Positions 1 to 64,000 of a stretch of 64,000 nt of DNA are shown here, in pieces; the stretch's first letter is position 1, and each line of letters opens with the position of its first letter. The position numbers and the translations under genes were made by a program. Under the pieces are notes generated by a model. That model had not been told where the DNA came from. It saw nothing but the letters and a program-made list of their open reading frames with translations, and ran no database searches. This DNA is from Citromicrobium bathyomarinum (GTDB lineage Bacteria > Pseudomonadota > Alphaproteobacteria > Sphingomonadales > Sphingomonadaceae): contig NZ_JAINWL010000001.1 in NCBI RefSeq assembly GCF_021021475.1, positions 248,001 to 312,000 on the forward strand, written 5' to 3'.

Positions 1-723
1 CTCCAGCGCGGCGAAGGCATCGCATGCCATTTCCTCGTCGCGCTTGGTCATCGCGATCGCGTCACGGAACGCACGGCCGGGCTCCTTTTCCATGCCCTTG
101 CGCGTTTCGAGCACGCGGATATCCTCCGCACGCTGCTGGGGTGCGAGCGCGTACCGCAGCCTTGCGGCAATCTCGTCCAGCACCTCGTCGACCATCGGGT
201 CGATCGCCGGCTCGCTCTCGTCGGCGCAATAGCGCACCTGACGCTGGGACTCCGCATCATCGTCGTGGATCAGCGCGCCGTCATATGAGTACAGACGGAT
301 CGTCGGCCTGACCGACAGCGTCAGCTGCTCGCAGGGAACCTTCTCCTTGCGCTTTTCGAGGCACTTGTTCTTGTCGTCGCGCTTGACGCAGGTCTCCACC
401 TCTTTGGGCGAGGCGCGGTAGACATCGACGTCGGTTGCCACGCTGCCACTCAGCACCGCGTCGCCATCGCGCATCACGCTTGCCGGGGCGATGCGAAAAT
501 AGGGTTCGCCATCGATCGACGCGCTGCGCAGTGCGTCGGCGGCCTTGATGGAAAGCGTGGGACCGTCGATCCCGCCGAACTGCTCGATCCCGATCGACTG
601 CACTTCGGCAGCATCGCCATTATGCGCCGGGTACACCCCGACGACCCGCAATGTCTCCGCCGAAACCGGCATGGCAAGCGCGCCCAGGCCAAGCCCGAAC
701 ACGACCATCTTCAAAGTCCGCAT
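1..723 (-). CDS. Exported hypothetical protein, truncated by the window edge
   Basis: The minus strand is open from an ATG at 723 to base 1 with no stop, so at least 241 codons are present and the C-terminus lies outside the window. The first 22 residues (MRTLKMVVFGLGLGALAMPVSA, given here only as its composition: two basic residues, a hydrophobic core and an Ala-x-Ala end) form a good Sec signal peptide, so the protein is probably periplasmic. The mature part is charged, with two close cysteines in the stretch CVKRDDKNKC, and I recognise no family. It is read in the same direction as aspS downstream, 78 bases away. The function is unknown. Confidence 0.7.
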   Translation of the reverse strand, partial: MRTLKMVVFGLGLGALAMPVSAETLRVVGVYPAHNGDAAEVQSIGIEQFGGIDGPTLSIKAADALRSASIDGEPYFRIAPASVMRDGDAVLSGSVATDVDVYRASPKEVETCVKRDDKNKCLEKRKEKVPCEQLTLSVRPTIRLYSYDGALIHDDDAESQRQVRYCADESEPAIDPMVDEVLDEIAARLRYALAPQQRAEDIRVLETRKGMEKEPGRAFRDAIAMTKRDEEMACDAFAALE

Positions 724-801
724 GAGTTCCCCTCCTCACCAGCTTCGCCCAACCTTACAGGCATCGGGCGAAGCGGCAAGATGGGGAGTAACCCGGCCCC
801 G

Positions 802-2622
802 TCAGGCGTCGCCGGCGCGATCGACCCGGGTTGCTTCGGGCGCGTCCGGTTTCGGCTGCTCGACCGTGCGGATCGAAAGCTCACGCAGCTGCTTCGGGCT
901 GACGATCGACGGCGCGCCCATCATCAGGTCCTGCGCGCGCTGGTTCATCGGGAAGGCGATGACTTCGCGGATGTTGGGCTCGTCCGCCAGCAGCATCACG
1001 ATCCGGTCGATCCCCGGGGCCGAGCCACCGTGCGGCGGTGCGCCCAGCTTGAACGCCTCGATCATGCCGCTGAAGTTCGCGTCGACGTCTTCCTTGGAAT
1101 AGCCTGCAAGCTCGAACGCCTTGTACATGATGTCCGGACGGTGGTTCCGGATCGCGCCCGAGCTCAGCTCGTAGCCGTTGCAAACGATATCGTATTGCCA
1201 CGCCTTGATCTCGAGCGGGTCCTGGTTCTCCAGCGCGTCCATCTCGCCCTGCGGCATCGAGAACGGGTTGTGGCTGAAATCGATGCGCTTCTGATCTTCG
1301 TCGTATTCGAACATCGGGAAATCGACGATCCAGCAGAACTTGAAGCAGCCCTGTTCGATCAGTTCGAGCTGTTCGCCAACACGCGTGCGCGCGGCACCCG
1401 CCAGCTTTTCGACTTCCCTGGGCTTGCCTGCCGCGAAGAACAGGCCGTCGTTCTCGCCCAGGCCCAGCTCGTCATAAAGCTTGGCCATTTCGTCGGGCCC
1501 GTGGTTCTTGGCGATCGGTCCGCCGAACTCGCCGCCCTTGCGGGTGACGTAGCCGAGACCCGAATAGCCTTCACGCCGCGCCCAGTCGTTCATTTCGTCG
1601 AAGAACTTGCGGCTCTTCTCGTTGGTGTTCGGCGCAGGGATCGCACGCACGATGCCGCCACCGCCGACGATCTTCTCGAAGATACCGAAGCCGCTCTTCT
1701 CGAAGTGATGCGTGACGTCGGTGATGATGATCGGATTGCGCAGGTCGGGCTTGTCGCTGCCGTATTTCAGCATCGCTTCGGCATAGGGAATACGCGGGAA
1801 TTCGCCCGCGGGCGTCACGCTCTTGCCGCCCGAGAATTCCTCGAACACGCCAGCCAGCACCGGCTCGATCGCCTGGAAGACGTCTTCCTGCGTGACGAAG
1901 CTCATCTCGAAGTCGAGCTGGTAGAATTCGGGGCTGCGATCGGCGCGCAGGTCTTCGTCGCGGAAGCACGGCGCGATCTGGAAATAGCGGTCGAAGCCGG
2001 CGACCATCAGCAGCTGCTTGAACATCTGCGGCGCTTGGGGAAGCGCATAGAAGCGGCCCGGGTGCAGACGGCTGGGCACGAGGTAATCGCGCGCGCCTTC
2101 GGGCGACGACGCGCCGAGAATCGGCGTCTGGAATTCGGAGAAGCCCTGGTCGATCATCCGGCGGCGCAGGCTCGTGATGACCTTGTTGCGCAGCATGATG
2201 TTGTTGTGAACCCGCTCGCGCCGCAGATCGACGAAGCGGTACTTGAGGCGGATGTCCTCGGGATATTCCTGCTCGCCCGCGACCGGCAGCGGCAGTTCTT
2301 CCGCCATCGACTGGACGGTGGCGGACTTGGCGAAGACTTCGATATCGCCGGTCGGCAGGTTGGCGTTGCGCGTTTCCTGCGAACGCGCCTTCACCACGCC
2401 GTCGATCGTAATGACGCTTTCGGACTTGAGCGAGTCGAGCAGCTTCAGCGCCTCGCTATCCTCGTCCGCGACGATCTGGGTGATGCCGTAGTGGTCGCGC
2501 AGGTCGATGAACAGGACACCGCCATGGTCGCGCTTGCGGTGGACCCAGCCGGACAGGCGAACGGTCTCGCCGACATTGCTTTCGCGAAGCTGTGCGCAAG
2601 TATGGGTGCGATAGGCGTGCAT
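802..2622 (-). CDS. aspS: Aspartate--tRNA ligase
   Basis: Charges tRNA-Asp with aspartate in the cytoplasm. The 606-aa product has the usual bacterial length: an N-terminal OB-fold anticodon-binding domain ([19 protein letters not shown]), the class II catalytic core, and the bacterial GAD insertion. Motif 2 is seen as [10 protein letters not shown] and motif 3 as GIDRIVMLL near the C-terminus; the flipping-loop region [11 protein letters not shown] is present. Many alphaproteobacterial AspRS enzymes are non-discriminating and also charge tRNA-Asn; the sequence alone does not settle that here. The start at the ATG at 2622 gives the conserved N-terminus MHAYRTHTC. Confidence 0.97.
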
Positions 2623-2803
2623 TGTGGAACTTTCCGGTTCGGGGATTAGGCGCTAGGGGCGTGCCGAAGCTGGACGGCGAAAGCCCTGAAAGCTTGCGCG
2701 CGCTAACACGCGAATGGCCCGGTTTTGTCAAGCCGGGCGCGCTCGATTGGAGGGGCCACCACGGCCCGAGGGCGGCACTCCGCCCGGCAAAGAAAGATCG
2801 AAT

Positions 2804-3979
2804 ATGAAAATCCACGACCTGATCACGACCACCGATGCACTGGCCGACCTGTGCGATCGGCTCGGCAAAGGCGACTTCGTCTGCGTCGATACCGAGTTCA
2901 TGCGGGAAAACACCTATTGGCCCGAGCTGTGCCTGGTCCAGATCGGCGACGAGCACGAGGCTGCGGCGATCGACCCGCTGGCCGACGGGATCGACCTCAA
3001 ACCCCTGCTCGACCTGCTGACCGAGAATGAGGACGTGCTGAAGATCTTCCACGCAGGCAGCCAGGACGTGGAGATTTTCTACAACCTCACCGGCAAGACC
3101 CCGCACCCGATCTTCGACACGCAGATCGCGATGATGGCGATCAGCCAGTCCGAACAGATCGGCTATGCCAATCTGGTCGAACACTGGCTCGACAAGACGA
3201 TCGACAAGGGCGCGCGCTTTACCGACTGGAGCCGCCGCCCGCTGACCGACCGTCAGCTGGAATACGCGATCGGCGACGTGACCTACCTGGCCAAGATCTT
3301 TCCCCGCATCCTCAAGAAGCTGATGAAGACCGATCGCGGTATGTGGCTCAACGCCGAGATGGAAAAGCTCGCCGATCCGGAAAATTACGCGATCGAGCCC
3401 GACAAGGCGTGGAAGCGCATCCGCGCGCAGGGCCGCAACGCACAGGCGCTCGGGCGGCTGAAGGCCGTTGCCGCATGGCGCGAGGGAGAGGCGCAGCACA
3501 AGAATATCCCGCGCGGACGGATCATGCGCGACGAGACGCTGGCCGACATTGCTTCCCATCCGCCCAAGAAACAGGCCGACCTTGCCAAGGTGCGCGGCCT
3601 CTCCAACGCGTGGAAGGACAACGAGATCGGCAACCGCCTGATGGACGTGCTGGAGAACGCCGAGCCGCTGCCCGATAGCGAGATGCCAGCGCGCAATAGT
3701 CGCGGCGCACCACTGGGCAAGGAAGGGGCGCTGGTCGCCGACCTGCTCAAGCTGCTGCTCAAGATCCGCGCGCGCGAAATCGACGTCGCTCCGCGCCTGC
3801 TGACCCGCTCGGGCGAGCTGGAGCAGCTGGCGGCAGGCGTGCGCGACCTGCCGATCCTTGAAGGCTGGCGGCGCGAGGTTTTCGGCCGCGACGCGCTCGA
3901 CCTGGTCGAGGGCAAGCTCGCCTTCGCGGTCGAGAAGGGCAAGCTGAAGATGACCCATATCGACGATGTCGAGGACTAG
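2804..3979 (+). CDS. rnd: Ribonuclease D
   Basis: A 3'-to-5' exoribonuclease that trims tRNA precursors. The 391-aa product shows the DEDDy exonuclease signature: D29 and E31 in VDTEF, D88 in HAGSQDVEIF, and Y154/D158 in YAIGDVTYL. An HRDC-type helical domain follows, from about residue 205 (AVAAWREGEAQHKNIPRGRI). An upstream in-frame codon would extend the protein by 30 residues, but the ATG at 2804 is preceded by AAAGA and gives the family's normal N-terminus. The stop is six bases before oxyR, so the two genes are probably cotranscribed. Confidence 0.95.
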   Translation: MKIHDLITTTDALADLCDRLGKGDFVCVDTEFMRENTYWPELCLVQIGDEHEAAAIDPLADGIDLKPLLDLLTENEDVLKIFHAGSQDVEIFYNLTGKTPHPIFDTQIAMMAISQSEQIGYANLVEHWLDKTIDKGARFTDWSRRPLTDRQLEYAIGDVTYLAKIFPRILKKLMKTDRGMWLNAEMEKLADPENYAIEPDKAWKRIRAQGRNAQALGRLKAVAAWREGEAQHKNIPRGRIMRDETLADIASHPPKKQADLAKVRGLSNAWKDNEIGNRLMDVLENAEPLPDSEMPARNSRGAPLGKEGALVADLLKLLLKIRAREIDVAPRLLTRSGELEQLAAGVRDLPILEGWRREVFGRDALDLVEGKLAFAVEKGKLKMTHIDDVED

Positions 3980-3985
3980 CCCGGG

Positions 3986-4882
3986 ATGAGCACCTACCTG
4001 CCGACGATCCGTCAGCTGCAATATCTGGTCGCGCTGCACGAGCATGGCCATTTCGGTCGCGCAGCGGATGCGAGCTTCGTCTCGCAATCGACCCTGTCGG
4101 CAGGCATCCGCGAGCTGGAGACGCTGCTAGGCGTGACACTGGTGGAGCGCAGCCGGCGAGTGGTCCGCTTCACCCCGCTTGGCCAGCAGGTGGTCGAGAA
4201 AGCGCACGCACTCCTCAGGCAGGCGGAAGACCTGTCGGACCTGGTGCGCGCCGCTGGCCAGCCACTCACCGGCACACTGCGGATGAGCGTGATCCCCACG
4301 ATCGCGCCGTTCATGCTGCCGCGCATCCTGCCACGCCTGCGCCGCGAACGGCCCGAGCTGGAACTGTTCCTGCGCGAGGAGACCAGCAGCGACGCGGTGG
4401 AATCGCTCCACCACGGGCGGGTCGATTGCGTGCTGCTCGCCCTCCCCTTCCCCACCGGCGAGGTGGAGCAGGAGATCATTGGCGAAGACCGCTTCTACGT
4501 CGCCTACCCCGGCGACGAGCCGCGAGATTTGCCGAAGGAAATCCGGCCCGAGTCGATCGAGGACGGGCGCCTGCTGCTGCTGGAAGACGGGCATTGCCTG
4601 AAGGAACACGCGCTGGCCGCGTGCAACCGGCCCGAATTGCGCGCCGCGACCAGCATGATCGGCACGAGTCTCCACACGCTGGTGCAGATGGTCGACAACG
4701 GTCTGGGGGTCACCATGCTGCCCGAGATGGCGCTGGAGGCGGGTATTCTTAAGGGCACGAACGTAATCGCGCGCCCGCTCGATGCGCCTGCTGCGGCGCG
4801 CGACATCGCCCTGATCTGGCGAAAGAACAGCCCTAGAGAAAATGACTTCCGCCTGCTGGCCGATGAATTACGGGCCGGCTGA
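3986..4882 (+). CDS. oxyR: LysR-family peroxide sensor OxyR
   Basis: A transcription factor that activates peroxide defence genes when oxidised. The 298-aa product has an N-terminal winged HTH (FGRAADASFVSQSTLSAGIRELE) and a LysR effector domain. The diagnostic feature is the segment EDGHCLKEHALAAC, with C204 and C213 at the spacing of the redox pair C199/C208 of E. coli OxyR; an ordinary LysR regulator lacks both. It follows rnd by six bases and has no katG or ahpC neighbour in this window. The start ATG sits after CCGGG, a weak ribosome site, which fits translation coupled to rnd. Confidence 0.93.
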   Translation: MSTYLPTIRQLQYLVALHEHGHFGRAADASFVSQSTLSAGIRELETLLGVTLVERSRRVVRFTPLGQQVVEKAHALLRQAEDLSDLVRAAGQPLTGTLRMSVIPTIAPFMLPRILPRLRRERPELELFLREETSSDAVESLHHGRVDCVLLALPFPTGEVEQEIIGEDRFYVAYPGDEPRDLPKEIRPESIEDGRLLLLEDGHCLKEHALAACNRPELRAATSMIGTSLHTLVQMVDNGLGVTMLPEMALEAGILKGTNVIARPLDAPAAARDIALIWRKNSPRENDFRLLADELRAG

Positions 4883-5067
4883 TCGACCGATCGGCGCACA
4901 CTGAATGCCCGAAAAGTCCAGAAAAACCGTGACTGACGCGGGGATTTTATGGCAGGTGTTCGATCCGTCGGTGATCGGCAGGCGTTACAAATAGAGATTT
5001 CGGGCGGGTCGCAGCGCACCAGGATCACCGCACATCCGGACCACAGCAATCGGGGCGGGCGTACGGG

Positions 5068-6042
5068 ATGACGGCAATGTGGAAAGGTTCAGGGGCCAAG
5101 CCACCCCTGGCAGCGCGGATCAACCCGCGCTGGTCCGACGAGGAAATTCCGCGTAACGTCGTCGCCGATCTGGCCATGCGCCCCAGACTGCATCCCCACG
5201 TCATCACCTTTGCGAACGAAAAGGGCGGCGTCGGCAAGTCGACCCTGGCCTTCCATGTCGCAGTCGCGCTCGCCCATGTTGGCCAGCAGGTCGTTGCGGT
5301 CGATCTCGACCGGCGCCAGCGCACGCTCGAACGCGGGCTGACCTATCGCGAGGGCACCGCCAACAACCTTGGCATCAGGCTGCCGACACCGCAGTTCGCC
5401 GTGCTCGAACAGCCGAGCACGGCGTCGCTTTTTCAGACCATCAACCGGTTGGGCGGCGACGCGGATTTCGTGATTCTGGACGCCGCCGGATCTGACTCGG
5501 CGATCTTTCGTCGGGCGGTCGCGCTTGCCGACACGCTGGTGACGCCAGTCAACGCGTCGTTCCTCGATCTCGAACTGCTCGGGCATCTCAACCCGGTCAG
5601 CGGGGTGCCCGAACGGGCCGGCTGCTTCGGCCAGACGGTCGCCTCACTGCGCGAAGAGCGATTGACGCAGGAAATGGGCCCGATCGAGTGGATCGTGGTC
5701 AAGAACCGCGTGCGCAGCGCAGAAAAGCGCCACATAAGCAGAGTCGACGACGCGCTGGAACGGCTCTCGATCGCGCATGATTTCCGGATCGGTCAGGGCC
5801 TGACGGAGAGGGTGGCGTTTCGTGAACTGTTCCAGTTCGGCCTGACCCATCTCGATCTCGGGCTGATCCCCGACATGATCCGGCCGCAGGAATCGAGCCG
5901 CAAGGAGATTGCGAGCCTGCTCGACGATCTCAACCTGTCGTTCGACAAGCGGGAGCGCACGTCTGTGAGCAACCGACCCACAGCGCGCGTGCTGCGCCGG
6001 ACGCGGCAGGATTTCCGCGCGGCGATCAGCAACGCACTATAG
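5068..6042 (+). CDS. mipZ: MipZ-like division-plane ATPase (ParA/MinD superfamily)
   Basis: In Caulobacter, MipZ binds ParB at the poles and blocks FtsZ polymerisation, placing the septum at mid-cell. This protein has the deviant Walker A box NEKGGVGKST, the Walker A' region AVDLDRRQRT, and the MipZ-type C-terminal stretch FRIGQGLTERVAFRELFQFGLTHLDL, which I match from memory to Caulobacter MipZ and which separates it from ParA. The 324-aa ORF starts at the ATG at 5068 and has about 36 residues before the fold begins; the ATG at 5176 (MRPRLHPHVITF) would match the usual MipZ start better. It stands alone, convergent with the gene at 6044. Confidence 0.85.
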   Translation: MTAMWKGSGAKPPLAARINPRWSDEEIPRNVVADLAMRPRLHPHVITFANEKGGVGKSTLAFHVAVALAHVGQQVVAVDLDRRQRTLERGLTYREGTANNLGIRLPTPQFAVLEQPSTASLFQTINRLGGDADFVILDAAGSDSAIFRRAVALADTLVTPVNASFLDLELLGHLNPVSGVPERAGCFGQTVASLREERLTQEMGPIEWIVVKNRVRSAEKRHISRVDDALERLSIAHDFRIGQGLTERVAFRELFQFGLTHLDLGLIPDMIRPQESSRKEIASLLDDLNLSFDKRERTSVSNRPTARVLRRTRQDFRAAISNAL

Positions 6043-6043
6043 C

Positions 6044-7186
6044 CTAGGCAGCGCGCGATTGCCCGCCTGCCAGGTGAATCCGGTTACGTCCGCTTCGCTT
6101 CGCACAATAAAGCGCCTGATCCGCAGCAGCGAGAGCCTCGCGCGGATCGGCGCACTGCAGCACATCGGCTATGCCGCCTGAAAAGGTCACCATGCCGAAC
6201 GGCTTTTCTGTACGCCGATTGACCATTCGCCGCGATGCAAGCGCTTCGCGCGCTTCATCAAGCTGAGCGAGTGCCTCTTGTGGCTCCACGCCCCTGAAGA
6301 GCAGAACGAATTCCTCGCCCCCATGCCGCGCGATGTAGCAGTCTTTCGTGCAAAGACTCGACAGCGTCTCTGCAATCTCGCGAATGATGCGGTCGCCCGC
6401 TTCGTGGCCGTGTGTGTCGTTGATCGCCTTGAACTGGTCGATGTCGCAAAAGGCCACGCTCAGAGGCTCGCCCGTGTCCTGCGCCTCGAGATAGGATGTT
6501 TCCAGAACTTCTTCGAAGGCCCGGCGATTGGGCAGCCCTGTGAGATAATCGACCTGCGCATCGTGCCGAGCGCGGTCCAGATTCTTACGCAGCTTGGCCG
6601 TTTCGCGCTCGCTCGCTTTCAACTCTTCCTCGGTCTGGCGCGACCGCGCGATCATCGCCTCGGCAAAATTCGAGAGCGTGGAGATCAGCTCTGCAGTGTC
6701 GCAAGGCCCCTGCAGGTCATCGACCCGCCGCTCAAGCTCGTCGCCATAGTCGGAGGTCGCCCGGCGCATCGACGTGGACGTGCGCGACAGCTCGTCGATC
6801 CCGCGCTCCATATCCTTCGCCAGGTCCTCTATCGATTTCTTGCCAGCAAAAGGGTCGACCGCGGTCACCTCTTCGAGCCATGTCTGGGTGATCGGTTCGC
6901 CCTGTTCGCGACGCCACTCGATCCTGCGTGCCAGTCGTGGATTGATGCCCGAACAGGCTTCATGCGCCGCAAGCAGGTTGGACGGAGTGACCTCAAGATC
7001 ACTCTCGATCAGGAAGTTGCTGATTTCGTCCAGCAACCGACGACGCGCACGCGGATCGAGTTGCGCAGATGCCGGCATTTCGGAGTTTTCTGCCACCAGA
7101 CGCGGCCACCGCAGGCGCGGCAGCCCGATTCGCTGCAACAAGGTCGCTACAGGTTGGTTCGCCTCTATCGTAGGGTTCGTCGCCAT
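6044..7186 (-). CDS. Diguanylate cyclase, cytosolic, GGEEF type
   Basis: A 380-aa protein whose C-terminal half is a GGDEF domain with the active-site variant GGEEF (ARHGGEEFVLLF) and the substrate-binding segment DIDQFKAINDTHGHEAGD. It should make cyclic di-GMP from two GTP. The N-terminal ~200 residues are helical, have no membrane segment, and include a heptad-rich stretch just before the catalytic domain (EEELKASERETAKLRKNLD), likely the dimerising coiled coil. I see no RxxD product-inhibition motif just before GGEEF. The signal sensed is unknown. It is convergent with mipZ, one base apart. Confidence 0.88.
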   Translation of the reverse strand: MATNPTIEANQPVATLLQRIGLPRLRWPRLVAENSEMPASAQLDPRARRRLLDEISNFLIESDLEVTPSNLLAAHEACSGINPRLARRIEWRREQGEPITQTWLEEVTAVDPFAGKKSIEDLAKDMERGIDELSRTSTSMRRATSDYGDELERRVDDLQGPCDTAELISTLSNFAEAMIARSRQTEEELKASERETAKLRKNLDRARHDAQVDYLTGLPNRRAFEEVLETSYLEAQDTGEPLSVAFCDIDQFKAINDTHGHEAGDRIIREIAETLSSLCTKDCYIARHGGEEFVLLFRGVEPQEALAQLDEAREALASRRMVNRRTEKPFGMVTFSGGIADVLQCADPREALAAADQALYCAKRSGRNRIHLAGGQSRAA

Positions 7187-7316
7187 GCCCCTTTATGGCG
7201 CGAAGAAGCTTTAATCGATGCTAACCGCACGAAGAATTTTTACCCGTTTTGGAACGGTCACTTAGACAAAACCGAAAGAAGTCGGGCTGTGAGTCGCACA
7301 ATTTCTTGCGTGCGAA

Positions 7317-7886
7317 TCACGTATCCATGTGGCGCAGCCCGACGCGCAGGTAATCGTAGCCGGTCACACAGGTCAGGACTGCGGCAACCCACAAGGCGCC
7401 CAGCCCGGCCCACCGGATCGGTTCGATCTCGTGGAACACCCCGGCCAGAATCAGCGTGCCCAGCGCGATCAGCTGCAGCGTGGTCTTCCACTTGGCGAGC
7501 TTGCTGACCGGGACCGAAACCTGAATTCCGCCGAGAAATTCGCGCAGACCCGACACGATAATCTCGCGCATCAGAATGATAAGCCCCGCAATAACGTGGG
7601 CGTCGCCGACGATCGGCCCCGTGAGCCCGCCTTTGGCGGTCAGGATCAGGATTACCGCCGCAACCATGATCTTGTCCGCGATCGGGTCCAGAAACTGGCC
7701 CAGCTTGGACACGGTCCCCTGCGAACGGGCGAGCATGCCGTCGAAATAATCGGTTATCGCCGCTGCGCAGTACAGCACGAAGCCCAGCGCATACCCGAGT
7801 TGCCAGTCCGGCCACCACAGGAACAGGACGAGCAAGGGCACGGCGAAAATCCGCGACAGGGTGAGCAGGTTGGGAAGTGTCAGCAT
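7317..7886 (-). CDS. pgsA: CDP-diacylglycerol--glycerol-3-phosphate 3-phosphatidyltransferase
   Basis: Makes phosphatidylglycerol phosphate, the committed step to phosphatidylglycerol and cardiolipin, in the inner membrane. The 189-aa protein has the CDP-alcohol phosphatidyltransferase signature D-x2-D-G-x2-A-R-x8-G-x3-D-x3-D, visible as DYFDGMLARSQG followed by LGQFLDPIADK, and about five membrane segments. Start and length match the family (MLTLPNLLTLSRI). It is divergent from the MFS gene at 8013, with 126 bases between them. The phospholipid theme continues in that neighbour. Confidence 0.95.
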   Translation of the reverse strand: MLTLPNLLTLSRIFAVPLLVLFLWWPDWQLGYALGFVLYCAAAITDYFDGMLARSQGTVSKLGQFLDPIADKIMVAAVILILTAKGGLTGPIVGDAHVIAGLIILMREIIVSGLREFLGGIQVSVPVSKLAKWKTTLQLIALGTLILAGVFHEIEPIRWAGLGALWVAAVLTCVTGYDYLRVGLRHMDT

Positions 7887-8012
7887 CTCTTGGTGAATGC
7901 CCCTAGTCGATGCAGGCTCCCAGAAAAAGCGTCATCACCCTTTGCGCATGCCGCTGGCCTGTTCTAACGCGGCGCAGGCAAGTGGTGCGGCCAAGCGCGC
8001 CGGAGTGGATTT

Positions 8013-9326
8013 ATGACGACGTTGAGATTGCTGCGACGGCGGCGCTTTCTGCCGCTGTTCTGCACACAGCTGCTCAACGCTTTCAACGACAATCTCTACA
8101 AGACCGCGATGGTCCTGTTCGTGGTTTACGCCGTTTACAGCGACCCCGAGACGGAAACCGTCTTCAGCGCGATCGCGACCGGGCTGTTCATCGGGCCGTT
8201 CATCCTGGTGTCCGCGATCGCCGGCCAGCTGGCGGACATGCGCGACAAGGCGAAGATCATCCGCACGGTCAAGCTGTGCGAGATCGGCATCATGACCATC
8301 GGCGCAGCGGGGCTTTTCCTGGCCTGGCAGGATACGCTGGTGCACAGCGTGGCGGTGCCCCTGATGCTGTTTGCGCTGTTTCTGGCAGGGCTGCAATCGA
8401 CCTTCCTCGGGCCGATCAAATACGCGATCCTGCCCCAGCATCTGCGCAAGACCGAGGTGCTGGCGGGCACCGGCCTGGTCGAGGCGGGCACCTATGTCGC
8501 GATCCTGTTCGGCACGATCATCGCAGGCTGGATTCCGGTGGAGGCGGCGATGGTGGCCATCATCATGACCGCGCTGGTCGGTTACGCGATGAGCCGCCAG
8601 ATTCCGGCAGCCCCGGCGCTGGGCGAGATCGAACCGATCGACTGGAACATCCTGCGCTCTTCCATCGCGCTCATCCGCTCGGTCCGGAAAGACCGGGTCG
8701 TCTGGCTGGCCACGCTTTCGATCAGCGTGTTCTGGATGGTCGGGGCGATCCTGTTCATCCAGTTCCCTCCGCTGGTGAAGAACGTGATCCACGCCAACAA
8801 GGAAGTCGCGACGCTGTTCATCGTGATGTTTTCGATCGGGATCGCGATCGGATCGGTGGTGATCAATCACCTGCTGAAGGGCGAGGTTTCGGCCCGCCAT
8901 GCCCCCGCAGGGGTGGTGGCGATGGGATTTTTCCTCGTCCTGTTCTACGTGTTCGTGCGCCAGTGGCCGACCGGCCTCGAAGGCCCCTTCCTGACCGTGC
9001 CCGAGTTTCTGACCTACCCGCTGGCGTGGGTTTTGCTGGTCAACCTGCTGATGATCTCGGTCGCCGGGGGCATCTTCGTGGTGCCGCTTTACGCCTTCCT
9101 GACCACCCGGGTGGCAGGGAACATGGCATCGCGCACCATCGCTGCGACCAATGTGATCAGTTCCAGCTACATGGTGTTCGGATCGGTGCTGGCCTTGGTC
9201 ATGACCTACCTCGGCATATCGATCGCAGAACAGCTGCTCGCCAGCGTGGCGCTATGCCTGATTACCTGCTGGATGGCCCGCAAGCTCCACGCCGAGGAGC
9301 ATCTGCCGAGCGTCCACCTCGACTAG
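8013..9326 (+). CDS. MFS transporter resembling the lysophospholipid carrier LplT
   Basis: A 437-aa protein with about 12 membrane segments. The N-terminal signature FCTQLLNAFNDNLYKTAMVLF and the motif GPIKYAILPQHL are typical of the LplT/Aas branch of the major facilitator superfamily, which flips lysophosphatidylethanolamine inward for re-acylation. The fused acyltransferase and acyl-ACP synthetase domains seen in some family members are absent. Its place next to pgsA fits a membrane-lipid role, but the substrate is inferred only from family resemblance. The start ATG at 8013 has the purine-rich stretch GGAGTGG 13 to 7 bases upstream. Confidence 0.8.
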   Translation: MTTLRLLRRRRFLPLFCTQLLNAFNDNLYKTAMVLFVVYAVYSDPETETVFSAIATGLFIGPFILVSAIAGQLADMRDKAKIIRTVKLCEIGIMTIGAAGLFLAWQDTLVHSVAVPLMLFALFLAGLQSTFLGPIKYAILPQHLRKTEVLAGTGLVEAGTYVAILFGTIIAGWIPVEAAMVAIIMTALVGYAMSRQIPAAPALGEIEPIDWNILRSSIALIRSVRKDRVVWLATLSISVFWMVGAILFIQFPPLVKNVIHANKEVATLFIVMFSIGIAIGSVVINHLLKGEVSARHAPAGVVAMGFFLVLFYVFVRQWPTGLEGPFLTVPEFLTYPLAWVLLVNLLMISVAGGIFVVPLYAFLTTRVAGNMASRTIAATNVISSSYMVFGSVLALVMTYLGISIAEQLLASVALCLITCWMARKLHAEEHLPSVHLD

Positions 9327-9514
9327 AAGATGAACATCAGCGCGCCAGCAAGGCACACGACATAGGCGCCGAGAAAGCCGGCCCAGTCGCTTCTCCCGAA
9401 GGACCAGCGCGTGCGCCGGACCATCAGGTCGCGCCTCAGATCGGGCCGCACGGGCAGCGAGGCGCGGAAAGGGTGCCGCGCCGATTCGTTGGTAAGGACA
9501 AGCGAACGTCTCAT
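9323..9514 (-). CDS. Small single-pass membrane protein, hypothetical
   Basis: A 63-aa reading frame, Arg-rich in its first 40 residues and ending in one hydrophobic segment (AGFLGAYVVCLAGALMFIF), so it would be a tail-anchored or N-in membrane protein. Its stop overlaps the end of the convergent MFS gene by four bases. An upstream in-frame codon at 9583 would add 23 residues of low quality, so I prefer the ATG at 9514. I recognise no family. The clear terminal membrane segment argues that it is real, but the evidence is modest. Confidence 0.45.
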   Translation of the reverse strand: MRRSLVLTNESARHPFRASLPVRPDLRRDLMVRRTRWSFGRSDWAGFLGAYVVCLAGALMFIF

Positions 9515-9651
9515 GCCAACGAGGCTTAACCTTTTGGTAAGGATTGGCGAGCGGCCCCTCCCACCCGTCCGCCGGTGGGACACTGCCCGCGTTGGAGCGT
9601 TAACGCGCCGGACGATTGCCCACCGCCGCAGCGCGCTCTAGACGCGGGCGG

Positions 9652-11331
9652 ATGGCTGACCACAAAACTCCGCAGGCCGCGCGCCTGCTCGTCGATTGCC
9701 TTGCTGCGCAGGGTTGCGATCGCATCTTCACCGTCCCGGGCGAGAGTTTTCTCCCGGTGCTCGACGCGCTGGTCGACGTACCGCAGATCAATGTGACGAC
9801 CTGCCGGCAGGAAGGCGGCGCGGCGTTCATGGCCTGTGCCGACGGCGCGATGAATGCTGCGGGATCGGGGCGGCCCGGCGTTGCCTTCGTCACCCGCGGG
9901 CCGGGCGCGACCAATGCCAGCATCGGGGTGCATGTCGCCATGCAGGACAGCCAGCCGATGATCCTGTTCATCGGCGACGTCGGGCGCGACATGCGCGATC
10001 GCGAGGGCTTTCAGGAGATCGACTTCCCGGCATTTTTCGCGCCGATCTCCAAGTGGAGCGCGCGGATCGACCGGGCAGACCGGATTCCCGAATATATCGC
10101 GCGTGCCTATGCCACCGCGATCTCCGGGCGGCCCGGCCCGGTGGTGCTCGCCCTGCCCGAAGACATGCTTTACGACGCGACCGAAGCGCTTCCCCGGGCG
10201 GCGGTGACGCGGCCCGCGCAGGCACCCTGCCCCGATGCGATGCAGGCGATGATGGCGCTGATCGGCGATGCCGCGGCGCCGCTCGCGATCATCGGCGGAG
10301 CGGGCTGGAACACCAAATCCCGCGAGTATTTCCAGCTGTTTGCCGAGCGTCTGGGCCTGCCCGTGGCGACAGCGTTCCGGCGGCAGGACGCGATTTCGCC
10401 GTCCTCTCCGGTCTACGCGGGGAATTTGGGCTATGGCCCGAACCCCAAGCTGGTCGAGCGGGTCAATGCGGCGGATCTGCTGCTGGTGGTGGGCGCTCGG
10501 CTGGGCGAGGCAACCACCGACGGCTACCGGATCCCGCCGCTGGAGGACAAGGAGCGCACGCTGATCCACGTCCATCCCGACCCCGCGGAAATCGGCAGCG
10601 TCTACCCAGCCGACCTCTCCATCTGCGCCAGCATGGACGAATTCGCAGAGAGCGCGGCGCTATGGGCGGGCGAGGATCCGCTGCCATTCGACGCGGGTGC
10701 ACAAGCGCACCAGGAATGGGCCGAGTGGGCCACAGCGACACCGAGCGACACCTACCCCCTCGACCTCGCGGCCTGCGTGCAGTTCATGCGCGATACGCTG
10801 CCCGCCGATACGATCATCTGCAACGGTGCGGGCAATTTCGCCGGCTGGTGGCACCGCTACTGGCGTTACGAGGGCTATCCCAGCCAGCTCGCGCCGACCT
10901 GCGGCGCGATGGGGTATGGCGTGCCCGCAGCGGTCGCGGCGGCGCAGCGTTTTCCGGAGCGGACCGTGGTCGCCGTGGCGGGCGATGGCGATTTCCTGAT
11001 GAACGGACAGGAACTGGCGAGCGCGGCGCAGGCGGGCTGCGATCTTCTGGCGATCGTGGTCGATAACAGCGGCTACGGCACGATCCGGATGCATCAGGAG
11101 CGCGAGTTTCCCGAGAGGGTTTCTGCGACCCGGCTGGTCAATCCGGACTTCGCTGCCTTCGCCGCGAGTTTCGGCGCGTGGAGCGCGAGTGCGACCACCA
11201 CGGATGAGTTCAAGGACGCGCTGGTCGAAGCCAAGGGGCGCAGTGGTGTGCGGCTGATCCACGCGAAGATCGACATCGAGCAACTCGCCGCGAGCGGCGC
11301 GACCGTCAGCGGGCTGCGCGCCAAGGCCTGA
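9652..11331 (+). CDS. Thiamine diphosphate-dependent enzyme, acetolactate synthase-like
   Basis: A 559-aa three-domain ThDP enzyme. The N-terminal pyrimidine-binding domain keeps the catalytic glutamate (TCRQEGGAAFMA) and the GPGATNA loop; the C-terminal domain has the ThDP motif running from GDGDFLMNGQEL to VDNSGYGTI. The overall fold is that of acetolactate synthase, glyoxylate carboligase or oxalyl-CoA decarboxylase. No ilvH/ilvN regulatory subunit is nearby, so it is probably not the biosynthetic acetohydroxyacid synthase; the substrate is unknown. The ATG at 9652 is preferred to an upstream in-frame codon at 9616, which adds only basic residues. A terminator follows. Confidence 0.82.
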   Translation: MADHKTPQAARLLVDCLAAQGCDRIFTVPGESFLPVLDALVDVPQINVTTCRQEGGAAFMACADGAMNAAGSGRPGVAFVTRGPGATNASIGVHVAMQDSQPMILFIGDVGRDMRDREGFQEIDFPAFFAPISKWSARIDRADRIPEYIARAYATAISGRPGPVVLALPEDMLYDATEALPRAAVTRPAQAPCPDAMQAMMALIGDAAAPLAIIGGAGWNTKSREYFQLFAERLGLPVATAFRRQDAISPSSPVYAGNLGYGPNPKLVERVNAADLLLVVGARLGEATTDGYRIPPLEDKERTLIHVHPDPAEIGSVYPADLSICASMDEFAESAALWAGEDPLPFDAGAQAHQEWAEWATATPSDTYPLDLAACVQFMRDTLPADTIICNGAGNFAGWWHRYWRYEGYPSQLAPTCGAMGYGVPAAVAAAQRFPERTVVAVAGDGDFLMNGQELASAAQAGCDLLAIVVDNSGYGTIRMHQEREFPERVSATRLVNPDFAAFAASFGAWSASATTTDEFKDALVEAKGRSGVRLIHAKIDIEQLAASGATVSGLRAKA

Positions 11332-11352
11332 GCGGACCGAATGAGCACAAAC

Positions 11353-11387
11353 GAAAAGGACGGCACCGCGATGGTACCGCCCTTTTC
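11353..11387. terminator. Bidirectional Rho-independent terminator
   Basis: Imperfect hairpin with arms GAAAAGG..CGG..ACC and GGT..CCG..CCTTTTC around a GCGAT loop, flanked by A- and T-rich ends. It lies between the convergent ThDP gene and csbD, so it can end both. Confidence 0.7.
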
Positions 11388-11408
11388 TTCGTTTTCAGCA
11401 CGTGACGA

Positions 11409-11582
11409 TCAGATGTCGTCGCCGAGCGCGCCCTGGACTTCACCCTTGGCCTGCTGGGCCTTGCCCTTCACTTCCTGACCGCGGCCTTCGGCGCGCGTTT
11501 CGGGATCGTTGGACTGCTTCTTGGCCTTGCCAATCGCTTCGTTGACGTTCCCTTCGACCTTGCTCTTCAGTTCACCCATCAT
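11409..11582 (-). CDS. CsbD-family stress protein
   Basis: A 57-aa, highly hydrophilic protein: Lys, Glu and Gln rich, with no cysteine and the family pattern of a short helical repeat (KVEGNVNEAIGKAKKQ ... EVKGKAQQAKGEVQGALGD). CsbD proteins are induced by general stress in many bacteria, and their molecular role is not established. The start is one of two adjacent ATGs at 11582 and 11579, with GGAGAAAG directly upstream on the minus strand. The gene is monocistronic, ending in the shared terminator at 11353-11387. Confidence 0.85.
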   Translation of the reverse strand: MMGELKSKVEGNVNEAIGKAKKQSNDPETRAEGRGQEVKGKAQQAKGEVQGALGDDI

Positions 11583-11768
11583 CTTTCTCCATTTCGTGCG
11601 TCGGCATCATCGCCGATGTAATAAAGAAACAGAGAAACAGGGGCTTACGTTCCCTTTAATAGTGCTGAATGCGCCCAAGCGAGTGCCACTTGCGACCAGA
11701 GCTTCGTAACGCTCCACCTATCATAATTTCGGAACCAATGGCGGCTGTCGGAATGAGCGGAAAGCGCC

Positions 11769-12176
11769 TCAGACTCCTGCCATGGAGAGGATCAGCGACC
11801 ATTCGTCTGGCATCACCTCGGCCACCGACAGGCGCGAGAGCTTGACCAGCTGCATATCCGCCAGCTGGGGCTCCGCTTTGACCTGTTTCAGGGTCACGAC
11901 GTTGGGCAGCTTGGTCTTCGGCTTCACGCGCACCGCAGCCCACTTGCCCGTCTCGTCGGTCGGGTCGGTCATGTGGGCCTCGACGATCTCCACGATGCCG
12001 ACGATCTCGCGCCCGATATTGGAATGGTAGAAGAACGCCTGGTCGCCCACCTCCATCGCAGCAAGGTTGTTCTTGGCCTGATGGCTGCGGACACCGTCCC
12101 ACACGCCGGTGCCTTCCTTTTCCAGATCGTCCCACCCGTAAACGTCGGGTTCCGATTTCATCAGCCAGTAGCGCAA
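11769..12176 (-). CDS. EVE domain protein (THYN1-like)
   Basis: A 135-aa single-domain protein of the EVE family, PUA-like folds that in eukaryotic THYN1 bind modified bases. The N-terminal signature is MRYWLMKSEPDVYGWDDL, followed by the conserved stretch WDGVRSHQAKNNL and GDQAFFYHSNIGREIVGIVEI. Bacterial stand-alone members are common and their ligand is not settled; modified DNA or RNA bases are proposed. There is no modification or restriction gene beside it here, so a housekeeping RNA role is more likely than defence. Confidence 0.88.
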   Translation of the reverse strand: MRYWLMKSEPDVYGWDDLEKEGTGVWDGVRSHQAKNNLAAMEVGDQAFFYHSNIGREIVGIVEIVEAHMTDPTDETGKWAAVRVKPKTKLPNVVTLKQVKAEPQLADMQLVKLSRLSVAEVMPDEWSLILSMAGV

Positions 12177-12351
12177 TGTCTGCTCCCTTGAATCTGTGGC
12201 GTCCTCTGGGAGAACGCATGATCGTGCCTAGGGTCCATGGCACGCCTGCGACAATCGGTGCGACTTTCGCACGGCGCATTTACCCGATTTTCAAGACCTG
12301 CTGCCAAAAGTGAGTCGAACCGGACGGGAAACCCCATTCTCAGGATGAAGA

Positions 12352-14046
12352 TTGCCACGCCTCATGGGTGACAAGGTCAACGATCTGCCCCGCCTCGACA
12401 AGGCGCAGCGCGACGTGGTGATGCTGGGCATCGCCACGGCAGCCATTATCCTGTTCGTCGGCATCGGCGGCACGGTGATGCCGCAGGTTGCCCGGCACTG
12501 GCTCGACAGCAGCGCCGCACCGCCCGACACTGCACTGGTCAATGCCCTGCTCCTCAATATCGCGCTGATCATCTTCGGCTGGCGTCGCTATGTCGACCTG
12601 CGCAAGGAGATCGAGCAGCGCCGGGAAGCGGAAAAGGAAGCGCTCCACCTTTCGCAGATCGATCCACTGACCGGCTGCCTCAACCGACGCTGTGCGACCG
12701 AGAGGCTGATGGAAGCGCTCGCCGCGATGGCGGACACCCACCGGGCCGTGGCCTTCGTGATGATCGACCTCGACGGGTTCAAGGAGATCAACGACCAGAA
12801 CGGCCACCAGGCCGGCGACGAAGTGCTGCTGGAAGTGTCGCGCAGGCTCAAGGCGATCGCCCCGTCGGAAGGGCACTGTGCCCGCCTGGGAGGCGACGAA
12901 TTCGCCTTCATCATGCCGCTCGAGAACGAAGACCCGCACAGTCTCGAACTTTGGGCGTGCGAGATGACAGGCAATGTCGCGCGCCCGATCCAAACCGAAA
13001 TGGGCGCGCTGGAGGTGACCATTTCGGCCGGCATCGCGGTGCACCGGCCGGACCAGAGGATCGACAATCTGGAAGGCGCGGCGCGCAAGCTCATGCATCG
13101 GGCCGACCTGGCGATGTACCACGCCAAGAAGGAAGGCCGGAACCGGTTCTGCTGGTTCGATCTGTCGATGGAGGCGGAGGCACGCCTGCGCCGCGAGATG
13201 GAGGTGGCGATTCGCGCCGGGCTGGAACGCGGCGAGTTCACCCCTCATTACGAACAGCAAATCGATCTGGAGACCGGCCGACTGGTCGGTTTCGAAATGC
13301 TCGCCCGCTGGAACTCGGCGGAACTCGGCGAAGTCAGCCCGGATATTTTCATTCCGATCGCGGAAAATTGCGGCCTGATCGGCCCGCTGTCCGAAATGCT
13401 GATCCGCCGCGCGCTGATCGACGCCCGGAGCTGGAGCCCCAGCCTGACCCTGTCGATCAATATTTCTCCGGTCCAGCTGCGCGATCCGTGGCTGCCGCAG
13501 AAATTGCTGAAGCTGCTGCTGGGCAGCGACTTCCCGGCCAACCGGCTGGACGTGGAAATTTCCGAAGCCTGCCTGCAGGAAAACCTCGCCGCGGTGCAGA
13601 CGATGATCGTCAGCCTCAAGAATCTGGGCGTGCGCGTCAGCCTCGACGATTTCGGCACCGGCTTCGCCACCCTCACCCAGCTGCGCACCCTGCCTTTCGA
13701 CAGGGTGAAGATCGACCGGAGTTTCGTCGGCGAGCTGCGCCGTGTCGCCCAGGCCTCGCCCGACCTCATCAGTGACCGTGCGCAGCAGGACCATATCGTC
13801 AACGCGCTGGTCTCGCTTGGTCAGGGCCTGCAGATTCCGATTACCGCAGAGGGGATCGAGGATGCCTCGATCCTCGAAACCCTGCGCGGCATGGGCGAGA
13901 TGAAGGGCCAGGGCTATCTCTACGGCAAGCCGGAGGATGCTGCAGCCGTGGTCAAGCGCCTGAGCGAGCTCGACATGCTGTCCGAGAGTGCGAAAACCGC
14001 AGCCGCGCAACCCGCGCCCGACCCCGGCCATCGCAAAAGCGCCTGA
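12352..14046 (+). CDS. Membrane-bound GGDEF-EAL protein
   Basis: A 564-aa cyclic di-GMP turnover protein. Two N-terminal membrane segments (about residues 23-45 and 62-78) are followed by a short coiled coil, a GGDEF domain with an intact GGDEF box (ARLGGDEFAFI), and a C-terminal EAL domain. In the EAL domain the signature reads EMLAR; the metal and catalytic motifs EISE, DDFGTG, KIDRSF, AEGIE and QGYLYG are present, so phosphodiesterase activity is likely. The TTG at 12352 has AGGA six bases upstream; the ATG at 12364 is the alternative and lacks a ribosome site. Confidence 0.9.
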   Translation: MPRLMGDKVNDLPRLDKAQRDVVMLGIATAAIILFVGIGGTVMPQVARHWLDSSAAPPDTALVNALLLNIALIIFGWRRYVDLRKEIEQRREAEKEALHLSQIDPLTGCLNRRCATERLMEALAAMADTHRAVAFVMIDLDGFKEINDQNGHQAGDEVLLEVSRRLKAIAPSEGHCARLGGDEFAFIMPLENEDPHSLELWACEMTGNVARPIQTEMGALEVTISAGIAVHRPDQRIDNLEGAARKLMHRADLAMYHAKKEGRNRFCWFDLSMEAEARLRREMEVAIRAGLERGEFTPHYEQQIDLETGRLVGFEMLARWNSAELGEVSPDIFIPIAENCGLIGPLSEMLIRRALIDARSWSPSLTLSINISPVQLRDPWLPQKLLKLLLGSDFPANRLDVEISEACLQENLAAVQTMIVSLKNLGVRVSLDDFGTGFATLTQLRTLPFDRVKIDRSFVGELRRVAQASPDLISDRAQQDHIVNALVSLGQGLQIPITAEGIEDASILETLRGMGEMKGQGYLYGKPEDAAAVVKRLSELDMLSESAKTAAAQPAPDPGHRKSA

Positions 14047-14125
14047 CGCTGACGCGGCTTCAGCCGGTGCACGATGCGCGCCCGGCCTTTACGCGGACCC
14101 CACCCCGCCATAAGTGCGCAGAACT

Positions 14126-14935
14126 ATGCGCCTTCCCTTCATCAAGATGCACGGCCTGGGCAATGATTTCGTGATCCTCGACGGGCGCGAGATCGACCTG
14201 CCCTCACTCGACACCGCGCAAATCCGCGCGCTGGCGGACCGGCATCGCGGGATCGGCTTCGACCAGCTGATCGTGCTCGGCCCGTCGGACGAGGCGGACC
14301 TCGCGATGCGGATCCACAATGCCGACGGCGGCGAGGTGGAGGCATGCGGCAACGCGACCCGCGCGGTCGCGGTCCTGCATGGCCAGCCCGCCAGCATCGC
14401 CACCGCCGGCGGCACGCTGCGCGTGCGCCCAGGCGAGAACATGGCCGAAGCCGCGATGGGCCGCGCGCGGTTCGACTGGCAGGACATCCCGCTCGCCTAC
14501 GCGATGGACACGCGTGAGATGCCGCTGGGCTGGGACAGGCTCGAACGGCCGAGCGCGGTGAATGTCGGCAACCCGCACATCGTGTTCTTCGTCGACGACG
14601 CGCGCGCCGTGCCGCTGGAGACGCTCGGGCCTGAGATCGAGACCGACCCGCTGTTTCCCGAACGGATCAACGTCAATGTCGCGCAGATCCTGTCGCGCAA
14701 GGCGATCCGGCTGCGTGTGTGGGAACGCGGTGCCGGGCTCACGCTCGCGTGCGGCACCGGGGCCTGCGCCACCGCGACCGTCGCCTATCGCCAGGGGCTG
14801 ATCGATGCCGAGGTCGAGGTGACGCTGCCCGGCGGAACGCTGACCATCCGCCACGACGAGGAAGGCGGCATCCACATGGCCGGCCCTGCCAGCGAAGCGT
14901 TTCGCGGCACCTTCGAGCTGGACGATTATTCTTGA
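14126..14935 (+). CDS. dapF: Diaminopimelate epimerase
   Basis: Interconverts LL- and meso-diaminopimelate for lysine and peptidoglycan synthesis. The 269-aa product carries the two active-site cysteines in ACGNATR (C74) and LACGTGACA (C209), plus the N-terminal motif KMHGLGNDFV. A GTG at 14114 is in frame, but the ATG at 14126 gives the usual start MRLPFIKMHG. The stop TGA shares bases with the TTG start of mtaB, so the two are translationally coupled, and ftsY follows in the same operon. Confidence 0.96.
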   Translation: MRLPFIKMHGLGNDFVILDGREIDLPSLDTAQIRALADRHRGIGFDQLIVLGPSDEADLAMRIHNADGGEVEACGNATRAVAVLHGQPASIATAGGTLRVRPGENMAEAAMGRARFDWQDIPLAYAMDTREMPLGWDRLERPSAVNVGNPHIVFFVDDARAVPLETLGPEIETDPLFPERINVNVAQILSRKAIRLRVWERGAGLTLACGTGACATATVAYRQGLIDAEVEVTLPGGTLTIRHDEEGGIHMAGPASEAFRGTFELDDYS

Positions 14936-16107
14936 GCGAAACCCGTGTCATATCTCTCGGCTGCCGCCTCAATCATGCCGAGAGCGAGCGGATCGCCGCG
15001 CTGGTAGAGGCGCAGCCCGATCTGGTGGTGGTCAATTCCTGCTCGGTCACGCGCGAGGCGGTGCGCCATACGCGGCAGGCGATCCGGCGTGCGCGCAAGG
15101 CGCATCCGGCAGCGCGCCTGCTGGTGACCGGCTGCGCCGCGGAGACCGAGCGCGAGGCGCTGGGTGCGATGGAAGAGGTCGACGGGTTCGTCGCCAATGA
15201 AGCCAAGCTCGACGCGCGCAGCTGGAACGTTCCCGAGCCCCGCGTGGCGCTTCGCCAGCAGGGCACCCGCGCCTTCATCGGCGTGCAGAACGGCTGCGAC
15301 CATGCCTGCACCTTCTGCAGCATACCGGCGGGGCGCGGCACCAGCCGGTCCGACGATATCGCCACCGTGCTGCGCGCGGTCGAGGCGCGGCTGATCGAGG
15401 GCACGCAGGAAGTGGTGCTGACCGGGGTCGATCTGACCTCCTGGGGCCACGATCTGCCGGGCGAGCCGCGACTCGGCGCGCTGGTCTCTGCAATTCTGGC
15501 TGAATTCCCGCAATTGCAGCGCCTGCGCCTGTCCTCGGTCGACGGGATCGAGATCGACGATGCGCTGTTCGATCTGATCGCAGACGAGCCGCGGGTGATG
15601 CCGCACCTGCACCTCTCGCTCCAGCATGGCAGCGACCTGATCCTCAAGCGGATGAAGCGTCGGCACCTGCGCGGCGACGCGGTGGATCTGGTCGCGCGGC
15701 TGAAGGCGCGGCGGCCCGAGATCGCGATCGGCGCGGATCTGATCGCCGGCTTCCCGACCGAGACCGACGCGCATCATGCGGACAATCTCTCGATCATTGC
15801 CGAATGCGGGATCGTTCACGGACATATCTTTCCCTACTCGCCCCGCGCGGGCACGCCTGCCGCGCGGATGCCGCAGGTCGATGTCGCCACGATCAAGGCG
15901 CGCGCTGCCGAATTGCGTACCGCCGTGCGCCGCAGCCGCGATGGCTGGCTCGCCAGCCTGATCGGCCAGCGCCACACAGTGCTCGCCGAGAAGGACGGCA
16001 GCGGTTACACCCCGCACTTCGCGCGCGTCGCCTTGCCCGAAGGCACCGCGCCGGGCACCATCGCCTCCATTACCCCCACCCGGATCATCGAAGGGATGCT
16101 CGCATGA
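14932..16107 (+). CDS. mtaB: tRNA t6A37 methylthiotransferase MtaB
   Basis: A radical-SAM enzyme that adds a methylthio group to t6A37 of tRNA. The 391-aa product has the N-terminal UPF0004 domain with its three cluster cysteines (C11, C37, C68) and the radical-SAM motif C122-x3-C126-x2-C129 (CDHACTFCSIPAGRG). The length, and C11 lying in SLGCRLNHAESE, point to MtaB rather than MiaB or RimO. The start is the TTG at 14932, overlapping the dapF stop as TTGA. Its own stop overlaps the ftsY start as ATGA. Confidence 0.92.
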   Translation: MSETRVISLGCRLNHAESERIAALVEAQPDLVVVNSCSVTREAVRHTRQAIRRARKAHPAARLLVTGCAAETEREALGAMEEVDGFVANEAKLDARSWNVPEPRVALRQQGTRAFIGVQNGCDHACTFCSIPAGRGTSRSDDIATVLRAVEARLIEGTQEVVLTGVDLTSWGHDLPGEPRLGALVSAILAEFPQLQRLRLSSVDGIEIDDALFDLIADEPRVMPHLHLSLQHGSDLILKRMKRRHLRGDAVDLVARLKARRPEIAIGADLIAGFPTETDAHHADNLSIIAECGIVHGHIFPYSPRAGTPAARMPQVDVATIKARAAELRTAVRRSRDGWLASLIGQRHTVLAEKDGSGYTPHFARVALPEGTAPGTIASITPTRIIEGMLA

Positions 16108-17045
16108 GCGAACAGAGCTCCTCCAGCTGGAGCGACCGCCTGCTCGGCGGCTTTCGCAAGACTTCCGACCGCCTGAGCGAGAATATCGCGCCCGTCAGCC
16201 AGACGCGGGGCAACACGCGGCTCGACGACGCCACGCTCGACGAGATCGAGGATGCGCTGATCATGTCCGACCTCGGCCCCGAAGCCGCGGGCCGCGTGCG
16301 CGAGGCGCTGCGCGAACAGCGCTTCGGTGCGGAGATTACCGAACGCCAGCTGCGCGAGGCGGTGGCGGAGGAAATCGCCGCGATCCTGCGCCCGGTCGCA
16401 AAGCCGCTCGAAGTCACTGCCTTCCCGCGCCCGCAGGTGATCCTGGTGATCGGCGTCAACGGCAGCGGCAAGACCACCACCATCGCCAAGCTCGCGCACC
16501 TGTTCATGGAAGACGACTACGAGGTCATGCTGGCGGCGGGCGACACCTTCCGCGCCGCCGCGATCGGCCAGCTGCAGACCTGGGCGGACCGCGTCGGCGT
16601 GCCGCTGGTGCGCGGGCCCGAGGGCGGCGATCCCGCCTCCATCGTGTTCGACGCGGTCAAGCGCGGGACCGATGAGGGCACCGACGCGCTGATCGTCGAC
16701 ACCGCCGGCCGCTTGCAGAACAAGCGCGAGCTGATGGATGAACTCGCCAAGATCCGCAAAGTTCTGGGCCGCCTGAACCCCGAAGCTCCGCACGATGTCG
16801 TGCTGGTGCTCGATGCGACCAACGGCCAAAATGCGCTCAGCCAGATCGACGTGTTTCAGGAGGTCGCAGGCGTCACCGGCCTGATCATGACCAAGCTGGA
16901 CGGCACCGCACGCGGCGGCATCCTTGTGGCAGCAGCGCAGAAATACGGCCTGCCGATCCACGCCATCGGCGTGGGCGAACAGCTCGACGACCTGCGCCCG
17001 TTCGACCCCGATCTGGTCGCGCGCGTGATTGCAGGGGTGGCCTGA
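16104..17045 (+). CDS. ftsY: Signal recognition particle receptor FtsY
   Basis: The GTPase receptor that docks SRP-bound ribosomes at the inner membrane. The 313-aa product has a short N-terminal region without the acidic A domain of E. coli, then the NG domain: G1 GVNGSGKTTTIAKL (from residue 117), DTAGR (G3) and TKLDG (G4). ATG and the mtaB stop share bases (ATGA). Its RNA partner is encoded in this window at 51309-51415. Confidence 0.96.
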   Translation: MSEQSSSSWSDRLLGGFRKTSDRLSENIAPVSQTRGNTRLDDATLDEIEDALIMSDLGPEAAGRVREALREQRFGAEITERQLREAVAEEIAAILRPVAKPLEVTAFPRPQVILVIGVNGSGKTTTIAKLAHLFMEDDYEVMLAAGDTFRAAAIGQLQTWADRVGVPLVRGPEGGDPASIVFDAVKRGTDEGTDALIVDTAGRLQNKRELMDELAKIRKVLGRLNPEAPHDVVLVLDATNGQNALSQIDVFQEVAGVTGLIMTKLDGTARGGILVAAAQKYGLPIHAIGVGEQLDDLRPFDPDLVARVIAGVA

Positions 17046-17135
17046 CAGGTCGTCATTGCGATTCGCTTTTGCGACCGACCTGAAGCATGGAATGCCGCGC
17101 GGCTGCGCCGCTCGCAACGACACGGGAAGACATTG

Positions 17136-17792
17136 ATGACCGACACCCAAACGCCGCCCAAGAAGACCAGATCAGGCTGGCTCAACGTCGCGATCGACTA
17201 CGGCCCGTTGATCGTCTTCCTGCTCTCGTTCTACCTCTTCCGGCCCGATGGCGATGATTCCGTCGGCACGCTCATCGCCATCATCAAGTCGACCGGCGCC
17301 TTCATCGTTGCCGCAATCGCCGCACTGATCGCAAGCAAGCTGCTGACCGGGCAGATTTCCAAGATGCTGATGCTGTCGACCGTGCTGATCGTCGGCTTCG
17401 GCGGGATGACGATCCTGCTGCGCGATCCGTTTTATGTGCAGGTGAAGCCGACCGTGCTCTACGCCTTCTTCGGTGTCGTGCTGCTGATCGGCTGGCTGCG
17501 CGGCAAGGCGTTCCTCCAATGGCTGCTAGAGGCCGCGTTCGAAGGGCTGAGCCAGGAAGGCTGGCTCAAACTGTCGCGCAACTGGGGCTTCTTCTTCCTG
17601 TTCCTGGCGGTGCTGAACGAAGTGCTGCGCATGAACCTGAGCTTCGAGGACTGGCTGTGGTCCAAGCTGTGGGTCTTCATGGGGCTCAGCTTCGCGTTCA
17701 CCTTCAGCCAGATCCCGATGCTGCTGAGGAACGGCCTCGACCCCGAGCGCAAGGAAGGTCTGGTCGAGGAAGAACCGCCGACGGGCGCCTAG
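17136..17792 (+). CDS. yciB: Inner membrane protein YciB (intracellular septation protein A family)
   Basis: A 218-aa protein with about five or six membrane segments, matching the YciB/IspZ family (AIDYGPLIVFLLSFYL at the start, LSRNWGFFFLFLAVLNEVLR in the second half). In E. coli, YciB affects cell length and interacts with divisome and elongasome proteins; its mechanism is unclear. The ATG at 17136 follows GGGAAGA. It lies 90 bases after ftsY in the same direction and is probably the last gene of the dapF-mtaB-ftsY operon. Confidence 0.93.
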   Translation: MTDTQTPPKKTRSGWLNVAIDYGPLIVFLLSFYLFRPDGDDSVGTLIAIIKSTGAFIVAAIAALIASKLLTGQISKMLMLSTVLIVGFGGMTILLRDPFYVQVKPTVLYAFFGVVLLIGWLRGKAFLQWLLEAAFEGLSQEGWLKLSRNWGFFFLFLAVLNEVLRMNLSFEDWLWSKLWVFMGLSFAFTFSQIPMLLRNGLDPERKEGLVEEEPPTGA

Positions 17793-17803
17793 AAGACGGG
17801 CGC

Positions 17804-19039
17804 TTAGAGCTGCGCGTCATCCGCAGGCACGGGGCCGGCCACATCCTGCTCTGCCCGCAGGCCCAGTCGATTGGCCAGCCAGTTGATCGTCGGCCCCTGG
17901 ATGACGCTCGACAGCAGGACCACGAAGAACACGATGTTGAAGATCGTGAACGCGCTCGGCACCCCCGCAACGATGGGAAACGTGGCGAGCACGATGGGCA
18001 CCGCGCCGCGCAGCCCCGCCCATGACACGAACAGCTTGGCACGCCAGCCGAACTGGCGGAACGGCGCGAGGCACACGAACACGCTCACCGGGCGGGCGAT
18101 GAACATCAGGATGAAGGTGATGGCGAGGCCGGGCACGATCACGCCGGTCAGGTTGGACGGCGTAATCAGCAGGCCGAGCGTGAGGAACATGACCACCTGC
18201 GCCAGCCACGCCAGCCCGTCCTGAAAGGTCGAGACGATCGTACTCGCGCGGTAGGTCCGGTTGCCTGCGGTCAGACCTGCGACATAGGCGGCGAGGAAGC
18301 CGTTTCCGCCAAGGACGGCTGCAAGCCCGTAGGCGATCAGCGCGGCGGCGATGGAAATCACAAAAGCCAGCCCACCGTGGCGGTATTGCGAGCGCTTGAG
18401 GATCTCGGGCAGCAGATATCCCGCGCCGAAGCCGACCGCCGCGCCCAGCACCATCTGGAGCAGGAATTGCGGGACCAGCGTGATCGGCGAGAAGTCCGGC
18501 ACGGTGATGAACATCAGTGCCGCTCCGACGAGGAAGATCGCCATCGGATCGTTGGAGCCCGATTCCACCTCGATCAGCGCTGGGACGTCGCCATGCAGGT
18601 CGAGCCCGGTCGACCGCAGGATGGCGAACACCGCGGCCGCATCGGTCGATGCGATGATCGCCCCCAGCAGGAAGCCCTGATACGGGCTGAACCCCAGCAG
18701 CAGGTTCGCCGCGAGCGCCATGATCCCCGCACTGATCAGAACGCCGCCAGTGGCCAGCACCAGCGCGGGCGTGGCAACACGGCGCACATCGCGCCAGTCG
18801 GTGTCGATGCCGCCGGAGAACAGGATGAAGATGAGGCACGCGATGCCCACGCCCTGGGTCAGCAGGTAATCGTCGAACGCGATCCCGCCGGGTCCATCCA
18901 CCCCGGCCAGCATGCCGAGGCACAGGAACCCGATCAGCGCGGGCAATCCGAAACGACTCGAAAGCGAGCCCGCGAACACCGTGGCGAGAAGGAGGATGCC
19001 CAGGACGAGGAGCGCGACTTCCGGGCTAAGGCTCAGCAT
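17804..19039 (-). CDS. CPA1-type monovalent cation:proton antiporter, short form
   Basis: A 411-aa polytopic protein of the NhaP2/CvrA branch, which exchanges K+ or Na+ for protons. The conserved ion-site region is seen as ASTDAAAVFAIL and ESGSNDPMAIFLV. E. coli NhaP2 is about 578 aa with C-terminal TrkA_C and CorC/HlyC-like domains; here the protein stops after the last membrane segment, so it lacks that cytosolic regulatory part. The ATG at 19039 is preferred over a TTG at 19066. It lies beside the K+ importer gene kup, which suggests a K+ balance locus. Confidence 0.85.
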   Translation of the reverse strand: MLSLSPEVALLVLGILLLATVFAGSLSSRFGLPALIGFLCLGMLAGVDGPGGIAFDDYLLTQGVGIACLIFILFSGGIDTDWRDVRRVATPALVLATGGVLISAGIMALAANLLLGFSPYQGFLLGAIIASTDAAAVFAILRSTGLDLHGDVPALIEVESGSNDPMAIFLVGAALMFITVPDFSPITLVPQFLLQMVLGAAVGFGAGYLLPEILKRSQYRHGGLAFVISIAAALIAYGLAAVLGGNGFLAAYVAGLTAGNRTYRASTIVSTFQDGLAWLAQVVMFLTLGLLITPSNLTGVIVPGLAITFILMFIARPVSVFVCLAPFRQFGWRAKLFVSWAGLRGAVPIVLATFPIVAGVPSAFTIFNIVFFVVLLSSVIQGPTINWLANRLGLRAEQDVAGPVPADDAQL

Positions 19040-19129
19040 AGGCCCGTGAAAGACGATCACCGGCAAGGTGACAAGGGGAAACCGTCGATGCCGTACACCC
19101 GCTACGTGCGGATGGCGTCTTGCAGAACT

Positions 19130-21058
19130 CTAGATCCGCACCTGAGAACCCAGCTCGACCACGCGATTGGTCGGCAGGCTGAAGAACTCCATTGCGCTCG
19201 CCGCGTTGCGCAGCATCCAGCTGAAGATCTTCTCTCGCCATACGGGCATGCCCGGCTTGTCTCCCGGCAGCAGCGTCTGGCGGCTGAGGAAAAAGCTGGT
19301 GTCCATCATGTCGAACTTGCCGCCGCAACGGCTCATGTGTTTCAGCCCTTCGGGCACGTTGGTTTCGTCCATGAAACCATAGCGCAGCACCGCACGGTAG
19401 AAACCGTCGCCGATCTCGGTGAACTCGCAGCGCTGCTCAGGATCGACATAGGGCACGTCCTGAATCTCGACCGTCAGGATCACCACGCGTTCGTGCAGCA
19501 CTTTGTTGTGCTTTATGTTGTGCAGCAGCGCAGATGGCACACCGGCGGTGCTCGACGCCATGAAGATCGCGGTACCCGGTACGCGGGTGGCACTGTTCTG
19601 CGCGGATTTGGCGAAAATCTCGATCGGCAGGGCGACCTCGCCCATCCGTTCGCGCATCAGCTTGCGCCCGCGCGACCAGGTGGTCAGCAGCAGGAAGGCG
19701 AAGGCACCGACGACCAGCGGGAACCAGCCGCCCGAGGGCACCTTGGGCAAGTTGGCCGCGAAATATGCCCCGTCGACGAAGACGAACAGCAGGAACACCG
19801 GCACCATCAGCCACCATTTCCACTTCCACACCGCGATCAGCAGCACGCCCATCAGCAGCGTATCGATGAACATCGCGCCGGTCACCGCGATGCCATAGGC
19901 GCTGGCGAGGTTGGTCGAGGACTGGAACATCAGCACCAGCAGGATGACCGAAACCATCAGCACGTTGTTGACGAAGGGAATGTAGATCTGCCCGCGCTCG
20001 GTCGCGCTGGTGTGCTCGGTCGACAGGCGCGGGATGAAGCCCAGCTGGATCGCCTGGTGGGTGATCGAGAACGCGCCGGAAATGACCGCCTGGCTGGCGA
20101 TGAAGGTGGCAGCAGTAGCGAGAATGACGAGCGGCAGGCGCAGCACGTCGGGGGCCATGACGAAGAACGGGCTCTTCATCGCCTCCAGCGTTTCCGCCGG
20201 GTCCATCGCCGCGATCATCGCCCCTTGCCCGAAATAGTTGAGCAGCAGGCAGGGCATCACGAAGCCGAACCAGCTCAGCCGCATCGGGCCGCGGCCGAAA
20301 TGGCCCATGTCGGAATAAAGCGCCTCCGACCCGGTCACCGCCAGCACGACCGAACCCAGCGCGAGGAAGGCGATGTAGCCGTCGATGAGGAAGAACTGGA
20401 CCGCATACCAAGGGTTGAGCGCCTGCAGGATATAGGGGTTCTGGACGATCTGGATCGTGCCCAGCACCGCAATCACGCTGAAATAGACGATCATGATCGG
20501 CGCGAACAGCTTGCCCACGGCGGCGGTGCCGCGTCGCTGGATCAGGAACAGCCCGACGAGCAGGACCAGCGCGATGGGAATGACCAGCGGTTCCAGCCCG
20601 GTGTTGACCACGGTCAAGCCCTCGACCGCCGAAAGCACGGAGATCGCGGGCGTAATCATCGAGTCGCCGTAGAACAGTGCGGTCGCGAACACGCCCAGCA
20701 CGACCGTCAGGAAGCCCCAGCGCGACTTGCCGATATAGCGCGAGAGCAGCGCGACCAGCGCCAGCGTGCCGCCCTGCCCCTTGTTATCCGCGCGCATCAG
20801 GATGGTGACGTACTGGATCGAGACGATGAGCGTCATCGACCAGAAGATCAGGCTGACCACACCATAGATGTGCAGCTTGTCGATGGTGAGGCTGTGTTCG
20901 CCCAGAAAGGTTTCGCGGAAGGCGTAGAGCGGGCTGGTCCCGATATCGCCAAAGACCACGCCGACCGCGCCCACAGCGAGCGCCGCCTTCGAGCCGCTGG
21001 AGTGCGACTCGGTGAATTTTTCCGGTGCCAGGCCCGGCTGGACGGATGCTCCGCTCAT
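19130..21058 (-). CDS. kup: Low-affinity potassium uptake protein Kup
   Basis: A proton-coupled K+ importer of the KUP/HAK/KT family. The 642-aa product opens with the family signature [18 protein letters not shown], has about 12 membrane segments in the first 440 residues, and ends with a cytosolic domain. The reading frame extends 76 codons further upstream, but the ATG at 21058 (MSGASVQPG) is preceded by GAAG and fits the family. It is followed after 90 bases by the antiporter gene. Confidence 0.94.
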
Positions 21059-21179
21059 AAAATCTTCGCGATGCTCAACCTGTTGCGGACCCGGCGTCGA
21101 CGAACCAGTGCGTTTGTCGGGTGCGACGGGCGCGGTTAGCAGTGCCCGTGTGCAAGTGCAACATCGCGCGCGGTTGCGA

Positions 21180-21923
21180 TCAGCGTGTCGGCTCTTGCCC
21201 CGGCTGAGCGGGGCCCATCTGCGGCTGCGACCCGGGTGGCTGCATTCCGGGCGCACCCTGCATCGCGGGGCGCTCCTCCATCGCACGTTCTCCGAGCACG
21301 CGGATCACGCCGTCCAGCCGCTCCAGCTGCGCAGCGACGTAATCGCGGCCGCGCGCACCTTCGGGTGCATCCTCGACCGCCTGCGCCCAGAACTCGCGCG
21401 CCTCGCCCAGTGCACCGCCGCGCATCGAGACGATGCCACGGAAATAGGACGGCGCGGGATTGCCCGGCGAAGCTGCGCGGGCACGCTCGAACGCGTATTC
21501 CACCGGCGGCGTGACCCGCCCCTTGGTCTGTTCGGCAAGAGCGAGCGCCAGCGCCAGCCACGCCTCCCCGTCCTCACTGTTTTCGTGCACCCCGTTGCGC
21601 AGCAGTCCAGCGGCGTCGCGATGCTTGCCCCGGCGCGAGAACGCATCCGCAGTCACCACGAAGCGCGCGGGCATGATGCCTTCGATATTGTAGAAGCTGC
21701 GCCGCAGATCGATCAGCGACTCCGATGTCGGTGAGACCTCGACCTTCGCGGAGCGCGGGCTTGCGGGCAGGTCGGGTGAGCCCTGCCACGCATAGCCCGC
21801 CAGCGCGAAGACCAGTGCGGAGGCGATCAGCGTCCACACGCGGCGTCCCTCGCCCGCCACCAGCCAGGCGACGCCGAACGCGGCGAGTGCAAGCACACCG
21901 ATTGCGATCCAGGTGCCGATCAT
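21180..21923 (-). CDS. ccmI: Cytochrome c biogenesis TPR protein (CcmI / CycH type)
   Basis: A 247-aa protein with two N-terminal membrane segments (about residues 4-22 and 29-46) and a periplasmic tetratricopeptide region ([15 protein letters not shown] ... [12 protein letters not shown] ... [11 protein letters not shown]). CcmI presents apocytochrome c to the CcmF-CcmH haem ligation complex. It is shorter than the ~400-aa CcmI of Rhodobacter. The start overlaps the ccmH stop by four bases (ATGA), and it is the last gene of the ccm operon. A Pro/Gln-rich tail follows the repeats. Confidence 0.85.
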
Positions 21924-22342
21924 TCGCCGCGCCTCCCCAGCCGCCGGAACAGGATCGCGCCCGCCACCAGCAGGAACAGCACCGGCAGCGCGAAGAGCGG
22001 CCAGGTCGCCGAATCGAGCCCAGGGCGGTAGCTCACGTAGTCGCCATAGCGTTCGACCAGCCAGGCGCGGACCTGTTCGGGGCTTTCGCCCGCCGCAATC
22101 CGGCTACGCACCTGATGGCGCATGTCCCCCGCCATCGGCGCATTGCTATCGGCGATAGACTGCGACTGGCAGGTGAGGCAGCGCAGCTCTTCCATCAGCG
22201 CCTGTGCGCTCGCCTCCTGCTGCGGATCGGCAAGCTGGGTGTTCGCCAGCGGCGCGGCGGAGGTCATCTGCCCGGCCGGCGGCCCGGCGATGGGTGCGCT
22301 GAGCGAGAGCATCGCTGCGGCCAGAAGCGCAAATGGCGTCAC
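21920..22342 (-). CDS. ccmH: Cytochrome c maturation thioredoxin-like protein CcmH (CycL)
   Basis: Reduces the CXXCH motif of apocytochrome c before haem ligation. The 140-aa product has a signal peptide, the hallmark LRCLTCQSQSI with redox cysteines C55 and C58, the helical body GDMRHQVRSRIAAGES, and a C-terminal membrane anchor. A longer frame from a GTG at 22357 exists; I choose the GTG at 22342 because it overlaps the ccmG stop as GTGA, the same junction seen at the two preceding genes. Confidence 0.93.
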   Translation of the reverse strand: MTPFALLAAAMLSLSAPIAGPPAGQMTSAAPLANTQLADPQQEASAQALMEELRCLTCQSQSIADSNAPMAGDMRHQVRSRIAAGESPEQVRAWLVERYGDYVSYRPGLDSATWPLFALPVLFLLVAGAILFRRLGRRGE

Positions 22343-22866
22343 TTTGCGGCCTCCCACTTGGCGTAAATGTCGTCGACGTCGCTCTCGCGAATATCGCCGA
22401 TATGCTGGTGGCGGATGATGCCCTTGCCATCGATCACGAAGGTTTCAGGCACCCCGCTGGAACCGAGCGCCAGCTGCACCTCGGCAATATCGTCGCGCGC
22501 GATCGCGGCGTAGGGATCGCCATATTGTTCAAGGAACTGCGCGATTGCCTCAGGCTCGTCGCGGATCGCGATGCCGATGATCGGCACGCCGCGTTTCGCC
22601 AGTTGCTCCAACTGCGGAGCCTCCGCGATGCAGGGCACGCACCAGGTCGCCCACACGTTGAGCAGGCGCGGCTGGCCGTCGGCGAACAGGCCCGAGGCGA
22701 CGCGCGGTGCGTCGTCGGTCGCGCCGGGCAGATCGAACGCGGGCAGCGGCTTGCCGATCATCGTGCTGCGGACCAGCGTGTCGCGCGGCTGGGTCAGCTG
22801 ATAGGCCGCAACGCCCAGGAACAGGGCGAACAGCATCAGCGGAATGATGAGCCAGAGCTTTTTCAC
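22339..22866 (-). CDS. ccmG: Thiol:disulfide interchange protein CcmG (DsbE)
   Basis: A membrane-anchored periplasmic thioredoxin that keeps CcmH or apocytochrome reduced. The 175-aa product has one N-terminal membrane segment and the active site WATWCVPC (C76, C79), with the thioredoxin cis-proline in GVPETFVID. The start is the GTG at 22866, overlapping the ccmF stop as GTGA; upstream in-frame codons would run well into ccmF. It is translationally coupled on both sides. Confidence 0.95.
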   Translation of the reverse strand: MKKLWLIIPLMLFALFLGVAAYQLTQPRDTLVRSTMIGKPLPAFDLPGATDDAPRVASGLFADGQPRLLNVWATWCVPCIAEAPQLEQLAKRGVPIIGIAIRDEPEAIAQFLEQYGDPYAAIARDDIAEVQLALGSSGVPETFVIDGKGIIRHQHIGDIRESDVDDIYAKWEAAK

Positions 22867-24824
22867 AGCAATGCCTTTTCCGCCCGGCGACGGGCCACTT
22901 CCTCGCGGATACGGCGCGAACGTGCACTGGCGCGCAGGTGGCCGAAGATCGACAGCAATCCGCCCAGCGCGATCAGCAGCGCGCCGTACCAGATCAGCGT
23001 GACGAAAGGCTTCCACCACAGCCGCAGCTGCCAGCGCCCCTCACCCGCCGCATCGCCGAGGATGGCGTAGAACTGCCCATCCCACCGGGTCAGCAGCGCG
23101 CTTTCGCTCGTACTTTGCGGGGGATCGGTGAAATAGCGGGCCTGCGGGCGGAGCACGGTGTCGACGCCGCCCCCGGTGATCGCCAGCCGCCCTTCCAGCG
23201 CGGTCCAGTTCGGGCCCGCCACGGGGTCCACTTCCTGCAGCGTGACCTGGTAAGGCCCGACCGCAACGCTCTCCCCAGCCTCGACCGCAACCAGTCGCTC
23301 GATCGAGAAGGCGGTTTCACTTGCCATGCCGGCAAGGCTCACCGCGACGCCGAAGTGCGCCAGCATCGATCCCCACAGCGCCAGCGGAACGCGTTTGAGC
23401 TTGCGCCCGCGCAGCGGCAGCCAGCTGGCCAGCGCCAGCGCAACCGCGATGGCAAGGCCGAGGACCGGCAGCACGCCGGCATCGGTGAACAGCACCAGCA
23501 CGGTGACAGAGGCGGCCAGCAGCGCGCCGACGATCGCCAGCGGCACCGCAATGCGCGACAGGCTGTCGCGCTTCCAGCGCAGCAGCGGCCCGACCAGCAG
23601 GACCAGCAGCATCGGCACGGCGAAGATCGCGCTGACCGGGTTGTAATAGGGCGGGCCGATCGACACGCGCGTGCCCAGCGCCTCGGCCGCCAGCGGGTAC
23701 AGCGTGCCCAGCAGCACCACTGCCAGAATGCCGCTCAGCATCACATTGTTGAACACCAGCGCGCCCTCGCGGCTGACCAAGGCGAAGCGCTTGCCCTCGG
23801 CCAGCGCACCGGCGCGCAGCGCGAACAGCCCGAAGCCACCGCCAACATAGATCGCCAGCAGGCCGAGGATGAAGGCCCCGCGCTCCGGATCGACGGCGAA
23901 GGCGTGCACGCTGGTGAGGATGCCGGAGCGGACCAGGAAGGTGCCGACCATGCTCATCGAAAAGGCGACCACGCCCAGCATGATCGTCCAGGTGCGCAGC
24001 GCGTCGCGTGCCGCCAGCACGCTGACCGAATGGAGCAATGCGGTCGCGGCGAGCCACGGCATCAGCGATGCGTTTTCGACCGGGTCCCAGAACCACCAAC
24101 CGCCCCAGCCCAGCTCGTAATAGGCCCAGTAGCTGCCCGCCGCGATGCCGAGCGTAAGCGCGACCCACGCCGCAAGCACCCACGGGCGCATGACGCGCGC
24201 CAGTTCGGGGCCCGCCTGGCGCGTCACCAGCCCGGCGACGACGAAGCTGAACGCCACCGACAGGCCGACATAGCCGAGGTAGAGCGTGGGCGGGTGGAAC
24301 GCGAGCCCGATGTCCTGCAGCAGCGGGTTGAGCCCGGCGCCGAAATCGGCGGGCGGGTTCAGCCGCGCGAAGGGGTTGGAGCTGAACAGCAGGAAGGCAA
24401 GGAAGCCGAGCGCGATGAACGCCTGCGCAGCCAGCACCGCCTTCATGAAGCGATCGTCCATCCGCCGCTCGAACAGCGCAACCAGCCCGCCCGACAGGCC
24501 CAGGATGGTCACCCACAGCAGCATCGAGCCTTCGTGGTTCCCCCAGGCGGCGGCCAGGCGATAGATGAACGGCTTGTCGACATGGCTGTTGTCCGCGACC
24601 AGCGACACGGACAGGTCGGTCACCGCGAACACGCGCAGCAGGCAGGCGAAGGCAACCAGCAACAGCAGGCCCTGCACCACCGCCGCAGGCCGCGCGAGCG
24701 CGCTGACCGGATGAACCGCGCCGTCCGCGCCCGCCTCACGCACCCCGAGAACCCCGGCGATGAATTGCAATGCGCAGAGCCCTGCGGCGAGCCACAGGGC
24801 AGCAAGACCGATCTCTGCAATCAC
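22863..24824 (-). CDS. ccmF: Haem lyase subunit CcmF
   Basis: The integral membrane haem lyase that attaches haem to apocytochrome c. The 653-aa product has the tryptophan-rich WWD domain (WGGWWFWDPVENASLMPWL), HEGSMLLW near residue 97, and about 15 membrane segments. The start is the GTG at 24824, overlapping the ccmE stop as GTGA, and its own stop overlaps the ccmG start. The length is normal for the family. Confidence 0.96.
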   Translation of the reverse strand: MIAEIGLAALWLAAGLCALQFIAGVLGVREAGADGAVHPVSALARPAAVVQGLLLLVAFACLLRVFAVTDLSVSLVADNSHVDKPFIYRLAAAWGNHEGSMLLWVTILGLSGGLVALFERRMDDRFMKAVLAAQAFIALGFLAFLLFSSNPFARLNPPADFGAGLNPLLQDIGLAFHPPTLYLGYVGLSVAFSFVVAGLVTRQAGPELARVMRPWVLAAWVALTLGIAAGSYWAYYELGWGGWWFWDPVENASLMPWLAATALLHSVSVLAARDALRTWTIMLGVVAFSMSMVGTFLVRSGILTSVHAFAVDPERGAFILGLLAIYVGGGFGLFALRAGALAEGKRFALVSREGALVFNNVMLSGILAVVLLGTLYPLAAEALGTRVSIGPPYYNPVSAIFAVPMLLVLLVGPLLRWKRDSLSRIAVPLAIVGALLAASVTVLVLFTDAGVLPVLGLAIAVALALASWLPLRGRKLKRVPLALWGSMLAHFGVAVSLAGMASETAFSIERLVAVEAGESVAVGPYQVTLQEVDPVAGPNWTALEGRLAITGGGVDTVLRPQARYFTDPPQSTSESALLTRWDGQFYAILGDAAGEGRWQLRLWWKPFVTLIWYGALLIALGGLLSIFGHLRASARSRRIREEVARRRAEKALL

Positions 24825-25303
24825 GGCGTGCCTGCTGCGCTTTCTTCGAGCACTTCGTGCATGGCCTGATCGCTCAGCCCTTCGAGTTCGCGCGGGGTGT
24901 AATTCTCATCATGCTTGGCGAGCAGGGTCTCGGCCTCGAAAGTGCCGTTGGTAGCCAGCCGGCCGTTGGCGATCACGCCCGATCCTTCCACGAACAGGTC
25001 CGGCACGATCCCGCGATAGGTCACGGGGATCGCATTGCCTTCGCGCCCGGTCACCCGGAAGGCGATGGTCACGCCGTCCGACAGCGTGCGGATCGAGCCC
25101 TGCTGCACCATCCCGCCAAGGCGGATCGCGCGGCCCGGCTCTGGCGGGTTCTTGGCGATATCCTCGGGCAGATAGAAATAGTCGGCCTGGCTGCGCAGGC
25201 CCCACGCGGCGAGCATTCCTGCCGCGACCAGCACGAGCAGCGCGACGACCACCAGAATCAGCCGCTGATGCTTGGGAGCGAGGCCGGTCTTTTGCGTATT
25301 CAT
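24821..25303 (-). CDS. ccmE: Haem chaperone CcmE
   Basis: A periplasmic carrier that binds haem covalently and hands it to CcmF. The 160-aa product has an N-terminal membrane anchor (residues 14-35), an OB-fold domain, and the haem-attachment motif AKHDENYTP with H131 and Y135, the equivalents of H130/Y134 in E. coli. The ATG at 25303 overlaps the ccmD stop as ATGA; the frame is open further upstream but overlaps ccmD fully. Confidence 0.96.
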   Translation of the reverse strand: MNTQKTGLAPKHQRLILVVVALLVLVAAGMLAAWGLRSQADYFYLPEDIAKNPPEPGRAIRLGGMVQQGSIRTLSDGVTIAFRVTGREGNAIPVTYRGIVPDLFVEGSGVIANGRLATNGTFEAETLLAKHDENYTPRELEGLSDQAMHEVLEESAAGTP

Positions 25304-25455
25304 CCCTTGCGACCCTTCTGCCGCGCTTCGTCGCGCGCACGCTCTGCCCGGCGCATCCGCAGCCAGCTGAAGATCAGCAGCGCGGCAATCGCCGGGATCG
25401 CGATCGCATAGGCGGCGATCACATAGTCCCATTGGGAGAGGGCTTCACGAACCAT
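25300..25455 (-). CDS. ccmD: Haem exporter protein CcmD
   Basis: A 51-aa single-pass membrane protein: a short N-terminus (MVREALSQWDYV), one membrane helix (AAYAIAIPAIAALLIFSWL), then a basic tail rich in Arg and Lys. This is the CcmD pattern, and it lies in the expected place between ccmC and ccmE. CcmD is needed to release holo-CcmE from the CcmABC complex. The ATG at 25455 overlaps the ccmC stop as TGATG. It is easily missed because of its size. Confidence 0.92.
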   Translation of the reverse strand: MVREALSQWDYVIAAYAIAIPAIAALLIFSWLRMRRAERARDEARQKGRKG

Positions 25456-26183
25456 CAGGCAGGCTCCGCTTCCATCGCGCGGCGGCGCAATCGCGCCTCC
25501 GCCTGCGCCTGCGCCAGCAGCGCGCGCATGTTCATCAGCACGGTCGCGGCGAACAGGCAGGTAAAGCCCAGCATCGCGATCAGCATCGGCCACAGAAACA
25601 CCCCGTCGATGCTGCTGCCGCCGGTGGTGATGCTGGGCGGCTGGTGAAGCGAGTTCCACCACACGACCGAGCGGTTGATGATCGGGATATTGACCGCCCC
25701 GACCAGCCCGAAGATCGCGGGCAGGCGCGACGAGGCACCCTCGCGGTCGACCGCCTGGCTAAGCGCAATGTAGGCGAGGTAGAGGAACAGCAGGATCAGC
25801 ATGCTGGTCAGCCGCCCGTCCCACACCCACCAGGTGCCCCAGGTCGGCCGCCCCCAGATCGACCCGGTGGCGAGGCAGATCGCGGTGAATACCGCACCTG
25901 GAATGGCGGCCGCGCGCGCGGCCAGAGCCGCGAGCGGGTGGCGCCAGACGAGCAGCGCAAGGCTCGACCCCGCGATCGTCATCCAGCCAGCCATGCCAAG
26001 CCACGCGGTCGGCACATGGATGAAGATAATCCGCACGGTTTCGCCCATCAGGCGGTCGGGCGGCACCATGACGAGCCCCCACACGATCGCGCCCGTCGAG
26101 GCCAGCAGGCCCACAACGAGGAGGATCGGTGTCAGCCTTTTCGCGAGACCGAGAAACCGGCGGGGATTAGCGAAACCATGCAT
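25455..26183 (-). CDS. ccmC: Haem exporter membrane protein CcmC
   Basis: Loads haem onto CcmE. The 242-aa product has six membrane segments and the WWD-type motif seen in the stretch WGTWWVWDGRLTSMLI, with haem-ligating histidines expected in FIHVPTAW and NSLHQPP. I start at the ATG at 26183 (MHGFANPRR); the frame continues upstream to 26267 but the added residues look non-native. It is the first gene of the operon in this window. The ABC subunits ccmA and ccmB are not beside it and must lie elsewhere in the genome. Confidence 0.95.
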   Translation of the reverse strand: MHGFANPRRFLGLAKRLTPILLVVGLLASTGAIVWGLVMVPPDRLMGETVRIIFIHVPTAWLGMAGWMTIAGSSLALLVWRHPLAALAARAAAIPGAVFTAICLATGSIWGRPTWGTWWVWDGRLTSMLILLFLYLAYIALSQAVDREGASSRLPAIFGLVGAVNIPIINRSVVWWNSLHQPPSITTGGSSIDGVFLWPMLIAMLGFTCLFAATVLMNMRALLAQAQAEARLRRRAMEAEPA

Positions 26184-26297
26184 GATTTTATCGCCTGCCC
26201 CTATGCCGCCCGCGCGGGGTGTGCGCAAGGATTCGTCGCGTTTTTTGCCCGCAGGCCGCGGGATCATCCCCCGGCCAATCGGGGCAGCCGGATCGGA

Positions 26298-27377
26298 TCA
26301 GCCGCGGCCGATCAGCTTCTGCGCCATCGCATCGGCGACCTGGTCGGGTGAGGAGCCGCTCGCCTCGCTGTCCTGCCAGATTTTCGTCAGCCGCTCGGGG
26401 ATCTGCGCGATGCGCTTGCGCACCTCGTTGATGTCGCACGGCGCGCTGTCGCGGCGGCACAGATACTCCATCGTGACGCTGATGATACCGCCCGCGTTGA
26501 TCACGTAGTCGGGTGCGTAGAGAATCCCGCGCTCGGCCAGTGCGGCACCGTTTCCGGGCCCGGCGAGCTGGTTGTTCGCGCCGCCTGCAACGATCGCGCA
26601 GTCGAGCCGGGCAATCCCCTCGTCATTGAGGATCGCACCCAGCGCATTGGGGCTGAACACATCGCAGCCCAGCGACATGATCGCATCGGGAGCGACCACG
26701 TCGGCACCCAGTTCCTGCCCCAGCGCCTGCGCGCCGTCGGTATCGATGTCGGCCAGCGTCAGCTTCGCGCCATCCTTGGCGAGCAGGCGAGCGACGCCGC
26801 CGCCGACGCTGCCGACGCCCTGCATCGCAACATGCACACCCTCGACGCTGTCGCGCCCCAGCTTGTGCTGCACGGCGGCCTTGATGCCCAGATAGATGCC
26901 GAGCGCGGTGAACGGGCCGGGGTTACCGCCCGCCTCGCCTTCCGCGACCGGGAGGCCGGAGACGTAATCGGTCCGCTGGTTGACCGCGACCATGTCTTCC
27001 ACGGTGATGCCGACATCTTCGGCGGTGACGTATTTGCCGCCCAGAGCGTCGACCGCATCGCCGAACGCGGCGAGCATCTCGGGCGTCTTCCTGCGTTCCG
27101 GATTGGCGAGGATCACCGCCTTGCCCCCGCCCATCGGCAGGCCGGCCATGGCGTTCTTGTAGCTCATCCCGCGGCTGAGGCGCAGCGCATCGCGCATCGC
27201 GGCGGCAGGCTCGGCATAATGCCAGAACCGCGTGCCGCCCGCTGCCGGGCCGAGATGGGTGGAGTGGAGAGCGATGATCGCGGTCAGCCCCCGCTTTTCG
27301 TCATGAACGAAGTGGACGACCTCGTGGTCGTCGAAATCGGGGTCGGTCCAGAAAGCGCTCATCGGCTTGTGCATCAT
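26298..27377 (-). CDS. Glu/Leu/Phe/Val-family amino acid dehydrogenase
   Basis: A 359-aa NAD-dependent oxidative deaminase of the leucine/valine/phenylalanine dehydrogenase group. The catalytic region is MSYKNAMAGLPMGGGKAVI, with both conserved lysines, followed by the Rossmann fingerprint GVGSVGGGVARLL. The short length (about 360 versus 420+ for glutamate dehydrogenase) points to branched-chain or aromatic substrates. Two adjacent ATGs lie at 27377 and 27374, after GCAGGG. It is separated from ccmC by about 115 bases and could be read through from there or have its own promoter. Confidence 0.9.
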   Translation of the reverse strand: MMHKPMSAFWTDPDFDDHEVVHFVHDEKRGLTAIIALHSTHLGPAAGGTRFWHYAEPAAAMRDALRLSRGMSYKNAMAGLPMGGGKAVILANPERRKTPEMLAAFGDAVDALGGKYVTAEDVGITVEDMVAVNQRTDYVSGLPVAEGEAGGNPGPFTALGIYLGIKAAVQHKLGRDSVEGVHVAMQGVGSVGGGVARLLAKDGAKLTLADIDTDGAQALGQELGADVVAPDAIMSLGCDVFSPNALGAILNDEGIARLDCAIVAGGANNQLAGPGNGAALAERGILYAPDYVINAGGIISVTMEYLCRRDSAPCDINEVRKRIAQIPERLTKIWQDSEASGSSPDQVADAMAQKLIGRG

Positions 27378-27452
27378 CCCTGCAAGAGTGACCCGGGCTC
27401 GCACGAACCCGGCAGCGCCGGTTCTCTCGAACCCTAGACCCGCAGGGGAAAA

Positions 27453-27529
27453 TGGGGCGATCGAGGGGTCTCGAACCCCCGACCTCCGGTACCACAAACC
27501 GGCGCTCTAACCAACTGAGCTACGATCGC
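27453..27529 (-). tRNA. tRNA-His (GTG)
   Basis: The minus strand folds as a standard cloverleaf: acceptor GCGATCG paired with CGATCGC, U8-A9, D arm GCTC..., anticodon arm CCGGTTTGTGGTACCGG with anticodon GTG, and T arm GGGGGTTCGAGACCCC. The CCA end is encoded at 27455-27453. Base -1 (27530) is G and the discriminator is C, so the bacterial G-1:C73 identity pair is encoded. Confidence 0.96.
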
Positions 27530-27724
27530 CATATGCCCCGACGCGGCCACGCCAGGCGCAGGGCAGTTACGTACACGAATCGCCGCGTCAAGAGCGGAAC
27601 TTGCGTGTGGAGGCTCGCTTGCACGCCGAGCGCGATTTGGGAAGTGAAAAACGCAAAATCATTGTCTTCACGCATCATTGTTGCGCGGCTTGCAAAATAG
27701 TCCACCGCTTCGCATGAGGCGCGC

Positions 27725-28357
27725 ATGCGCGATCCGGGCGAATCCGATTCAGACGAACTCGCGGCGCGGGGCATGCAGCGCCTGCCCTTCCCCAAGATCG
27801 AGCTGTTGCAGATGCGGCGCTTCCTCGATCCGGATTTCTGCGGGGAGCTGATCGCGATGATCGATGCGGACCGGCGCCCCTCCACCCTCGCCGATCACGA
27901 CGGCGACATGTATTTCCGCACCAGCGAGACCTGCGATCTGCCGATGGACGACCCGCGCACGCAGCGACTCGAGGCGATGCTGGCGGAACTCTCAGGCATC
28001 GACCCCACGCATGGCGAGCCCTTGCAGGGACAGCGCTATGCGGTCGGGCAGGAGTTCAAGGCGCATTGCGACTATTTCAATCCCGACGGGCAGGACTGGG
28101 AGAAGTATTGCTCCGTCGCAGGCCAGCGCACCTGGACCTTCATGATCTATCTCAACGAGCCCGAGGCGGGAGGCGCGACGCGGTTCAAGGTGCTCAAGAA
28201 GAGCTTCCAGCCCGAAACGGGCAAGCTGCTGTGCTGGAACAACCGCCGCCCCGACCAGTCGACCAACCCCAACACGATGCATCACGGGATGAAGGTGCGC
28301 AAAGGGACCAAATACGTGATCACCAAGTGGTATCGCGAGAAGCCGTGGGGCTGGTGA
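27725..28357 (+). CDS. 2-oxoglutarate/Fe(II) oxygenase, prolyl 4-hydroxylase type
   Basis: A 210-aa protein with the P4Hc double-stranded beta-helix. The iron ligands are H114 and D116 in KAHCDYF and a distal histidine in MHHGMKV (H186 or H187); K196 in GTKYVITKW is the likely 2-oxoglutarate ligand. The product would hydroxylate an unknown protein or small molecule. The ATG at 27725 follows a region with no strong ribosome site. No obvious substrate gene is nearby; a DksA-like regulator follows 115 bases downstream. Confidence 0.88.
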   Translation: MRDPGESDSDELAARGMQRLPFPKIELLQMRRFLDPDFCGELIAMIDADRRPSTLADHDGDMYFRTSETCDLPMDDPRTQRLEAMLAELSGIDPTHGEPLQGQRYAVGQEFKAHCDYFNPDGQDWEKYCSVAGQRTWTFMIYLNEPEAGGATRFKVLKKSFQPETGKLLCWNNRRPDQSTNPNTMHHGMKVRKGTKYVITKWYREKPWGW

Positions 28358-28471
28358 GGCGAAATCCGGAGTGAGGAAACGGCGCTCGACCGTGTGCAAG
28401 TTGACTGAGATCAATCTTCGGCCCGCCGCTTCCTGCTAGACCGTCGAAACAACGGTTACAGGAGAGTGGCA

Positions 28472-28789
28472 ATGACCGACTATGGCGATCTGCGCGAACA
28501 GCTCGAGCAGCGGCTCGCGGACTTGCTCGAGCGGGCTGACGTGATCGAAGACGATCTGCGCCACCCCCTCGAAGCCGATTCGAGCGAGCAGGCGATCGAT
28601 CTGGCCGACGACGAGGCGCTCGAGGGCGTCGATGGCGTCCTGCGCCAGGAAATCGCACAGATCCGCATGGCGCTCCTGCGGATCGAGAAAGGCACCTACG
28701 GCAGGTGCAGCCAATGCGGGAAACCGATCGCTCGCAAGCGACTGGAAGCGCGGCCCATAGCGACACGCTGCGTCGACTGCGCCAGCTAG
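28472..28789 (+). CDS. DksA/TraR-family zinc-finger protein
   Basis: A 105-aa protein with an N-terminal antiparallel helical region and a C4 zinc finger, C79-x2-C82 ... C100-x2-C103 (CSQCGKPIARKR, CVDC). It lacks the ~150-aa length of true DksA, so it is a short member of the family that may bind RNA polymerase through the secondary channel. An in-frame GTG at 28466 exists, but the ATG at 28472 has GGAGAG seven bases upstream. A strong terminator follows. Confidence 0.88.
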   Translation: MTDYGDLREQLEQRLADLLERADVIEDDLRHPLEADSSEQAIDLADDEALEGVDGVLRQEIAQIRMALLRIEKGTYGRCSQCGKPIARKRLEARPIATRCVDCAS

Positions 28790-28804
28790 ATTGGGCCAAT
28801 AAAA

Positions 28805-28830
28805 AAGGGCGGCCCCGTCGGACCGCCCTT
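28805..28830. terminator. Bidirectional Rho-independent terminator
   Basis: Stem AAGGGCGG / CCGCCCTT with a ten-base loop, preceded by six A bases. It sits between the dksA-like gene (plus) and rpmE (minus) and can end both. Confidence 0.8.
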
Positions 28831-28868
28831 CCCTCGCGGCACGAGGCCGCAAAGCGCGTAAAATCGCG

Positions 28869-29093
28869 TTACTTCTTGAGGCTGAGCCCACCGAAGCGCT
28901 TGTTGAACGCGGCCACGCGGCCACCTTCCTGAAGCTGCTGCTTGCCGCCGGTCCATGCCGGGTGGCTGGTCGGGTCGATTTCCAGCGTCAGCGTGTCGCC
29001 TTCCTTGCCCCAGGTGGAGCGGGTCTGGAATTCGGTACCATCGGTCATCTTGACCGTAATGGTGTGATAATCGGGGTGACCTTCGGCCTTCAT
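28869..29093 (-). CDS. rpmE: Large ribosomal subunit protein bL31, zinc-free form
   Basis: A 74-aa ribosomal protein. The start [19 protein letters not shown] and the end [14 protein letters not shown] match alphaproteobacterial bL31. It contains no cysteine, so it is the C-minus form that does not bind zinc, unlike E. coli RpmE with its CxC and CxxC. The frame is open upstream to 29234, but the ATG at 29093 gives the conserved N-terminus. It lies 101 bases downstream of fabZ, in the same direction. Confidence 0.95.
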
Positions 29094-29194
29094 GTCATGT
29101 CTCCATAGCCTCGGAACGGTTCCGACCGGTCCAGCTGTTGGGTGGGAAAGGCGCGCGGATAGTCGCAACGCGCCCGATTGGCAAGCCTGATCGC

Positions 29195-29665
29195 TTACTC
29201 GGGCGGATCGGCGATCATCGCGGTGAACTCGCACTCGCAGGTCATCTTGCCGTCAACGCTCGCCTTGCCGGCGAACTTGTAGACCCGGCTGCGCTTCTGC
29301 AGGAACGAGACCTTGAGATCGAGCAGGCAACCCGGCGTCACCGGCGCGCGGAACTTGGCTCCGTCGATGCCCATGAAATAGACCAGCTTGCCACTGCCGG
29401 CGAGTTCCAGCGTCTCGATACCGAGGATCGCGGCGGCCTGCGCCAGCGCTTCGATCTGCAACACGCCAGGCATGATCGGCGCGCCGGGGAAGTGGCCCTG
29501 GAAGAAATCCTCGTTGAAGGTCACTGCCTTCACCGCGTGGATTTCCTCGCCCTTGGTCAGGCTTTCGACCCGGTCGACCAGCAGCATGGGGTAACGGTGC
29601 GGCAGGGCCTTGAGGACCTGCCGCACATCCATTTTCCGCGTGTCGGCTGTTTCGCTATTATCCAT
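29195..29665 (-). CDS. fabZ: 3-hydroxyacyl-ACP dehydratase FabZ
   Basis: Dehydrates 3-hydroxyacyl-ACP in fatty acid elongation. The 156-aa hot-dog protein has the active-site helix [19 protein letters not shown], with H58 and E72, and the N-terminal [13 protein letters not shown]. An ATG 11 codons further in (MDVRQVLKA) is an alternative start. It sits at the end of the rseP-bamA-ompH-fabZ envelope cluster; lpxA, lpxD and lpxB, often interleaved there, are absent, as expected in sphingolipid-containing Sphingomonadales that lack classical lipid A. Confidence 0.95.
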
Positions 29666-29678
29666 GTCGGCGACGGTA

Positions 29679-30365
29679 TCAGCGCCCGGACGGCTGCGCG
29701 GGGGCCTGCTGCTGCTGGCCCTGCTGCTGCGCGGCCTGCATCGCCTGCTGCTGCGCGAGGCCCAGCAGGATCTGCTGAATGCGCTGCTGCAGCGCGACTG
29801 CCTGACGGCTCGGCTGCCAGTTTGCCGGCGGCGCGGTCTGCACGCTGGGCATACGCTGGTCGAGCACGGTCAGGATGTCCTGCGTGACATTGGCGTTTTC
29901 CGGCGCATACTGAACCACATCCGGGCTCAGCAGCATCTGAATCTTCTTCTGCTGGATGACCTGATTCTGTGCGTTTTCGTAGTCGGCCACCAATTGCTCG
30001 ATCGCATAGGCCTGCGCCAGCTGAATCGGCTGATAGATCTGCGCGATCTGCTGCTCTTTCTGCTGGATCTGGGCCACCACGGTCGGGTTAGCCTGGATTT
30101 CCGCGTCGCTCACCTGGTTGTCCGAATTGGTGTCGAGGCTGCGCTCGAGCTGCGAGGCTTCCTGACGGACCGTGCTGAGCTGCTGGAGCTGCGCCTGATA
30201 CTGCTGGCTGATCTGCTGATAGGCGGCCTGACGCGCGGCGCTCTGCAGGATCACCGCTTCGGGGTTGCTGATTGCGATGCCGTTGACCTGAGCGGCGGCG
30301 GGCACGGCGGCCAGCGTGGCGCCCAGGATGGTCGCACCGGCGAGCATTGCTTTGGCGAGTTTCAT
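29679..30365 (-). CDS. OmpH/Skp-family periplasmic chaperone
   Basis: A 228-aa exported protein: signal peptide ending AAVPAAAQ, then a long helical region typical of Skp, which holds unfolded outer-membrane proteins. It differs from E. coli Skp (161 aa) by being longer and very rich in glutamine, with a low-complexity tail of Gln, Ala and Pro after residue 195. The ATG at 30365 overlaps the bamA stop as TGATG, so the chaperone is made together with the BamA insertase. Confidence 0.88.
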
Positions 30366-33058
30366 CAGAATTGCGTCCCTACGTTGAATGAGAGTGTCTT
30401 GGTGTCGTCGCCCGGCTCCTTGCGCAGGGCATAGGCGAAATCGATGCGGAACGGGCCGAAAGGCGAGTTCCAGTCCACGCCTGCGCCGATCGACACGCGC
30501 GGGCTCGCGCTGTCGCCAAGGAAGACTTCGCGAACACGCGAGTTGGGCAGGATGTAAGGGGTGTTGGCATTGCCCTCGTCATCCAGCGGGTCGGTCACGA
30601 TCAGGCCACCCTCGACATATTGCAGATTGCCGTCGGCATCGGTGCCTTGAAGCCCGTTGGGGTAATCGATCAGCGTCGGCGTCGTCACATTGAACAGAGC
30701 ACCGACATCGACAAAGATCGACGGGCGCAGGCCAAGTTCACGCGCACCCGAGCCGAGCGGGATTTCGAGCTCCGCACGTCCCAGATAATAGGCGCTGCCA
30801 CCCAGCGCATCGTCCCTGACGCGGTCGCGATCGGTGATCAGTTCCGGCCCGTTTTCTCCGTCCACATAAGGCTGGCGCAGAATGCGCGGACCGACACCCC
30901 GGATATCGAAGCCCCGGAACTGCGGCTCACCGAGGAAGAAGCGGTCGGTCAGGCGGACATCGTCCACGCCGGGCCCGCGATCCTCAAGCCCCTTGATGTA
31001 GCCACCTTCGGCCGACAGCGAGAAGATAAAGCCACCGAACACGGACCAGTATTTGGACGCATTGGCGGTGAACTTGGCATATTTCACGTCGCCGCCAAGG
31101 CCCGCATAGCTGGCACCAAGCGTAATCCGCTCGCCCCGGCTCGGGCGATAATAGCTGTTGAGCGAGCTGTAGACGTAGTTCAGGCCGAGGATCGAACTGA
31201 CCCGGTCTCCGATCACATCGCACAGGAAGCGGCTCGCCTGCAGCGGGTCGCACTCGGTCGTGCCATCCCCGTCGAGATCGCGGAAATAGAGCCGCTCGTC
31301 GACGCTGACCTGATCGTAGTTGAGCGTATAGCTGCCGACGATGGTCGAATATTCGGTCAACGGCACGCCCAGCCGCAGCGAGCCACCGGTGGTCGCCTGC
31401 TTGAAGCTCGGCTCGCGATCATTGCCAAGGAAGTTAAAGCTGCTGACGTCGCGACGGTAGAGATCGACGCCGGCCGAGATGTTCCGATCGAACACGTAAG
31501 GCTCGGAGAAGCTCAGATTGAACGAGCGCGAATAGCGCGAGAACTGCGCCGACGCCCCGACGGTCTGACCGCGACCGCGGAAGTTGCGCTGCCGGATCGA
31601 GCCAGAGAAAAGGAAGCTCTCAAGCGAGGAGAAGCCAGCAGACAGCTGCAATTCGCCGGTCGGCTGCTCGACGACATTGGCTTCGAGGATGATCCGGTCG
31701 TCTTCACCGGTTTCCTTCTGCTCGACCTCGAAGCCTTCCTGGAAGAAGCCGAGCGAGTTGATGCGAGCGGTAGTTCGTTCCACCTGTAGCGAGTTGAACG
31801 GATCGCCTTCGGCGGACCGGAATTCGCGGCGGATCACCTTGTCCTGCGTCAGCGTGTTACCGTTGATGTCGACCCGCTCGATGTAAACGCGCGGTGCCTC
31901 GTTGATGACCAGCGTGACATCCATGGTCAGGTCATCGGGATTGCGGCGGAACTGCGGTCGTACGTCGGCAAAGGCGTAACCGAAGCGGCCTGCCAGCTCA
32001 CTCAGCTGCTCGACCGTATCTTCGATGCGCTGCGCATCGTACCAGTCGCCGCTGGTGATCCCGAGGCCCTGGGTCAGCGTCTCGCCATTGAAATCGCGAA
32101 TCTCGCTGGTCACCTCGACATCGCCGAACTTGTAGCGCTCGCCTTCCTCGACCACGTAGGTGATGATGAAGTCGCGCTTGTCCGGCGTCAGCTCGGCAAC
32201 AGCCGAGACGACGCGGAAATCGACGTAGCCCTGCTTGAGGTAGAATTCGCGCAGCTTCTGCTGGTCGAATGCCAGACGGTCCGGATCGTAACCGGTGTTT
32301 CCGCTCAGGAAGCTGAACAGGCCGGTTTCCTTGGTGACCATTTCGCCCTTCAGATCACCATCGGAAAACTCCTCGTTCCCGATGATGTTGATCTGACGGA
32401 CCTTGGACTTGGGCCCTTCGGTGATCTCGAACACAAGGTCGACACGGTTCTGGCTCAGCTGCACGGTCTTGGGCTCGACCGTCGCGGCGAACCGGCCCTG
32501 CCGCTTGTACAGCTCGATGATCCGGGCAACGTCCGCACGGACTTTCGAGCGGGTGAAGATCTGCCGCGGGGCGAGCTTGATCTCCGGCACGATCTTGTCG
32601 TCCTTCAGCCGCTCGTTCCCTTCGAGGATGATGCGGTTGATGACGGGGTTTTCCTCGACCTCGATCACGACATCGCCGTTATCGTTGCGAATCGAGAAAC
32701 TCTCGAACAGCTCGGTCGCGGCGAGATCCTTCAGCGCCTGGTCGGCCGCTGCGGTGGTGTAGGTATCGCCCGGGCGCAGCCGTACGTAGCTGAGGATGGT
32801 GTTCGGCTCGAGCCGCTGGACCCCCTGAACGGAGATCGACCGGATCACGTCGCCCTGCTGAAGCGCCGCGACCGGGCCGGTCGTGTCCGCAGCCGGATCG
32901 GCCTGCTCGGCAGTCTGATCGGTCTGCTGCGCGTCATCCTCCGCTTGGGCCCAAGCCGCCTGGGGAAGCCCGGCCAGCGTGGTGCCGGCAAGAAGCGCGA
33001 ACGCATAATTGCGAATATTGCAGCTGCGGCGCGATGCGCCCGTCTGAATGGCCGTCAT
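30365..33058 (-). CDS. bamA: Outer membrane assembly factor BamA
   Basis: The Omp85 insertase that folds beta-barrel proteins into the outer membrane. The 897-aa product has a signal peptide ending AAWAQA, five POTRA domains (the first starts IRSISVQGVQRLEPNTILSYV) and a C-terminal 16-strand barrel ending in phenylalanine (FNVGTQF), as required for BAM recognition. It is longer than E. coli BamA (810 aa), mostly from an acidic Asp/Gln/Ala linker after the signal peptide and longer barrel loops. The ATG at 33058 is chosen over an upstream codon at 33130. Confidence 0.96.
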   Translation of the reverse strand: MTAIQTGASRRSCNIRNYAFALLAGTTLAGLPQAAWAQAEDDAQQTDQTAEQADPAADTTGPVAALQQGDVIRSISVQGVQRLEPNTILSYVRLRPGDTYTTAAADQALKDLAATELFESFSIRNDNGDVVIEVEENPVINRIILEGNERLKDDKIVPEIKLAPRQIFTRSKVRADVARIIELYKRQGRFAATVEPKTVQLSQNRVDLVFEITEGPKSKVRQINIIGNEEFSDGDLKGEMVTKETGLFSFLSGNTGYDPDRLAFDQQKLREFYLKQGYVDFRVVSAVAELTPDKRDFIITYVVEEGERYKFGDVEVTSEIRDFNGETLTQGLGITSGDWYDAQRIEDTVEQLSELAGRFGYAFADVRPQFRRNPDDLTMDVTLVINEAPRVYIERVDINGNTLTQDKVIRREFRSAEGDPFNSLQVERTTARINSLGFFQEGFEVEQKETGEDDRIILEANVVEQPTGELQLSAGFSSLESFLFSGSIRQRNFRGRGQTVGASAQFSRYSRSFNLSFSEPYVFDRNISAGVDLYRRDVSSFNFLGNDREPSFKQATTGGSLRLGVPLTEYSTIVGSYTLNYDQVSVDERLYFRDLDGDGTTECDPLQASRFLCDVIGDRVSSILGLNYVYSSLNSYYRPSRGERITLGASYAGLGGDVKYAKFTANASKYWSVFGGFIFSLSAEGGYIKGLEDRGPGVDDVRLTDRFFLGEPQFRGFDIRGVGPRILRQPYVDGENGPELITDRDRVRDDALGGSAYYLGRAELEIPLGSGARELGLRPSIFVDVGALFNVTTPTLIDYPNGLQGTDADGNLQYVEGGLIVTDPLDDEGNANTPYILPNSRVREVFLGDSASPRVSIGAGVDWNSPFGPFRIDFAYALRKEPGDDTKTLSFNVGTQF

Positions 33059-33223
33059 TGGCGAAGTTGTCCCGTCAAAATTTCTGACCCCGGATCGGAC
33101 CTTGCTTTGTCGTATCGACAACCGGACCAAACGATCCGGCGCCCTGTGCCCGATACGCGCGCCCCTTTCAAGCAGGTCGAAATCGCTGCTGGGTCCGCCT
33201 CTCTCATGCTTCCCGGATCGCCA

Positions 33224-34342
33224 TCACCCGAAGGGCAACAGCTTCACCAGGTCGTTAACAGTCACGAATAGCATCAATGCCAGCACTAGGGCCACACCGG
33301 TGCGATACGCCATTTCCGTCGTCCGGGGGCCGACCGGTTTACGGCGGATCGCTTCCGCCGCGTAAAAAGCCAGGTGACCGCCGTCGAGCGCCGGGATTGG
33401 CAGCAGGTTAATGAATGCCAAATTAAGCGAGATCAGCGCAACAAAGCTGATGAACGCGAGCGGCCCGAGGCTGAGATGCTCGCCCGAGAACTTCGCGATC
33501 GAGATCGGCCCGCCCAGCTCCTGGACCGAGCGCTTTCCGGTGAAGATCTGGCCGATACCGGTAATCATCATGTCGACCGTCTTGATCGACTGGTCGACGC
33601 CTGCCCCGATCGCCTCTATCGGGCCGAGCGCGCGATAATCGTACTGGACCTCCTGCGGGGCCACACCGATCATCCCGATCCGCATTTCGTTGCCGAAACG
33701 GTCTTCGACCTCGGTGCTGCGGGTGGTCACATCGACCGTGCTCAGCGCCCCGTCACGTTCGATCTCGAAGGTCATCGTCTCTTCGGGACGCAGCATGATC
33801 GTATTCTGCAATTCGCTGAACGACTCGAGTTTTGCGCCATTGACCGACACCAGCCGGTCACCGACCTGCAGCCCCGCCTCGCGCGCCGCCGAATCCTCGG
33901 TAAAGCTCGCAATGGTCAGCTGGGCGTTGGGATCGACCGGAACCGGGCGCCCGATGAACATAAAGAAGGCGGCGAAAATACCCACTGCGATCAGGATGTT
34001 GGTCGCGGGCCCTGCGAACACGATAAGCGCGCGCCGCCACAGCGATGCGTGCTGGAACGCGCCGTCTTCGACCGGAGCATCGCGATCGGGCATGCTCGCC
34101 GGATTCATGTCGCCCTTGAACTGGACGTAGCCGCCTAGCGGCAGCGCGGAGATGCGCCAGCGTGTGCCATGCTTGTCGTTGAAACCGGCCAGTTCCTTGC
34201 CGAAACCGACCGAGAAAGCCTCTGCCTTTACGCCCAGCCAGCGGCCGATCAGCAGGTGGCCCAGCTCGTGCAGGGTCACCAGCGGCCCCAGCACCAGCAG
34301 GAAGCCGACTATCCACATCCAGAAGGGAGGCTGTTCGATCAT
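33224..34342 (-). CDS. rseP: Site-2 intramembrane metalloprotease RseP
   Basis: Cleaves anti-sigma factors and signal-peptide remnants inside the inner membrane. The 372-aa product has the zinc motif HELGH (H25, E26, H29) in the first membrane segment, a single recognisable PDZ region (residues ~120-200; E. coli RseP has two), and the C-terminal third ligand NLLPIPALDGGHL. The ATG at 34342 overlaps the dxr stop as ATGA, a coupled pair. Confidence 0.95.
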   Translation of the reverse strand: MIEQPPFWMWIVGFLLVLGPLVTLHELGHLLIGRWLGVKAEAFSVGFGKELAGFNDKHGTRWRISALPLGGYVQFKGDMNPASMPDRDAPVEDGAFQHASLWRRALIVFAGPATNILIAVGIFAAFFMFIGRPVPVDPNAQLTIASFTEDSAAREAGLQVGDRLVSVNGAKLESFSELQNTIMLRPEETMTFEIERDGALSTVDVTTRSTEVEDRFGNEMRIGMIGVAPQEVQYDYRALGPIEAIGAGVDQSIKTVDMMITGIGQIFTGKRSVQELGGPISIAKFSGEHLSLGPLAFISFVALISLNLAFINLLPIPALDGGHLAFYAAEAIRRKPVGPRTTEMAYRTGVALVLALMLFVTVNDLVKLLPFG

Positions 34343-35493
34343 GCGTTCTCCAGAATCGCCTGGGCCTGCCTGCGGGCAGCTTCGTCGATCGCCAGCACAT
34401 CATCGAGCGTGGCGGGCCTTGGCGGCCGGTTCGACTGTTCCAGAACGTCTTCCACCAGTGCGGCAATCCGGGTGAACGGAATGTGACCGGCAAGGAAGGA
34501 CGCAACGGCTATCTCGTTGGCGGCATTGAGAACCGCCGGGGCCGCCCCGCCCTCTTCACACGCCTCGCGCGCAAGGCGCGTTGCCGGAAAGCGCTTTTCG
34601 TCGGGGGCAAAGAAGCTCAGCTCGCCGATCTTCGCCAGGTCGAGCGGTTCGCATGGGCTTTCCATCCGCTCGGGCCAGGCGAGACACGAAGCGATCGGCA
34701 CCATCATGTCCGACGGGCCGAGCTGGGCGAGCGTCGAGTGGTCGAGATATTCGACCATCGAGTGGATCACGCTTTGCGGATGGACGATAATACGGATCTT
34801 ATCGAGCCCGACGGGGAACAGATGGTGCGCCTCGATCAGTTCGAGGCCCTTGTTCATCATCGTCGCCGAATCGACGCTGATCTTCGCGCCCATGTCCCAA
34901 TTGGGGTGCGCGACCGCCTGATCCGGGGTGACCCGGTGCAATTCCTCGGCGCTGAGCAGCCGCAGCGGGCCGCCGCTGGCGGTCAGCGTGATCATCCGCA
35001 CCTCGGACAGGCGATTGCCCGCGAGGCACTGGAAGATCGCGTTGTGCTCCGAATCGACGGGCAGCAGTGTCGCGCCGTGCCTGGCGACAGCCTCGGTCAT
35101 CACCGGGCCTGCGGAAACCAGCGCTTCCTTGTTGGCCAGCGCGATCGTGCCGCCCTGCTCGATCGCGGCCATCACCGGAGCGAGGCCGGCACAGCCAACG
35201 ATTGCGGCCATGGTGATATCGACCGGGCGCTTCGCCGCCTCGATCAGCGCAGCGCGCCCACCCGCAGCCTCGATCCCGCTCCCGCTGAGTGCCTCGCGCA
35301 GTTCGGGCAGGCATGCCTCGTCGCTGACCACGGCGATCTTCGCATCGAATTCGCGGGCCAGCTCGGCCAGCTTAGTAGCGCTGCAATGCGCGGTCAGCGC
35401 CTCGACCCGCCACTCGCTGCGGTGCTGGCGCAGCAGCTTGAGCGTCGAATCGCCAACCGATCCGGTGCTGCCGAGGATGGAGATGGAACGCAT
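34339..35493 (-). CDS. dxr: 1-deoxy-D-xylulose 5-phosphate reductoisomerase
   Basis: The second step of the MEP pathway to isoprenoids. The 384-aa product has the NADPH-binding start ISILGSTGSVGDSTL, the metal- and substrate-binding region LPVDSEHNAIFQCL, and the conserved SASGGP-like stretch TASGGPLR. Its position between cdsA and rseP is the usual one. Products of this pathway feed uppS and the polyprenyl synthase gene also in this window. Confidence 0.97.
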   Translation of the reverse strand: MRSISILGSTGSVGDSTLKLLRQHRSEWRVEALTAHCSATKLAELAREFDAKIAVVSDEACLPELREALSGSGIEAAGGRAALIEAAKRPVDITMAAIVGCAGLAPVMAAIEQGGTIALANKEALVSAGPVMTEAVARHGATLLPVDSEHNAIFQCLAGNRLSEVRMITLTASGGPLRLLSAEELHRVTPDQAVAHPNWDMGAKISVDSATMMNKGLELIEAHHLFPVGLDKIRIIVHPQSVIHSMVEYLDHSTLAQLGPSDMMVPIASCLAWPERMESPCEPLDLAKIGELSFFAPDEKRFPATRLAREACEEGGAAPAVLNAANEIAVASFLAGHIPFTRIAALVEDVLEQSNRPPRPATLDDVLAIDEAARRQAQAILENA

Positions 35494-35498
35494 CGCGG

Positions 35499-36224
35499 TC
35501 AGATCGCGATCGTAGTCAGCACGCCGACCACGATCGCGACCGGGATCAGGCCGTCGAAACGGTCAAGAAAGCCGCCATGGCCCGGGATCAGGCGGCTGGA
35601 ATCCTTGACCCCCGCCCGACGTTTGAGCCAGCTTTCGAACAGGTCGCCGGCCAGCGCGATGATCGCCAGCGCCGGGCCCGCAATTGCAGCGACGAGCAGG
35701 GCCTGCGTGTCAAGGACGCCCATGATGCGCGAAGAGAGATAGACTAGCGGGGTCAGCGCCAGGAAGCCGCCGAACATACCGCCGAGAAGCCCCGCCCAGG
35801 TCTTGTTGGGACTGACCCTCGGCATGATCCGCGGGCCGCCGATCAGCGTCCCGAACACATAGGCGAAGGTGTCCGCCAGGATCACCACCGCGAGCGAGAT
35901 GTAGAACGACTGAATGTCGAAATCGATCAGGATTACCGCAGCAAGCCCGATATAGGCCGCACCCGCCAGAATTCCGGCAAGGCGAAAGGCGATATTGTCG
36001 GTCGCCTTGATGATCAGGAACAGCAGTTCGAAAAAGCAGATCGCGGCAACCACCCCGACGATGATGTCGAGCCCACGGTCGCCCAGCACCCAGTAGACTG
36101 CGACGGCGATCGCAATCATCACCGCTGCGGAGGCGGCCCTGATGCCCAGAGTCTTGCGCCGCGAATGCTCACGCACCTCTTCCAGCGTCGGCTCGTGCGT
36201 GCCTTCGCTCTCAGCGGCCTCCAT
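35499..36224 (-). CDS. cdsA: Phosphatidate cytidylyltransferase
   Basis: Makes CDP-diacylglycerol, the precursor used by PgsA (also in this window) and by phosphatidylserine synthase. The 241-aa product has about seven membrane segments and the C-terminal signature SWLKRRAGVKDSSRLIPGHGG...DRFD. The ATG at 36224 overlaps the end of uppS by 14 bases. Five bases separate its stop from the dxr start. Confidence 0.95.
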   Translation of the reverse strand: MEAAESEGTHEPTLEEVREHSRRKTLGIRAASAAVMIAIAVAVYWVLGDRGLDIIVGVVAAICFFELLFLIIKATDNIAFRLAGILAGAAYIGLAAVILIDFDIQSFYISLAVVILADTFAYVFGTLIGGPRIMPRVSPNKTWAGLLGGMFGGFLALTPLVYLSSRIMGVLDTQALLVAAIAGPALAIIALAGDLFESWLKRRAGVKDSSRLIPGHGGFLDRFDGLIPVAIVVGVLTTIAI

Positions 36225-36891
36225 AGCGCCTCTCCCTCTTCGCAAAGACGTCCAAAGCCTTGCGCAAATCTTCAGGGCCAAAGTCCGGCCACAGCGTATC
36301 GACGAAAATCATTTCCGCATAAGCCATTTGCCATAGCAGAAAATTCGACAGGCGCACCTCGCCGCTGGTGCGGATCAGCAGATCGACCGGCGGCAGGTCG
36401 GCGGTAAACAGGTGACGCTCGATCGCCTCGGGGGTGATCTCACCCTCTTTCGCCGCCGCACGCGCCGCGCCTGCGATCTCCTGCTGCGAGCCGTAATTGA
36501 GCGCGACCGCCACGGTGTGCGTGCCACCAGCGGTACGCTCCAGCGCATCCTCCAGCATCGCGACGATATCGGGATCGAGCGCGCGCCAGTCGCCGACGAT
36601 CTTGAGCCGCACGCCGTTGGCCACGAATTCTTCAAGGTCGGAGCGGATGAAGCTGCGCATGAGGTTCATGAGGTCGGACACCTCTTCCTCCGGGCGCTTC
36701 CAGTTCTCGGAGCTGAAGGCGTAGAGAGTCAGGCACTCGATCCCGGTGCCCTCCAAGCTGCGGACCAGCTTGCGGACCGCCTCCACCCCGCGCTTGTGAC
36801 CCATCGCGCGCGGCAGGCCGCGGCGCTTCGCCCAGCGTCCATTGCCATCCATGATGATGGCGACATGTCTGGCCTGGTTTTCTTCCGGCAT
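36211..36891 (-). CDS. uppS: Isoprenyl transferase (undecaprenyl diphosphate synthase)
   Basis: Builds the C55 lipid carrier for peptidoglycan. The 226-aa product has the cis-prenyltransferase motifs HVAIIMDGNGRWAK and TLYAFSSENWKRP, and ends with the RTSGEVRLSNFLLWQ region. The frame extends upstream to 37056, but the ATG at 36891 gives the family start. It lies 121 bases after frr. Confidence 0.96.
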   Translation of the reverse strand: MPEENQARHVAIIMDGNGRWAKRRGLPRAMGHKRGVEAVRKLVRSLEGTGIECLTLYAFSSENWKRPEEEVSDLMNLMRSFIRSDLEEFVANGVRLKIVGDWRALDPDIVAMLEDALERTAGGTHTVAVALNYGSQQEIAGAARAAAKEGEITPEAIERHLFTADLPPVDLLIRTSGEVRLSNFLLWQMAYAEMIFVDTLWPDFGPEDLRKALDVFAKRERRYGGR

Positions 36892-37012
36892 CGTCAGAAC
36901 CTGCCCTCGATCAACCGGTCGAAGCACAAGGGGCGAGCGCGGGCTGGCCCCTTGCAGTCGCGGACGGCGCACAGCGCCACCAGCACCGCACGACCGGTGG
37001 CTGGGCAGCCCA

Positions 37013-37570
37013 TCACTGCGACAGGATTTCCTTTTTCTTGTGCTCGACGGCCGCATCCGTGTCGGCGACGTACTTGTCGGTCAGCTTCTGGACTTCGTCC
37101 TCCGACCGCTTGCGATCGTCTTCGGAGATATCCTTCTTCTTCTCGTCTTCCTTAAGCGCTTCCATCCCGTCGCGGCGCACGTTGCGGATCGCGATCTTCG
37201 CGCTCTCGCCATATTTGTCGGCGACCTTGGCAAGATCCTTGCGGCGCTCTTCGGTGAGGTCGGGCATCGGGATGCGCAGCGTCTGGCCGTCCTGCATCGG
37301 ATTGAGGCCAAGGTTCGCGTGTGCGATACCCTTCTCTACCGCGCTGACATTGCCCTTGTCCCATACCTGCACGCTGAGCATGCGCGGTTCGGGAGCCGAG
37401 ACTGTCGCCACCTGGTTGAGCGGCATCATAGATCCGTAGACCTCGACCACCACGGGATCGAGCAGGCTAGTGTTCGCACGGCCCGTGCGCAGGCCCGCCA
37501 GATCGCCCTTCAGGCTTTCCACCGCGCCCTGCATCCGGCGCTCGATATCGCTCTTGTCGTATTTCGCCAT
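37013..37570 (-). CDS. frr: Ribosome recycling factor
   Basis: Splits post-termination ribosomes together with EF-G. The 185-aa product covers the whole family length; the core [15 protein letters not shown]-like segment is seen as [16 protein letters not shown], and the N-terminus is [24 protein letters not shown]. It follows pyrH by 29 bases in the same direction, the classical pyrH-frr arrangement. Confidence 0.97.
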
Positions 37571-37599
37571 GATCGGCCTTCCTCGTACCCTTGTGAACT

Positions 37600-38319
37600 C
37601 TAGTCTTCCTGAACGATCGTTTGCACGCCTTCGCCTGCGAGAACACGGGCAAGATTACCCTTTTCGCGGATCGAGAAGACGACGATCGGGATGTTGTTGT
37701 CGCGGCACAGCGCCACGGCGCTCGCGTCCATCACCCTCAGATTGTCTGCCAGCACCTTGTCGTAGGTGACGCTGTCGTAACGCTTTGCCTGCGGGTTCTT
37801 CTTGGGATCGGAATCATAGACCCCGTCCACGCTGGTGCCCTTGAACAGCGCATCGCAGCGCATTTCGGCGGCACGCAGAGCGGCCCCGCTGTCGGTGGTG
37901 AAATAGGGTGCGCCGACGCCTGCGGCGAAGATCACGATGCGGCCCTTCTCCAAGTGCCGTTCCGCCCGGCGACGGATCACCGGCTCGCACACCTGATCCA
38001 TCTGCACGGCGGACTGCACGCGCGTGGGCACGCCCAGCTGTTCGAGCGCGCTCTGCATCGCCAGCGCATTCATCACCGTGGCCAGCATGCCCATGTAATC
38101 GGCCTGCGCGCGGTCCATTCCCTGCGCAGCGCCGGCCATGCCGCGAAAGATGTTCCCACCGCCGATGACGAGGCAGATTTCCCACCCTTCGTCCTTCGCC
38201 TGCTTCACTTCCTGCGCCAGCTCGAGGACGAAGGCCGGGTCGATGCCGAATTCCTGTTCGCCCATCAGCACTTCGCCCGAGAGTTTCAGGAGGATGCGCT
38301 TGGCGTTCTTGATCGGCAT
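37600..38319 (-). CDS. pyrH: Uridylate kinase
   Basis: Phosphorylates UMP to UDP in pyrimidine synthesis. The 239-aa amino-acid-kinase-fold protein has the start [18 protein letters not shown] and the glycine loop [10 protein letters not shown], with [18 protein letters not shown] near the nucleotide site. It is normally cotranscribed with tsf, but here it is separated from tsf by two unrelated genes and a terminator, so it needs its own promoter upstream of 38319. Confidence 0.97.
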
Positions 38320-38455
38320 GGGGATAGGTTCTCGACTCTACAGGCAGGCGTTTGCCCCTAACCCGCAAGCAGGCGGGTGGCAACGGCGGCGCACGCGGTT
38401 TTCATCGCGCGGGCATCGGCTTGTCGCCCGGCCAGCTTTAGGACAGATCGCACCA

Positions 38456-39334
38456 ATGCCTGCTCTACCCGATCCGTCCGAGCCGATCTCTCGCCCACGT
38501 CTCCCGCGGCTGCGCTGGCTGTTATTGCCGCTAGCCGTGCTCGCAGCGATCACCGGCATCAAGGCGTGGCAGAACACGCTCGGCGATCCGGTCGTGCGCG
38601 CGACCACGGTGACCCTGCCCGACATGCCCGCAGACAGCGCGCCCGTAACCGTCGCGCTGATCTCCGACATTCACGTAGCCGGGCCCGACATGCCGCCGGA
38701 ACGGGTGGAGCGGATCGTGGCGCAGATCAACGCGCTGCGGCCAGACGCACTGCTGATCGCGGGCGATCTGGTAAGCGAGAAGCGCAGCGCTTCGCATGTC
38801 TATCGCCCGGACCAGATCATCGCTCCGCTGGCCGGACTGAAGGCGCCGCTGGGTGTCTTCCTCGTCCCCGGCAACCATGATCACTGGTACGGCTGGCCCG
38901 CACTCAAGCGGGAGCTGGCCAAGACGCCAATCACCGTGCTGGAGAACGCAGCAGCGCAAGCCGGGCCGCTGCTGATCGGCGGGCTCGACGACGATTACAC
39001 GGGCCGCGACGATATACCCGAAACGCTGGCCGCGATGGACCGGCTGGAGGGTGGCCGAATCATCCTCAGCCACAGTCCCGATCCGCTGCCGGACCTGCCA
39101 CAAGACTCGATCATCCTCGCCGGTCATACGCATTGCGGCCAGATCAGGCTGCCGCTGGTCGGCGCGATCGCAACGCAGTCACGCTACGGCGACCGCTTTG
39201 CCTGCGGCAGGACCGACGATCCCGCCGGGACCGCCATCGTCGCCGCGGGGCTCGGCACCAGCCTGCTGCCGATCCGCTTCGGCACACAGCCCGAAATATG
39301 GCTGATAAAATTCCAGCCCCCTGGCAGGAGCTAA
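38456..39334 (+). CDS. Membrane-anchored metallophosphoesterase, YkuE-like
   Basis: A 292-aa calcineurin-fold phosphoesterase with one N-terminal membrane segment (residues 20-37). The metal ligands are in SDIHV (D71, H73), AGDLV, GNHDHW and GHTHCGQ. Family members act on phosphodiesters such as UDP-sugars or lipid-linked substrates; the substrate here is not known. The frame is open back to 38138 inside antisense pyrH, but the ATG at 38456 precedes a normal N-terminus. It is divergent from pyrH and convergent with the PAS gene, overlapping it by four bases. Confidence 0.85.
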   Translation: MPALPDPSEPISRPRLPRLRWLLLPLAVLAAITGIKAWQNTLGDPVVRATTVTLPDMPADSAPVTVALISDIHVAGPDMPPERVERIVAQINALRPDALLIAGDLVSEKRSASHVYRPDQIIAPLAGLKAPLGVFLVPGNHDHWYGWPALKRELAKTPITVLENAAAQAGPLLIGGLDDDYTGRDDIPETLAAMDRLEGGRIILSHSPDPLPDLPQDSIILAGHTHCGQIRLPLVGAIATQSRYGDRFACGRTDDPAGTAIVAAGLGTSLLPIRFGTQPEIWLIKFQPPGRS

Positions 39335-39759
39335 ATCTGCCGCGAGGTAGCCAGAATGGAAACGACCGGCCCGTCGCGGGCCAGCATGGGTTTCAGGCTT
39401 ACCGACCAGCGGCGCGGGGTGCCATTGAAGGTCGGGCAGGAGGCTTCGAAAGTCACCGGATCCCCCAGCATCGCTTTGCGGAACTGCTCCCGCACATAGC
39501 CCTGCGACTCCAGCGGCCACAGATCCCACCACAGCTTGCCAAGTACCCGTTCCGGGCGATCGATCTCCATTGCTCCAAGCCCGCCGCAATTCATGAACTC
39601 CAGATGGCCGTCCATGCTCAGCAATTTGATGCAATCGTCGCTCTGTTCGAGCAGGCTTATCGCGAGGTCGTCGCCATTGAGCCCGACCGCGTTGACCACG
39701 GTGATAGAATTGGCATCCAGTGAAGCGCCAGGAAAGGCGTCTTGAGGCGCGTTGAACAT
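39331..39759 (-). CDS. Single PAS-domain protein
   Basis: A 142-aa protein consisting of little more than one PAS fold: LLEQSDDCIKLLSMDGHLEFMNCGGLGAMEI, then GKLWWDLWPLESQGYV and a PAC-like end RRWSVSLKPM. No kinase, GGDEF or HTH output is attached. Stand-alone PAS proteins of this kind occur in Sphingomonadales; the ligand and partner are unknown. It lies in the gap between tsf and pyrH where the two genes are normally adjacent. Confidence 0.8.
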   Translation of the reverse strand: MFNAPQDAFPGASLDANSITVVNAVGLNGDDLAISLLEQSDDCIKLLSMDGHLEFMNCGGLGAMEIDRPERVLGKLWWDLWPLESQGYVREQFRKAMLGDPVTFEASCPTFNGTPRRWSVSLKPMLARDGPVVSILATSRQI

Positions 39760-39914
39760 CGGTTGAGACCTTTCCCTTCATGCGCGTGTGACTTGCGGTG
39801 AACGAAGCCACAACAAGCCAGACTTGGCTTAACAAGCGTTTGAGAAAGGGTTCCGCAAAAGCCACAGCCCTGCGCGTCGACAGCCTACGCGCAGATGGTG
39901 CACAGATATGAAAA

Positions 39915-39942
39915 CGGCCGCCGGGCAGAAACCCGACGGCCG
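39915..39942 (-). terminator. Rho-independent terminator of rpsB-tsf
   Basis: Hairpin with arms CGGCCG-x-CGGG and CCCG-x-CGGCCG and a short loop, followed on the minus strand by TTTTC. It lies 30 bases past the tsf stop and separates the operon from the genes beyond. Confidence 0.85.
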
Positions 39943-39971
39943 CGAAATAAAGCGTCGATGACGAAGCGGCG

Positions 39972-40898
39972 TTAGCCCTTCACCGCCGCGGCGACTTCGG
40001 CTGCGAAGTCGCTTTCTTCCTTCTCGATGCCTTCGCCGAGCTGGAAGCGGACGTAGTCCTTCAGGACGATCGGCTTGCCGGCATCCTTGCCGGCCTGCGC
40101 GACGACCTGCTCGATCGGGGTCTTGTTGTCGTGCACCAGGATCTGGCTCATCAGCGCATTCTCCTTGGCGAACTTCGCCACGGCGCCTTCGACCATCTTT
40201 TCCTGCACGTTCTCGGGCTTACCACTTTCGGCAGCCTTTTCCTTGGCGATCGCACGCTCGCGCTCGATCAGCTCGGCGTCGAGACCTTCGGCGTTGAGCG
40301 CCTGCGGGAACGCCGCGGCGATGTGCTGCGCAAGCTTGGTGCCGAGCGTTTCGAGCGTGGCGGCATCCGCCTCGCTCTCAAGCGCGACGAGCACGCCGAT
40401 CTTGCCGAGGTTCGGCGAGACCGCGTTGTGCATGTAGGGCACGACGAGGCCCTTCTCGACCGAGACGGACTTCATCCGGCGTACCTGCTGGTTTTCGCCG
40501 ATGGTCGCGACATTGTTGGTCAGCTTGTCGCCGATCGTGCCGCCATCGGGGTGATCCATGCCCTTAAGCGCTTCCACATCGTCGCTGTTCGCGCCCAGCG
40601 CGACCTGCGTGGTCTTGCGCACGAAATCCTGGAACTGGTCGTTCTTGGCGACGAAGTCGGTTTCCGAGTTCACCTCGACCGCGACACCCTTGGTGCCGTC
40701 GACGGCCACGCCGACCAGGCCTTCGGCTGCGGTGCGGCTCGACTTCTTCTGTGCAGTGGCGAGGCCCTTGGCGCGCAGTGCGTCGACCGCGGCTTCGACG
40801 TCGCCATCGGCGGCTTCGAGAGCCTTCTTGGCGTCCATCATGCCCGCGCCGGTCTTCTCGCGGAGTTTCTTTACGTCAGCGGCGGTAAAAGCGCCCAT
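39972..40898 (-). CDS. tsf: Elongation factor Ts
   Basis: The nucleotide exchange factor for EF-Tu. The 308-aa product has the N-terminal UBA-like module [19 protein letters not shown] and the core signature [13 protein letters not shown]. It is cotranscribed with rpsB, 89 bases upstream, and followed by a strong terminator. Confidence 0.97.
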
Positions 40899-40987
40899 CG
40901 ATCGTATCCTTGAATTTGAATGTGGTCAGCGTCCCCGGAACGGGTCGATCCGCTCCGGGTCGCTAGTCAGCGATTGTGAAGCCGCGA

Positions 40988-41731
40988 TTACGCGGTTGCT
41001 TCGGCTGCCTCGGCAGGCGGATTTTCCATCTCGCCAACGCCCGGATCGTTCGCGCCGTCGCGGCGCGCCGCTTCGCCGAAAGCATCGCAGTACAGACGCA
41101 CGGCGCGTGCCGCATCGTCGTTACCCGGAACGGGGAAGGCGATGCCGGTCGGGTCGGTGTTCGAATCGAGCACCGCAACCACGGGAATGCCAAGCACGTT
41201 GGCTTCCTTGATCGCGAGATCTTCCTTGTTGGCGTCGATCACGATCATGACGTCGGGAATGCCGCCCATGTCGCGGATGCCGCCGAGCGAAAGCTCCAGC
41301 TTGTCACGCTCGCGGGTAAGGTTGAGCACTTCCTTCTTGGTCAGGCCGCTGGTGTCGCCCGAAAGCTGTTCTTCCAGCGTCTTGAGACGCTTGATCGAAC
41401 CGCTGATGGTCTTCCAGTTCGTCAGCATGCCGCCCAGCCAGCGGTGGTTGACGAAGTGCTGGCCGCTCATGCGGGCCGCTTCCGCCACCGGCTCCTGCGC
41501 CTGGCGCTTGGTGCCGACGAACAGGACCTTGCCCTTCGCCTGCGCGGTCGCGGCGACGAAGTCGAGCGCACGCGCCATCAGGGGCACGGTCTGCGACAGG
41601 TCGATGATGTGGACACCGTTGCGCGCGCCGAAGATGTACGGCTTCATGCGCGGGTTCCAGCGGTGGGTCTGGTGGCCGAAGTGTGCGCCGGCCTCGATCA
41701 GTTGCTGCATCGTGACGGTAGGAGCCGCCAT
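40988..41731 (-). CDS. rpsB: Small ribosomal subunit protein uS2
   Basis: A 247-aa ribosomal protein with the signature [31 protein letters not shown] shown here only in part, and a short acidic-Ala extension at the C-terminus. The reading frame runs upstream to 41857 but the ATG at 41731, with GGAAA nearby on the minus strand, gives the normal start [11 protein letters not shown]. First gene of the rpsB-tsf operon; the promoter must lie in the 41732-41930 gap. Confidence 0.97.
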
Positions 41732-42069
41732 AGGTATTTCCTTTCCGGTTGAACCTCTGGAAGGCGGTAACCCGCGGCGGAGAGCCCGCCTTGAGCACCG
41801 GTTTATGATGCCTTCCATGTGGATTATCCCGCGAATCCTTCCGCGGAAGGCGCGCACTTAGCGATCACCGGATCGAAAATCCAGCCTCAATTCGGCGCAC
41901 CTGTGGTGGCGATCGACCCGATTTGCCTTGACAGACGAGAACAAATGGAGAACATTGACGTTCATCAGCGGAACATCGTGAGTCGCTGATGGATTATCAC
42001 CACGTTTTCCACAGCCGGTCCAGCTCTTTTGCACCGGCTCTCTGGAGAATGAAGGTCGGAGTACAAACC
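41732..42069. other. Divergent intergenic region between rpsB and a small membrane-protein gene
   Basis: A 338-base gap without a convincing gene. Its left part must hold the rpsB promoter and leader. Its right part has a clear plus-strand promoter with a LexA-type box (41928-41956) and the leader of the gene at 42070. A short in-frame ATG at 41989 is possible as an alternative start of that gene but lacks a ribosome site. Confidence 0.7.
41928..41956 (+). promoter_or_regulatory. Promoter with an SOS (LexA) box between -35 and -10
   Basis: A perfect -35 TTGACA lies at 41928-41933; 17 bases on, AACATT (41951-41956) is a weak -10. The spacer holds GAAC-AAATGGA-GAAC (41939-41953), which is the GTTC-N7-GTTC direct repeat read on the other strand, the operator bound by LexA in alphaproteobacteria. 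LexA bound there would block the polymerase. Two more half-sites lie downstream: GTTC at 41960 and GAAC at 41971. Box seen directly; LexA control inferred. Confidence 0.72.
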
Positions 42070-42327
42070 ATGATCGCGTTCGCCATTACCTGCCTGCTTG
42101 TCGCCACTATCGTTGTTGCGCTGCTGTCGGCGACCGACAGCCTGCTGCGCGGCGCACGCCATTATCGTGCGCTCGCAGCGCAATTGCGGACCCTGCGGTG
42201 CGATAACGGCCAGGCAAGTGGTGCCGCAACGATCACGGGCGGCAACCGCCCCGCCCCTTCGCTTCGTACCCGTCGTAAGAACGCGCCGCATCGCGCCACG
42301 CCCGCAGGGCTGCGCGCCGCCGCCTGA
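42070..42327 (+). CDS. Small membrane protein, probably SOS-induced
   Basis: An 85-aa protein with one N-terminal membrane helix (MIAFAITCLLVATIVVALLSA), then a basic cytoplasmic tail rich in Arg, Ala and Pro. The ATG at 42070 has GGAG nine bases upstream; ATGs at 42049 and 41989 are in frame but badly spaced. I recognise no family. The promoter carries a LexA-type box, so the gene is probably switched on by DNA damage. In Caulobacter, SOS-induced small membrane proteins (SidA) stop division; a similar role here is possible but inferred only from size, topology and promoter. Confidence 0.65.
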   Translation: MIAFAITCLLVATIVVALLSATDSLLRGARHYRALAAQLRTLRCDNGQASGAATITGGNRPAPSLRTRRKNAPHRATPAGLRAAA

Positions 42328-42341
42328 TCTGTTGCCGACTG

Positions 42342-43064
42342 TTACTGCTGGAGGCCTTCGAGCTCGGCGGAAACGCCCAGCCGCCCCAGCACGGTCTCGC
42401 CCGCGGTCACCCGCTGGCCCATCAGCACCTGGGGAGAAGTTCCTGCCGGAAGGTAGAGATCGACCCTGCTGCCGAAACGAATCAGGCCGAGCCTCTGCCC
42501 CGCCGCTACGATATCGCCCGGCTTGACGAAGGGCACGATCCTCCGCGCGACCAACCCGGCGATCTGCGTCATCCCGATCACCACGCCATCGCTGCGCATC
42601 ACGACCAGATGCTGGCGTTCGTTCTCCTCGCTCGCCTTGTCGAGCTCGGCATTGACGAACTTGCCGGGAATATAGCTCATCCGCCCGATCGTACCCGCAC
42701 ACGGGCTGCGGTTGATGTGCACGTCGAAGACGCTGAGATAGATCGAGATCCGGGTCAGCGGCGCGTTACCAAGCCCGCCGTCATCACCGCGCATTTCCAG
42801 CGGCGGCTCGACCTGCGTAATCTGCGTCACGATCCCGTCAGCCGGCGAGACCAGTAGGTCGTCACCGCGCGGAACCACGCGTTCCGGATCGCGGAAAAAT
42901 GCGAGGATGCAAAGGGACAGGAAAGCCAGTGGCCAGGCGATCGTCTCCCACGCGAGCAGCGCCGCAATCAGTGAAACCCCAGCGCAGATCAGCGCGTACT
43001 TGCGCCCTTCCGGGTGGACCGACGGCAGACCGCCGCGCGCTTCTCCGCGACCGCGATTGTCCAT
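42342..43064 (-). CDS. psd: Phosphatidylserine decarboxylase proenzyme, short form
   Basis: Makes phosphatidylethanolamine. The 240-aa proenzyme has N-terminal membrane segments (about residues 25-60), the region [10 protein letters not shown], the catalytic HINRSPCAG and the self-cleavage site in [10 protein letters not shown], where Gly-Ser would give the pyruvoyl subunit. The short archaeal/alphaproteobacterial type fits. The ATG at 43064 is preceded by GGTGAG; a TTG at 43079 is less likely. pssA, often next to psd, is not in this window. Confidence 0.93.
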
Positions 43065-43124
43065 GATCTCACCAGCCAAGGCGTTTCGCCCCCGCTTCTG
43101 GTACAGACGCTTGCAGCAGGATCA

Positions 43125-44282
43125 TCATGCCACCTTGCGCACGAACACCGTGCCCGCCGAATAGCCTGCGCCGAAGCTACAGATCAGCCCCGTATCGCCT
43201 GCAGCCAGATCGGAATTGTTGAGGTGGAAGGCGATGATCGAGCCTGCGCTGGAGGTATTGCCGTATGTGTCGAGCACGGTCGGGCTCTCATCCTCGCTCG
43301 CCTCGTGTCCCAGCACGCGTTGTGCGATCAGCCGGTTCATACCCGCATTGGCTTGGTGCAGCCACAGGCGGCGCAGCGCCGCCGGATCGAGCGATAGCCG
43401 ATCGGCCTCGTCGACGATCATCTGCGCGACCATCGGCACCACTTCCTTGAAGACCTTGCGCCCTTCCTGAACGAACAGCTTGTCCGGCGTGCCGATCGTC
43501 TCCGGCTCCGCGCGGTTGAGGAAGCCGAAATTGTTGCGGATGTTGTTGGAGAACACGGTCTTCAGCCGCGTCCCCAGAATGTCCCAGTGTTCTGCCGGCG
43601 CGATGGAAGCATCTTCCACCAGCACGGCAGTCGCGACATCGCCGAAGATGAAGTGGCTGTCACGGTCGCGCCAGTTGAGGTGCCCGCTGGTGATTTCGGG
43701 GCTGACCACCAGCACGCTCTTGGCATTGCCGGAGCGAATATAGTCCGCCGCGGTCTGGATGCCGAAGGTGGCGGACGAGCACGCGACGTTCATGTCGAAG
43801 GCGAATCCGTCGATACCGAGCGCCTGCTGGATTTCGATCGCCATCGCGGGATAGGGCCGCTGCATATTGGAAGCGGCGCACAGCACCGCATCGACGTCGG
43901 CGGCATCACGCCCTGCCCGTGCCAGCGCGTCGCGCGCCGCGGCGACGCCGATTTCCGCCATCATAGACAGATCGTCGTTCCCGCGCGGCTCGTGGCGCGG
44001 CTCCATGATCGCCGGGTCGATCAACGGCGCCTTGTTGATAACGTGGCGGGCCTTGATCCCGCTCGCCTTCTCGATGAATTCGACCGAACTGTGGACCAGC
44101 GGCTCCACCTCGCCCGACGCGATCGCGTCGGCGTGCTCTGCATTGTGCCGATCTACGAAAGCGTTGAAGCTTTCGACAAGCTCGGCATTGCTGATGCTGT
44201 CGGAGGGCGTGAACAGCCCGGTGGCGGAGATGACGGGGCGACCGCCCGCCTGCTCGTTTTGCTGTGTGCGTTGCGCGTTCAT
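43125..44282 (-). CDS. 3-oxoacyl-ACP synthase III family protein
   Basis: A 385-aa thiolase-fold enzyme with the KAS III triad: C168 in NVACSSATFG, His in LHQANAGMN, and Asn in YGNTSSAGS. It would condense an acyl-CoA starter with malonyl-ACP or a related acyl donor. It is longer than housekeeping FabH (~320 aa) owing to an insertion near residues 40-105, so it belongs to the long KAS III group (beta-ketoacyl-ACP synthase III, sometimes involved in alkene or secondary lipids). The ATG at 44282 starts MNAQRTQQNE; the frame is open upstream only through the tRNA gene. Confidence 0.88.
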   Translation of the reverse strand: MNAQRTQQNEQAGGRPVISATGLFTPSDSISNAELVESFNAFVDRHNAEHADAIASGEVEPLVHSSVEFIEKASGIKARHVINKAPLIDPAIMEPRHEPRGNDDLSMMAEIGVAAARDALARAGRDAADVDAVLCAASNMQRPYPAMAIEIQQALGIDGFAFDMNVACSSATFGIQTAADYIRSGNAKSVLVVSPEITSGHLNWRDRDSHFIFGDVATAVLVEDASIAPAEHWDILGTRLKTVFSNNIRNNFGFLNRAEPETIGTPDKLFVQEGRKVFKEVVPMVAQMIVDEADRLSLDPAALRRLWLHQANAGMNRLIAQRVLGHEASEDESPTVLDTYGNTSSAGSIIAFHLNNSDLAAGDTGLICSFGAGYSAGTVFVRKVA

Positions 44283-44427
44283 TGAAGGGTGAGACCTAGC
44301 GGCGCTGGGTTGGCACGGCAAGCGGGATGGCAGGAGCTCGCGTCCTTCCGCTTTTCTGCAGATGTGGACAGCGACCACACCGCCCATCTGCGCGCCCAAG
44401 CGCGCTCCATCACGGAGCAGAGGAAAA

Positions 44428-44513
44428 TGGTGGACAGGGCTGGATTCGAACCAGCGTACGCTTGCGCGGGCAGATTTACAGTCTGCTGCCTTTAACCACT
44501 CGGCCACCTGTCC
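44428..44513 (-). tRNA. tRNA-Tyr (GTA)
   Basis: The minus strand gives an 86-base class II cloverleaf: acceptor GGACAGG / CCTGTCC, D arm GGCCGAGTGG, anticodon arm GCAGACTGTAAATCTGC with anticodon GTA, a long variable arm (CCGCGCAAGCG), and T arm GCTGGTTCGAATCCAGC. The discriminator is A and CCA is encoded. Confidence 0.96.
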
Positions 44514-44640
44514 ACAGGGCTGGTATGCGTGAGGCATTGCAAGAAACGATGTACCGGAAGCGGCCATCGTCTGCCGAGGAGCGCCCCTTTGGAGAAGCCG
44601 CGCTTGCCTGTCAATGGTCGCGGTGGCAGGGCGTGCGGCA

Positions 44641-45438
44641 ATGGCAAAACCGGAACGTAAAAGAGCGCTGCGCGGACGTGCAGGACGAATGAAGGGTGGC
44701 CGCGGAAGCGGGCGCGCGAGCACAGGACAGGTGCGCCTGTGGGGCCGCCACGCGGTCGAGGCGGCTCTGCTCAACCCCGAACGCAAGCATCGCAAGCTGT
44801 GGGCGACCCGCGAGGGAATCGAATCGCTCGACGGCGAGCTGCCCCCCGATTTCCCGGTCGAGTATGCCGATACTCCTGATCTTGACCGGCTGGTTGCGCG
44901 CGATGCGCCGCACCAGGGGCTGGTGCTCGAATGCGCGCCGCTAGAAGAGCGCGATCTGGCTGAAGTCATTCAGAGCGGCGAGCCGGGCCGCCCCATCGTG
45001 CTGCTGGACCAAGTCACCGATCCACATAATGTCGGGGCAATCCTGCGCTCTGCCGCCGCATTCGATGCAGCGGCGATCGTGACGCAGGACCGGCACGCTC
45101 CGCCGGAAAGCGGCGTGGTAGCCAAGTCTGCATCGGGCGCGCTTGAAACCGTGCCATGGGTGCGTGTGGTCAATCTGGCGCGCGCGCTCGACGATCTGGC
45201 CGAACGCGGCTTCTGGCGCATCGGCCTGGCGGGCGAGGCGGAGATGACGCTGGCAGAGGCGATTCCGACCGGGCCGGTTGCACTGGTGCTGGGTGCCGAA
45301 GGCGCCGGGCTGCGCCACAATATCGCGGGCCACTGCGATGCACTGGCAAAGCTGCCCATCTCGGACGCAATCGAGAGCCTGAACGTGTCGAACGCAGCGG
45401 CGATCGCGCTTTACGCGCTGGCCACCAGCGCCGACTGA
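44641..45438 (+). CDS. rlmB: TrmH/RlmB-family rRNA 2'-O-methyltransferase
   Basis: A SpoU-class SAM methyltransferase; the closest role is Gm2251 methylation of 23S rRNA. The 265-aa product has a basic N-terminus, the substrate-binding domain (LWGRHAVEAALLNPERKHRKL), and the knotted catalytic domain with motifs LLDQVTDPHNVGAILRSA, VLGAEGAGLRHN and LPISDAIESLNVSNAAAIALY. The ATG at 44641 is chosen over an in-frame codon at 44614. It ends in a strong terminator shared with hup. Confidence 0.9.
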   Translation: MAKPERKRALRGRAGRMKGGRGSGRASTGQVRLWGRHAVEAALLNPERKHRKLWATREGIESLDGELPPDFPVEYADTPDLDRLVARDAPHQGLVLECAPLEERDLAEVIQSGEPGRPIVLLDQVTDPHNVGAILRSAAAFDAAAIVTQDRHAPPESGVVAKSASGALETVPWVRVVNLARALDDLAERGFWRIGLAGEAEMTLAEAIPTGPVALVLGAEGAGLRHNIAGHCDALAKLPISDAIESLNVSNAAAIALYALATSAD

Positions 45439-45462
45439 TTTCTCCCGAAAAAAGACAACAAA

Positions 45463-45494
45463 AAACCCCGCCGGTCCACCACCCGGCGGGGTTT
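45463..45494. terminator. Bidirectional Rho-independent terminator
   Basis: Perfect 12-bp stem AAACCCCGCCGG / CCGGCGGGGTTT with an eight-base loop, A-rich before and T-rich after. It lies between the convergent rlmB and hup genes. Confidence 0.93.
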
Positions 45495-45539
45495 CTTATT
45501 TCATGCGCCGATTGCTCGACGCACCAAGCCGAAAAAGGC

Positions 45540-45812
45540 TTAGTTTACAGCGTCCTTGAGGCCCTTGCCGGCCTTGAACTTCGGCTGGTTCGACGCCTTG
45601 ATTTCCATCGGTTCGCCGGTGCGCGGGTTACGGCCAGTCGAAGCCTTGCGCTTGGCGACCGAAAACGTGCCGAAACCGACAAGCCGAACCTCATCGCCAT
45701 TGGCGAGGGCCTTCTGGATCGCGTCGAAAACACCTTCGACGGCGTTCGAGGCATCGCTCTTGGAAAGGCCACAGGATTCGGCGACGGTGCCGATCAGTTC
45801 ATTCTTGTTCAT
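45540..45812 (-). CDS. hup: DNA-binding protein HU
   Basis: A 90-aa histone-like protein that bends DNA. The signature GFGTFSVAKRKASTGRNPRTGE covers the beta-arm, and the N-terminus MNKNELIGTVAE is normal. An upstream codon at 45839 adds nine residues and is not favoured. It lies just downstream of lon, the common lon-hupB order, but with a 200-base gap that has its own promoter-like sequence. Confidence 0.96.
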   Translation of the reverse strand: MNKNELIGTVAESCGLSKSDASNAVEGVFDAIQKALANGDEVRLVGFGTFSVAKRKASTGRNPRTGEPMEIKASNQPKFKAGKGLKDAVN

Positions 45813-45876
45813 TCGGAAAAACCCCTCAGTCCCAGACATTCAAAGTGGTGATCCGCGATAGTGCGAATGGACCCAC

Positions 45877-45903
45877 CTGATACCTTCGTCACGAGTCTGT
45901 CAA
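45877..45903 (-). promoter_or_regulatory. Possible hup promoter
   Basis: On the minus strand a perfect -35 TTGACA (45903-45898) is followed after 15 bases by TATCAG as -10. The spacing is shorter than ideal. It lies about 65 bases upstream of the hup start codon. Confidence 0.35.
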
Positions 45904-46013
45904 AGGCAAATTGCCGGAAAAGCCCCGATTTGTGCGATTTTTTGGTTCACATACGTTAACCTTGGGGAAAAACCCCGTCCCTGCGCGGCACAGACGAAGC
46001 TCTCCCCCCCGGA

Positions 46014-48410
46014 TTAATGCGTAGTCTGCCCGCTTTCCGCAAACGGCGGTTCGCTGATCGGCTGGCTCGCAAGGTCGTCCGCCTCAGTCCACTCGATCGC
46101 TTCCGGCTTGCGGACCAGTGCGTGGGCCAGAACCTCGTCGACATGGGCCACTGGGACGATCTCGACCCCATCGGTGATGCGATCGGGAATTTCCGCCAGG
46201 TCCTTCACGTTCTCCTGAGGGATGAGCACCTTGGGAATACCGCCGCGCCGTGCGGCGAGCAGCTTTTCCTTCAGCCCACCGATCGCCAGCACACGCCCGC
46301 GCAGGGTAACCTCGCCGGTCATGGCGATATCCGGGCGCACCGGAATCCCGGCGAGCGTTGAAACGATCGAGGTGACCATGCCCACACCCGCACTCGGCCC
46401 ATCCTTCGGCACCGCGCCTTCGGGCAGGTGGATGTGGATGTTCTTGCGGCGGAAGATCGACGGCTTGATGCCATAGGCGGGCGACCGCGCCTTCACGAAG
46501 CTGAACGCTGCGGCGACGCTTTCATTCATCACCTCGCCGAGCTTGCCGGTGGTCTTGATCTCGCCCTTGCCCGGCGTGGTAACGCTCTCGATGGTCAGCA
46601 GTTCGCCGCCCACCTCGGTCCACGCGAGACCGGTGACCGCGCCGATCTGCGCCTCTTCCTCGCCAAGGCCGTGCTTGTATTTGCGCACGCCTGCGAACTC
46701 GCCGAGGTTATCCGGCGTGATCGCGACCGTTTCGGCCTTCTTTTCGAGGATCTTGCGCAGGGACTTGCGCGCCAGCCGCGCGATCTCGCGCTCCAGCGTC
46801 CGCACGCCGGCTTCGCGGGTGTAATAGCGGATCAGGTCGCGCAGGGCGTCTTCGGCGAGCGAGAATTCGCCCTCCTCCAGCCCGTGGTCGGCGATCTGCT
46901 TGGGCAGCAGATGGCGCTGCGCGATCTCGACCTTCTCGTCCTCGGTGTAGCCTTCCAGCCGGATGATCTCCATCCGGTCGAGCAGCGGCTGCGGCAGGTC
47001 GAGCGTGTTGGCGGTGCACACGAACATCACATCCGACAGGTCGTAGTCGACCTCCAGGTAGTGATCCTGGAAGCGAGCGTTCTGCTCAGGGTCGAGCACC
47101 TCGAGCAGGGCCGAGGCGGGATCGCCGCGGAAATCCTGGCCCAGCTTGTCGATCTCGTCGAGCAGGAACAGCGGATTGCTGGTGCCCGCCTTGGTCAGGT
47201 TCTTGACGATCTTGCCCGGCATCGAGCCGATATAGGTCCGCCGGTGGCCGCGAATCTCTGATTCGTCACGCACCCCGCCCAGCGACTGGCGCACGAACTC
47301 GCGGCCAGTGGCGCGGGCGATCGATTTGCCGAGGCTGGTCTTGCCGACACCCGGAGGGCCGACGAGGCACAGGATCGGGCCTTTCAGCTTGTTGGTCCGC
47401 GCCTGAACGGCGAGATATTCGATGATCCGTTCCTTGACCTTCTCAAGCGCATAGTGGTCATCGTCGAGCACCTTCTCCGCATCTTCGATGTCGCGGTTGA
47501 GCTCGCTCTTTTCGCCCCAAGGCAAGTCTAGCAGCACATCGAGATAATTGCGGATCACGGTGGCTTCAGCGCTCATCGGCTGCATCGCCTTGAGCTTCTT
47601 GAGCTCGCTCTCGGCCTTGGCGCGTGCCTCGTCCGTCAGCTCCAGCTTCTCGATCTTTTCCTGCAGCTCGGCGATCTCGTCGCCTTCGCCGCCCTCGCCC
47701 GAACCGCCCAGCTCGTTCTGGATCGCCTTCAATTGTTCGTTGAGGTAATATTCACGCTGGGTCTTCTCCATCTGCCGCTTCACGCGGCCACGGATGCGCC
47801 GCTCCACCTGCAGCACGGAAAGCTCGCCTTCCATGAAGTTGAGCAGCATTTCGAGCCGCTTGCGAGGATCGGGCTCGGTCAGCAACGCCTGCTTGTCCGC
47901 AACCTTGATCGAGAGAGAGGCAGCCACCGCATCGGCCAGCGCGCCTGCATCGTCGACATCGCCCAGCTCTTCGGCTGCGCCTTCGTTCTTCTTGGAAAGT
48001 TTCGTGTATTCGGCAAACTGCTCGACCACCGAACGCATCAGCGCCGTCACTTCGCTGCCCGACACTGTCGTCGGCTGGATCCGGCGAACTTCGGCGATGG
48101 TCAGTTCGCCCTGATCGTGCAGCGCGCTCAGATGCGCGCGCTCGCGACCTTCGACCAACACGCGGACCGTGCCGTCGGGCATCTTGAGCATCTGGAGAAC
48201 CTGCGCGACCACGCCGATGTCGTACAGGTCGGACCCGTCCGGATCCTCGCAAGAGGGGTCGATCTGGGCGAGCAGGAAAATGTCCTTGTCACCCTCCATC
48301 GCGGCTTCGAGCGCGGCGACCGAGCGGTCACGGCCCACGAAGATCGGTACGACCATGCCGGGAAAGACGACGATGTCGCGGAGGGGAAGCAGGGGAAAGC
48401 GCTGAGTCAT
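46014..48410 (-). CDS. lon: ATP-dependent protease Lon
   Basis: A cytosolic AAA+ protease that degrades misfolded and regulatory proteins; in alphaproteobacteria this includes cell-cycle regulators such as CcrM and DnaA. The 798-aa product has the N-terminal substrate domain ([15 protein letters not shown]), Walker [14 protein letters not shown], and the Ser-Lys protease domain with the catalytic serine in [11 protein letters not shown]. The ATG at 48410 gives the usual start MTQRFPLL. Next gene is hup. Confidence 0.97.
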
Positions 48411-48557
48411 AGATGTTCTTTGGCGCGCGGATTGGGCGCGCACCCGTCCTTGTCAATCAATATGGGTCGGACCCTGCAGGGCTGCAATGCCGGTGGTCCG
48501 AGGTGTATGGATACGGCGCAATCGGCGGCCGTGCTCCCTACGGCCGCCAGAAAACCC

Positions 48558-48899
48558 TTATCCCATGCCGGGCAGGTTGAAGCCCGGGGGCAGGCCCATG
48601 CCCGACTGGATGCGCTGCATTTCCTCGGAGGAAACGCGGTCGGCCTTGCCGCGCGCATCGTTGAACGCGGCGGCGACCAGATCCTCGACCATCTGCTTTT
48701 CTTCCGGCTTCATCAGGCTTTCGTCGATCGACACGCCCAGGATCCGCCCGCGCGCGGTGCACTTCACAGTCACCAGCCCGCCCCCGGCGGTGCCTTCGAC
48801 CTCGATCGAATCGAGCTTGGCCTGCGCATCGCCCATCTGGCTCTGGATCGTCTCGGCAGCCTTCTGCGCGGCGGCCATCATTTCTTCCATCGACTTCAT
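48558..48899 (-). CDS. YbaB/EbfC-family nucleoid-associated protein
   Basis: A 113-aa DNA-binding protein with the tweezer-like fold of the family; the middle reads GTAGGGLVTVKCTARGRILGVSID. The Met-rich N-terminus (MKSMEEMMAAAQKAAETIQ) is typical. Its ATG overlaps the dnaX stop as ATGA, the classical dnaX-ybaB pair, usually followed by recR; recR is not here. Confidence 0.94.
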   Translation of the reverse strand: MKSMEEMMAAAQKAAETIQSQMGDAQAKLDSIEVEGTAGGGLVTVKCTARGRILGVSIDESLMKPEEKQMVEDLVAAAFNDARGKADRVSSEEMQRIQSGMGLPPGFNLPGMG

Positions 48900-50725
48900 G
48901 CTTGCTTGCTCCATTGGCGGGCGTTGTTGGCGGCGGCCTGCTCTTTCTCGTCGAGTAGTTCCGCCTGGGGGAAGGCGGCGCGCGCCGCCTGCATAAGGGG
49001 ATGTGCTTCCATCGCGTCGCGCAGCGCGGCAGCCTCTGCCTGCGCGGCTTCGGCCATGCTTGGCGGGGCAGCAGGGTCCTCGACCTCGGTCAGCACCCAC
49101 GAACGCCCCGTTGCCTTGGCGAGAGCGCCGCGCAGTTCGGTTTCGATCTTGTCCCTGAACTCCGGCGCGCGCGCGAAAGTCAGCGCGCCGTCTTCCAGCG
49201 AGACAACCCGCAGCTGAAGCCGCATGATGCTCGCCGCGATATATTCACCCGCATCTTCCACCTTCGCCACCAGGCTGGCGAAATCGGGGCGTGCGAGCGA
49301 GGCTGGCCGGGTGCGGGTTTCGGGGCTGTCGCCGGAGCCAAGGGCGGGTGCGGGCGAGTCGGCGGAGGCTGCGGGGATGCCCTTGGCAAGTTCCTCCATC
49401 CGCTTGACCAGCGAGCCCGGGTCGGGCGCGTTGGCAGCGTGGATCAACCGCAACAGCGCCATCTGCGCCGACACCAGCGGATCGGGCGCGGTCTTTACCT
49501 CGTCGTACCCCTTCAGCAGCATCTGCCACAGGCGATGAAGCTGGCCGGGGGTGAGCCGCGCGGCCCATTCGGACAATTGCCCGCGCTCTTCCTCGCCCGC
49601 CAGATCGGGCATCGCGCCACCGATCTGCATCACGGTGATCCTGTGAACGATCTCCATCAGCGATCGCATCAGCGCGAGCGGCTCCACGCCGAGCGCATAC
49701 TGGTCTGCCACCGTATCCAGCATCGTCTTGGGTTCGCCCTCGAGGATCGCGCCGAGCAGCCGACGCTGCGCGCCTGCATCGGCCAAGCCGAGCATGTCGC
49801 GCACGCGCGCTGCGGTAACCTTCGCATCGCTGTCCAGATCGGCGTGGGCGATCGCCTGGTCGAGGATGGAGAGCCCGTCGCGGACAGACCCTTCGGCCGC
49901 CGCTGCGACCAGATTGAGCGCTTCGGGCTCGGCTTCGACGCCTTCCTGGCTGCAGACCCAAGCGAAATGCTCGCCCAACCGCTCGGTCGGGATGCGGCGC
50001 AGGTCGAAGCGCTGGGTTCGGCTGAGCACGGTGACCGGCAGCTTGTCGACCTCGGTTGTCGCGAAGAGGAACTTCACGTGGGCGGGCGGTTCCTCAAGTG
50101 TCTTGAGCAAGGCATTGAAAGCATTGCGAGACAGCATGTGGACTTCGTCGATAATGTATATCTTATAGCGCGCGCTGACGGCCGCATAACGGACCGCCTC
50201 GATAATTTCGCGCACGTCATCGACACCGGTATGGCTGGCAGCGTCCATCTCGATCACGTCGATATGGCGGCCTTCCGCGATTGCCCGGCAGGGTTCGCAC
50301 ACGCCGCAGGGATCGATGGTCGGCCCGCCCTGCCCATCCGGCCCGATGCAGTTGAGCGCCTTGGCGATCAGGCGTGCAGTGGATGTCTTCCCCACCCCAC
50401 GCACCCCGGTCATCAGGAAGGCGTGCGCCAGCCGGTCACGCCGGATGGCGTTGGCCAGCGTCTGCACCATCGGTTCCTGACCGATCAGCTGGCTGAACGT
50501 CTGCGGACGATATTTGCGCGCGAGCACGCGGTAGGGCTGCGCCGGGTCGGCGACGGCAGGCGGCGCGGGCTTAGGCGCAGCCTCGGCGGCCTCCGATGGG
50601 CCGGATTCGGGCGCGGATTCGGGCTTGGCTGGCTCGCCTCCGAACATCGCGCTCTGGCCCGCAGCCTCCAGTTCGGCGGCGGTCGGCGCTTCGGTTTCGC
50701 TATCGGGCAGATCGGTATCAGGCAT
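48896..50725 (-). CDS. dnaX: DNA polymerase III subunit gamma/tau
   Basis: The clamp-loader ATPase of the replisome. The 609-aa product begins with an acidic-Pro-rich ~65-residue extension, then YRVLARKYRPQTFSQLIGQE, Walker A GVRGVGKTSTARL, the zinc motif CGVCEPC, and DEVHMLSRNAFNALLKTLEEPP. Domains for polymerase and helicase binding follow. I see no A6G slippery heptamer that would make a short gamma form by frameshifting as in E. coli. Confidence 0.96.
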   Translation of the reverse strand: MPDTDLPDSETEAPTAAELEAAGQSAMFGGEPAKPESAPESGPSEAAEAAPKPAPPAVADPAQPYRVLARKYRPQTFSQLIGQEPMVQTLANAIRRDRLAHAFLMTGVRGVGKTSTARLIAKALNCIGPDGQGGPTIDPCGVCEPCRAIAEGRHIDVIEMDAASHTGVDDVREIIEAVRYAAVSARYKIYIIDEVHMLSRNAFNALLKTLEEPPAHVKFLFATTEVDKLPVTVLSRTQRFDLRRIPTERLGEHFAWVCSQEGVEAEPEALNLVAAAAEGSVRDGLSILDQAIAHADLDSDAKVTAARVRDMLGLADAGAQRRLLGAILEGEPKTMLDTVADQYALGVEPLALMRSLMEIVHRITVMQIGGAMPDLAGEEERGQLSEWAARLTPGQLHRLWQMLLKGYDEVKTAPDPLVSAQMALLRLIHAANAPDPGSLVKRMEELAKGIPAASADSPAPALGSGDSPETRTRPASLARPDFASLVAKVEDAGEYIAASIMRLQLRVVSLEDGALTFARAPEFRDKIETELRGALAKATGRSWVLTEVEDPAAPPSMAEAAQAEAAALRDAMEAHPLMQAARAAFPQAELLDEKEQAAANNARQWSKQA

Positions 50726-50817
50726 GAGGACCCAATCTAGGCACGCAGAGCGGCTTTGTCGAAGCTTGACTTTTAAGTTTTAAAACGCAACTTAGTCCGT
50801 ATCGGGGAGAACGGCAC

Positions 50818-51300
50818 ATGAGCATCATCGCAGGGCGCAAGACTGCCCAATTCAGTGGTCCGCTGGTGGTTTTCGTCATCGGGATGCGGATCAACCACTT
50901 CCACAAGGTCGGCAAGTGGCTGCCAGTTCTCAGGGCCATGCCGCCGATGCTGGAAGAACTGGCGAAGGACCCGGACAGCGGATTTCTCGGCTCCCAGAAC
51001 ATGCTTGCCGGGCCGCGACAGGTCTGCCTGCTGCAATACTGGCGCGATTTCGACAGTCTCGAAGCCTATGCGCGTTCGCGCGACAGGCAGCACTGGCCGG
51101 CCTGGGTCGCGTTCAACAAGGCGGTGGGCGGCGACGGGACAGTGGGTATTTTCCACGAGACCTATGCGGTCGACGCAGGTCGTCACGAAACGATCTACGC
51201 CAACATGCCCGCGTGGGGCCTCGGTAAGGTGTCAGGGGTCACCGACGCCGCGGGATCGCGCAGCGAGGCACGCTCGCGCATGAAGACATCGGCAGAATAG
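50818..51300 (+). CDS. DUF4188 protein (dimeric alpha-beta barrel)
   Basis: A 160-aa protein of the DUF4188 family, related to monooxygenase-like ferredoxin folds. The conserved stretch is VVFVIGMRINHFHKVGKWLP, then CLLQYWRDFDSLEAYARS and FHETYAVDAGRHETIYANMP. No enzymatic activity is established for the family. It is divergent from dnaX, with 92 bases between start codons, and ends directly before the SRP RNA gene, which is read towards it. Confidence 0.85.
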   Translation: MSIIAGRKTAQFSGPLVVFVIGMRINHFHKVGKWLPVLRAMPPMLEELAKDPDSGFLGSQNMLAGPRQVCLLQYWRDFDSLEAYARSRDRQHWPAWVAFNKAVGGDGTVGIFHETYAVDAGRHETIYANMPAWGLGKVSGVTDAAGSRSEARSRMKTSAE

Positions 51301-51308
51301 GAAAAGGA

Positions 51309-51415
51309 GCCGAGCGACCCGCCGCAATTCACCTGGGCTGCTTCCTTCCGGACCTGACCCGGTGAGCGAACGCAAACGTCCACCCGACTCCCGCTCGCCA
51401 CATGGCGAACTCGGC
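51309..51415 (-). ncRNA. ffs: Signal recognition particle RNA, small bacterial type
   Basis: On the minus strand the universally conserved SRP core GGTCAGGTCCGGAAGGAAGC is present, followed by AGCCC and closing pairs. The outer ends GCCGAG (51414-51409 side) and CTCGGC pair to close a ~107-base hairpin, the 4.5S type with a single Alu-less arm. CTCCTTTTCC after the 3' end can serve as termination signal. It works with FtsY (16104-17045) and Ffh (not in the window). The exact ends are inferred from base pairing. Confidence 0.93.
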
Positions 51416-51423
51416 TCAGGATT

Positions 51424-52314
51424 TCAAGCGCCGCTTTTGCGAATCCACTCGGCGACCGCGCGCGCTGCATCGGCAAGGACGGCATCCGCCTCGGCGCTGG
51501 TGCCTGTCGGACGGTCGAGAAATGCCGCCAGAACGTACCGTGCGCCGGTCGGCGTTTCGAACACCGCGATGTCGTTGAACTCGGGCTGCCCTTCCCCGCC
51601 GCAGGTTCCGGTCTTGTCGCCGGCGTTCCAGCCGTCCGGCAATCCGCCCCGCAGACGCGCCATGCCTGTGGATGTCTCCACCAGCCAGCCGTGCAGGATG
51701 CCGCGGTCGGTTGCGGAGAGCCGGTCGCCCCACAGCAGATTGCCGACCAGTTCGGCTTTAGCTTCGGGTGTGGTCGTATCGCGCGGATCGCCGGGCGCAT
51801 TCTCGTTCAAGGTGGGCTCGTTACGATCGAGCCGCGTTACCCCATCGCCAGTATTGCGCAGCCATGCGGTGAACGCCTCCGGCCCACCGAGTCGGGCGAG
51901 CAGAAGATTGGCCGCCGTATTGTCGCTCAGCGTCACCGCGTGGTGCGCCGCTTCCAAACCGGACATCCAGCCGATCTGCGCGCGTTCTTTCGCATAGGGC
52001 GCGTAGGAGAGGATATCGTCCTCCCCGAAATCCAGCCGTTCCTCACGCACACCCGCCGTCTCCAGCGCCATCGCCGCAAGCGCGAGCTTGAATGTGGAGC
52101 ACATGGCAAAGCGCTCCGCCCCGCGATGCGCGAAAACGAGGCCTTCATCCTGCGAGAACAGCGCCAGGCCGAGCCGACCGCCGGAAGCAGCCTCCACACC
52201 GTCGATCTGCGCGGCGAGCTGCTCGGTCGAAACCTCGGTCGGCTGTGACGGCGTCGAATGCGCAGCGCAGCCGGCCGTCGCCAGCGCAATCGCCCCGAGG
52301 AAGACTTTCATCAT
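51424..52314 (-). CDS. Class A serine beta-lactamase with carbapenemase-type cysteine pair
   Basis: A 296-aa class A enzyme. It shows S73-x-x-K76 (CSTFK), S130-D-N, E166 in NEPTLN and K234-T-G. The cysteine directly before the catalytic serine and the cysteine after KTGT (C238) are the positions whose disulfide is typical of KPC, SME, NMC-A and GES enzymes. The N-terminus has a lipobox-like LATAGC (C16), so it may be a lipoprotein of the cell envelope. No AmpR-type regulator or mobile element is adjacent; it looks like a resident chromosomal gene. Substrate range is not known. Confidence 0.9.
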   Translation of the reverse strand: MMKVFLGAIALATAGCAAHSTPSQPTEVSTEQLAAQIDGVEAASGGRLGLALFSQDEGLVFAHRGAERFAMCSTFKLALAAMALETAGVREERLDFGEDDILSYAPYAKERAQIGWMSGLEAAHHAVTLSDNTAANLLLARLGGPEAFTAWLRNTGDGVTRLDRNEPTLNENAPGDPRDTTTPEAKAELVGNLLWGDRLSATDRGILHGWLVETSTGMARLRGGLPDGWNAGDKTGTCGGEGQPEFNDIAVFETPTGARYVLAAFLDRPTGTSAEADAVLADAARAVAEWIRKSGA

Positions 52315-52318
52315 CCGC

Positions 52319-52597
52319 TCAGCGGAAATTATCGGCGTAGGACTGCAGCTTGAGCGTCTTGGGCGGAGTTGCATGGACGCGCGCGGCAATGCCGTATTTT
52401 TCGGCATAGGCTTTCGCCTCATCCTTGCTCGGGAAGGTCAGGATGACCTGCGCCTGCGTGTCGCCGCTGCCGGTCCAGCCCATCAGCGGATCGGGCCGCC
52501 GCGCTTCGGATTGCTCGAACTCGAGCACCCATTCGTCGATACGCGCCTTGCCGCTCTGCATCGCGTTCTTGGGTCGCTGGTAAATACGTGCTGCCAT
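52319..52597 (-). CDS. NADH dehydrogenase accessory subunit, NDUFS4-like (ETC complex I)
   Basis: A 92-aa protein of the family that includes mitochondrial NDUFS4, found in complex I of alphaproteobacteria. Signature: ARIYQRPKNAMQSGKARIDEWVLEFE, shown by WMGWTGSGDTQAQV-like LMGWTGSGDTQAQVILTF and the helix DEAKAYAEKYGI. It is far from any nuo operon, as is usual. Its stop lies four bases upstream of the beta-lactamase start, so the two may share a transcript. Confidence 0.93.
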   Translation of the reverse strand: MAARIYQRPKNAMQSGKARIDEWVLEFEQSEARRPDPLMGWTGSGDTQAQVILTFPSKDEAKAYAEKYGIAARVHATPPKTLKLQSYADNFR

Positions 52598-52612
52598 GGC
52601 GATCTCCCTAAT

Positions 52613-55096
52613 TCAGCCTTGGCCGCGTGAAAAGGCATTCTTCGTCTTGAGGCTTGCGACCTCGGTCCACGGCTCGTCCGGCCAGCGATGTTTCGGATAG
52701 CGGCCCTTCATATCCTTGCGCACATCGGCCCAGCTACCGCGCCAGAAAGCGGGCAGATCGCGCGTCCCCTGGACCGGGCGGCCGGCCGGGCTGGTCAGCT
52801 TGAGCAGCAGCGGTGTGCGACCGATCATCGGATGGCGATCAAGCCCGTAAAGCGCCTGCACCCGCACCTCGACCGCGGGTGCATCCTGCCCCTCGTAATC
52901 GATCGGGTGGTGCGTACCTGCGGGCGAGACGAATTCGCGCGGTGCAGCTTCGTCCAGCCGCTGCCGCTCGTTCCAGTCGAGCTGAGCCAAGACTGCATCG
53001 ACCAGCTTGCCCTTGCTTACCGCGAGATCGCGACGACCTGCCAGCAGCGGCGCGAGCCATAGCTCGACGGTTTCGCGCAAAGCCTCGGACGCAAGCCCCT
53101 CGATCCCCGCAAAACGCGCGCGGGCGAGCAGTGCGGCGGGGAGCAGTTCCCCCAGCTTGTCCAGAGCCTTGTCCACAAGCAGCGCCTGCACGGCATCCAT
53201 GTCCGGCTCCTGGTCCTGCCCCTTCGACAGGACCAACGCCCCCAGCCGCTCCTCGCGCCGCGCCTCGACCCGTTCCCCGGTCCAGCGCAGCGTCCGATGG
53301 AGCGCAATCCGCTCACCCAGCCACTGGCGCAGATCCGCTTCTTCAAGCGCAGCGGCGGCGGTGATCCGCGCGCCCTGCGCCGAACCTTGCGCATCGCCGA
53401 TCACGCAATATTCGGCGCGCGCGACCGAGGATGTCGGGTCGAGCCGGTAACCGCGACCGTTCGCCGCCAGCCAGTCCTCGCCCGAATTATCTCGGCGCTT
53501 TGCTATAAAACCTGGACGACCGGCGGCGAGGATGATGGCGAGTGGAACCTCAAGAACCGTTCGTGCTGAGCTTGTCGAAGCACGTTCGCGCCCACGCCCT
53601 TCGACAGGCTCAGGGCGAACGGAAGTTAGATTTTGAGCAGCCGCAGCCCATCGCCCCGCCAGCTTGCGGCTCGCGTCGGCACGCCCGCCCCGCTCGCCAT
53701 TCCAGCGCGAGAGTCGCGCCTCCAAATCCTCTCCGCGACCGCCCAGCCCGCGCTCCTGCAACAGCAGCACGAGCCGCGCCGCGTGCTCGGTACAGCCATG
53801 CCGCGCGCCGAACAGCACCATCGCCGCGCCAGCGGGGTCGAGCGGCAGCTGCGCCATAGCCTCACCCTGCGGCGTGATTCGCCCCTCCTCATCGAGAGCA
53901 CCGAGCGCCCGCAACTCCTCGCGCGCCGTCGCGAGAGAAGCTTCCGGGGGAGGATCGAGCCAGCGCAGATTGGCAGGCTCGCTCTCGCCCCACTTGGCCA
54001 GCGTCAGCACCAGCGGCGCGAGGTCGCTAGTGGCGATCTCGGGCGGCTCGAACGCGGGGCGACCGGCATGCGCGGCCTCGGCCCACAGGCGAAAAGCTAC
54101 ACCGGGAGCCTGCCGCGCCGCGCGCCCTGCCCGCTGGGTGGCGGAGGCCTGCGATGCCTGCACCGTCACCAGCCGGTTCCCGCCCGCTGCGCGGTCGTAC
54201 TCCGCACGCCGAGACAGCCCGCCATCGACCACCACGGTCACACCGTCCAATGTCAGAGAGGTTTCCGCAATCGCGGTCGCCAGCACGATCCGCCGGCGAC
54301 CCTCGGCATCGCGGCGGATCGCGGCGCGCTGGCCGGCGGGATCGACCTGCCCGTGCAGCGGCAGGATCACCGCGCCGCGCAAGCGCTCCTCCAGCCGTTC
54401 GCGCACCCGCTCGATCTCGCGCACGCCGGGCAGGAAGGCGAGGATGTCGCCCTCCTCCGCCCGCCACGCCTGCGCCACCGCATCGGCCATCGCATCCTCG
54501 AAGCGTTGCGTGCCGCTCGATCCCAGCCACTCGATCCGCAAGGGATGGCTGCGCCCCTCGCTCTCGATCACCGGGCACTCGTTCATGAGCCCGGCAAACC
54601 GCTCTCCGTCGAGCGTGGCGGACATCACCAGCAGGCGCAGATCTTCGCGCAGCACGCCTTGCGTCTCCAGCGCGAGCGCGAGGCCGAAGTCGCTGTCCAG
54701 ATGCCGCTCATGCGCTTCGTCGAACAGCACGGCGGAAACGCCCGGCAGTTCGGGATCGGCAACGATGCGGTTGAGAAAAATCGCCTCGGTCAAGACGGTT
54801 ACGCGCGTCTTTGCAGAGCGTTTCGAGTCGAGCCGAGTGAGGTAGCCGATGGTTTCGCCCGGCTTTTCCCCCAGCATCGCCGCCATCCGCTCCGCCGCAG
54901 CGCGAGCGGCAACGCGGCGGGGCGAGAGCAGCAGGATTTCGCCGGTGCACCAGTCCTCGCCCAGCAGCGCGGGCGCGACCGCGGTCGTCTTGCCCGCCCC
55001 TGGCGGCGCGACCAGCACCGCGTTGGGCCCGCCCGCCAGCGCGGCCTTCAGCTGCGGCAATACGGCGTGGATAGGGAGGCTGGAATCGTCGGGCAT
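52613..55096 (-). CDS. hrpB: ATP-dependent helicase HrpB
   Basis: A DEAH-box helicase of unknown cellular substrate. The 827-aa product has Walker A APPGAGKTT, DEAHERH, the SAT motif MSATLDGER, and motif VI QRAGRAARQAPG, then the HrpB-specific C-terminal domain ending HRWPDEPW. A frame nine codons longer exists at 55123. About 500 residues in, a 66-bp palindromic repeat is inserted in frame and translated (RPEPVEG...STSSAR). The protein downstream of it stays in frame, so the gene seems intact. Confidence 0.93.
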   Translation of the reverse strand: MPDDSSLPIHAVLPQLKAALAGGPNAVLVAPPGAGKTTAVAPALLGEDWCTGEILLLSPRRVAARAAAERMAAMLGEKPGETIGYLTRLDSKRSAKTRVTVLTEAIFLNRIVADPELPGVSAVLFDEAHERHLDSDFGLALALETQGVLREDLRLLVMSATLDGERFAGLMNECPVIESEGRSHPLRIEWLGSSGTQRFEDAMADAVAQAWRAEEGDILAFLPGVREIERVRERLEERLRGAVILPLHGQVDPAGQRAAIRRDAEGRRRIVLATAIAETSLTLDGVTVVVDGGLSRRAEYDRAAGGNRLVTVQASQASATQRAGRAARQAPGVAFRLWAEAAHAGRPAFEPPEIATSDLAPLVLTLAKWGESEPANLRWLDPPPEASLATAREELRALGALDEEGRITPQGEAMAQLPLDPAGAAMVLFGARHGCTEHAARLVLLLQERGLGGRGEDLEARLSRWNGERGGRADASRKLAGRWAAAAQNLTSVRPEPVEGRGRERASTSSARTVLEVPLAIILAAGRPGFIAKRRDNSGEDWLAANGRGYRLDPTSSVARAEYCVIGDAQGSAQGARITAAAALEEADLRQWLGERIALHRTLRWTGERVEARREERLGALVLSKGQDQEPDMDAVQALLVDKALDKLGELLPAALLARARFAGIEGLASEALRETVELWLAPLLAGRRDLAVSKGKLVDAVLAQLDWNERQRLDEAAPREFVSPAGTHHPIDYEGQDAPAVEVRVQALYGLDRHPMIGRTPLLLKLTSPAGRPVQGTRDLPAFWRGSWADVRKDMKGRYPKHRWPDEPWTEVASLKTKNAFSRGQG
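53557..53622. repeat. Palindromic intergenic-type repeat inserted in frame inside hrpB
   Basis: Two 24-base arms (53557-53580 and 53599-53622) are inverted copies with three mismatches, separated by an 18-base spacer. The arms contain CTTCGACA(A/G)GCTCAG, the core I know as a very common dispersed repeat in Sphingomonadales. Its 66 bases equal 22 codons, so the hrpB frame is kept. No second copy is seen in this window. Confidence 0.85.
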
Positions 55097-55147
55097 TCCC
55101 CCGCCTCTAACCCAGTCCGTCACCCCTGCGAAGGCGTCCTTCGCGGA

Positions 55148-55366
55148 TCACTCCCCCTCCCAGCCGAACACGTCCTCCACCCCCACGCCGAACAGGCGCG
55201 CGATGCGGAAGGCGGTTTCCAGGCTGGGGGAGTAGCGCCCCTGTTCGATCGCGATGATCGTGTGGCGCGTCACCCCCACCGCCTCGCCCAGCGCGGCCTG
55301 GCTCATCTTGTCATGCTCCTCGCGCAGCTCGCGCACGCGGTTGGTGATCGGCGGGCGCTTACCCAT
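55148..55366 (-). CDS. Small XRE-family regulator
   Basis: A 72-aa protein that is almost wholly one Cro/C1-type helix-turn-helix (QAALGEAVGVTRHTIIAIEQGRYSPSLETAFRIARLFG), ending VEDVFGWEGE. It is the type commonly paired with a small polytopic membrane protein, and such a gene precedes it by 26 bases on the same strand. It probably represses that promoter, where two palindromes lie; this is inferred from context. Confidence 0.88.
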   Translation of the reverse strand: MGKRPPITNRVRELREEHDKMSQAALGEAVGVTRHTIIAIEQGRYSPSLETAFRIARLFGVGVEDVFGWEGE

Positions 55367-55392
55367 CGGACCGGCCCATCAGACGCCTCCCA

Positions 55393-55797
55393 TCAGATCG
55401 GCCTACGGAACAGGACGATCTGGAACACATATTCCGCCAGCTGCGCGACGATCAGCGCACCGATGATGTGGTGGAACAGCATCCCGCCACTGGGCAGCGC
55501 GACGTAGGTCGCGCAGGCGGCAACCGCCAGCACGCCCATCACCATGCCCGACCAGTGCCCCGCCCGGTCGATGACGATCTTCTCCCGCTCGTCCGCCGGG
55601 GCGTTTGCCTCCTTGGGAGAGGCAATCGCGAGCCCGATCTGCGCGACGACCGAGAACACGACCACCGCGAGCACATAGGGGATCAGCGGCTCGATCACCG
55701 GAGCCTGCGGTGCCCCCGCCACCAGCTGCGCGTAGAACACCCCGGTCGCGAGCATGATCGCCCCCATGACCCACGCGGATTTTTCCCTGAACGACAT
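55393..55797 (-). CDS. Four-helix membrane protein, hypothetical
   Basis: A 134-aa protein with four predicted membrane segments (about residues 8-28, 38-60, 84-103 and 107-128) and a short charged loop PKEANAPADEREK between the second and third. I recognise no named family. It is cotranscribed with the XRE regulator downstream; membrane-protein/XRE pairs of this form are frequent in proteobacteria, with unknown function. Palindromes 21 and 58 bases upstream of its ATG look like operators. Confidence 0.75.
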   Translation of the reverse strand: MSFREKSAWVMGAIMLATGVFYAQLVAGAPQAPVIEPLIPYVLAVVVFSVVAQIGLAIASPKEANAPADEREKIVIDRAGHWSGMVMGVLAVAACATYVALPSGGMLFHHIIGALIVAQLAEYVFQIVLFRRPI

Positions 55798-55817
55798 GAT
55801 CGCAAATCTCCTCCGTT

Positions 55818-55837
55818 ATGTAGAACATTTTCTACAT
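55818..55837. promoter_or_regulatory. Palindromic operator, proximal copy
   Basis: Perfect inverted repeat ATGTAGAA-CATT-TTCTACAT, 21 bases upstream of the start codon at 55797. It shares its ten-base centre GAACATTTTC with the second palindrome at 55855-55874. Likely binding site of the XRE regulator encoded in the same operon (inferred). Confidence 0.65.
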
Positions 55838-55854
55838 AGGAGCGCGCGAGGCGG

Positions 55855-55874
55855 ATGTCGAACATTTTCGACAT
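55855..55874. promoter_or_regulatory. Palindromic operator, distal copy, split by the IS element
   Basis: Perfect inverted repeat ATGTCGAA-CATT-TTCGACAT. The same 20 bases recur at 57661-57680 on the other side of the IS. The left half and centre here are host DNA and the last six bases are the IS end; the reverse holds at the right copy. Confidence 0.65.
55861..55868. repeat. Target-site duplication, left copy
   Basis: AACATTTT, repeated exactly at 57667-57674. These eight bases are the centre of the palindromic target site, so the IS has inserted symmetrically. Confidence 0.8.
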
Positions 55875-55933
55875 TATCCCATTGCGACAAGTATCGCTCG
55901 ACTCTTTCGGGAGCCCGGTGATATGAGGGGGGG

Positions 55934-56698
55934 ATGGGAAACGCCGAACGAACGCCAACTGACATCGCGTTTGACATCATCAAAAAGCCGAAAGCCCTCG
56001 TTGGTTCCGGCTTCGTCGCAATCGCATTTGGGCCAACTCTCAAGAAACTTTGGGAGGGCGCTGGCATGATTGAGGCCCTTACTTCTAACGCCGAGTTTTT
56101 GTATTCGCTTCCCGACAAAAACTGGTTTCAGATTCTTTGCCTTTTCGCAGCAGGTTATTTTCTCTGGTCCGCAGCGCGCGAGGTCAAAGAGGATTACCAA
56201 AGGCAGCTATCGGAAAGTAAAAGAATAGCCCTTGAGGGAAGCACTCGGTCTCGCGAGTATATGTCCGACGGGTTCGACAAGCTTGATGCGCTTTCCGAAC
56301 TCTATGTCTTGGAAACGAAACGAGTAGAATTGGACCGCGCTTTTGAAGATTTGCGCTATAGCCCTAATCGTTTAGAAAGTTTGGAAAAGCAAAGAGTTGC
56401 CGTTCCTGCGAAGGTGAAGCAGATGATTGCAGAAGGGGAGACGGGAGTTGATAAAGCGGGGATGGTCGGTTCCATTAATCTCGATGTTACATTAACTTGT
56501 CGAAAAATCAGCGAAACCCGAGAAAAGTTCGGGATAATGGGGGATTGGCAGGCCGACCCGGAGGTCGATGGCGTGAAACAGAAGATGGCCATTTGGACGA
56601 AAGCAAAAGCGGCAATTGAGCCGCTAGATGCCATGCGAGATGATCTTCGGAGAAAGATTGAAGACACCCGACAGAAGGCCTTTGGTTCACATGAATGA
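55934..56698 (+). CDS. IS passenger protein, membrane-associated, unknown function
   Basis: A 254-aa protein with two hydrophobic segments (about residues 20-38 and 62-78) followed by a long, charged, largely helical cytosolic region (ESKRIALEGSTRSREYMSDGFDKLDALSELYVL in part) that could form a coiled coil. I recognise no domain. The gene is AT-richer than the surrounding genome and lies wholly inside the IS, between the left terminal repeat and the transposase. IS1595 elements are known to carry passenger genes, including regulators and methylases; this one fits no class I know. The start ATG has GAGGGGG just upstream. Confidence 0.72.
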   Translation: MGNAERTPTDIAFDIIKKPKALVGSGFVAIAFGPTLKKLWEGAGMIEALTSNAEFLYSLPDKNWFQILCLFAAGYFLWSAAREVKEDYQRQLSESKRIALEGSTRSREYMSDGFDKLDALSELYVLETKRVELDRAFEDLRYSPNRLESLEKQRVAVPAKVKQMIAEGETGVDKAGMVGSINLDVTLTCRKISETREKFGIMGDWQADPEVDGVKQKMAIWTKAKAAIEPLDAMRDDLRRKIEDTRQKAFGSHE

Positions 56699-56739
56699 AC
56701 GGACCCGCTTCGACCGCCTGCTTGCGGCCATGACCGGCG

Positions 56740-57624
56740 CTAACGCGGAAAAGCCAGCATCAACTCGTCAATCATCGTCTCAGGACGGTGGCGGCGATTG
56801 TGACGAAACTCGAACTCCCCCAGATACTTCGGAAGATGCTTCGCGCTGACATGAATATGCGTCCCGTTGATGCCGCGCTTTAGCTGCGACCAGAAGCCTT
56901 CAATCGACTGTACATGCGAGCCGGTGCTGCTGACGTACTGGCCCGCGTTGTGATTCACCCGCTCGTGCTTGTAGCCAAGCTCGCCCAGCACGCGGTAGCT
57001 GTGCAGGTGGTCGGTGTGAATGAGCGTTCCCTTACGCACTGCCGCCTCGATCTGCGGCAAGAGGGTTGCACGGCGCTGGTTCGGAACGACGCGGGTAATC
57101 AGGTTGCCGCCGCGCTCCACCATGCCCAGCACGACGATCTTGTTCGCAAGGTTCGGGCCTTGGCGACCGGTGCGGCTCTTGCCGCCGATGAACGTCTCGT
57201 CGATTTCGACTTCCGAGCCTTCGCCGCCCACCGGATCGTCACCGTCCACCATCGCCATATATTTGCGGATTTCATGGCACATGCGCCATGCAGTTTTGTA
57301 GGTGACGCCGATCTGGCGCTCGACTTCCTTGGCCGCGACACCGTTCCGCGTCGAGCAGAACAGGAACATGACGTAGAACCAATCGCGCAGGCTCGTGCGG
57401 GTGCGATGGAAGGGCGTTCCAGCGGTCGGATAGACTTGGTGGCCGCAATGCTCGCAAGCATACGAGCGGCGCTTCTTGACCCGATAGAACTTGGCCTCAA
57501 CGCCGCACGCTTCGCAGTCGTGACGCTCGCCAAAGCGGACGATCTTTAGGTGTTCCAAGCAACTTTCCTCGGTGGGGAAGCGGTCTTGAAACTGGCGAAG
57601 GGTGGGCTGTTTGGGCATACCCAT
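56740..57624 (-). CDS. IS1595-family (ISXO2-like) transposase
   Basis: A 294-aa transposase. An N-terminal zinc ribbon (C37-x2-C40, C57-x2-C60) precedes a DDE-type core: D142 in IDETFIGGKSRTGRQG, D205 in HTDHLHSY, and the third acidic/Asn-His region around NHNAGQYV...SIEGFWSQLKRG. Length and domain order match ISXO2-type enzymes. ATG at 57624 or 57618. Its frame is intact, with no sign of decay. Confidence 0.92.
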   Translation of the reverse strand: MGMPKQPTLRQFQDRFPTEESCLEHLKIVRFGERHDCEACGVEAKFYRVKKRRSYACEHCGHQVYPTAGTPFHRTRTSLRDWFYVMFLFCSTRNGVAAKEVERQIGVTYKTAWRMCHEIRKYMAMVDGDDPVGGEGSEVEIDETFIGGKSRTGRQGPNLANKIVVLGMVERGGNLITRVVPNQRRATLLPQIEAAVRKGTLIHTDHLHSYRVLGELGYKHERVNHNAGQYVSSTGSHVQSIEGFWSQLKRGINGTHIHVSAKHLPKYLGEFEFRHNRRHRPETMIDELMLAFPR

Positions 57625-57666
57625 TATGTAGCAGATTGGCCTACTTGTCGCAAGGGGATAATGTCG

Positions 57667-57674
57667 AACATTTT
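57667..57674. repeat. Target-site duplication, right copy
   Basis: AACATTTT, identical to 55861-55868 and directly next to the right IS end at 57666. Confidence 0.8.
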
Positions 57675-57706
57675 CGACATCATTCGGTTCACATATGCAA
57701 CGGAAT

Positions 57707-58900
57707 TCACTTCAAGGTTGGAGAGACCCTTGGCTCGGAGGTTTGAGCGAATGTGCTTTCAGGAAGGCCCGAGAGCGCCCCAATCCAGTCAGGCGACAGT
57801 CGAAAACTGGTCTTCAGTTCATCCACAGAAAGCTTCCCTGACTGCAGCGCAAGATCCGCCACTTTTCGGAGCAGGAGAGGCTGCTCTAGCGGGATGCCCT
57901 CCGGTCCATCAAGCGGCTCTCTAGTGCGCCATTTCTTACGAGAAATCTCTTTATAAAGGTTGGTCACTTGGCGGTCGTCAAATATTCCCAAGTCCTTACA
58001 GCGATAAATCATTGCCTGAATCGCGACCTTCCAGCGCCGTTTTAAATCAACAAACGCCAAAAGGCGCGGAGAATATACTTCGTTGGGAAATGATTTACGA
58101 GGCAGCAAAAAGGCCGCTGAAAATCGATCCGCTTCTTTTTCAATAGCCTTTAGACTTGCCGGGTCCTCAATGTCTTCTTGTGTGATCCACCTGTGGGCGC
58201 ACAGATGACCTAACTCATGGGCAATATCAAAGCGCGAGCGAACGGCACTTCCTTTATCGGAAGCCAAGAAAATGAAGGGACGATCACCGTGCCAAAAAGA
58301 AAATGCTTCAATGTTCTCTCCGGGTACCTCGACACGACATACGATTACACCCTTCGCCTCCAATAAACGAACCACGTTCGAAATCGGCCCGAGCCCTAGA
58401 CCAAAGTGCGCCCTTACTCTTTCGGCCATTTCTTCGATTTCTTCCTCGGAATATCGCCCATCTGGCGCATCTGGTTCGAACGACGGCAAATCTACTTCTG
58501 GATAGTTGACCAATGGCTCGAAAGTATAAGCCAACTCGCCAAGCCACTTCGAGTAGATCGAACAAGCCATATTGCGGCGGTTCGTGTCCTGCCCAACCTT
58601 CCGGTAAAATAGCGCGCTTGACTCTCCAAAAGTGGGCAGTTCCTCGCGCGTAAAGAAGCTAATCGGCTGGCCGAGATTGTGTGCGATAGCAGACATCGTT
58701 TCTGGCTCAGGAAACTTCGCCCCGTTTTCGTAAGCTGAAATCGATTGGCGTTTTACGCCAACGAGATTTGCCAATTCTGTTTGGTTCAGGCGCTTCGCAA
58801 GCCGAGCTTCTTGAAGCCTTGCTGGAATCAATCGCCGCCCGGAATCAACTTCGCGGGCGGCGTTCGGGAAGCGAAGAATGTTGTCATTCGCTGCCGACAT
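57707..58900 (-). CDS. XRE regulator fused to an ImmA/IrrE metallopeptidase
   Basis: A 397-aa protein: an N-terminal Cro/C1 helix-turn-helix (residues ~25-85), a middle region with an acidic surface, then an M78 (ImmA/IrrE, COG2856) domain with the zinc motif HELGH (228-232) and a downstream glutamate in KEADRFSAAFLLP. Such XRE-M78 proteins act as regulators or antitoxins in phage, ICE and toxin-antitoxin loci by cleaving a repressor or partner. The ATG at 58900 has AGGAGGG three bases upstream; a TTG at 58921 is spurious. It overlaps the gene above by 17 bases. Confidence 0.85.
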   Translation of the reverse strand: MSAANDNILRFPNAAREVDSGRRLIPARLQEARLAKRLNQTELANLVGVKRQSISAYENGAKFPEPETMSAIAHNLGQPISFFTREELPTFGESSALFYRKVGQDTNRRNMACSIYSKWLGELAYTFEPLVNYPEVDLPSFEPDAPDGRYSEEEIEEMAERVRAHFGLGLGPISNVVRLLEAKGVIVCRVEVPGENIEAFSFWHGDRPFIFLASDKGSAVRSRFDIAHELGHLCAHRWITQEDIEDPASLKAIEKEADRFSAAFLLPRKSFPNEVYSPRLLAFVDLKRRWKVAIQAMIYRCKDLGIFDDRQVTNLYKEISRKKWRTREPLDGPEGIPLEQPLLLRKVADLALQSGKLSVDELKTSFRLSPDWIGALSGLPESTFAQTSEPRVSPTLK

Positions 58901-59540
58901 GGTCCCTCCTAAACTTTTCAACGTCTTGCTTTAGCTGCGCCAACGCATCAGCATCAAAATCTGTGTCTTCGAGGGGTGGGCCTTCCGGTTCTACCACATG
59001 TGGCACACCCATCAGGTTTGCCGTGCGATACCGGTAGTCTCGCCCGTGAACTGGATCAGGGATACATAGGTGGGCAAAATTCAAATTCTGATGCCCGTGT
59101 GTCAGCAGAATGTGTGGCTCGCCAGCAAGCACATGATCGTCTTCGAAGCCGGGCAAATCAAGAAATGGCTCATTCGCCAACCTCTTGTTTTGACGAAACA
59201 GCACATTCCGCGGTTGTTTTACGGGGTCCGCGACCTGACTGATCGTGATAATGGAGTGAGAGGCGCGCAAAGCAAGATAACGACCAGTGGGGCGCTCAAA
59301 ATACTCCCACGACTTGTCGAACGGCAACGCACCAGTCTCAACAAGGCGGCTGAATGCCGCGTCCACCGACCAAGCGATGATACGCCCACTCTCTCCCCGC
59401 CTTACAGCTGACTCCAATAGGGGGTTGTCGGCGATAAGGTCTGCAGCCGCCCGATATGCAGTCTTCAAGGTCGACGGTATCAGGGGGCGCAGTTCCGTGG
59501 GAAATTGATCGTCAAGGAAAACGCGGGGGTTGGTCGGCAT
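58884..59540 (-). CDS. Unknown partner protein of the XRE-M78 gene
   Basis: A 218-aa soluble protein that I do not recognise. The N-terminal part is helical (FPTELRPLIPSTLKTAYRAAADLI), the middle has a beta-rich stretch RYLALRASHSIITISQV, and the C-terminus carries HILLTHGHQNLNFAHLCIP, with two histidines around a short loop, and an acidic end. It is the first gene of a two-gene operon with the XRE-M78 protein and overlaps it. I prefer the ATG at 59540 to a GTG at 59606, because a -35-like TTGACA lies between them. A toxin or effector role is possible but unproved. Confidence 0.65.
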   Translation of the reverse strand: MPTNPRVFLDDQFPTELRPLIPSTLKTAYRAAADLIADNPLLESAVRRGESGRIIAWSVDAAFSRLVETGALPFDKSWEYFERPTGRYLALRASHSIITISQVADPVKQPRNVLFRQNKRLANEPFLDLPGFEDDHVLAGEPHILLTHGHQNLNFAHLCIPDPVHGRDYRYRTANLMGVPHVVEPEGPPLEDTDFDADALAQLKQDVEKFRRDHVGSE

Positions 59541-59573
59541 GGGGTCATCCGGATGCAGTTGGGCGTGCGCAAC

Positions 59574-59602
59574 CAAATGCGATTTTTTTACGTTTTTGTC
59601 AA
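59574..59602 (-). promoter_or_regulatory. Possible promoter of the unknown/XRE-M78 operon
   Basis: On the minus strand TTGACA (59602-59597), 17 A-rich bases, then CATTTG as a weak -10. It lies 34 bases upstream of the ATG at 59540. Confidence 0.4.
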
Positions 59603-59644
59603 CCACTCCTTACTGACCGTTGCTTCGTTGCAGCTTTCCCGCCC

Positions 59645-60667
59645 TCAAAACCCCCGCGCCACCGCGAAATGCGCGGCTTCGACCATCGCCTCGCGCGCCT
59701 TGCCGTCGGGGAAGATCGACAGCGCATCCGCCGCGCGCTGCGCGAAGTGCCGGGCGCGGTCGCGGGTGGCGGTGACGCAGTCGTGGCGTTCGACCAGCGA
59801 TACCGCGTGGGCGAGGTCTTCGTCGGAGGTGCGGTGGCCGAGGATTGCGGCCTCCCAGAACTTGCGCTCCTCCGCGTCGCCGCGGGCGTAGGCGAGGATC
59901 ACCGGCAGGGTCATCTTGCCTTCGCGGAAGTCGTCGCCCCGGTCCTTGCCCATCTCGGCCGCGTCGGACGAATAGTCGAGCGCGTCGTCGACCAGCTGGA
60001 ACGCGATGCCGAGGTTGCGACCGTAATCGTCGAGCGCCTGCTCCTCCGCGTCGCTGCATTCGGCGACCACCGCCGCAATGCGGCTGGCGGCGGCGAACAG
60101 CGCGGCGGTCTTGGAGCCGATGATGTCGAGATAGCGCTGCTCGCTGGTGGTGATCTTGCGCTGCGAGGTCAGCTGGGCAACCTCGCCCTCCGCGATGATC
60201 GCGCTGGCCGAGCTGAGGATTTTCAGCACTTTCAGGCTGCCATCCTCGGTCATCAGCTCGAACGCGCGGCTGAACAGGAAATCGCCGACCAGCACGGTCG
60301 CCGGATTGCCGAAGATGATGTTCGCCGCCGCCTTGCCCCGGCGCATCTCGGAGCCATCGACCACATCATCGTGCAGCAGCGTGGCGGTATGGATGAACTC
60401 GACCGCGGCGGCGAGCTTGTGGTGGCGCGTGCCGTTATAGCCGACCAGCTCCGCCCCGGCGAGCGTCAGCATCGGGCGCAGCCGCTTGCCTCCGCCCGAG
60501 ATCAGGTGACCCGCAAGGCTCGGGATAAGCGGAATTTCGCTCTGCATCCGATCGAGGATCACGGTGTTGACCGCGTTCATTCCCGACGCGGTGAGCGAGA
60601 GCATCGCATCGATCGAGGCTTCGGGTGCGCCAGACGCTTTACGGAGTGGGACGATCTCGGCGGTCAT
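59645..60667 (-). CDS. ispB: Polyprenyl diphosphate synthase (octa/decaprenyl, ubiquinone side chain)
   Basis: A trans-prenyltransferase that makes the long isoprenoid tail of ubiquinone. The 340-aa product has the first aspartate-rich motif LLHDDVVDGSEMRRG (D100, D101, D104) and the second in QLVDDALDYSSD, with GGGKRLRP near residue 60. Sphingomonadales usually make Q-10, so the product is probably decaprenyl diphosphate; the chain length cannot be read from the sequence with confidence. Confidence 0.94.
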   Translation of the reverse strand: MTAEIVPLRKASGAPEASIDAMLSLTASGMNAVNTVILDRMQSEIPLIPSLAGHLISGGGKRLRPMLTLAGAELVGYNGTRHHKLAAAVEFIHTATLLHDDVVDGSEMRRGKAAANIIFGNPATVLVGDFLFSRAFELMTEDGSLKVLKILSSASAIIAEGEVAQLTSQRKITTSEQRYLDIIGSKTAALFAAASRIAAVVAECSDAEEQALDDYGRNLGIAFQLVDDALDYSSDAAEMGKDRGDDFREGKMTLPVILAYARGDAEERKFWEAAILGHRTSDEDLAHAVSLVERHDCVTATRDRARHFAQRAADALSIFPDGKAREAMVEAAHFAVARGF

Positions 60668-60797
60668 TACAGCGGGCCATGGCCAAGCCCCGCGATCATT
60701 TCAAGCGTCATCGCGCATCGCGCTCATGCCCGCGTCGCAATCACTGTGCCCTTTTCGCCGCAGGTCGGGCGCGATTGCCGCCTGTGCCGTCGCAAGG

Positions 60798-60826
60798 TTG
60801 CGGCTGGTGCAAAAACCGCATAGAAT
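60798..60826 (+). promoter_or_regulatory. Promoter of the small exported protein gene at 60860
   Basis: TTGCGG (60798-60803), a 17-base spacer, and a good -10 TAGAAT (60821-60826). The start codon is 33 bases further on, after GGAG. Confidence 0.55.
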
Positions 60827-60859
60827 TCTCCGTTCAGGGAAGAACTTGGAGATTTACTG

Positions 60860-61066
60860 ATGAAGTTTGGCAAAACCTTTGCCGTAGCAGCTGCTGCAAC
60901 CCTCGCCGTCGCGCCGATCGCGGCGCAGGCCGACGTCCGCACCGCAGCGCCGGTTTCGGATGAGAGCGAAATGGGCGGCGGCTACACTCCGCTGATCATC
61001 CTCGCCATCGTCGGCCTGGGTATCGGCATTGCGGTTTCGGGCGACAGCGACAGCGTCAGCAACTAA
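60860..61066 (+). CDS. Small exported membrane protein, paralogue 1
   Basis: A 68-aa protein: a signal peptide (MKFGKTFAVAAAATLAVAPIAAQA), a 20-residue linker, then a hydrophobic helix (TPLIILAIVGLGIGIAV) and a short acidic-Ser tail. The neighbour at 61280 has the same layout and a similar start (MK[FY]GK). I recognise no named family. It has its own promoter and terminator. Function unknown; an envelope location is likely. Confidence 0.75.
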   Translation: MKFGKTFAVAAAATLAVAPIAAQADVRTAAPVSDESEMGGGYTPLIILAIVGLGIGIAVSGDSDSVSN

Positions 61067-61095
61067 GCCGACGCATTATTTGCCTTTTCAGGTAG

Positions 61096-61122
61096 GGGCG
61101 CGGGGCAACTCGCGCCCTTTTT
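61096..61122 (+). terminator. Rho-independent terminator
   Basis: Stem GGGCGCG / CGCGCCC with an eight-base loop, followed by TTTTT. Ends the gene at 60860. Confidence 0.85.
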
Positions 61123-61279
61123 CGTATCGGTTCTACGCGATATTGCCACAATTCGTCCTAAAATAGTCGCAAGAAGGGAACCTCCTTAAGGATGACACCT
61201 TCTGTACGTAAGGGCTGGTGACCGCTTGGTCTCTGGCCCTTTCGCTAATCGAGTTTCAATAGAAGGGGTTTAAAGACCT

Positions 61280-61507
61280 ATGAAGTACGGAAAGCTTACC
61301 GCAGCGCTGGCCGGTGCCACGCTCGCCATCACCCCCCTCGCCGTGCAGGCGCAGACCCGCGATGCCGCGCCGGTCGAAAATGAAGACAGCCTCGCCGGTG
61401 GCGGTGCCATTGCAGGTATCGCCGCAGCAGCGCTGGTCGGCCTGGTCGTGGTTGCCGTCGTCACTTCTGATGACCGCGACATCAACGAACCGCCGCTGAG
61501 CGCCTGA
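61280..61507 (+). CDS. Small exported membrane protein, paralogue 2
   Basis: A 75-aa protein with a signal peptide (MKYGKLTAALAGATLAITPLAVQA), a short polar part RDAAPVENEDSL, a Gly/Ala-rich membrane helix (GGGAIAGIAAAALVGLVVVAVV) and an acidic end. It aligns along its whole length with the protein at 60860, including APV before an acidic patch and a Gly-rich helix start, so the pair arose by tandem duplication. AAGGGG lies about 15 bases upstream of the ATG. Function unknown. Confidence 0.75.
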   Translation: MKYGKLTAALAGATLAITPLAVQAQTRDAAPVENEDSLAGGGAIAGIAAAALVGLVVVAVVTSDDRDINEPPLSA

Positions 61508-61532
61508 GCCTAACGCACAGGATCGAATACGG

Positions 61533-61558
61533 AAAAGGGGCGCTTCGGCGTCCCTTTT
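61533..61558 (+). terminator. Rho-independent terminator
   Basis: Stem AAAAGGGGCGC / GCGTCCCTTTT closed by a TTCG tetraloop and followed by T residues. Ends the gene at 61280; also near the 3' end of the histidine kinase gene on the other strand. Confidence 0.9.
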
Positions 61559-61589
61559 TTGTTGGCTAAGTCTTGCTCGCCGCAGCGCA

Positions 61590-63107
61590 TCAGCTACGCG
61601 GAAGCGACAGGCGAACAAGCAGGCCGCCCAGATCCTCGCTCTCCGCCAGGTCGACCGATCCGCCGTAGATTTCCGCCACGTCGCGCACGATGGCGAGGCC
61701 GAGTCCAGTGCCCGGTTTGCCGGTATCGAGCCGCGCACCCCGATCAAAAATCTCGACCCGCTTTTCCTCGGGGATGCCCATCCCGTCATCCTCCACCCAG
61801 ATCACGCAGCGGCGATCGTCGGGCTCGGCATCGATCGTCACGAACACGCTGCCCCCACCATACTTCGCCGCGTTCTCGATCAGGTTGCCGAGGATTTCGT
61901 CGAGATCCTGACGTTCGATCGAGACCTGCGCGTCCTTCGATCCGTCGATGTCGAACCGCACGTCGGAATAGAGGCGCTCGATCGCACGGCGGACCGCTTC
62001 CGCGCTGTCGCGCACCGGGGTTCGCGCATGACCCACCGCGCGGCGTCCGACCGCGCGGGCGCGGGCGAGATGGTGGTCGACATGGCGGCGCATCGTGCGC
62101 GCCTCGCGGATCACCGTATCGGCCAGATCGGGCGCGTGTGCGGTCGCAGCGTTGTTGACCACGGTCAGCGGGGTCTTGAGCGCATGGGCGAGATTGCCCG
62201 CATGGGTGCGCGCCTCTTCCGCCTGCCGCTCCGAATGTTCGAGGAGCATGTTCAGCTCCTGCACCAGCGGCTGGACCTCCAGCGGCAGCGGGTCGGTCAC
62301 CCGGTTGCTGCCGCTGGTGCGGATATGCTGGATCGCGGTGCGGATACGGCGCAGCGGGCGCAGGCCGACATAGGATTGCAGCAGCACGAGCACCAGCAGG
62401 CCCAGCCCCAGGATCACGAAGCTGAGCACCAGGATGCGGCGGATGCGGTCGATCTGTTCGTCGATCTCCGCGCGCGACTGCGCAACCGCGAAGGTCCACA
62501 TCGTGTCTCTGCCGGGCAGGGTCGTATCGCGCTGGGCGATGCGCAGCGGCTCCCCGCGGAACTGCCTGCTGTCGTAATAGACCGGCTCGTCCTTCGCCGA
62601 AGTCCTGAGTTCCAGCGCCTCGTCCCACAGCGATCGTGAAGGCAGCACGTCGATATTGTTCAGATCGACCGGCTCTCCCGAGGGGCTGATCTGGTAATAG
62701 AGGCCCGAATTGGGCTCCATAAAGCGCTGGTCGCCCATCGGGCGGGTCAGCCACACCTCACCGCCGGGCTGGATCTCCGCCGAGGCTATCAGCGCGGTCA
62801 GGTTGTTGTTGAGCTGGGTGTCGAAATTGGTCTGGACCAGATTGGTCAGCGTGCGATCCAGCGCCAGCCCCCCGCCCAGCAGCAGGACGACGATCCAGAT
62901 CGCGGAAATCGCGATCATGCGCCACGTCAGGCTGCCCGTATGGGGCGCGACGAAATCGCGCGGCGGCTCCTGATAGGCCTCCCCCGCCACCCGATCGGGC
63001 GCACGCGGATCGCGCCTGCCGGAGGGCCGCGTCAACGACCCGGCCGGCGGCGCGCCGTTACGCGCGGGGGGCGTCGGCGGGGTCGTCGAGGCTGTAGCCA
63101 AGGCCAC
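61590..63107 (-). CDS. Sensor histidine kinase, PhoQ/QseC-like
   Basis: A 505-aa membrane kinase. Two membrane segments (about residues 64-84 and 226-246) flank a ~140-residue periplasmic sensor, then a HAMP region, a dimerisation helix with the phospho-acceptor H308 (HAGNLAHALKTPL), and an HATPase domain with NLIENAAKYGG, DDGMGIP and GTGLGLAIV. A long Pro/Arg N-terminal tail precedes the first segment. The GTG at 63107 makes a 50-base overlap with the regulator gene; a start further in (for example the GTG at codon 40) is possible. The signal sensed is unknown; Mg2+ or cationic peptides are only suggested by family. Confidence 0.9.
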   Translation of the reverse strand: MALATASTTPPTPPARNGAPPAGSLTRPSGRRDPRAPDRVAGEAYQEPPRDFVAPHTGSLTWRMIAISAIWIVVLLLGGGLALDRTLTNLVQTNFDTQLNNNLTALIASAEIQPGGEVWLTRPMGDQRFMEPNSGLYYQISPSGEPVDLNNIDVLPSRSLWDEALELRTSAKDEPVYYDSRQFRGEPLRIAQRDTTLPGRDTMWTFAVAQSRAEIDEQIDRIRRILVLSFVILGLGLLVLVLLQSYVGLRPLRRIRTAIQHIRTSGSNRVTDPLPLEVQPLVQELNMLLEHSERQAEEARTHAGNLAHALKTPLTVVNNAATAHAPDLADTVIREARTMRRHVDHHLARARAVGRRAVGHARTPVRDSAEAVRRAIERLYSDVRFDIDGSKDAQVSIERQDLDEILGNLIENAAKYGGGSVFVTIDAEPDDRRCVIWVEDDGMGIPEEKRVEIFDRGARLDTGKPGTGLGLAIVRDVAEIYGGSVDLAESEDLGGLLVRLSLPRS

Positions 63108-63735
63108 GGATCGTTGTGATGACTTCCGCGCCCAGTTTCTTGCGGATGCGGGTAACGAAGACCTCGATCGTATTCGAATCGCGGTCGAAATCCTGATCGT
63201 AGATATGTTCGATCAGTTCGGTGCGGCTGACCACCTTGCCCTTGTGGTGCATGAGGTAGCTCAGCAGCTTGTATTCCTGCGCGGTCAGCTTGACCGGGTC
63301 GCCCCCGCGCGTGACGCGGCCCGAACGGGTGTCGAGCCGCACGTCGCCGGCAGTCAGTTCGCTGCTCGTATTGCCCGAAGCACGGCGGATCAGCGCGCGC
63401 AGGCGGGCGATCAGTTCCTCGGTCTGGAACGGCTTGGCGAGATAATCGTCAGCGCCCGCGTCCAGCCCGGCAACCTTGTCGCTCCAGCTGTCGCGCGCGG
63501 TCAGCACCAGCACGGGGAACCTGCGGCCTTCCTTGCGCCACATGCCGAGCACGGTCAGCCCGTCGATTTCCGGCAGGCCGAGGTCGAGGATCACGGCGTC
63601 GTAATCCTCTGTCGAGCCCAGATAATGGCCGTCTTCGCCATCGGTCGACAGGTCGACCGCATAGCCGTTCTGTTCCAGCGTCGACTTGAGCTGCTGGCCC
63701 AGCGTCGGCTCGTCTTCCACGATCAGGATGCGCAT
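63058..63735 (-). CDS. OmpR/PhoB-family response regulator
   Basis: A 225-aa two-domain regulator: a receiver with acceptor D51 (VILDLGLPEIDG), acidic pocket VEDE, T/K at VLTARD and AKPF, then a winged-helix DNA-binding domain (LTAQEYKLLSYLMHHKGKVVSRTELIEHIYDQDFDRDSN in part). The ATG at 63735 gives MRILIVEDEP; nine more in-frame codons lie upstream. It precedes and overlaps the kinase gene, and follows a PepSY-like protein gene, all in one operon. Confidence 0.93.
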   Translation of the reverse strand: MRILIVEDEPTLGQQLKSTLEQNGYAVDLSTDGEDGHYLGSTEDYDAVILDLGLPEIDGLTVLGMWRKEGRRFPVLVLTARDSWSDKVAGLDAGADDYLAKPFQTEELIARLRALIRRASGNTSSELTAGDVRLDTRSGRVTRGGDPVKLTAQEYKLLSYLMHHKGKVVSRTELIEHIYDQDFDRDSNTIEVFVTRIRKKLGAEVITTIRGLGYSLDDPADAPRA

Positions 63736-63839
63736 CGGCGTGTGGTCCTTGTCACTTGGCAAGTATCTTGAACAAGGCCGCTCCTTGAAGCGAATGGCGC
63801 GTCATCGTCAACAACGGGGCCTCTTTTTCCGCCGGACGC

Positions 63840-64000
63840 TTAGCGCGCGCGGCTCAGGACGCGGCCCGTGCGGGCATCGATATCGACAAAGGTCACGCGG
63901 CTGTTGCGCATGAACTTGAGGCGATAGGCCATCGCGCCAGGATCGTACGCGGGGCCCAGATATTCGTAGCAATCGCGCCCGCCGCCACTGTTGGAACAGA
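63840..64000 (-). CDS. PepSY-like protein, C-terminal part only
   Basis: The minus strand is open from the window edge to TAA at 63840, giving the last ~53 residues of a protein. It holds a cysteine pair (CSNSGGGRDC) and ends YRLKFMRNSRVTFVDIDARTGRVLSRAR, in which VTFVDIDARTGRVL is the usual last strand of a PepSY domain. PepSY proteins next to PhoPQ-like systems often act as periplasmic modulators of the sensor. The stop lies 104 bases from the start of the regulator gene. Confidence 0.7.
   Translation of the reverse strand, partial: CSNSGGGRDCYEYLGPAYDPGAMAYRLKFMRNSRVTFVDIDARTGRVLSRAR

Follow-up and report, generated by a model that had tools for sequence, protein, structure and literature searches.

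The small gene and its promoter

A short open reading frame (ORF) of 85 amino acids was found, as the sequence-only reading had reported, on the forward strand at positions 42070..42327 of the window (the whole analysed stretch of 64,000 nucleotides from Citromicrobium bathyomarinum, C1:248001-312000). It opens with an ATG at 42070, and its product has a predicted N-terminal transmembrane (TM) helix, a basic tail and the C-terminus LRAAA. The ORF lies between two minus-strand genes which we take to be rpsB (ORF ending at 40988) and psd (ORF 42342-43079); these names, like those of uvrA and recA in relatives, were assigned from translations, without library matches. The psd gene is convergent with the small gene, which it faces, and belongs to a separate operon.

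Upstream, a perfect -35 hexamer TTGACA (41928..41933, forward strand) is followed at a 17-base spacing by a putative -10 element, AACATT (41951..41956, forward strand), which matches TATAAT at three of six positions; the match is weak, and this promoter was absent from the list of a sigma-70 promoter scanner. The spacer holds an SOS box, the LexA operator GAAC-N7-GAAC (GAACAAATGGAGAAC, 41939..41953, forward strand), assigned from sequence and conservation, the second half-site of which is overlapped by the -10 element. Two extra half-sites lie past the second one, the first on the minus strand 10 bases further on (GTTC as read on the plus strand, 41960..41963) and the other on the plus strand at 21 bases (GAAC, 41971..41974). 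The hexamer, the box in the spacer and both additional half-sites are all present as first described. At the interval tested, the GTTC half-site occurs in only one of 100 leaders of relatives. A GAAC 12-24 bases past the box is found in 57 of the 100, compared with 1-21 for other 4-mers, and it is possible that this recurrent third half-site serves a second LexA dimer or hinders RNA polymerase. The leader of ~115 bases between promoter and ORF contains a DnaA-box-like word, TTTTCCACA (42005..42013, forward strand), matching TTWTCCACA, and a GGAG resembling a ribosome-binding site (42058..42061, forward strand).

The count of the bare motif GAACN7GAAC is in itself weak evidence and no different from chance, with one copy observed in the 64-kb window and at least one in 84 of 100 shuffles; in the whole genome (3.2 Mb) it occurs 69 times against 40 for the reversed pattern. 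Since 1.64 copies are expected per window, it could be supposed that a chance motif happens to precede a spurious ORF, but this is extremely improbable, as it is contradicted by the conservation with controls and by the purifying selection in all four close pairs described below. The genome's own SOS genes also bear on the matter. The motif GTTCN7GTTC is present at C1:16672-16686, 43 bases upstream of the coding match to lexA (from C1:16729, plus strand), and at 546079-546093, 126 bases upstream of the match to recA (C1:544994-545953, minus strand), and therefore the SOS operator of this organism has the GTTC-N7-GTTC form. The box at 41939 is more than a chance occurrence because it is conserved before orthologues and holds a fixed position throughout the family, with controls. 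Its identification as an alphaproteobacterial LexA operator was thus borne out, and the small gene is, on sequence grounds, very probably under LexA control. The claim that no other SOS gene lies nearby also held, as judged by the motif, of which the 64 kb contain this one copy.

Conservation in the Sphingomonadaceae

The gene was detected by protein search in seven of eight congeners and by synteny in the eighth (G004), and all eight carry the SOS box upstream of it. In the nine loci first aligned (the window's own, seven from congeners and one from another genus, G023), both the box and the TTGAC of the -35 are retained throughout. A single-sequence search found 11 of 60 genomes (the genus plus weak matches, and no further), and a profile search found 94 of 149 genomes at E<=0.1. 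The weak rows of the profile search are untrustworthy, and operator and synteny were therefore used instead.

A composite promoter pattern, TTGAC-N6-GAACAAA-N4-GAAC, was found in its strict form in 53 of 149 family genomes, with one copy per genome and none of the reversed control. When one mismatch was allowed it was found in 91 of the 149, with the reversed pattern in four genomes. An ORF encoding a TM helix (49-130 aa, longest reading) follows 51 of these 53 sites, and in 50 of 53 psd lies on the opposite strand beyond the small ORF; the exceptions L096 and L097 lie elsewhere, in genomes (G153 and G074) that still carry the gene beside psd. The 3' end of psd, which directly faces the gene in the window, is ~1 kb further off in most other strict-composite loci, and something therefore intervenes there.

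In a sample of the order, the family included, the composite was present in 48 of 147 genomes. Among the 22 loci from this sample (L104-L125), seven precede uvrA (L107-L110 from another family; L119, L120 and L122 from Sphingomonadaceae), two precede recA (L112 and L115), six lead to a small ORF (L117, L118, L121 and L123-L125) and seven are followed by neither uvrA or recA nor a small ORF (L104-L106, L111, L113, L114 and L116). A tighter composite scan across genome contigs gave at least 119 stretches. Among the matches listed, a small TM ORF was found at 68 of 71 loci assigned by title to Sphingomonadales, the other three being L217, which ends ~250 bases past the site, L234, which is uvrA, and L248, with no clear assignment. 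Four further loci among these matches have a small TM ORF (L155, L174, L191 and L222), and the Sphingomonadaceae-type small ORF occurs in none of the 44 remaining non-Sphingomonadales loci.

As a separate observation, in 15 of these 44 loci (among the matches listed) this composite SOS promoter is followed by a micro-ORF of ~32 aa with one TM segment and the consensus M(F/L)(R/K)(V/I/T)FVEEAAAL(A/I)S(I/L)TLFVGMI(A/G)(I/V)WAQ(V/L)IPQL. The hosts are mostly Bradyrhizobium with other Hyphomicrobiales (loci L130, L131, L139, L153, L168, L169, L179, L184, L185, L195, L201, L224, L232, L236 and L241), and the micro-ORF is a SidA-sized candidate. An unclassified alphaproteobacterial MAG (L142) has a distinct single-TM ORF of 33 aa downstream of the same promoter pattern.

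Genomes left unsettled by the pattern were approached through psd, because selecting by the box would bias the sample. The psd gene was sought in G004 and in 79 of the sample's 96 unsettled genomes, and was found in 79 of these 80; 17 of the 149 genomes were left out, six for lower completeness and 11 as the second species of a genus. The 3.5 kb past psd were read, contig permitting, for a box (no more than one mismatch) lying 15-260 bases upstream of an ORF with an N-terminal TM helix and a basic tail. This arrangement was found in 72 of 79 genomes, with an exact box in 67. The exact-box controls gave one genome (other strand), four (reversed half-sites) and none (scrambled) of 79, and the one-mismatch controls gave two, 23 and 13, respectively; the latter are high because the ORF is truly present. 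Boxes with one mismatch are accordingly weak evidence, and the weight rests on the exact boxes only. A half-site spacing of 7 was found at 91 sites, against 6-22 sites for each other spacing from 3 to 13, and TTGAC lies within 20 bases of the box at 62 of the 72 synteny-found loci, against 1.2 expected. Inspection by eye showed a TM ORF together with an exact box in four genomes missed by the filter (G122, G170, G164 and G061).

Overall, of the 132 family genomes examined from the sample, 128 have a box with a small N-terminal-TM ORF, four of them as judged by eye; the 128 comprise 51 from the strict pattern, two with one mismatch (G021 and G103) and 75 from synteny. In two of the others (G099 and G118) the gene is absent from the stretch read past psd, and the congener of G099, G167, has it away from psd (L099). 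In the remaining two, psd was not found (G032) or the contig ends early (G071). The sequence-only reading had made its claim depend on the box recurring before orthologues, and such recurrence was found both in the genus and in the family. Place, operator and C-terminus together offer a way to genes of this sort that sequence searches do not reach.

Features of the protein and leader

Comparisons started from 109 loci at which a small TM ORF had been found, less three of 32-33 aa that are not from Sphingomonadales (L139, L142 and L179). With identical proteins counted once, the remaining 106 loci yielded a first set of 100 unique proteins (49-111 aa, median 85), which grew to 172 (49-117 aa, median 80) when the synteny set was added, the start codons of relatives being assigned by rule. 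Both sets draw on 80 of the 119 composite-scan loci listed, the other 39 having been scored for ORF presence only. An alignment of 20 members shows no variation at D23, at R27 or at the two C-terminal alanines. Two congeners share 49-51% identity with the window protein, and the remaining sequences 20-35%. The sequence drifts fast while the layout stays, with a predicted N-terminal TM helix, an Arg-rich basic tail and the Ala-Ala end. The ORF is under purifying selection, as judged from dN < dS in four of four close pairs, in which changes are few and three of which are mutually related. Searches of the family libraries returned no meaningful match to the small protein.

An AlphaFold2 model gave a single helix at residues 2-46, confident to about residue 40, with a disordered tail, in keeping with the single-pass protein with a basic tail that had been proposed. 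The net charge of the tail averages +7.2 and is positive in 99 of 100 proteins, and the N-terminal flank has a charge of 0 in 94 and -1 in six. By the positive-inside rule, a basic tail with a neutral or negative N-terminal flank is predicted to lie N-out, C-in, so that the tail is probably cytoplasmic. Shortened members without the Ala-Ala end also occur, of 49 aa in Pacificimonas (L081/L200) and 35 aa in G061 (L325), suggesting that the TM core is enough by itself.

Arginine makes up 17% of tail residues, and this, the tail charge and the adjoining psd would suit an SOS membrane effector of another sort, whose Arg-rich tail would attach to nucleic acid, lipid or an enzyme and might, for example, tether the nucleoid or slow the phospholipid synthesis of the psd product. 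This is unlikely, as the tail sequence is poorly kept and psd is convergent, in another operon and, in most other loci, at the greater distance given above.

The C-terminal end is, besides D23 and R27, the best-kept part of the protein. Ala-Ala ends were found in 156 of 172 unique proteins and lacking in 16; these related proteins are not independent, yet the neighbouring tail sequence is poorly conserved. In the first set, 93 of 100 end in AA and 63 in AAA, while background long ORFs at the same loci do so in 23 and six of 323, respectively; in the synteny set AA ends 63 of 72. The organism's own tmRNA tag, ANDNEALALAA, likewise ends in Ala-Ala, and as described in PMC7652416 a terminal Ala-Ala is the principal element for ClpXP. 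The ssrA-like feature here is a C-terminal Ala-Ala within an end predicted to be flexible (disordered), and we take it as a candidate degron, encoded with the rest of LRAAA at 42310..42324 (forward strand). Were the topology reversed, a periplasmic C-terminal protease would read the Ala-Ala, in the manner of CtpA with SosA and YneA. So well kept an end might also act as a ClpXP decoy, the membrane-held Ala-Ala occupying the protease during SOS and sparing other substrates; this is very improbable, as nothing indicates that the amount made would suffice.

The leaders of the first set are rich in DnaA-box-like words. The word TTATCCACA is present in 27 of 100 leaders (0.1 in shuffles, maximum 1), and TTWTCCACA in 46 (0.2 in shuffles), with 46 forward occurrences and one reverse. 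It is found in 44 of 88 and 17 of 32 leaders of at least 85 bases, the short leaders being without it, and related words often recur by eye ~11-12 bases further on. There is no enrichment genome-wide (10 against 16 reversed), the copy in the window's leader being one of the 10. No consensus RNA structure was found in 36 leaders (mafft and RNAalifold), and a leader hairpin was on this account set aside, not disproved.

TTWTCCACA fits the DnaA box as defined in PMC6015884, where DnaA and LexA are both described as repressing SOS genes, and in E. coli uvrB sites for the two share one SOS promoter. That is a repair gene with overlapping LexA and DnaA sites, whereas here it is the leader that carries the DnaA-like words, and among the longer leaders only about half have them. 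A gene with two inputs and a timer, namely LexA cleavage, DnaA at the leader boxes reporting the replication state, and an ssrA-like C-terminus limiting the protein's life, can be put forward only tentatively. If true, it would be a Sphingomonadaceae counterpart of SulA and SidA that couples division to both damage and initiation.

The fixed orientation of the words also suits an RNA element, and with it a toxin. TisB and DinQ of Escherichia coli are described as LexA-controlled single-TM peptides, type I toxins with antisense RNA, and they share LexA control and a small single-pass product with the present gene. They are much shorter than the window protein. The gene could accordingly encode an SOS-induced membrane toxin, its helix lowering the membrane potential and bringing on dormancy, with the leader controlling translation, perhaps through an antisense RNA. 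Such a role is improbable given the protein's length of ~85 aa, its long disordered tail and the want of a common structure among the 36 leaders, and a self-limiting degron would better suit a timed brake.

Proposed role and known systems

On balance we favour, by analogy, a LexA-repressed, short-lived checkpoint protein of the inner membrane, a division inhibitor working like SidA, DidA or SosA. LexA lying over the spacer and the -10 element would shut out RNA polymerase, and upon DNA damage LexA would be cleaved and the ~85-aa protein made. Its N-terminal helix would anchor the protein in the inner membrane, with the basic tail probably in the cytoplasm, and the protein could hold the late divisome (most likely FtsW, FtsI or FtsN) inactive during DNA repair. 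The Ala-Ala end would make it a substrate for ClpXP or a protease of that kind, so that the brake on division might lapse soon after synthesis stops. Division is suggested as the target because in different lineages the small membrane proteins that serve this SOS function are unrelated to one another, and because the gene is near-universal in the family, under probable LexA control and fast-drifting in sequence on a fixed layout; the division reading rests on analogy, and hence only modest confidence is placed in it.

The Ala-Ala end, the DnaA-box-like leader and the family-wide spread of the gene go beyond the sequence-only reading. If the proposed role is true, it names a damage-induced division brake in a large, widely used family (Novosphingobium, Sphingomonas and relatives of Erythrobacter), and one of self-limiting design, an SOS inhibitor with an end like the organism's own tmRNA tag. 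A search of open-licence full texts turned up no article about the gene, nor any about a division inhibitor in Sphingomonadales, and the consulted text on Sphingopyxis granuli reports induction of lexA, recA and imu and names no gene like this one (PMC6472365).

Among candidates from known systems, the cytosolic FtsZ binder SulA was set aside, there being no SulA match in Pfam or NCBIfam and a membrane helix being predicted. SidA, SosA and YneA are described as SOS-induced small single-pass proteins which block division late (PMC4211646, PMC6851548, PMC13396833), and a single N-terminal TM helix and LexA control, both predicted here, are shared with these and with ChiZ. SidA had been said to have the size of the 85-aa protein, which was wrong, since SidA and DidA of Caulobacter crescentus are given as 29 and 71 aa, the former under LexA and the latter SOS-independent (PMC4211646). 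With relatives of 49-117 aa, the family does not fit SidA by size. The window protein resembles SidA and DidA, as these are described, in being a small single-pass inner-membrane protein of an alphaproteobacterium (theirs being damage-induced), and differs from them in its 85 aa, long basic tail and Ala-Ala end.

SosA of Staphylococcus aureus is described as SOS-induced, of 77 aa and with an N-terminal TM helix, its extreme C-terminus governing turnover (PMC6851548). The present gene is alike in its LexA box and in encoding a similarly short N-terminal-TM protein with a candidate turnover signal at the C-terminus; however, the tail of SosA is extracellular and cut by CtpA, while that of the window protein is predicted by charge to be cytoplasmic. 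YneA of Bacillus subtilis is described as an SOS-induced single-pass inhibitor, quickly degraded, whose TM segment binds FtsW (PMC13396833). It has a LysM domain outside the cell, and LysM was absent from the Pfam matches of 20 members of the window family, which therefore does not fit YneA or ChiZ by domain. In both of the tailed inhibitors, SosA and YneA, the tail is outside the cell, whereas the charges of the window protein predict it inside. If the reading is right, its product acts in the manner of the SOS-induced membrane inhibitors.
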